From: a virus
Direction: 5' to 3' (one strand)
IMG/VR virus record: IMGVR_UViG_3300036760_000758
Span: 1 to 23,268 of that record
Length of the DNA stretch: 23,268 nt
Part shown: positions 1 to 23,268 of the stretch, piece by piece
Layout of the letters: each line of letters starts with the position of its first letter
Position numbering within the stretch: position 1 is the stretch's first letter
Program-made: the position numbers and the translations under genes
Notes under the pieces: model-generated
Told to the model about the DNA's origin: nothing
What the model saw: the letters and a program-made list of their open reading frames with translations, nothing else
Databases searched by the model: none

Positions 1-240
1 GAGACCGGTTCGCCAGGATCTACAGCAGCGAGGAAGTACACAGAGACAGAGGCGGCGGCGGAATTGGGAGTTTCGCGGCAGACCCTAAGCCTGTGGCGAC
101 GGAAGGGTATTGGGCCCGATTCTATACGATTAGGCCCACGCTCGATCCGTTATTCAGCGGAGGCTTTGGCGGCATACACGCAAAGTTGCACGCAAAAAGG
201 TGCGATACCGGCTCAACCGAAGCCAAAGGAGCGGGAATGA
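1..240 (+). CDS. Excisionase/AlpA-like helix-turn-helix DNA-binding protein (5' partial)
   Basis: The reading frame is open from the first base of the window and ends in TGA at 238-240, so the start lies upstream. The visible 79 residues contain a compact MerR/excisionase-type helix-turn-helix: a YTETEAAAELGVSRQTLSLW block followed by a basic RRKGIGPDSIRLGPRSIRY wing and a short helix. This is the usual layout of phage excisionases and AlpA-type regulators (HTH_17-like), small proteins that bind DNA to control transcription or excision. The C-terminal tail (KGAIPAQPKPKERE) is polar and probably disordered. The stop codon overlaps the next start as ATGA, so the two genes are likely one operon. 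I infer DNA binding from the motif; whether it acts in excision or transcription cannot be told. No integrase is visible in the window. Confidence 0.75.
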   Translation, partial: ETGSPGSTAARKYTETEAAAELGVSRQTLSLWRRKGIGPDSIRLGPRSIRYSAEALAAYTQSCTQKGAIPAQPKPKERE

Positions 241-995
241 ACCCCGACCAGGGACGGGCAGCGGAAACCCGGCCAAAACGAACCAAAGGAATGTCGTGGG
301 GACAAATGAAGTGGAAGGAAAGGATGGACAAAGTGAGACAGGACGACAAGGAGCAGACGGCGTTAGGGTCGGCCTACTTCGCGGCGCGGGAGGCCGAGGC
401 GGCTGAAGCGAAGCGAGCCAGGCAGGAGCGGGAGCTGGAAGAGCAAAAGGCCGAAAACCTGGCGGCCATGGCAAAGTGGCAAGCGAGCCGCACGGCTTCG
501 CCGGCGGATCCGGAGCCGGCAGAGCCGAACTATGGAGGCTCGGACACGCCCGCCGCCCTCGAATTCATGGCTAACTACAGGCGTCAGCAAGAGTTTCAGA
601 CCACGGCGATGGCCGCTCTCGACGAGGCCGAGGCTGAGTGGAGCGCGGCGAAGAGGTTGACCAGGGCGAGTGTGGAGACGGCGGCGGTGAGGGCGAGTGT
701 GGAGAGGGCAAGCGAAGCGGAGATGATGGACGAGGTGATGACGCTGAGGGCGGAGGCGCAGGCATTGGTGGACAAGGCAAGCGCGCTGAGGGCGGAGGCC
801 CATTCGGCCTGGATGGCGGAGCAGGCGGTAAGGGCACGGATCAAGGCGGTCGAAGCGGAGGCGAAGGCAGCCGCATGGCCGGCGAAGAGGGCGGCGATGG
901 AGGCTAAGGACGACGTAAGGTTGTTGAAAGCGAAAGAGGCGACGGCAAGAGAGGCGTGTATGGCGGCGCGGGCGGCGCTCAAGGCATTTGGGTGA
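237..995 (+). CDS. Ala-rich coiled-coil protein of unknown function
   Basis: This 252-residue protein starts at ATG 237, which overlaps the upstream stop (ATGA) and sits five bases after an AAAGGAG ribosome site at 225-231. An open frame continues upstream to 93, but that part overlaps the helix-turn-helix gene and lacks such a site. The sequence is dominated by Ala, Glu, Lys and Arg in long heptad-like runs (about residues 30-85 and 115-250), with a break around residues 95-105 (EPAEPNYGGSD). It should form extended helices or coiled coils. There is no signal peptide, no membrane segment and no catalytic motif I recognise. Its position in an early, regulatory-looking cluster is the only hint of role. 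The third codon position is strongly GC-biased, as in its neighbours. Confidence 0.7.
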   Translation: MNPDQGRAAETRPKRTKGMSWGQMKWKERMDKVRQDDKEQTALGSAYFAAREAEAAEAKRARQERELEEQKAENLAAMAKWQASRTASPADPEPAEPNYGGSDTPAALEFMANYRRQQEFQTTAMAALDEAEAEWSAAKRLTRASVETAAVRASVERASEAEMMDEVMTLRAEAQALVDKASALRAEAHSAWMAEQAVRARIKAVEAEAKAAAWPAKRAAMEAKDDVRLLKAKEATAREACMAARAALKAFG

Positions 996-1020
996 TCTCC
1001 TCCATGATGAGAGAACCACG

Positions 1021-1431
1021 ATGAGGATGGTGGATCTTCGGATTCCGGCGGCGCTGTTCGCGCTGGGCCGCGGTAGCGTGCGCGACATCGAAGAGCACCT
1101 GGCGCGGCATGACGTTCCGGCGCCGGGCCACGAGGCGATGGCGGCGCACCTGGGGCGGCTGGAGGAGTCGAGGTGGGTGAGTTGGCGGATGGGGGATACG
1201 ATCGCGGGGTACCGGACGGAGAAGGGACCAGTGCCGCGGGTCTACAGTCTGAGTGAGGCGGGGCTGAAGGCGTACTGCTTGGCGCGGATGAACTATCTCA
1301 AGCTGCTGGGCGTCAAGTTCGATACGCAAGGGCTGAGCATCCAGCCGGAGGGCGCTGAACGGGTGGCGCGCCCGCCGTTCCGGAAGAGCCTTATCAGGCG
1401 GGGCCGACGAGCTGCCGCGCCAACTCAGTAG
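1021..1431 (+). CDS. PadR-like winged-helix transcription regulator
   Basis: The 136-residue product begins MRMVDLRIPAALFALGRG and continues through a helix-turn-helix (SVRDIEEHL, then EAMAAHLGRLEESRWVSW) and a beta-hairpin wing (MGDTIAGYRTEKGPVPRVYSLSEAG). That order and the wing ending YSLSEAGLKAY match the PadR-like or winged-helix family, which bind operators as dimers. The C-terminus is basic (RKSLIRRGRRAA) and may add DNA contacts. I chose ATG 1021; a TTG at 988 overlapping the previous stop would add 11 residues and has a weak AAGG upstream. The stop (1429-1431) is one base from the stop of the convergent minus-strand operon (1433), so the two transcripts probably overlap at their ends. 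Family assignment is moderate and the target is unknown. Confidence 0.6.
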   Translation: MRMVDLRIPAALFALGRGSVRDIEEHLARHDVPAPGHEAMAAHLGRLEESRWVSWRMGDTIAGYRTEKGPVPRVYSLSEAGLKAYCLARMNYLKLLGVKFDTQGLSIQPEGAERVARPPFRKSLIRRGRRAAAPTQ

Positions 1432-1432
1432 G

Positions 1433-1612
1433 CTACAGGCCGGGTGCTACGCACCTGTGACCGCGTGTCCTGGCGCGGCGGGCCGTCATCTCCCCACACG
1501 CGCACCTGGGCTTGATGCGGCTACGTGGCCGGCCACCGCGCCCCCCGCTCCTGGTCTTACGCATCGCGGCGGCGCGGCGGCGGATCTCGGACAGATCCTC
1601 GGGGGAGATCAT
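1433..1612 (-). CDS. Small basic protein with a CxCG...GHxC zinc-knuckle-like motif
   Basis: This 59-residue gene has ATG at 1612-1610 overlapping the TGA of the preceding gene (1611-1609), a classic ATGA coupling, and is the last gene of the leftward operon. The N-terminal half is a helical segment (SPEDLSEIRRRAAAMRKT). The C-terminal half is very basic and carries RCACGEMTARRARTRGHRC, with three Cys and one His spaced as in a minimal metal-binding knuckle. Short proteins with this pattern (RCxCGxMTxxRAxxRGHxC) are common in phage early regions, but I know of no established function. A longer open frame in the same phase reaches 1756; that extension overlaps the upstream gene and lacks a ribosome site, so I rejected it. 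Confidence 0.65.
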   Translation of the reverse strand: MISPEDLSEIRRRAAAMRKTRSGGRGGRPRSRIKPRCACGEMTARRARTRGHRCVAPGL

Positions 1613-1866
1613 CGCGGCGGCGTCGACGGCAACACTCCGGGGGCCAACTCGCCCTCCCGAGCCGTGGCGGTTCCGGGTCTCGGTACCCAATCGAAAGACT
1701 GGGCCATCACGTCGAGATCGCGGTCGCCCCGAGTCGCATCCATTAGTGCCTCGCATTCGCGGCGATCCGATCCATACACCGTGATCGCGACTTGGCCCGT
1801 CTCCGGGTCGTGGGCGGTCAGTAGATGACCGCGCTGATACAGCTTACCGATCTCTCTTTCATTCAT
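1609..1866 (-). CDS. Hypothetical 85-residue phage protein
   Basis: Starts at ATG 1866-1864, preceded by AAGGAGACGAA, a strong and well-spaced ribosome site. The first part (MNEREIGKLYQRGHLLTAHDPETGQVAITVYGSDRR) looks like a small alpha/beta fold: a helix, then two strands around a DPETG turn. The last 30 residues (from DWVPRPGT) are rich in Pro, Thr and Gly and probably flexible. No catalytic or metal motif is visible. It lies 11 bases after the 75-residue gene and overlaps the next gene by ATGA, so it is a middle member of the leftward operon. It should be translated from the RNA piece downstream of the predicted hammerhead cleavage site. Function unknown. Confidence 0.6.
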   Translation of the reverse strand: MNEREIGKLYQRGHLLTAHDPETGQVAITVYGSDRRECEALMDATRGDRDLDVMAQSFDWVPRPGTATAREGELAPGVLPSTPPR

Positions 1867-1877
1867 TTCGTCTCCTT

Positions 1878-2105
1878 CTATTCAGCCCGGCGGACCGCCG
1901 CGTTGTGAACTTCGACCGCTCTGATGAGATCGGCCTCATACTTGAGGAAAGCCTGCTGTCTCCGCTCTTCCTGTTCCCGCATCTCCCGGCGCGCCTCATC
2001 AGAGACGCCCGGTTGCTTCATCTGGCATTTTGGGCAGAGGCCCCGATACCACTCGTGATCCGGGTACCAGACATGCTGGTTCCGGTCAAAACATCGTAGT
2101 TTCAT
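1878..2105 (-). CDS. Small CxxC protein with C-terminal charged helix
   Basis: This 75-residue gene starts at ATG 2105-2103, after AAAAAGGAGCCGAA. The N-terminal third is rich in aromatic residues and contains C5, H11, H17, C24 and C27 (CFDRNQHVWYPDHEWYRG, then LCPKC). That could hold one zinc ion, although the spacing is not a family I can name. From about residue 32 it is a charged amphipathic helix (EARREMREQEERRQQAFLKYEADLIRAVE). It is the first gene after the predicted self-cleaving ribozyme; the cut would leave an RNA whose 5' end lies 53 bases before this start codon. The 14 bases covering its ribosome site are identical to those before the 116-residue gene. Function unknown. Confidence 0.65.
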   Translation of the reverse strand: MKLRCFDRNQHVWYPDHEWYRGLCPKCQMKQPGVSDEARREMREQEERRQQAFLKYEADLIRAVEVHNAAVRRAE

Positions 2106-2136
2106 TTCGGCTCCTTTTTCAGCGCATCCCTACATC

Positions 2137-2226
2137 GGAGGGAAGGGAGCGTTGCTCCGACGCCCGTGCGGGCGTTTCGTCCCTTGCTCCAGGGACTCAT
2201 CGGGGAGTGAGTGCTACCGTCCCTCC
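2137..2226 (-). ncRNA. Type I hammerhead ribozyme candidate inside the leftward operon
   Basis: Read on the minus strand, this 90-base stretch folds into a full hammerhead. Stem I outer part pairs 2226-2220 with 2143-2137 (7 bp). A middle part pairs GG(T)AGC at 2218-2213 with GCTCC at 2150-2146. The inner part pairs CTCC at 2207-2204 with GGAG at 2158-2155. The core reads CCGATGA (2203-2197), then stem II of 6 bp (2196-2191 with 2184-2179, loop GGAGCA), then GAAA (2178-2175), then stem III of 6 bp (2175-2170 with 2165-2160, loop GCAC), then the cleavage triplet GTC (2161-2159). The predicted cut is between 2159 and 2158. All invariant bases of the family consensus (CUGANGA, GAAA, UH) are present except position 4, which is C instead of U. 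Stem I is open, which makes it type I. It lies between two genes of one operon, with its 5' arm covering the last codons and stop of the 116-residue gene. Confidence 0.85.
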
Positions 2227-2564
2227 ATTTCCCTTCGGACCTTCTCACGCAGGTCCGAAGTCCATGCTCGTCGCTCGACCACGAGCGCCCAAAAGCGCTC
2301 ACTAGACTGCGCCCATTGCAAGGCCAGGCTGGCTTCGCGCACCAGCCCCTGTGCTTTTTCCAGGGCGATCTGCGCCCGGCCCGCCGGGAGTTGCGCGGTG
2401 GCGTCGGCGATCTTGCCGTCACACCACAACTGCTCCACCATTTTGGCGTACTCGTCACATGCCGTGTCGATGCCTTTTTCTGTCGCCCAGTTCCAGGGCG
2501 ACTGCCAAGCGGCGGTCCCGAACTGCCCGCCGATACTGGCGAGATAAGTTTCAGTCATATTCAT
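2214..2564 (-). CDS. Hypothetical 116-residue helical protein
   Basis: ATG 2564-2562 overlaps the stop of the previous gene (ATGA) and follows AAAAAGGAGCAAC, so the first ATG is preferred over a second one two codons on. The protein is mostly helical: an N-terminal Trp-rich part (GTAAWQSPWNWATEKGIDTA), then long helices (AQIALEKAQGLVREASLALQWAQ) and a basic end (SDLREKVRREMEGR). No signal peptide, membrane span or metal site is visible. The final codons and stop form the 5' arm of the predicted hammerhead ribozyme. RNA folding and translation of this gene's end may therefore compete: a ribosome finishing here would melt stem I. Function unknown. Confidence 0.6.
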   Translation of the reverse strand: MNMTETYLASIGGQFGTAAWQSPWNWATEKGIDTACDEYAKMVEQLWCDGKIADATAQLPAGRAQIALEKAQGLVREASLALQWAQSSERFWALVVERRAWTSDLREKVRREMEGR

Positions 2565-2935
2565 GTTGCTCCTTTTTCAGCTTTTTTCTTTTTCGTTGCG
2601 AGCGTCGCTGCCGGGTTACTTAGCCCATAGCTCAATCTCCGCTTCCGGGTTTTTTGGGGCGGTCTTGCGACCAGCCCCTGAATTGCCTGATTGCTCACCC
2701 CTCGCTCGTCCGCGAGGTCCTGAAGGGTAGCTCCCTCCTCCAGGCGGCGCAGAATACGCCGCTTGCGGCTGTACTTGGCGTGCTGTCTGCGCCGCCTGGC
2801 CAAGTACATGGGCTCCTCCGCTTCGCGCCGCTTTCGCGCGGCTACTGTGGCCGCGCTCTTGCACGCCGCGCAGATATAATTTTTGCCGGCCGCGCCGCAG
2901 CGCGAGCATCGATCCGGTCTCTTATCTCGTGCCAT
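2561..2935 (-). CDS. Zinc-ribbon plus helix-turn-helix protein (probable regulator)
   Basis: The 124-residue protein begins MARDKRPDRCSRCGAAG. It has a four-Cys ribbon (C10, C13, C22, C25), a highly basic linker (RKRREAEE, then ARRRRQHAKYSRKRR), and a helix-turn-helix at about residues 60-90 (EEGATLQDLADERGVSNQAIQGL), ending in a Lys-rich tail. This is the build of a small DNA-binding regulator, resembling sigma region 4 or homing-endonuclease-associated HTH modules. I infer DNA or RNA binding, not a specific target. Start at 2935 is chosen because residues before it in the open frame are not protein-like and overlap the upstream gene. The start codon lies at the foot of a 13-bp inverted repeat (2934-2972) that also pairs off the nearest purine-rich stretch, suggesting translational control or an operator. 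Confidence 0.65.
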   Translation of the reverse strand: MARDKRPDRCSRCGAAGKNYICAACKSAATVAARKRREAEEPMYLARRRRQHAKYSRKRRILRRLEEGATLQDLADERGVSNQAIQGLVARPPQKTRKRRLSYGLSNPAATLATKKKKAEKGAT

Positions 2936-2972
2936 CGTCCAGTTCCGCCGCGTGGACGACGGAACTGGCGAT
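2934..2972 (-). promoter_or_regulatory. Inverted repeat burying the start of the zinc-ribbon/HTH gene
   Basis: On the minus strand ATCGCCAGTTCCG (2972-2960) pairs with CGGAACTGG, a single bulged A, and CGAT (2947-2934). That gives 13 bp with one bulge around a 12-base loop. The last two bases of the stem are the A and T of the ATG start codon (2935-2933), and the only Shine-Dalgarno-like sequence (GGAACTGG) is in the 3' arm. It could be a translation-blocking hairpin or, as a DNA palindrome, an operator for the HTH protein it precedes. No T-run follows, so it is not a classic terminator. Confidence 0.55.
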
Positions 2973-2978
2973 GGCGCG

Positions 2979-3650
2979 TTACTTGAGGCCGGCGAGGAGC
3001 TGGTTTGCCAACGCCACGCGCCGCTGCACACCTGTCATGCGGGCGGGGAGCTTGTCGGCCAGCGTATTGAGAGACTTGCCCAGCTCCACCACGATCTCAT
3101 CCAGATCGTACTCTGCATTGACCTCGGCGTCCGTGACGAGGCGGATGCTGCCAACGGCGCGAACGGGATCGGCGTAACCTGCACGCGCAGCTTTCTGGCG
3201 CATCTCATCCATCCAATGGTCGCCATCCACGGCGACGATGCCGTCGCCACAGGACCAACCGCAGGGAGCGCCCTGCCAGTTGGACCAGGTCCCCGTGCGC
3301 TCGATTCTCAGCCACTCTACCGTCTCCAGCAGGTAGAGACGGTCGCCCGTATTATCGCCCTCGTACTGCGATGTGTTGGGCTGCGCAAACCCGTCCCATA
3401 CCTTGAGCGCCTTGACTCGGTGGCCGTCATGCTCGTAGTAATAGTCGCGCTCCTGCGACCAGTTTGAGCCGTCGCCGCGCTTAGTCCAGCCGATGCGGAC
3501 GTGGCCGTTTTGCTTGGCGAGGGTCGCATACGTTTCGCGGATCGCCTTGAGCGCCTCGATTTCCGTGGCGCTGGCTATTGTATTAAGGTTGTCGAGGTTT
3601 GCGATGACTTGGGCGTCAATCGCGGGGAGGGTGATAGTTACTTCGTTCAT
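2979..3650 (-). CDS. Hypothetical 223-residue early phage protein
   Basis: First gene of the leftward operon. ATG 3650-3648 follows AAAAAGGAGG ten bases upstream. The N-terminus (about 1-50) is helical (VTITLPAIDAQVIANLDNL, then ATEIEALKAIRETYATLAKQ). The centre (about 52-145) is rich in Trp, Tyr, Gly and Asp with alternating strands (RIGWTKRGDGSNWSQERDYY, RLYLLETVEWLRIERTGTWS), suggesting a beta domain. Residues about 165-223 are helical again (DLDEIVVELGKSLNTLADKL, ending LANQLLAGLK). There is no signal peptide or membrane segment, and only two Cys (GAPCGWSCGDG). I do not recognise a family. The strong ribosome site and promoter-proximal position suggest it is made early and in quantity. 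Confidence 0.65.
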   Translation of the reverse strand: MNEVTITLPAIDAQVIANLDNLNTIASATEIEALKAIRETYATLAKQNGHVRIGWTKRGDGSNWSQERDYYYEHDGHRVKALKVWDGFAQPNTSQYEGDNTGDRLYLLETVEWLRIERTGTWSNWQGAPCGWSCGDGIVAVDGDHWMDEMRQKAARAGYADPVRAVGSIRLVTDAEVNAEYDLDEIVVELGKSLNTLADKLPARMTGVQRRVALANQLLAGLK

Positions 3651-3697
3651 GGTCCGTAGACCTCCTTTTTGGCCCCGTGGGGCGGCTTGCTTGCATC

Positions 3698-3729
3698 TCT
3701 ATATTCTCGCATTTGCTGCCTACTGTCAA
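3698..3729 (-). promoter_or_regulatory. Candidate sigma-70-type promoter for the leftward operon
   Basis: On the minus strand a perfect TTGACA (3729-3724) is followed 17 bases later by GAATAT (3706-3701), which overlaps TATAGA at 3703-3698. Initiation would fall near 3693, about 43 bases before the first start codon of the operon. The -35 is a consensus match; the -10 is partial whichever register is used. Confidence 0.5.
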
Positions 3730-3778
3730 TGACAAAAAGCAACAAAATGCTTAGATGTATCAATTTTAATGTTCCAGG

Positions 3779-3913
3779 TCATCCCCGCGCCACAGCGCCG
3801 ACCCGAACTTGCCCCCAGACATTCCCCTTGAGACCAGCTACGCTCGCCTGGTCCAACCATCCTCCAGCCAATCTTCCAGCCCATCGCTCAAACTCTACCC
3901 GCGAAACCACCAT
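3779..3913 (-). CDS. Possible 44-residue small protein (uncertain)
   Basis: A short minus-strand frame with ATG at 3913-3911, preceded by GAGGTATAAG, a plausible ribosome site. It encodes MVVSRVEFERWAGRLAGGW and so on, ending VAVARG-like in TGA at 3781-3779. The first half could be an amphipathic helix and four Trp residues are present. It lies upstream of the TTGACA promoter of the leftward operon, so it would need another promoter. I do not recognise it, and chance open frames of this length are common in GC-rich DNA. I list it because the surrounding 586 bases otherwise lack a gene. Confidence 0.2.
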   Translation of the reverse strand: MVVSRVEFERWAGRLAGGWLDQASVAGLKGNVWGQVRVGAVARG

Positions 3914-4236
3914 CTTATACCTCGTCCATCTGGGAGGCTGGGAGGAAAATGGAGGAACCGGGATGTCTGTATCTCTCTGATAGTGCTTGGCTTAGCTATC
4001 TACTATCCATATTATCCATATATAGACATATATATATTAATGTAATGTGTGTAGTGTGTAAGCAATAGATAGGTGGGGGTAGGTAGTGGGGTGTATAAAT
4101 ATAGTATATAAATTGTAGGGTACAATAGGAAAACCTGTCGGGAGTGGGAGATCCGGGAGTGGAAGTTTGGAGTCCTACGTGCTCGTAAAAATGCCCACTT
4201 GCGCTCCGATATTCGAGAGGGTGAAAATGGAGCCAA

Positions 4237-4908
4237 ATGCCACTGAAGGGAGCCTGCAAGGTTTGTGTTCACCCAGACATCGTTTTTATTAACCGGCAGC
4301 TCCTCGACCCGACAATTTCAATACGCCAAGTTTCCCAGCATTACAAATTCTCGACAACGACAACGCTGAAACATAAGACAAGCTGTATACCTCATGCCTT
4401 GGCACGCATTGAGCGCAGCGCCCTTACGAATGCCGTCCTGGCCCTAAAAGGAGCCCTGGTAGCAAAGCAGCAGCGCCTGGAGGCCATCGACGACGCGTTC
4501 GCGCGCCTACGACGTGTGTGGGACGAACGAGCGGCCGACCCAGAGCTGCAAAACGTCCCCGGCGGGAAGACCGGCATCGTGGTTAAGAGGCTGAAAGCAT
4601 TGGGCGGCGGCCAGCACATGCAGATCGTCGAGGAGTACGAGATCGACACCGATTCCATTGACCAATACCGTCGTCTCGTCGAGCACGCCGCCAAGGAGAT
4701 GGGCGACTTCGGGGCGAAAGATCAGGTCAACGGGCACGGAGTGAGCTTGGTTTTCATCCCTCACGCGCCGCCAGGTGCGTCCCAGCGAGCGCCGGAAGCC
4801 ATGCGGACCATCGACGCGGCGCCGCATCACGTCAAGGCGCTGGAGGCGAGCGCACCGCCGGCAGAAATGCCTATCGAGGACGTTCCGGAGGACATCATCG
4901 AGGGGTGA
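4237..4908 (+). CDS. Cys/His plus helix-turn-helix protein, putative small terminase-like
   Basis: A 223-residue protein with ATG 4237 preceded by a close GGAG. The first 55 residues contain CKVCVHPDIVFINRQLLDP, then SIRQVSQHYKFSTTTTLKH and KTSCIPHAL. That is a short Cys-x2-Cys-x-His element, a helix-turn-helix, and a second Cys/His pair, a pattern (CxxCxHPxxxxINxxLL, SxRxVAxxYxxSxxxLxRHK) seen in many phage proteins encoded near packaging genes. Residues about 56-110 form a helical, coiled-coil-like segment. Residues 125-155 are acidic, and the tail (after about 180) is Pro/Ala/Glu-rich. The next plus-strand genes are a small protein and TerL, so a role as the DNA-recognising small terminase or packaging regulator is a reasonable inference. 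It is not a typical TerS sequence, and a plain transcription regulator remains possible. Confidence 0.6.
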   Translation: MPLKGACKVCVHPDIVFINRQLLDPTISIRQVSQHYKFSTTTTLKHKTSCIPHALARIERSALTNAVLALKGALVAKQQRLEAIDDAFARLRRVWDERAADPELQNVPGGKTGIVVKRLKALGGGQHMQIVEEYEIDTDSIDQYRRLVEHAAKEMGDFGAKDQVNGHGVSLVFIPHAPPGASQRAPEAMRTIDAAPHHVKALEASAPPAEMPIEDVPEDIIEG

Positions 4909-5207
4909 TGGTCGGCGGAAAGTCACGGAAACATACATTATCGTGATTGATCGAGCGGTCTAACAGGACGGTCGGACGGGAGCGGCGGGCGAGCTGGGCC
5001 AGCGCGGGCTGGGCGGAGGAGCGGTGGCCGGGAGCTGAGACGGCGAGGCAGGCCGGGCGAAGTTCAAGCCCCCCCCCATGGCACCTTCTGGCGCTCGGGT
5101 CCCTCGGGCCTCCCCTTCAGTGCCATTCCCAGTTGCACACAAACGGACATTGGGAGTTTAATACCTGGAAGTCCTAAATAGGGCTGCCATATTTCCCGTG
5201 AAAGGGG
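4909..5207. other. Convergent intergenic region, no gene seen
   Basis: Between the 3' ends of the plus-strand TerS-like gene and the minus-strand DUF6527-like gene. It holds two successive inverted repeats, ATGGCAC (5078-5084) with GTGCCAT (5120-5126), and TCCCAGT (5127-5133) with ATTGGGA (5149-5155), plus a run of nine C at 5069-5077. Hairpins between convergent genes are where terminators are expected. Neither is followed by a T-run on either strand, so I do not call a terminator. Open frames across it have no ribosome site and a low-complexity Gly/Arg/Pro composition. Confidence 0.4.
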
Positions 5208-5513
5208 TCAGTCCCAGTCGGGAAGATCGACGGTCTGGCCGGCGAGGGAGTGCCAGCAGTCGGAAAGGAACCGAATTTTTCCATCGGTGACGAAGGAGTG
5301 ACAGCGGGAGGTTGGATCGTGTTGGTTGCAGAGGAGGGAAGGGTAGAAGGTAGGGTTGTCGAAGGAGCGGTTCCAGGACCATCCAGTTCCGCCTGGAGCA
5401 TCAACCTCAAAGGGGTGGCCGTATTGGCAGCCTGGGCAATGGAAGACGTAGAGTTTACCGTTTCTTGGCCCGGTATTTCCATCGCCCATGTAATGGATCT
5501 TTGAATTCGGCAT
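5208..5513 (-). CDS. DUF6527-like protein, Cys/His-rich
   Basis: The 101-residue product contains FHCPGCQYGHPFEV, then WNRSFDNPTFYPSLLCNQHD, then RCHSFVTDGKIRFLSDCWHS and LAGQTVDLPDW. The CPGC...H block, the DNPTFxPSLL strand and the CHSFVTDGxIxFLxDCxHxLAGQTVDLP ending are the hallmark of the DUF6527 family, small proteins frequent in phages. Their Cys and His residues (about C25, C28, H33, C62, C71, C86, H88) are arranged as for metal binding. It begins seven bases after the amidase stop with no clear ribosome site, so it is probably translated by coupling. Its place beside an endolysin hints at a late or lysis-linked role, but no function is established for the family. Confidence 0.8.
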   Translation of the reverse strand: MPNSKIHYMGDGNTGPRNGKLYVFHCPGCQYGHPFEVDAPGGTGWSWNRSFDNPTFYPSLLCNQHDPTSRCHSFVTDGKIRFLSDCWHSLAGQTVDLPDWD

Positions 5514-5520
5514 GGGTCGG

Positions 5521-6030
5521 CTAGGAGGCGAGGGCTTGGACGAGGCTAATGAGTTTGGGGCGATCGCAGAGGCCGGGGCAGGACTTGCGGGTGAATATTT
5601 CGCGATGGAAGATGAGGTGATCGTGGTCGATGGGGATGGAGTACTTGCGGCAGAGCGAGGAGATGAGCGAGGCGGAGGCGGCGTACATGGGCTCGGGCCA
5701 GGTGGAGGTGGCGGTGCCTTCGTGTTCGATGGCGAGGGACCAGAAGTTGGGGTTGGCGGTTTGCTGGTGGGCGAGGGTGGCGGGGGCGTTGTGGGAGACG
5801 ACGCCGGCGTGGAAGGCGCGATCGGAGTCTTGGACGTATTGGTGGATGGCGCCGGAGAGGCCGATGCCGTAGTGGGCGGAGGTGGGGTTTAGGGGGCGGG
5901 GCTTCTGGAACCAGGCGCCGGTGCCTGAGAGGGAGCCGTCCATGACGTGGAGGACGATGGCGAGGATGGGTTGGTGGGCGCGGCCGGTGGCGAAGTTGGA
6001 GGGGTGGGCGGGGACCTGGGTGATGAACAT
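5521..6030 (-). CDS. N-acetylmuramoyl-L-alanine amidase (phage endolysin)
   Basis: A 169-residue single-domain amidase of the Amidase_2/T7-lysozyme type, which cuts the bond between muramic acid and the L-Ala of the peptide stem in peptidoglycan. Visible features are the start strand (MFITQVPAHPSNFATGR), the first zinc ligand region (AIVLHVMDGSLSGTGAWFQ), SAHYGIGLSGAIHQYVQDSD with RAFHAG, the NFWSLAIEHEG strand, and the closing DHLIFHREIF and SCPGLCDR segment, where the usual second zinc His and Cys lie. There is no signal peptide and no separate wall-binding domain, so release would need a holin not seen here. I chose ATG 6030 because homologues begin at this strand; a GTG frame continues to 6129. 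No strong ribosome site is present. It is oriented against the late genes. Confidence 0.85.
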   Translation of the reverse strand: MFITQVPAHPSNFATGRAHQPILAIVLHVMDGSLSGTGAWFQKPRPLNPTSAHYGIGLSGAIHQYVQDSDRAFHAGVVSHNAPATLAHQQTANPNFWSLAIEHEGTATSTWPEPMYAASASLISSLCRKYSIPIDHDHLIFHREIFTRKSCPGLCDRPKLISLVQALAS

Positions 6031-6055
6031 CTGGTGGCAGTATACAACACCGTCA

Positions 6056-6089
6056 GTCTCGAAACTATGATGGCACTTGCGTCTCGAAA
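6056..6089. repeat. 9-bp direct repeat upstream of the amidase
   Basis: GTCTCGAAA occurs at 6056-6064 and again at 6081-6089, a 25-base period (close to two and a half helical turns), within the 177-base divergent gap between the amidase (minus) and the late operon (plus). The placement 26-60 bases upstream of the amidase start suggests operator half-sites or activator sites. Only two copies are present. Confidence 0.4.
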
Positions 6090-6153
6090 TGGAAGGGAGT
6101 AGTGTGGAAACAAGAACCTTCCTTTCCACGAGAGGAGGTACCTTTGGGCGAGA

Positions 6154-6182
6154 CGAGTGGGGCTACCATCTGGCCCCACTCG
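6154..6182 (+). promoter_or_regulatory. Perfect 10-bp hairpin ahead of the late operon
   Basis: CGAGTGGGGC (6154-6163) is the exact inverse of GCCCCACTCG (6173-6182) around a nine-base loop. It ends 25 bases before the ATG at 6208 and leaves the GGAG ribosome site free. A second inverted repeat, GTGGAAA (6104-6110) with TTTCCAC (6123-6129), precedes it. No T-run follows on the plus strand. It may stabilise the 5' end of the late mRNA or be a DNA operator between the divergent units. Confidence 0.5.
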
Positions 6183-6207
6183 CAACAAGGAGAAGAACAG
6201 GAGCAAC

Positions 6208-6558
6208 ATGGAGAAGATCAGCGGCTACATTGAGAATTTGAAAGACGATGCGGGGTTCAACGGATCGACGGCGGAGCGGCGGGAGCGGTTGACGATGGTG
6301 CAGATGATGCTGGCGGACAAGGAGATGGAGATAGCGGGGATGCTGCGCGGGGAGAAGGAGAAGGGGATTGCGGGACAGTTGGCGGCTGCGGATTTCGCGC
6401 AGGCGCTAGACGGGGCGGAGTCGAAGGCAAGGGCAGTGGCGGCGGTGATGGTTCCGAGTGCGGCGGGCACGGCGGAGTTTGCGCAGGCGCTGGACGAGGT
6501 AGAGTCGCAGCTCAAGCACTACCGCTACGCGGGGGACCCTACGTTCACGAGACTCTGA
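6208..6558 (+). CDS. Hypothetical 116-residue helical protein preceding TerL
   Basis: Starts at ATG 6208, five bases after CAGGAG; the GTG-initiated extension from 6157 runs through the hairpin and has no ribosome site. The protein is helical, with a charged N-terminal half (RRERLTMVQMMLADKEMEIA, then GMLRGEKEKG). Its second half repeats one segment: DFAQALDGAESKARA and EFAQALDEVESQLKH, 31 residues apart, an internal duplication. It is the first gene of the late rightward operon and lies 27 bases before TerL. That position is often filled by a small terminase, so a packaging partner of TerL is possible. No DNA-binding motif is visible, and the Cys/His-HTH protein at 4237 is the competing TerS candidate. 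Confidence 0.6.
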   Translation: MEKISGYIENLKDDAGFNGSTAERRERLTMVQMMLADKEMEIAGMLRGEKEKGIAGQLAAADFAQALDGAESKARAVAAVMVPSAAGTAEFAQALDEVESQLKHYRYAGDPTFTRL

Positions 6559-6585
6559 CCGGCGAGCAGGGACAAGCCGTAGCCA

Positions 6586-9561
6586 GTGGCCAACGCACCG
6601 AAGATCCTGACTCCACGGCAGATGGTGGAGAAGTACGGGAACCCGCATCTGTTCAAGATCCAGGGGAGGGACGGGACGCTTGCTTGGGAAGCGCAGGCGG
6701 GCATGCAGGAGCGGCTGTTCCAGCTTTCCGAGACGGGGCCGCCGGAAACGCAGGCCGACGAGATCCTGATTGGCGGAATACGCGGACCCGGGAAGTCCGC
6801 TGGACTCTTGGCATGGCTGTCGGTGCCGGTGTGGAACCCGAAGTACGTGGGGTTGCTCGTAAGGTATTCGGCAGAGGCGATGAAGGAAACGATCGAGGAG
6901 GCGTGGGATCTCTACCGGAAGATGGGAGCGAGGAAGCGGGCGCGGCCGACGGAGTTTCACTTTCCGAGCGAATGGGCTGGTGGGGCGATCATCTACACGG
7001 GGCACTTCAAGGACGAGCGATCGCTTGAGGATGTGCGCGGGCATCAGTATCAGCGTATTGGGATTGAGGAGCTGTGCCAGATCCCGTCGTTCTCGATGTA
7101 CACGCAGCTTGCGGGGGCGAACAGAACGACGATAGAGGGGTTGCCGGCGAAGGTCTGCTCGACGGCAAACCCGGACGGACCGGGAAATTGTGTTCCATAC
7201 GGGGATGTTCTGACCCCTGGCGGATGGAAGCCGATCGAGTCGTTTGTTGTGGGCGACCCGGTTTATACGGTCTTGGCGGATGGAAGCCTACAGGAGACGA
7301 CGGTCGATCAGGTTCACCAAAGTTGGCACGACGGCGATATCTGTTCGGTGAACATGCGCGGCTTCCACCTAGCCTGTACGCCGAATCACAGAGTAGCCAA
7401 GTTAAGGGGGACCAGGGACAATAAGCACGGCTTGTTCAGTTTGGTCCAGTTTAAGGAATTGCCGGGGCAAGCGCAGATTCTGAGAACCGTAAAGTGGCAA
7501 GGTAGCAGACCGTCAAACTTCATCCTCCCGGCAAAGTTCGAGAAAACTCAAAAGAGAACGCCAACAGTCAAGCAGCCGGACGGGATGGACTCCAGAACGT
7601 TCTTCAGTTTCATGGGATGGTTTCTTTCGGAAGGCAACACGAACGTTAGAGACAAAGGGTTTGGAATTTCTCAAAAGAAGCCGGACGGAAAAGTAAAACT
7701 GCAAGCCGTGCTCGACGCGGCTGGATTTCATGGTGGTTGGCACGGAGGGATCTCGTTTGTCGTCTATTCGGAGAAGTGGTGGCAGTACTTACGCCAGTTT
7801 GGGAAGGCTGGCGATAAGCACGTCCCTACATGGATGAAGAATGCCGACCGCGAGCATTTAAAGTTGCTGTTTGAGGCTTTGATGGATGGCGACGGGCACA
7901 TGCAAAGTTCGGAGACTTCCGGTAGCTACTACACAGTCTCAAAGAGACTTGCCGACGACGTGAGCGAAATCGCCGTGAAGCTTGGCTATCACGTGACGGG
8001 CATGAACCGGATACGCCAGCTATCAACAAACACTCAGTATTGCGTGTATTTCAAAGAGACCGGCGGTCCAGCGATCGAGTTTCAGACTGGCAATCACGTT
8101 TACGATGTTAAGACCTGCGTGAAACGCAAGCTGGCGGTGGTGAAGGAGAAGTATAGCGGGCCGGTGTACTGTATCGGGATTGAAGGGACCCACAGCTTTG
8201 TTATCAGGCAAAAATGCAGCGTTTGGGTAAGTGGCAATTCTTGGGTCAAGAAACACTTCATTGACGTATACTCCGGGGGGACGAAGATCGAGCCGGGAAC
8301 GCCTTTCATCGACCCGGTGACGAAGCGGGTCCGGGTGTTCATCCGGGGCGTCGTTGGCGAGAACTTCGCGCTGCACAGCAAGGACCCTGGGTATTACGAC
8401 CGTCTGCGGATGAACCCGCCGCACATCGTGAAGGCGTGGATCGACGGCGACTGGGATGCGAGCGCATCGCAGGTATTCGAGGAGTGGCGGCCGAACGGGC
8501 CGCTGCCGGCGGACCCGCCCGAGCCGGCGTGGGCGCGGCATGTGATTGCGAGCAGGCCGGTCGTTCCGTGGGCGCACAGGTGGGCATCGTGCGACTGGGG
8601 GTATTCGCACCACGCGGCTTGCCATTGGGCGGCGATCGGGGAGGATAAGCGGATCCATGTGACCGATGAGCTGGTGGCGCGCAAGCATGAGCCGGACCGG
8701 CTGGGGGCGGAATGGGCGAAGGTGACGGCGCCGATGCTGGAGGGAATGGAGCCGGAGCACCACATCACGCTCTACTTTTCGCACGAGGCGTTCAGGAATA
8801 AGACGACGAGCGAGCGGACGATCGGGGACATGTTCATGCTCGGGGTGGAGCGGATTCTGGGGCCTGGGTCCGTTTTTATGATGAGGCACACGGACGAAGA
8901 GAAACAGCTGAAGACGAAGAATCCGGAGGCGGCGCTGGAGCTGCTGCTCGCGAGGCGGCGGACGCTTGGGAAGCGGCTGCGGGTGACGATCCGGGTGAAC
9001 AACCCCGATCGCGTGGCGGGGTTGGCCTACGCGCATACGCTGTTCCGGTGGAAGGTGCTGGAGGATCCGCCGAAAGCGGACATGGACTACGCGTATGCGC
9101 TGTTACAAGAGCCGAACGGGCATCTGAAGTTCGAGAAGTATATGCGGCTGTTCGACGCGGTTACGCCGGAGGTGTTGCCGGGCGTGGTGATCCACGACAG
9201 GTGCAAGGAGCTGATCGAGTGCATCCCGAAGTTGCAGCCGGACCCGGACAGGTTGGAAGATAATTTGAAGTTCCACGGGGACATGATGGCGGTGGGCGAC
9301 GATCCATGGGAGTCGTTCCGGTCGCTGTGCATGGGCTTCAAGGACGTGGAGAACCGGAAGCCGGCGCGGGTGCTGTTCGCGGAGACGGTGCAGAAGTTCG
9401 TCAAGAGCGGGGACGACTTCAACACGGTCGTGCAGGTGGGACGGTTCACGGCGGCGAAACAGGCGCACGAGCGGAAACAATTGCAGGGGGACTTGTTTTT
9501 GGAGTACGCTTGCATTGATGAGATACGGAACGATTCGGATATATATTCAGAACCGGGGTAG
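6586..9561 (+). CDS. Terminase large subunit (TerL) precursor interrupted by an intein
   Basis: The 991-residue precursor would splice to a 641-residue TerL, the packaging motor ATPase and headful or cos nuclease that docks on the portal. The N-extein (1-201) holds the Walker A GGIRGPGKSAG (about 63-73), the hydrophobic Walker B strand ending in acids YQRIGIEEL (about 155-163), and the coupling motif CSTANPDGPG (191-200). The intein begins at the next Cys after N201. The C-extein (from S552) resumes with WVKKHF, as expected after TANPxGPG in uninterrupted relatives. It carries the nuclease domain with the first catalytic acid in ASCDWGYSH (D670 of the precursor, D320 after splicing) and a late HGDMMAVGDD segment. 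Start is GTG 6586 with only a distant AGGGA; the next Met is residue 13. It heads the structural genes. The spliced length is slightly above the usual 450-600. Confidence 0.9.
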   Translation: MANAPKILTPRQMVEKYGNPHLFKIQGRDGTLAWEAQAGMQERLFQLSETGPPETQADEILIGGIRGPGKSAGLLAWLSVPVWNPKYVGLLVRYSAEAMKETIEEAWDLYRKMGARKRARPTEFHFPSEWAGGAIIYTGHFKDERSLEDVRGHQYQRIGIEELCQIPSFSMYTQLAGANRTTIEGLPAKVCSTANPDGPGNCVPYGDVLTPGGWKPIESFVVGDPVYTVLADGSLQETTVDQVHQSWHDGDICSVNMRGFHLACTPNHRVAKLRGTRDNKHGLFSLVQFKELPGQAQILRTVKWQGSRPSNFILPAKFEKTQKRTPTVKQPDGMDSRTFFSFMGWFLSEGNTNVRDKGFGISQKKPDGKVKLQAVLDAAGFHGGWHGGISFVVYSEKWWQYLRQFGKAGDKHVPTWMKNADREHLKLLFEALMDGDGHMQSSETSGSYYTVSKRLADDVSEIAVKLGYHVTGMNRIRQLSTNTQYCVYFKETGGPAIEFQTGNHVYDVKTCVKRKLAVVKEKYSGPVYCIGIEGTHSFVIRQKCSVWVSGNSWVKKHFIDVYSGGTKIEPGTPFIDPVTKRVRVFIRGVVGENFALHSKDPGYYDRLRMNPPHIVKAWIDGDWDASASQVFEEWRPNGPLPADPPEPAWARHVIASRPVVPWAHRWASCDWGYSHHAACHWAAIGEDKRIHVTDELVARKHEPDRLGAEWAKVTAPMLEGMEPEHHITLYFSHEAFRNKTTSERTIGDMFMLGVERILGPGSVFMMRHTDEEKQLKTKNPEAALELLLARRRTLGKRLRVTIRVNNPDRVAGLAYAHTLFRWKVLEDPPKADMDYAYALLQEPNGHLKFEKYMRLFDAVTPEVLPGVVIHDRCKELIECIPKLQPDPDRLEDNLKFHGDMMAVGDDPWESFRSLCMGFKDVENRKPARVLFAETVQKFVKSGDDFNTVVQVGRFTAAKQAHERKQLQGDLFLEYACIDEIRNDSDIYSEPG
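7189..8238 (+). mobile_element. Intein with LAGLIDADG homing endonuclease in TerL
   Basis: A 350-residue in-frame insertion between N201 and S552 of the precursor. Splicing blocks are visible in order: block A starting at Cys1 (CVPYGDVLTPGGWKPIESF), block B ACTPNHRVAK with T64 and H67, block F VYCIGIEGTHSFV with H335, and block G ending SVWVSGN with N350, followed by Ser as +1 residue. The endonuclease has both LAGLIDADG helices, FMGWFLSEG (catalytic-type acid E148) and FEALMDGDG (D235), with the block D segment KHVPTWMK between them. Both acids being present suggests homing activity is intact. The penultimate residue is Gly where His is usual. The insertion sits right after the TerL coupling motif, a conserved site where homing endonucleases gain most. 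A+T content inside is visibly higher than in the exteins. Confidence 0.92.
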
Positions 9562-9569
9562 GAGGTTTC

Positions 9570-10748
9570 ATGTCACCAGCGATGTTCGGGCAAGGGCGTA
9601 GGGGTGGCGGCGGCCGGCCTGGCCAGAGACCGGGAGAAGGTTACGGGGGGGAGCAGCCGGAAGGCTTCACCGGGAACAACGTCGAGGGCGGACCGCCTCC
9701 GTATCAGCCTCGGCAGAGCCAGGACCAGCGGTTTCAGCGGCCGTTGCAGCCGCGCCAGTTCTCGAGACGAGCACGATGGATGCAGCAGGTGGGAGGAGGA
9801 GGGTTCCCCACGGCCGTGCAGCCGGACTACCGCCAGCAGCAACAGCAGGCCGCGCAGCAGGAGAGCTATCAAGCCTTGCGGGACAGGAATGCCGCTCCGG
9901 GAAGCCAATCTGCCACGGCGTCGGCGCAGGAGCCGGCTGCGATGCCGTCGGCGGTAGATCAGGAAGAGGGAGGGGGAAGGGAAGCGCCGCCGCTTGAGTC
10001 TGGAGGATTGGACCGGGGAGCGCCGGTGGCCGAGGCCATGCCGCCGAAGTCGATGGAGCCGATCGTGGCGAATGGCGGAGCTGGTGCCGCGCAGCCGCCG
10101 CCAAGCGGTGGAGTGCCGGCTGGATATTCATTCTTCAAGCCACAAGGCGGTGGAACTACGCCAACCGGCAGCGATGCGATGCGGCAGGATTACGAGGCCC
10201 AACGCTTCCAGCGGCAAACTCACGCGGCGAATGAGGGTGGCGGCGGTGCGTCGCCGCCCGCCAGGCCGGAGTGGATGGGACAGATAGTTGGTGGCGGTTC
10301 CAGCTTCGGAAACCGCGCGCCGGCGTTGCCCACCGCTTCTGTTTATGGCGGTGCGCCGCCACAGCAGAGCCAGGACCAGCGGTTTCAGCGAGGGCAGGAT
10401 CAGGACCAGCAGTATCAGCATCGGGCACAGCAACAAGAGCAACAGATGCGCGCGAATCAGGTGAGACAATTAACGGCGGCGAACGGCGGTGCGCCGGTTG
10501 CTCCAAGTCCGTATAGCCCCATGATGGCGATGGGCAGCGCAGCAGAGCCACAGGGAAGCAAACAGCAGCAACCGGTTGCTCCCTCCAGCGCGAGTTGGGG
10601 AGCGCCGGCTCCGGCAACGCCGCCGAGTGCCAGACCAGCTTGGCATCAGCAGGTGGGTGGCAACAACAATTTGTTCAGCCGTCCGGCAGGAATGCAGCCG
10701 CTTGAAGAAGAGCCCGGTTCCTTCAAGAGCGCGAGACTAGGGAGCTAA
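9570..10748 (+). CDS. Gln/Gly/Pro-rich modular repeat protein, probably disordered
   Basis: A 392-residue protein starting at ATG 9570 after a strong GGAGG that overlaps the TerL stop. It is low complexity (Gln, Gly, Pro, Ala) with no predicted enzyme domain. It contains three copies of an RFQR element (SQDQRFQR at 50-57, YEAQRFQR at 208-215, SQDQRFQR at 267-274), each followed by a copy of a second element: RRARWMQQVGGGGF (66-79), ARPEWMGQIVGGGSSF (231-246), ARPAWHQQVGGNNNLF (354-369). A 27-base DNA identity (9713-9739 and 10364-10390) underlies the first and third RFQR. The first seven residues, MSPAMFG, are shared exactly with the next protein. Placed between TerL and portal, it could be a flexible virion or assembly protein in which short linear motifs bind a repeated partner. 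That is inference. Confidence 0.65.
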   Translation: MSPAMFGQGRRGGGGRPGQRPGEGYGGEQPEGFTGNNVEGGPPPYQPRQSQDQRFQRPLQPRQFSRRARWMQQVGGGGFPTAVQPDYRQQQQQAAQQESYQALRDRNAAPGSQSATASAQEPAAMPSAVDQEEGGGREAPPLESGGLDRGAPVAEAMPPKSMEPIVANGGAGAAQPPPSGGVPAGYSFFKPQGGGTTPTGSDAMRQDYEAQRFQRQTHAANEGGGGASPPARPEWMGQIVGGGSSFGNRAPALPTASVYGGAPPQQSQDQRFQRGQDQDQQYQHRAQQQEQQMRANQVRQLTAANGGAPVAPSPYSPMMAMGSAAEPQGSKQQQPVAPSSASWGAPAPATPPSARPAWHQQVGGNNNLFSRPAGMQPLEEEPGSFKSARLGS

Positions 10749-10750
10749 AA

Positions 10751-11122
10751 ATGTCACCAGCGATGTTCGGGAGAAACCGCAGACCGGGAATGGGCGGACC
10801 GCCAGCGCCGCCGCAAGCCCCTCCGCCGGAGGAGATGCCCGGCTCCGTCCCTTCGATGGAGGATGCCGCGGCGCCGCCGCCGGAGAAGAGCGCGGACCCG
10901 GCCGAGCAGTTCAAAGTCTCCAACCACTACCGCGACGAGAGCAAGACGTGCGGATCTTGCGACCACTTCGAGCAGGATGGCGGCCAATGCAAGCTCGGCA
11001 AGTTCACCACTTCCGAGGATGGCGGGTGCGACAAGCACGCGGGCTCGGGCGAGGGCGGCAACATGGACGACGAGGACACCGAGGCGACGGACAACCCGGA
11101 CGAGGAACACCAGGAAGCGTAA
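10751..11122 (+). CDS. Small Cys-motif protein with shared MSPAMFG start
   Basis: A 123-residue protein with ATG 10751 preceded by GGGAG. It opens MSPAMFGRNRRPGMGG (the first seven residues match the preceding protein), then a Pro-rich linker to about residue 50. A compact domain KTCGSCDHFEQDGGQCKLGK and FTTSEDGGCDKH follows, with four Cys and flanking His spaced C-x2-C-x8-C-x13-C. The end is very acidic (MDDEDTEATDNPDEEHQEA). The Cys pattern matches small metal-binding or iron-sulfur-like modules (CxxCxxF...C...GxC) common in phage structural clusters. The stop overlaps the next start as TAATG. Function unknown; the shared N-terminus suggests both proteins carry the same docking peptide. Confidence 0.7.
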   Translation: MSPAMFGRNRRPGMGGPPAPPQAPPPEEMPGSVPSMEDAAAPPPEKSADPAEQFKVSNHYRDESKTCGSCDHFEQDGGQCKLGKFTTSEDGGCDKHAGSGEGGNMDDEDTEATDNPDEEHQEA

Positions 11123-11316
11123 TGGCCGAACAAGAGGTCGTGGCGAGGCTGGAAGTCCCTGGGAAGGGAGTGTTCGAGCTGACAAAGATCAGCGAGCACG
11201 AGTATCAGTTGACGCGCGACGGCGACGAGATCGAGGGGATGTTGTTGCAGTCCGGCCGGCGGCCGAAACCGGCTGAGCTTGAAAACTTTCTGAAGTCCTA
11301 CGCGGAGAAATTGTAA
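11122..11316 (+). CDS. Hypothetical 64-residue protein
   Basis: ATG 11122 overlaps the previous stop (TAATG), so translation is probably coupled. The sequence MAEQEVVARLEVPGKGVFEL, then TKISEHEYQLTRDGDEIEG and a closing helix PAELENFLKSYAEKL, suggests a small beta-sheet followed by one helix. No motif is recognised. A longer frame in phase begins at 10948 inside the Cys-motif gene; I rejected it because it overlaps that gene fully and has no ribosome site of its own. It is part of the late operon between TerL and portal. Confidence 0.6.
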   Translation: MAEQEVVARLEVPGKGVFELTKISEHEYQLTRDGDEIEGMLLQSGRRPKPAELENFLKSYAEKL

Positions 11317-11325
11317 GGAGGCGCT

Positions 11326-11694
11326 TTGCTTCTATGGGTATTGCGAAAATTCGCATGGGTGCTCAATATGGAGCGACGGCTTGAGCGCACGGAAGACGAT
11401 CGACGGACGCTTCAGGCTGAACTCACGGCGGCGCGTCACGAGAACGAGCGGCTACGGGAAGATCTGGAGAAAGCGATGGCGGCTGAGCGGGAAGCCTATC
11501 AGATGCAGTTGAACGTTCACCACCAGCAGCACAACGGGTGGATTCCATTCCCGAACGCGCGGCACATGCCGGAGACGCTGTACGCGAAGCCCAGCTCCGG
11601 CCCGATCGACGAGGGTTTCACGCGCGCCGACGAGCTGATTCAGGAAGAGATGACGGCTTCATACGCGGATTTCATGGAAGGGGCGCTGAAGTAA
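11326..11694 (+). CDS. Small coiled-coil protein with TTG start
   Basis: The frame begins at TTG 11326, four bases after a perfect AAGGAGG (11315-11321) that spans the previous stop. No ATG in frame has such a site (the next is 11368), so I take TTG as the start. The 122 residues open with a hydrophobic, amphipathic segment (MLLWVLRKFAWVLNM). They continue as a coiled coil (about 16-60: RRLERTEDDRRTLQAELTAA and so on) and end in a less regular part with NGWIPFPNARHMPETLYAKP. The N-terminal segment is too short for a sure membrane span but could lie on a membrane. A holin or spanin-like role cannot be supported. It lies five bases before the portal gene, so a portal- or packaging-linked role is possible. 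Confidence 0.6.
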   Translation: MLLWVLRKFAWVLNMERRLERTEDDRRTLQAELTAARHENERLREDLEKAMAAEREAYQMQLNVHHQQHNGWIPFPNARHMPETLYAKPSSGPIDEGFTRADELIQEEMTASYADFMEGALK

Positions 11695-11699
11695 CAGCC

Positions 11700-13991
11700 A
11701 TGTTGATTCAGAAAGGTCTCGACCTGAGCAGCCGGAAATCGGCGCTCGCGGCGCTGTCGGAGGGACTGAAAAAGGTCTATGAGGAAGACCTCGACCGGCC
11801 GATCGAGATTCCACGCGTCGAGCAGATCTGCCTCGCCGAGAAATATTACCTGTACTACCAGGGCAAGCAGTACTTGGTCCCAAAGGCGGACTGGGGCAAC
11901 CGAACGATGGGTTGGAAGGTGCTCACGGGGCCTCAAAATGCTCGCAAAAACATGAGGTTCGCGAGCGTCTACAACATCATCTACTCCGACGGCATCAAGT
12001 ATCAGGCAGTGGTGTCACAAAAACCCCAAAATGTTAAGTGCGTGGCCGACGATCCGCACGACGAGGAGGCAAAGGCCGCGGTCCTGATTGCGGATGTGGC
12101 TGCGAAGTACCTGCACCAGCAGTGGAAGATCAAGGGGGTCGCCAAGGATCTCTCTTTTCACCAGTGGGTGACCGGGCCGGCCTTCCTCAGGCCGCGCTAC
12201 GTCGCCAACGGGCCCCGCTACGGGTGGCAGGAAGAGCCGCAGTGGACCTCCGAGACGATCACCGAGCCAGCGGGCTTCCGGTGTCCGGATTGCGGCGAGA
12301 AATCGGCGTCTCAGCAGTGTTCCGGCTGCGGAATGCCGATTCCACCGCAGAATTTCGAGCCTCCGGCTCAGATCGAGGTTCCGGTCGAGGGCGAGCCGAA
12401 GCGCTACGCCAAGGGCGGCGTGGAACTCGACATCTTTTCGAGCCTGTATGTCACCGTTCCGTTCAAGGCGCGGGAGATCGAGGAGTGCGCCTGGCTGAGA
12501 CTCGCCACTTTCGACCAGAAATGGCAGGTACGCGCCCAGCATAGCGACAAGATCGACGATCTGGATAGCGTTGGTCTCCCAACCGACAACTCCGACATGG
12601 CCGCGCTCGAGGCGATCGAGGAAATTGAGGCGCCAAACGGCTCCGGCGTCAAGAATCGCGACGATACGGTGCTGAACGAGGAGCGGTGGATCACTCCGGA
12701 GGTCTACTACGCGTTTCCGCTGTCGATTCGCAAGGCCCTGCTCGCCCAGTTTCCGAACGGAGTAAAAACGACCCGGATCGGGGAACAATTCATCGACGTG
12801 CAGGCGGCTGCTTTGATCGACGACTGGGACGTATGCAAAACAGGGACCGGAGAGCAGATCGTTTCCCCGCCGCTATCCTCCTACCTGATCGAGCCGCAGA
12901 ACGACATCAACAACTTGATCAACATGGCCAAGGAAACCGTTCTGAGGGGCATCCCGCGGACGCTTGTTCATTCCAACTTACTCGATGATGAAGCTTGGCA
13001 GCAGAAGGCCATGGTTGGCGAACTGATCAAGGTGTTGCCGACGGAAGATCTCGACAAGAAGGTCAAGCAGCTTCACGGCGCGAACTTTCCAGAGCAGCTT
13101 CTCCCGCTCTGGCAAGGGATGAGGACGTTCACGCAGGAGACGGACGGTATTCAGCCGGTATTGTTCGGCGGCGGGCAGGGATTCACCACTTGGCGTCAGG
13201 CGGCGCAGGCGAAAAACATGGCGCTCATGCAGCTCCAGCCGTCCTCTGACGAGATCAACGCGTGCGTGGCGCGCGGAACACGCAAGGGGATTCGCGTCCT
13301 GAAAAAGATGGGAACCGGGAAGCTTTCGGCGCCCGCCGATAAGCCGAACTCGTTCAATCACAAGGAAGCAATAGATGTTTCCTCGATCAAGATGGAAGGT
13401 TGGCACATTGAGCCGGTCGAAACCATGCCGTTCTCATTCGGCGAGAAAGTTCAGGTGATCGGCGAGTTGGCGAAGGAGAATCCGAACCTCGCTGTTGCGG
13501 TCGGTCTCAACCACCCCAACAACATTTCCGAGGTACAGCAGATGTTCGGCATCGATACGCTGTACGCTCCGGGCGAGAACGAGCGCGAGGCCGCTCTGGC
13601 GCGCATTCAGCAGCTTCTTCAGGAGACGGCGAGCGACGACATCGACCCGATGACGGGGAAGCCGATACGGGTATCGTCGCGGCCGGTGCGGCCGTTTGAA
13701 GACAACAACCATGCCCTCATCACCGAGATCTTCCGGACCTGGTGCAACTCGGATTCCGGGCGCAAGGCCGAGCAGGAGAATCCTGGGGGCTACGAGAATG
13801 TCACGCTGCACGGGCAGGAACAGCAACAGGCTGGAATGGCGGCGATGATGCCGCCGCAGGGCGGCCCTCCTCCTTCGGACGGGCAGGCGGTCGCTGGATC
13901 AGCGGCGGGAGGCCCTTCCCCGGAAAGCACGCTCGCTCCGGTAGATGCAACGACCACCGGCCCGATTCCCCCTGTTGACAACGAGGGCTAG
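11700..13991 (+). CDS. Portal protein with embedded zinc ribbon
   Basis: A 763-residue protein beginning MLIQKGLDLSSRKSALAALS at ATG 11700; the open frame upstream to 11538 lies in another gene. Portals form the dodecameric ring through which TerL pumps DNA. Size, position between TerL and scaffold/capsid, a helical central region (IEPQNDINNLINMAKETVLR, then LLPLWQGMRTFTQETDGIQ) and an FTTWRQAAQAKNMALMQLQP stretch fit large P22-type portals. The usual small-portal length is 400-550, so this one is long. Residues 195-210 form CPDCGEKSASQQCSGC, a zinc ribbon not part of the usual portal core, followed by a Pro-rich strand region. The C-terminus (after about 700) is Gln/Gly/Pro-rich. There is no strong ribosome site; the gene probably follows by coupling. 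Confidence 0.75.
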   Translation: MLIQKGLDLSSRKSALAALSEGLKKVYEEDLDRPIEIPRVEQICLAEKYYLYYQGKQYLVPKADWGNRTMGWKVLTGPQNARKNMRFASVYNIIYSDGIKYQAVVSQKPQNVKCVADDPHDEEAKAAVLIADVAAKYLHQQWKIKGVAKDLSFHQWVTGPAFLRPRYVANGPRYGWQEEPQWTSETITEPAGFRCPDCGEKSASQQCSGCGMPIPPQNFEPPAQIEVPVEGEPKRYAKGGVELDIFSSLYVTVPFKAREIEECAWLRLATFDQKWQVRAQHSDKIDDLDSVGLPTDNSDMAALEAIEEIEAPNGSGVKNRDDTVLNEERWITPEVYYAFPLSIRKALLAQFPNGVKTTRIGEQFIDVQAAALIDDWDVCKTGTGEQIVSPPLSSYLIEPQNDINNLINMAKETVLRGIPRTLVHSNLLDDEAWQQKAMVGELIKVLPTEDLDKKVKQLHGANFPEQLLPLWQGMRTFTQETDGIQPVLFGGGQGFTTWRQAAQAKNMALMQLQPSSDEINACVARGTRKGIRVLKKMGTGKLSAPADKPNSFNHKEAIDVSSIKMEGWHIEPVETMPFSFGEKVQVIGELAKENPNLAVAVGLNHPNNISEVQQMFGIDTLYAPGENEREAALARIQQLLQETASDDIDPMTGKPIRVSSRPVRPFEDNNHALITEIFRTWCNSDSGRKAEQENPGGYENVTLHGQEQQQAGMAAMMPPQGGPPPSDGQAVAGSAAGGPSPESTLAPVDATTTGPIPPVDNEG

Positions 13992-13992
13992 C

Positions 13993-14022
13993 TTGGCGCA
14001 GTATTGAAACGATACGTATAGT
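13993..14022 (+). promoter_or_regulatory. Candidate promoter/operator before the scaffold gene
   Basis: The 42-base gap between portal and scaffold contains GAAACGATACGTA (14006-14018), repeated exactly at 23137-23149 in another gene leader. It is overlapped by a sigma-70-like pair, TTGGCG (13993-13998) and TATAGT (14017-14022), 18 bases apart. Initiation would fall a few bases before ATG 14034, giving an almost leaderless message, which fits the absence of a Shine-Dalgarno sequence there. A 13-base match in 23 kb can arise by chance; the shared intergenic position is the supporting point. Confidence 0.4.
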
Positions 14023-14033
14023 TTTTAAACACT

Positions 14034-15434
14034 ATGGCACCATCTGGAGACACTGGGACATTCGGCACGAGCGGAGTTGGGGACGGGCTGGATAGCGTTT
14101 TCAGCAGCGCTGGCGAGGGTGTCGACGTCGCGGACGAATCGACAGGGACGGAGGCAACCACCGATGTTTCCGAAGAAACCGCCGACGGTACGGATGGGGC
14201 GGAGGGAACCGAAGAGGCATCCGAGCCCCAAGAAGGCGATGCGGAGAGTGCCGAAGAGGAGACCGCGGAAGGAGAAGTTGCCGCTCCGGCCCTGAAGCCG
14301 GTCAAAGATCAGCCCAAGGATCTTCCCGCTGGCGTAACGCTCGTTGCCGACAAGACCGGGCAGTACTACCAAGTTCCCCTCGAAAGCGGGAAACAGTTCT
14401 TTGCCGCCGCGACCCAGATGGAAAGGGCCCGCGAGATTTTCGGGGAAGACATCACGCCCGAGCTTCTGGAGGCGCGTCAAAGGGACGCCGACGTGATCGA
14501 GGACATGACGATCCAGTTCCGCTCCTGCGATCGCGCCCAAACGGACGAATTGGTCAACCTGTTCTTCAAGCACGCCGATGCGTCGATGAAGAATGGATGG
14601 ACGGGCGGCGATCCGATGGAGTCGTTCACGGTTTCGCTGCTCAACGGGTTGAACGATCTTCGCCCCGACATCATGCAGTCGATGGAGGACAACCTCCTCG
14701 AAAGCATCGTCGAAACCGAGCTTTCCAAAGCGCACACCGCGGGCGATAGCGAACTCGTCAACGCGATCCAGTTCTTCCAGAAGGGTGTATTCGGGAAGTT
14801 CACCAAGCGCGCCGAAATCAAACCGTTCAGCGAACGGAAACAGTATCGCGGCCAACCGCCGGTCCGGTCAGAGGATGGAGCAGCGACGCTCCGCCGTGAC
14901 AACGGATCAGGAAGAGATGCCGCTCAGAATTTGGAGTTCACCTCCACCAAGGCAAACAGTGACTCGGTTACAGCCTCCGTAAAAAAGGCGCTGGAGCCGT
15001 TCACCGAAAAATTCAAGGCAGACCCGAAGCTTCTCTCCGATGCCGAGGTTCTGTGCAAAGAGGCGGTTATCCGTGGAATGCGAAAGGATACGGTTTGGAC
15101 GAGCCGCAATCTGGCCCTCTTCAGGAAGGCCAGGGTCGCAACGTCAGCCAGATTCCAGCAGCAAATCACGCAAGAGATCGCCAGGCGGTACGAAGCGAAA
15201 GCGAACGAGATCCTCGCAAGAGAAAAGCCGTCGATTCTATCGACCGCAACCAAACAACTCGTCGCCGCATCGACCGACAAACACAACAAGCTCGCAACCG
15301 CACAGAAGCAGGGTGGCATCAAGCCCGGCTCCGGTCCGCCTCTGAAGCCGAAGATTCCGACGAAAAGCAACGGTAGAACCGCTACCGAGAACTACGAAGC
15401 TTCGCTCGATAAGTTGTTTGCGAACCTGGGCTAA
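14034..15434 (+). CDS. Putative capsid scaffolding protein
   Basis: A 466-residue protein between portal and major capsid, the standard place for the scaffold that guides procapsid assembly and then leaves. The first 85 residues are strongly acidic and low in hydrophobics (repeats of TEATTDVSEETADGTDGAEG type). The middle (about 95-260) is mixed helix with short strands (LVADKTGQYYQVPLESGKQF). The C-terminal 200 residues are helical and basic (KFKADPKLLSDAEVLCKEAV and so on), ending in a Lys-rich tail and a short terminal helix YEASLDKLFANLG. Scaffold C-terminal helix-turn-helix regions commonly bind the capsid shell, which suits this layout. The call rests on position and composition. No Shine-Dalgarno sequence precedes ATG 14034; the leader carries the promoter-like motif described above. 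Confidence 0.65.
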   Translation: MAPSGDTGTFGTSGVGDGLDSVFSSAGEGVDVADESTGTEATTDVSEETADGTDGAEGTEEASEPQEGDAESAEEETAEGEVAAPALKPVKDQPKDLPAGVTLVADKTGQYYQVPLESGKQFFAAATQMERAREIFGEDITPELLEARQRDADVIEDMTIQFRSCDRAQTDELVNLFFKHADASMKNGWTGGDPMESFTVSLLNGLNDLRPDIMQSMEDNLLESIVETELSKAHTAGDSELVNAIQFFQKGVFGKFTKRAEIKPFSERKQYRGQPPVRSEDGAATLRRDNGSGRDAAQNLEFTSTKANSDSVTASVKKALEPFTEKFKADPKLLSDAEVLCKEAVIRGMRKDTVWTSRNLALFRKARVATSARFQQQITQEIARRYEAKANEILAREKPSILSTATKQLVAASTDKHNKLATAQKQGGIKPGSGPPLKPKIPTKSNGRTATENYEASLDKLFANLG

Positions 15435-15476
15435 CTTACCCGCTCCGGCTGATGTGTCCCGTCAAAGCGAGGACCC

Positions 15477-16748
15477 ATGGCGACGAATTATCTAAACGCG
15501 ACGGCGGAGACCGTTCTCCCCGGCCTGCGGCAATTTTTCGGCGATCCCGAGAAGTTCAACTACCTCTTCAACAAGATGAAGAAGGTGAAACCCGAAATGG
15601 TCACCGAACGCGACTTCCGCGCTCCCTACAAGAAGCGCGACATCGGCCGGTTCGGAACCTACAACCCCGCCGGCGGCGCCCTGGGCCGCGGTCGCGCCGC
15701 CGATACCGGCGTGATGATCGGCTCCTTCTATTCGTTCCGCATGAACTACGAGCTGACGCAACTCGATGTCATGGCGACGAAAGAGGCGAAGAACTCCAAC
15801 ATCAACGCCTTCAAGGACGCGCTGAAAGTTGCGCTTCCCAACTTCGCGCTGATGATCGACAAGACGTTCCACACCGATGGCGATGCCGTTCTCGGCACCG
15901 CGGTCGCGGTGGGCACGTGGAGCGGTGGCACCAAGACGGTGTACACCATGGACACGACGACCTCCGTCAAGGGAATTCGCCGCGGCCTGGGTGTCATCCT
16001 CTATCTGAACAATCTGTCGGCCGCTCGGGATTCCGGCACGGTCCACTTCATCGAACAGGTCGACGAGGACGCGCGCAAGATCTACATGGCCACCGCGGTT
16101 CCGGCCGCCGGCGCCGACGACAAGGTTCTCTTCGAGGGTGTCTCGGGAGCTTCGCCCACTGGTCCGTATGGGTTGTACATGTACAACACCACGTCGACCA
16201 GCGGCTCGCTGCACGGGATCACCCGCACGAACGAAATCGCGCTGAACCCGGTGTACGTCGACGGTCTCGGCTCGCCGACTCCACTGAAAATGATGCAGGC
16301 GGTTCACGGCATGCTCAACCGCTGGGGCGAGATGCCCAAGGGCGGCTTCGAAGTTCTCTGCGCGACCACGCAGCAGGCGAATATGTGGAAGTACGTTCGG
16401 GAAATGTCGATCGTCGACCTGTCGAAGGCGTCGATCAACCAGGAAGTCATCGACACGATCCCAACCAACTGGAAATGGGGAACCATCCCCATGCGCCTGG
16501 ACCTCAACCAACGCACCGATCGCATGGACGGCATCGTCTACGGCGAGTGGACGCGCCCGATGCTGCCGGGCGGCGATCTGGACTTCTTCACCACTCCGGG
16601 GACCTCGGAGCGGTTCTTCACGCTGTACGATTCCGGCGGCTCGCCGGCCGCTGCGGTGTGGTTCGGACTCATCGCTCACTTCAACTTCATGAACGCCCGG
16701 CCTGGGTATGCCTGCTTCGTGGGCAACCTGAACCAGCCGACGTACTAA
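15477..16748 (+). CDS. Major capsid protein
   Basis: A 423-residue protein with ATG 15477 after CGAGGA. It starts MATNYLNATAETVLPGLRQF, has an early helix and a basic stretch (RAPYKKRDIGRFGTY), a Gly/Ala-rich loop (PAGGALGRGRAADTG), then long alternating strands and helices. Many features recall HK97-fold shell proteins: the KDALKVALPNFALMIDKTFH spine-like helix about residue 120, and the C-terminal LPGGDLDFFTTPGTSERFFT beta region. No N-terminal delta-domain of HK97 type is present, and the preceding separate scaffold gene fits. Codon use is the most uniformly GC3-rich of the window, as expected for the most abundant virion protein. The assignment is from position, size and fold impression, not a named family signature. 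Confidence 0.8.
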   Translation: MATNYLNATAETVLPGLRQFFGDPEKFNYLFNKMKKVKPEMVTERDFRAPYKKRDIGRFGTYNPAGGALGRGRAADTGVMIGSFYSFRMNYELTQLDVMATKEAKNSNINAFKDALKVALPNFALMIDKTFHTDGDAVLGTAVAVGTWSGGTKTVYTMDTTTSVKGIRRGLGVILYLNNLSAARDSGTVHFIEQVDEDARKIYMATAVPAAGADDKVLFEGVSGASPTGPYGLYMYNTTSTSGSLHGITRTNEIALNPVYVDGLGSPTPLKMMQAVHGMLNRWGEMPKGGFEVLCATTQQANMWKYVREMSIVDLSKASINQEVIDTIPTNWKWGTIPMRLDLNQRTDRMDGIVYGEWTRPMLPGGDLDFFTTPGTSERFFTLYDSGGSPAAAVWFGLIAHFNFMNARPGYACFVGNLNQPTY

Positions 16749-16769
16749 GACGGTACAACCCCTGAGTAA

Positions 16770-16808
16770 GCGGGAGGCCGGCGCGGCGATCCAAACCGGC
16801 CCTCCCGC
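16770..16808 (+). promoter_or_regulatory. Strong hairpin after the major capsid gene
   Basis: GCGGGAGGCCGG (16770-16781) pairs with CCGG, one bulged C, and CCTCCCGC (16796-16808), 12 bp around a 14-base loop. It begins 22 bases after the capsid stop and is followed by AAAAATAG rather than a T-run, so it does not look like a plain intrinsic terminator. It may protect the capsid mRNA 3' end or reduce read-through to the next gene, which has no visible Shine-Dalgarno sequence. Confidence 0.55.
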
Positions 16809-16817
16809 AAAAATAGC

Positions 16818-17417
16818 ATGGATCAAAAAGAACTCAACCGGCTCAACAAGATCATCGCTGACGAGCTTGGCTCGGCTCCCAACGGGGAGGCGATGTACAA
16901 GTGGTCGAAGGCGAGCGATCTCAAACAGCCGATTCGAGTCGGCAATGAGGAGTACACGAGTCCGGGCGGACTCATTCTCATGAGACCGAAATGCGTGCTC
17001 CGCAGTTGGGCCGACATCGGCGGCTACGACTACTGGGTGGTAGCGCATTGGCGCGGACCTACGATGTCCGAGCAGGCCTGGGACACGACATTCGGGAACT
17101 TCTTCCCGTATCCATCCCGCGGCGATTACTTGCCGGTGGCGAACGCGCACCGACCAATCCATGAAGATCCCGACGAAGTGGCAACTCGCTTCGCCGTGAT
17201 GCTTCTCCGGAAGTCGATCGACAGAACAACCCAAACGCTTCTTTCGGACCTCAAGGACCAGGAAGAACGGGACAAGCATGTTGTGCAGGGCCGCGTCGAT
17301 TCGTTCGTCGACGACATCATGCCGGCCTTCGGCAATATCCCAGGCGAGAAGTTGCATGTCTCGTTCCCGACACCGGGTCAACCTGAAGCAAAAGAGAAAA
17401 AGATGGTGATTCAATGA
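16818..17417 (+). CDS. Hypothetical structural-module protein (199 residues)
   Basis: ATG 16818 opens MDQKELNRLNKIIADELGSA, ten bases after the capsid-distal hairpin and with no Shine-Dalgarno sequence. The centre is aromatic and strand-rich (LKQPIRVGNEEYTSPGGLIL, RSWADIGGYDYWVVAHWRGP). A helical section rich in Asp, Glu, Arg and Lys follows (RKSIDRTTQTLLSDLKDQEE), then a flexible Pro/Lys tail. No motif I recognise. It overlaps the next gene by ATGA, so the two are probably made in a fixed ratio. Its place right after the capsid gene would suit a head completion or minor head protein, but the sequence itself does not show this. Confidence 0.6.
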   Translation: MDQKELNRLNKIIADELGSAPNGEAMYKWSKASDLKQPIRVGNEEYTSPGGLILMRPKCVLRSWADIGGYDYWVVAHWRGPTMSEQAWDTTFGNFFPYPSRGDYLPVANAHRPIHEDPDEVATRFAVMLLRKSIDRTTQTLLSDLKDQEERDKHVVQGRVDSFVDDIMPAFGNIPGEKLHVSFPTPGQPEAKEKKMVIQ

Positions 17418-18148
17418 GCTTTCTAAACCGCAGGTCAAACCTGAACTCGGCGGTGATCTTCTCGATCTGGCCGATGCCGTTGCGCGAGTACCGCCCGAAG
17501 CTGATGCCGCAAAAGGACTACCACATTCCTCCGGCTTCGCCAGACAACCTCCAACGGCTTGTGATCGAGCCCCAAATCGAGATCAACCATCGCTTCGCCG
17601 GGCAGTCGCCACAGGAAGAGCACCAGGACGCGATGGAGTTGGCGGAAGACCTCGTGAGGGCTTGGACTCTCGGGAAGGCCTACCTCGATATGAACGGCGA
17701 GGCGGCGCCTGGAATCTGGATCGATCCGCGGATCAACGAACTCACGGACAAACAGATCATGGGCTCGTCCAACTTCAAGGACATCGTGAAGAAGCAGGAT
17801 CTCTACTTCTCCGGCATCATCGAAGAGGCCGACCGTCTGGAACGCGAAAAGCAGGGTCACAGCATCGGTCTCATTCACCACGTCGCCGGGCAATATCTCG
17901 GCGTGCTCGGCCGGCCTTGGCAAGCCATTCTGAAGTACGGTGCCTTCAAAGAATGCATCGTCTGCGCGAAGCCGATTCCCAAGGGCGCGATGCAATGCTC
18001 GCACTGCCAGAGCATCGTCGACCCCGAAGCCTACGCCAACTACAAGCGCGAACTCAACGCGGAGCTGCTAAAGCACGGCATCAGCGCGGACGGCTCTACA
18101 CTCAGCATTCCATCCAGCACGAAGAAGGGGCAACACCTCGAAGCCTAA
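17414..18148 (+). CDS. Hypothetical structural-module protein with zinc ribbon (244 residues)
   Basis: Starts at ATG 17414 in an ATGA overlap with the preceding stop. N-terminal strands (SAVIFSIWPMPLREYRPKLM, then YHIPPASPDNLQRLVIEPQI) precede a helical middle with an aromatic, acidic character (HQDAMELAEDLVRAWTLGKA). A C-terminal treble of Cys pairs, CIVCAKPIPKGAMQCSHCQS at about residues 183-202, follows: a zinc ribbon close to the pattern in many bacterial zinc-ribbon proteins (CxxC...CxxC). The last 40 residues are polar. Function unknown. A zinc ribbon also occurs in the portal of this phage and in two early proteins, so zinc-binding modules recur across the genome. Confidence 0.6.
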   Translation: MSFLNRRSNLNSAVIFSIWPMPLREYRPKLMPQKDYHIPPASPDNLQRLVIEPQIEINHRFAGQSPQEEHQDAMELAEDLVRAWTLGKAYLDMNGEAAPGIWIDPRINELTDKQIMGSSNFKDIVKKQDLYFSGIIEEADRLEREKQGHSIGLIHHVAGQYLGVLGRPWQAILKYGAFKECIVCAKPIPKGAMQCSHCQSIVDPEAYANYKRELNAELLKHGISADGSTLSIPSSTKKGQHLEA

Positions 18149-18151
18149 CCA

Positions 18152-18850
18152 ATGTCCATCCCCACGGTTGAAGATTGCTACAAAGCGGCGGCGAGCTGGC
18201 TTGGGGATCCCAGGATGCAGAAGTTCCGCCAGGACAAGCTCGAAGAGGGCATGAGGGACGCCTACGAGCGGCTGGTGGACAATCTCTCGCTGAACGGGAT
18301 CAAGCAATTCGACTCGGTGACGCTGAAGACGTTGACGGCCGGCACAACGAGTCTAACCGTCGCGGCCGCCGGCATCAGCAACCTGGGCGCGTTCAGAACG
18401 ATCGAGGAGCGGCGGGCCGGATCGTCCACCGATCAATTCCTCCCCATGGCCGAGCTGGAGCACATTGTGATTCGTCCCGCCTTCGATCGGCTCCTGCAAT
18501 TCGAGTGGCGTAACAACACCTGGACGTTCAGCGGGGCGACGGTCGACATCGAGCTTCGCATCACCTACGACGCGAGCGGGCAGGCGCCAGTCACCGGAAC
18601 GACCGGAATCGACAATTCGCTTTCATACTTTCGCAACCGGATCGCGGCGACGATCGGGCCGCCCAACGGATTCGCCGACAAGGAGCTGATCCGGCAGTAC
18701 TACAACAATGCCGAAGAGGCGATGTACCGGATCATCGGACTCCAGATCAAGGCGCAACAGAACTACCCGATCGAATCACCGGCTTACACTGCCGATCCGG
18801 GAAGAATTTGGCCGCGCGGGAGACCGCCGATTTTCACATCTGAGACTTGA
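18152..18850 (+). CDS. Putative head-tail connector/adaptor protein
   Basis: A 232-residue protein whose ATG 18152 lies three bases after the previous stop. It starts with helices (VEDCYKAAASWLGDPRMQKF, RQDKLEEGMRDAYERLVDN), then a strand-rich middle (VTLKTLTAGTTSLTVAAAGI, then WRNNTWTFSGATVDIELRIT). It ends in two helices (FADKELIRQYYNNAEEAMYR) and a Pro-rich tail. Helical bundle plus beta insertion, about 150-240 residues, a few genes after the capsid gene, is typical of gp6/gp4-like adaptors that extend the portal and seat the tail. I infer the role from layout and synteny; I cannot see a diagnostic motif. Confidence 0.5.
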   Translation: MSIPTVEDCYKAAASWLGDPRMQKFRQDKLEEGMRDAYERLVDNLSLNGIKQFDSVTLKTLTAGTTSLTVAAAGISNLGAFRTIEERRAGSSTDQFLPMAELEHIVIRPAFDRLLQFEWRNNTWTFSGATVDIELRITYDASGQAPVTGTTGIDNSLSYFRNRIAATIGPPNGFADKELIRQYYNNAEEAMYRIIGLQIKAQQNYPIESPAYTADPGRIWPRGRPPIFTSET

Positions 18851-18865
18851 TAATAAGGAGGACCT

Positions 18866-19291
18866 ATGGGTCTAAATCTGCCGGGAAGAAATTATATCGA
18901 TTGTGACAAACTCACGTTGACCGATTTTGTCGCAATCACTATCGCTCAACTCAACGCCGGGGCGACACAGCTTGTTGCCGGCAAGGATATGGTGAAAATC
19001 CTTCCACACTCTGTTGTCGTGGAGGCGACGGGGTCCTTCGCCGGCCTGACGGACGTTCGCATCCAGAGCGACGCAACCACTCCGGTTGTAGCATTCACAG
19101 TGGTTGCTGCGAACCTTGACGCGAAAATCAGATCCAGCGAAAATGAAGCGGACGGAACGGTCGGGGCCGGGATGCTGGTAGCCGGAGTGGCAGGGAAAGG
19201 CCTTCAGGTCGCGATGACTGGAGCCACGGCAACCGGCGGAACGTCGCTCCGTGTGAAGGTTCGCTACAGTCTTATCCCGGCGGCTGAGTAA
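18866..19291 (+). CDS. Small beta-rich protein, possible head decoration protein
   Basis: A 141-residue protein with ATG 18866 behind a strong AAGGAGG, better than any neighbour, implying high expression. The sequence is mostly short strands and Gly/Ala/Thr turns (NYIDCDKLTLTDFVAITIAQ, then VVVEATGSFAGLTDVRIQSD), with no membrane segment or catalytic motif. Small, abundant, beta-rich proteins in this location are often capsid decoration or stabilising proteins or tail minor subunits. That reading is an inference from composition and ribosome site strength, with no family recognised. Confidence 0.5.
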   Translation: MGLNLPGRNYIDCDKLTLTDFVAITIAQLNAGATQLVAGKDMVKILPHSVVVEATGSFAGLTDVRIQSDATTPVVAFTVVAANLDAKIRSSENEADGTVGAGMLVAGVAGKGLQVAMTGATATGGTSLRVKVRYSLIPAAE

Positions 19292-19321
19292 CCGCGGAGG
19301 AGCCCGCGTAAGGCCTCCCCG

Positions 19322-21253
19322 ATGCTTCTCACCGGACAGCAGAAAGTAGTCATCGCGGACCCGCGCGGCGCCTGGACACGCACCGACCAGCGCCGCTCGG
19401 ACCCGCGGCGGGCCACTCAAGCGCAGAATGTCCGGTTCGGTCCACTCACCGGGAAGACTCGAGAGGGAACCATCTCAGCCGGTTATTCTGTCGGCGGGCG
19501 TGTCACTTCCGCCTACCATTGGGTGACCTCAGAGGCCACGGCTGGTCTCATCAACAGGCTGATTTACTTTGAGCAGTCGAATGCCATCAAAGTGCGGGAC
19601 CTCATCGGCGGCGGCGCGGCGACACTGTTCAACCAGACTTGCCGCGGGATTCGCGTGGCGGAGTCCGGCCCGCGCATCTACATCTCCTGTTACGACGCGA
19701 ATGGCTTCGGCGCCGCCCAGGTTCGCATCGTCAACGCTCTTCTCAGCGGGAGCCCGTCAGACAAGGCGTTCGCGCCGCCCATGACGATCGCGCCGATCAT
19801 GACCACGACGGGCGCCGGGCAATGCACGGCCGGTTCTCATCGTTTCGGTTACATCATGGAGAGCCGCAGTGGATTCACGGGGAAGCTCGGGCCAGCGCCG
19901 AGCGACGTTTTCACGCCTGTAACCTATGCGGTGGCGACGGGCGGGAAGGCGCTTCGGATGGAAGTCACCGGCATGATGCCGACGGACGCCGCGTTCTTGC
20001 ATCCGGTCATGACCCGCATCGACAACCTGGAGCAATACTATTACGTTCCGGGCGCCGCGCTCGCCGTGCCGGCAGGGGCCAGCTATACGGCCTACATGAC
20101 GTGCGACATCTCGGATTCGGACCTGGCCAGGCGCGCGACGATCGCGACGGACAATCAAAACCTGCTCTGTCAGACCGTCTCCGGGAGCGGTCCATTCTTG
20201 CCATCCGTTGTAGTCCCGCTCGGGCGCCGCATGGGATACATCGTCGACAACAAGTTGTACGTGAGCGACATCGACAACCCACAGGCGCTCAGCGCGGATC
20301 AACACTTCATTCAAATCCCAGGCCAGAAGAAAATCATCCTCGCCTTCGCCTTGGGCGCCGTCATCTACATGCTCGGCCCGGCTTGGACCTTCGCGATCGT
20401 GGACAACGGAGATGTCCCGAAGTTGTGGGGAACCCCGCACGCGGTCTCGGGCAAGCTCGGCACAACCTCGATTCACGGGGCAAGCATCGACGCCGCGGGC
20501 CGGTACGGGTTCGTTATCAACGACGCCGGCCTCTGGCATTTCGAAGGGGACTTCGGAGAGCGTCCGGTCTCCTACATGGCCGATCCCGACTGGAAGAAGT
20601 TGAACTGGGCGGTCCCTCATGCAATCCAGGTGGTCGACGTACCCAAAAAACAACGCGTCGAAGTGGCCGGCCCGCTCAGCCCGGATACGGAGCCGACGAG
20701 CAAACTGGTCTTCCAGTACGGCAAAGAGGCGAGCGATCCAAAATTCATAAACTCCTCGAACGTGGATTTCTCCAAAGACCCATATGGCTTCGGCGGTTTC
20801 GGTTGCCTCGTGGTGGTGCTCAATCCGACGACCGGAGAAAACGAACTTTGGGTCATGCCCGCCTCGGCTGCGAACATTCTCAAGCACAGCGATACGGCGG
20901 TTGACGACGCAGGTTCGGCCATTGCGTCTATTTGGGAGTCCGGCCTTGCGCTGAAGGTGGGCGCCGCCGGCGGCGATACTACCAGGTTCAACGCGATCTT
21001 ACTCGACCTGATGGGCTCTGGGAACCTTCAGGTGCGCATCACCGCGCGAGGAAGGAAAGACGGCGAGTGGGTGGACCTAGATCCGATCGCGCTTGAAACA
21101 ATGTCGGCTGACGATGCGCTTCAACCGTTCGACTTGCTCGCAAACAACGTGACCGTCCGGCTCCAGACGACAGGCGTGGGCGAGTGGTTTGACGTGGCCG
21201 TGGTAACGCTGTTCCACACACCCTACCTCAACTACTCTGGAGCGCAGTCATGA
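19322..21253 (+). CDS. Large tail protein, probable beta-propeller or hub type
   Basis: A 643-residue protein rich in beta strands. Residues about 1-60 are basic (RGAWTRTDQRRSDPRRATQA). The remaining sequence has repeated short strand pairs with turn signatures (RLIYFEQSNAIKVRDLIGGG, MGYIVDNKLYVSDIDNPQAL, IHGASIDAAGRYGFVINDAG). That resembles the blades of the tail hub or DNA-stabilising proteins of short-tailed phages (P22 gp10-like, T7 gp12-like). The SDIDNPQALSADQHFIQIPG and AFALGAVIYMLGPAWTFAIV stretches fit such blades best. ATG 19322 has only AAGG ten bases upstream; a GGAGGAG further upstream is partly complementary to CCTCC just before the start. The stop overlaps the next gene by ATGA. 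Role moderate, position supports it. Confidence 0.55.
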   Translation: MLLTGQQKVVIADPRGAWTRTDQRRSDPRRATQAQNVRFGPLTGKTREGTISAGYSVGGRVTSAYHWVTSEATAGLINRLIYFEQSNAIKVRDLIGGGAATLFNQTCRGIRVAESGPRIYISCYDANGFGAAQVRIVNALLSGSPSDKAFAPPMTIAPIMTTTGAGQCTAGSHRFGYIMESRSGFTGKLGPAPSDVFTPVTYAVATGGKALRMEVTGMMPTDAAFLHPVMTRIDNLEQYYYVPGAALAVPAGASYTAYMTCDISDSDLARRATIATDNQNLLCQTVSGSGPFLPSVVVPLGRRMGYIVDNKLYVSDIDNPQALSADQHFIQIPGQKKIILAFALGAVIYMLGPAWTFAIVDNGDVPKLWGTPHAVSGKLGTTSIHGASIDAAGRYGFVINDAGLWHFEGDFGERPVSYMADPDWKKLNWAVPHAIQVVDVPKKQRVEVAGPLSPDTEPTSKLVFQYGKEASDPKFINSSNVDFSKDPYGFGGFGCLVVVLNPTTGENELWVMPASAANILKHSDTAVDDAGSAIASIWESGLALKVGAAGGDTTRFNAILLDLMGSGNLQVRITARGRKDGEWVDLDPIALETMSADDALQPFDLLANNVTVRLQTTGVGEWFDVAVVTLFHTPYLNYSGAQS

Positions 21254-23136
21254 GCAGCCCGGCGAGCGTCAGGCCGCTTGCGAACGAAATTCGTAAGTCG
21301 TGGCCCGCGGTGGCGTCCGCCTTCGACATCGTTCAAACCGCGCTGGACAGCCTTCGCCGGGATTCCAGCAACTCGACCGCCGTCGATTCTGCCGCGGACA
21401 CGGCTTCGCTGCTCACTCTTCCGCCGGACATCACCATCGACAGCGTAGCGTTGACCTACGATCCGCCCAACAACAACGGCGGCATCAAGGCGAAGATCGT
21501 TGTCACCTTCAGCGTGCCAGGCGGGGACAATTTCGACCGGCTGGGAGTTCTCGTCGAAGTTCCTCCGTCGAGCAGCGGAACTCCGCTCGACCCGACCGGC
21601 GGACCGCTCGTCGACCAGGGCGAGTTCACGGGATACTCCGCCGCAACCTCCGGCCAGACTCTCACGTTTTTCATGAATCCGCCAAGCCGGCAGGAAAACT
21701 GGAGAATCTACGTCGTCTCTGGCTCGCAGTACGGCTACAACGAGTTCCATCCGTCCACCGACCCGCTGCCGAGCCCGAACTATCTGTTGCTGGTGGATCC
21801 GATTCCATCCGGAGGCTCGGGAACCGAATGGGCGCCGATCGTTTCGGCCTTCACCGGGTCGATCGAGTATGCGGTTGACCAGGTTGGCGGCCAAATATGG
21901 CGGGTCAAGGGCACGTTTACTCCGCCCACGGACGAGAAATACCGCGGCGTGCAAATCGTGGGGCGCTTGGGCGCCAACGATACCAATATCGATTTCGAGC
22001 CGCGGGGTGCGGGGGGCTTCACATCCCGTTGGATGCCGGTTCCAAACGTTGTTCAAAGCTGGACTTTCTACGCCGTGTCGATCGGACCTAACAATCGAGT
22101 GAACACGATCGCCGGTGGTACCCCTTCGTTTGCCGCCTCGGTCCAAAATCAGGCGGGGCTTGGTGGTCTGATGCTGAATCGCGTCGACGTCTCGACATTC
22201 GACACCTCGGACTTCCAAGTCTCCGGCGGCGGGCCCGGCGTGTTCAACATGAAGATCGTCAACGCCGACAAAATCACGACCGGGACGCTCAAGGTCGGTG
22301 GGGGAGGATCGAAGCCAGGCCAGCTCGGTGTGTTCGACGCGAGCAACAACCTCATCGGTTGGTGCGGCACCAACGGCGGCTACTACGGCGGCTGGTTCAA
22401 GCAGCTCTGGGTTGGTGGCACAGACCCGTCGACGGCGCCCTTCTATGTGGACTCAGGCGGAAACGTTGTGATCGACAACACCGGCCTGAGTGTGCGGGCA
22501 ACGTTCACGTTGGTCCGGAACAGCTCCATAACCAAGGTTGCCAACGATACCGGATTCGGCGAGACAAAGGGCCTATCCGTAAAATCCTCAACATCGTCTT
22601 TCGAAGCCTTCATTTCCCAGTACGGCCTGAAGTTCATTGGGTCTGGCGGCAACGTGAGCGGATACTTCCAGTGCGATGGCACGAACGCTTCCGCGATCAA
22701 CTTGATGGACAACACCAGCGTCGTCACGATCCAGTTGGCCGGCGCAAGCGGTGTGGTGCAGGGGAAACAGTTCAACGTGGGTGCCAACACGATCGTCGAT
22801 ACCTCGCGCAACGCCGACTTCGTAAGCCTGAAGATAGGCAGCACCACCGTCATCGACAGCTCGCGCATCGCCGACGTGGTGAGTCTGAAGATCGGCGGGA
22901 CTGAGCGGATCAACAGCAGCGGGAACGTCAATGCCGCCTCCACCTACAGCGTGGCTGGAACCCAGGTAGTCGCGGCGCGCGGGGCTTCCATTGCGGATGT
23001 GACGGTCGATCCACCAACTACCGGGAGCGTGACGGCCGATTCATTCACCGGAGACGCCTACAACGTCGTTCTCGACACGCGGGACAAGTTGAACCTCGTC
23101 CTGGCTCGCTTGAGGGCGCACGGTTTGATAGCATAA
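21250..23136 (+). CDS. Tail fibre/tail spike-like protein with C-terminal repeats
   Basis: A 628-residue beta-rich protein in an ATGA overlap with the preceding tail gene. The N-terminus (1-50) is helical and may attach to the tail. Domains follow with fibronectin-like strands (about 60-300), then a stretch typical of phage fibre shafts (KITTGTLKVGGGGSKPGQL, LIGWCGTNGGYYGGWFKQLW). Near the C-terminus three tandem units of 19-20 residues occur: TIVDTSRNADFVSLKIGST, TVIDSSRIADVVSLKIGGT and a degraded ERINSSGNVNAASTYSVAGT (about residues 514-571). A C-terminal helix (LDTRDKLNLVLARLRAHGLI) may trimerise the fibre. Host receptor binding is the inferred role. No enzyme domain is seen. Confidence 0.65.
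   Translation: MSSPASVRPLANEIRKSWPAVASAFDIVQTALDSLRRDSSNSTAVDSAADTASLLTLPPDITIDSVALTYDPPNNNGGIKAKIVVTFSVPGGDNFDRLGVLVEVPPSSSGTPLDPTGGPLVDQGEFTGYSAATSGQTLTFFMNPPSRQENWRIYVVSGSQYGYNEFHPSTDPLPSPNYLLLVDPIPSGGSGTEWAPIVSAFTGSIEYAVDQVGGQIWRVKGTFTPPTDEKYRGVQIVGRLGANDTNIDFEPRGAGGFTSRWMPVPNVVQSWTFYAVSIGPNNRVNTIAGGTPSFAASVQNQAGLGGLMLNRVDVSTFDTSDFQVSGGGPGVFNMKIVNADKITTGTLKVGGGGSKPGQLGVFDASNNLIGWCGTNGGYYGGWFKQLWVGGTDPSTAPFYVDSGGNVVIDNTGLSVRATFTLVRNSSITKVANDTGFGETKGLSVKSSTSSFEAFISQYGLKFIGSGGNVSGYFQCDGTNASAINLMDNTSVVTIQLAGASGVVQGKQFNVGANTIVDTSRNADFVSLKIGSTTVIDSSRIADVVSLKIGGTERINSSGNVNAASTYSVAGTQVVAARGASIADVTVDPPTTGSVTADSFTGDAYNVVLDTRDKLNLVLARLRAHGLIA
22789..22962 (+). repeat. Tandem 57-base repeats in the tail-fibre gene
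   Basis: Two 57-base units, 22789-22845 and 22846-22902, encode closely similar 19-residue segments with the core SRxADxVSLKIGxT. A third, diverged 60-base unit follows at 22903-22962. The period and strand-turn pattern are like beta-helix or fibre-shaft repeats. The unit number is a natural source of length change in fibres. Confidence 0.6.
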
Positions 23137-23169
23137 GAAACGATACGTACCGTATGTTAAAGGAAACGC
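23137..23169 (+). promoter_or_regulatory. Second copy of the shared leader motif
   Basis: The 33-base gap before the last gene begins with GAAACGATACGTA (23137-23149), identical to 14006-14018 before the scaffold gene, each time just after a stop codon. Here it is followed by TATGTT and an AAAGGA ribosome site seven bases before ATG 23170. A good -35 at normal spacing is not visible, so a phage-specific promoter, operator or RNA processing site is as likely as a sigma-70 promoter. Confidence 0.4.
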
Positions 23170-23268
23170 ATGACCATCACCGTTGAAGTTCCGCAGGAGG
23201 TCTGGGACGGCCTCTTGATCGACGCGCGGAACTCCCAGGAAATCCGCACGACGAACGACAAGGGAGAA
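23170..23268 (+). CDS. Gene of unknown function, 3' truncated by the window edge
   Basis: ATG 23170 follows AAAGGAAACGC, a good ribosome site, and 33 codons run to the end of the window. The visible part is MTITVEVPQEVWDGLLIDAR with a polar continuation (NSQEIRTTNDKGE). It starts as a strand followed by an amphipathic helix. Nothing identifies a family. It is the next member of the tail module and carries the same 13-base leader motif as the scaffold gene. Confidence 0.6.
   Translation, partial: MTITVEVPQEVWDGLLIDARNSQEIRTTNDKGE

Follow-up and report, generated by a model that had tools for sequence, protein, structure and literature searches.

The minus strand of a tailed-phage fragment carries, between two small genes of an operon, what we take with a probability of about 0.83 to be a type I hammerhead ribozyme whose core naturally has C4, predicted to perform intercistronic self-cleavage of the operon RNA. 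In hammerheads, U4 forms the uridine turn of the core and this turn is regarded as nearly invariant. The points that speak against the proposed reading include a covariance score below the Rfam gathering score, a proximal stem I of 4 bp and the loss of U4 at the uridine turn. They have to be weighed against the recurrence of the C4 core in phages, the covariation of its helices and its placement on stop codons, which are presented below together with the alternative explanations.

The candidate hammerhead and its gene neighbourhood

The window, that is the whole stretch of DNA analysed, is a 23,268-base IMG/VR virus record with a terminase and, on the plus strand, successive packaging and structural ORFs. 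Small genes without a known family form a divergent series on the minus strand, for which the name of early operon is plausible and whose members overlap or almost abut, as exemplified by the ATGA overlap at 2564/2561 and by the 11 nt between the 75-aa and 85-aa genes. The only wide gap in this series (108 nt) lies between the 116-aa gene and the 75-aa gene that follows it, and it is occupied by the hammerhead, which extends into the final codons of the 116-aa gene (Table 1). Regarding these two flanking genes, searches of Pfam and PHROG found no family, and IMG/VR returned no relatives of either the 116-aa protein or the 223-aa protein encoded at 4237-4908. No DNA match of the window was found among phages and, since no sister phage is at hand, conservation of the hammerhead is argued below from the C4 class and not from the 2137-2226 locus. 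Elsewhere in the window, the large terminase gene (6586-9561) is interrupted by a LAGLIDADG-containing insert, which is probably an intein.

Table 1. Coordinates of the predicted hammerhead and its flanking genes in the window
Feature	Position	Strand	Basis
Upstream gene, 116 aa, no known family	2214..2564	-	Sequence, family searches
Downstream gene, 75 aa, no known family	1878..2105	-	Sequence, family searches
Whole predicted type I hammerhead including distal stem I	2137..2226	-	Sequence, MFE fold, RF00163 match 2207-2155, descriptor scan
Distal stem I, 5' strand GGAGGGA, within last codons of upstream gene	2220..2226	-	Fold
Proximal stem I, 5' strand CUCC, pairs with GGAG 2158-2155	2204..2207	-	Fold, stem I test, covariation
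Core strand CCGAUGA: C3, C4 (replacing U4), G5, A6, U7, G8, A9	2197..2203	-	Sequence; C4 recurrence with A4, G4 and G5-substitution controls
Stem-loop II, GUCCCU 2196-2191 / AGGGAC 2184-2179, 6 bp, loop GGAGCA	2179..2196	-	Fold; covariation in relatives
G12 A13 A14 (2178-2176), then stem-loop III	2160..2178	-	Fold; covariation
Stem III, ACGCCC 2175-2170 / GGGCGU 2165-2160, 6 bp counting A15.1-U16.1, loop GCAC	2160..2175	-	Fold; covariation
Predicted cleavage site after C17 (2159); 5'-OH RNA would start at 2158	2158..2159	-	Hammerhead cleavage rule applied to sequence
Proximal stem I, 3' strand GGAG	2155..2158	-	Fold, stem I test, covariation
Distal stem I, 3' strand UCCCUCC	2137..2143	-	Fold

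The unconstrained minimum-energy fold of 2230-2130 is the hammerhead itself, at -45.5 kcal/mol (z -3.55), none of 200 shuffles being as stable, and it combines a proximal stem I of 4 bp, a 5x4 internal loop and a long interrupted distal stem I. The topology is that of type I, loops capping stems II and III and stem I being the open one, in the minimum-energy fold, in the Rfam alignment and in the covariation of 23 C4 sequences. Core residues C3, G5, A6, G8, A9, G12, A13 and A14 and the A15.1-U16.1 pair are all present (2203-2159), and position 17 is C (2159), in keeping with the H (not G) rule at the cleavage site; the sole departure from the consensus core is at position 4, where the consensus U is replaced by C. 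As U4 is the consensus but not the exclusive residue, given a viroid U4C hammerhead and the 29 complete C4 structures described below, the element is filed as a C4 variant. The initial annotation of this DNA had proposed a type I hammerhead with this very substitution, perfect 6-bp stems II and III and a GTC triplet, all of which are seen in the minus-strand sequence and in the minimum-energy fold; its overall reading agrees with the covariance match, the energy fold, the covariation among C4 sequences and the intercistronic position of such elements in other phages. Two other ways to read the same letters were rejected, namely an intrinsic terminator, there being no T run after stem III, and a shifted register (U4 missing, with an extra stem I pair), since the pair adjoining C3 covaries in the normal register. 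The GGAGC of loop II could pair with GCUCC at 2150-2146, a 5-nt match with a chance probability of 0.087, and among the C4 set Watson-Crick contacts between loop II and stem I were no commoner than in permuted pairs.

In covariance searches, RF00163 was the best of all 4,227 Rfam families with 19.2 bits, corresponding to an E-value of 0.061 for the whole library on a 451-base stretch and of 7.4e-4 for this model alone over the window, so that the Rfam search proposed in the initial annotation did return a match at relaxed threshold. This score is below the RF00163 gathering score of 34. However, the closest cultured U4 relatives also remain under the gathering score (24.8 bits for SCYZ1, or no match), and none of the type I matches at 18 C4 loci passed it, which points to a cut-off insensitive for phage copies; with C4 copies missed by standard covariance cut-offs, phage hammerheads are undercounted. 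A descriptor scan gave a single hammerhead for the window and a single one over 60 Markov-randomised windows. A match to Rfam Pab19 (18.6 bits, gathering score 55) was discarded as a chance match on stems II and III.

Recurrence and covariation of the C4 core

IMG/VR was scanned with patterns that fixed the core outside the position under test, with U at N7, together with the first three stem II pairs, and the frequencies given here hold for that subset. The scan returned 40 C4 stretches and at least 120 with U4, together with 4 having A4 or G4 and 9 having any G5 substitution. Complete three-helix structures were formed by 29 of the 36 distinct C4 matches (20 type I and 9 type III) and by 108 of the 126 U4 matches listed, as compared with none of the four A4/G4 matches and two of the eight distinct G5 substitutions. 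Moreover, C4 is kept between diverged relatives, the identities in nearby sequence being 78% over 958 nt for the pair L014/L026, 79% for L026/L029, 66% for L005/L039 and 69% for L011/L028. Within one family of identical stem II, 6 of 60 distinct copies have C4, and in multi-copy phage genomes the sister hammerheads keep U4, none of the records examined having more than one C4 copy. Genome contigs, scanned with a narrower pattern, gave ten C4 matches, several of them devoid of hammerhead helices; these comprise type III copies, mainly in Patescibacteria MAGs, and one type I copy (L179). Position 2.1 is C in 8/21 C4 versus 10/83 U4 sequences among the matches listed (p 0.009), and type III accounts for 9/29 C4 versus 16/108 U4 structures among the matches listed (p 0.06), two preferences on which we do not build as several comparisons were made and the sequences are related.

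With stem III picked in ignorance of stem I, a stem I of at least 4 bp was present in 18 of 21 C4 matches, versus a mean of 1.4 of 21 and a maximum of 7 when the 3' partners were permuted among loci; C17 is kept in 18 of the 21 C4 matches with a stem III. In a loop-free alignment of 23 C4 sequences, 90.7% of the cells pair (62% when shuffled and at most 42% when slid) and the covariation score amounts to 0.69, versus 0.15 for shuffled and at most 0.15 for slid alignments, with none of 500 shuffles reaching 0.69. Stems II and III were partly selected for pairing, hence stem I represents the unselected evidence, and its pairs covary strongly while C4 stays constant. Pair counts were made on loop-free excerpts of equal length because MAFFT misaligned stem III on raw sequences. 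The compensatory changes that the initial annotation had proposed to look for in related phages are found across the C4 class, although no sister of the window phage contributes to them.

Given this recurrence of complete, covarying helices, the persistence through divergence and the U4 of the sister copies, the best reading of C4 is a functional alternative that phages maintain, as opposed to random decay. A decaying hammerhead, in which C4 would be a recent change in a once-active U4 ribozyme that is now inactive or nearly so, is an improbable account of the window element. It would fit the minority status of C4 (the 6 of 60 copies above), the U4 found in the other copies of the same records and the lower in vitro activity of U4C, as cited in PMC3088659. 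Decay should nevertheless strike all positions, yet complete structures are absent with A4 or G4 and number at most two with G5 substitutions, all three helices remain paired in the C4 class, and C4 is fixed across diverged relatives.

A structured but non-cutting intergenic RNA with a preserved hammerhead fold, serving for instance as a 3' stabiliser or a protein-binding element, is more doubtful still: the fold is strong and the intergenic gap holds the hammerhead and nothing else, but a scaffold would need neither the catalytic G5, G8 and G12 nor the A15.1-U16.1 pair, which are all retained, nor the C17 present in 18/21. As for a chance meeting of three hairpins with a core-like string in GC-rich DNA, it may invoke the stable stems favoured by high G+C and the single descriptor match in 60 randomised windows; it is hardly credible in view of the identical fold, core and post-stop site in unrelated phages and of covariation far above permutation, and for the C4 class as a whole it is already refuted. 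The hammerhead with a functional C4 core is hence the reading retained. Since C4 is kept through divergence and A4 or G4 never give a complete structure here, C4 appears to be a functional alternative, and the C4 class provides natural sequences for asking how a core without the U still works.

Placement on stop codons and predicted processing

Placement was assessed by searching for open frames, 45 codons or longer, that end from -40 to +12 nt of C3, with a control point 300 nt upstream. Such a stop was found for 13/20 C4 type I hammerheads versus 2/17 control points (p 0.002) and, among the matches listed, for 61/88 U4 type I hammerheads versus 18/75 (p 9e-9), p-values that kinship among the matches makes optimistic. 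In 17 of these 61 U4 cases among the matches listed, the stop codon is the core U4-G5-A6 itself. C4 removes this UGA, and the C4 copies use stops located 5' of the core or, in L016, U7-G8-A9. In phage type I hammerheads, the downstream start codons that have a ribosome site are mostly found 20-60 nt beyond the cut; the frames examined for use of the core AUG as start of the downstream gene were not clearly biased.

The window copy obeys this tendency. The UAG of the 116-aa gene (2216-2214) is inside stem I, whose 5' arm had rightly been noted to overlap the stop, and ends 10 nt 5' of C3, and the 75-aa gene, preceded by AAGGAG (2116-2111), has its start codon 53 nt past the predicted cut. The 53 nt previously counted to the ribosome site are in fact the distance to this start codon (2105); the ribosome-site GGAG begins 44 nt after the cut. 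An identical layout, with C4, occurs in an otherwise unrelated phage (L001).

Transcribed with the operon, the hammerhead would fold and cut the RNA after C17 (2159). The upstream mRNA would then have as its 3' end, shortly beyond the stop codon, a GC-rich hairpin (stem III) bearing a 2',3'-cyclic phosphate, the downstream mRNA would begin with a 5'-OH and a 53-nt leader, and the stability and translation of the two messages would become separate. Both product ends are expected to resist the usual entry routes of bacterial RNA decay. We infer that the hammerhead cuts and, by analogy with viroid data, that C4 may slow the cleavage and set its rate; from the distances, ribosomes terminating at the stop codon would be expected to cover the core and delay its folding. 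A more tentative proposal, which we consider rather unlikely, is that C4 copies are deliberately slowed, ribosome-gated cutters on the upstream stop, folding and cutting only once the terminating ribosomes clear, and that the U4 copies beside them in a genome cut without delay. If true, the cut would respond to translation and set the duration of two phage genes sharing one message. The placement on stop codons, sometimes with the core UGA as the stop itself, suggests a direct link between termination and self-cleavage that is testable in phages tf, SCYZ1, S2B and Janus.

Relation to known hammerheads

Pseudomonas phages tf (PaP3-like) and SCYZ1 and Caulobacter phage S2B carry type I hammerheads that are intergenic like the window copy; the one of S2B adjoins the upstream stop codon, as in the window, and the GUCCC..AGGGACGAAACGCCC stretches of SCYZ1 match those of the window almost exactly. 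However, these three hammerheads have U4 where the window has C4. In S2B, the annotated gene gp062c (L229:975-1290) ends on the core UGA (U4-G5-A6), which C4 would abolish.

Clustered prophage hammerheads have been proposed to cut long phage transcripts into gene-length mRNAs, and tandem hammerhead arrays were cleaved in vitro (Perreault et al., 2011; PMC3088659). C4 is not among the phage core variants that this study names in its text (A6C in Bcep176 is one of them), U4C being cited for a viroid only, and its main text makes no mention of stop codons. The viroid U4C hammerhead (Ambros and Flores, 1998, as cited in PMC3088659) has a considerably reduced in vitro activity that is sufficient in vivo and supports infectivity; it shares the core substitution of the window but belongs to a viroid RNA, not to an intercistronic element of a DNA phage, and it is cited there as a single variant, whereas the phage C4 core forms a recurrent class. 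Another variant core, the haloviral HHphage of HF1/HF2, is located shortly 5' of an early gene, and the 5' end of a transcript has been mapped close to its cut; it differs by an insertion near C3 and by its high-salt host (PMC3088659). Regarding position 4, none of 50 plaques obtained under strong selection against a hammerhead in phage MS2 had a mutated U4 (PMC4075628), which agrees, as does the activity of the viroid U4C, with C4 being functional; a mutagenesis study that reports CUGA substitutions as strongly damaging, with low activity (PMC9901934), speaks against it. As judged against open-licence papers, where earlier reports may be missed, the recurrence of C4 as a class among phages and the siting on stop codons are new; the intercistronic processing role of prophage hammerheads (Perreault et al., 2011; PMC3088659) and the viroid U4C hammerhead were already known.

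Many phages have several copies, with up to eight or nine pattern matches. Four of them (L144, G019; L059, G033; L083, G032; L145, G020) contain five to nine core matches, mostly within ~2-6 kb, and a backward-pattern control gave 0 to 1 match on each of these records. In the cultured Streptomyces phage Janus (L232:42-2258), six type II hammerhead matches occupy 2.4 kb of a small-gene cluster, mostly between annotated genes, and four exceed the Rfam gathering score; these predicted hammerheads would amount to near-serial self-cutting. Three bacterial genomes (G022, G023 and G024; L176, L177 and L178), two of them titled Paceibacterota/Kaiserbacteria, have a C4 core and, 0.9-4.6 kb downstream of it on that strand of the contig, a U4 core, both of type III where complete. 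Finally, one phage (L006:3581-5502) combines within 2 kb of a single strand a Twister-P5 ribozyme and two hammerheads, one of type II and the other of type I with C4.
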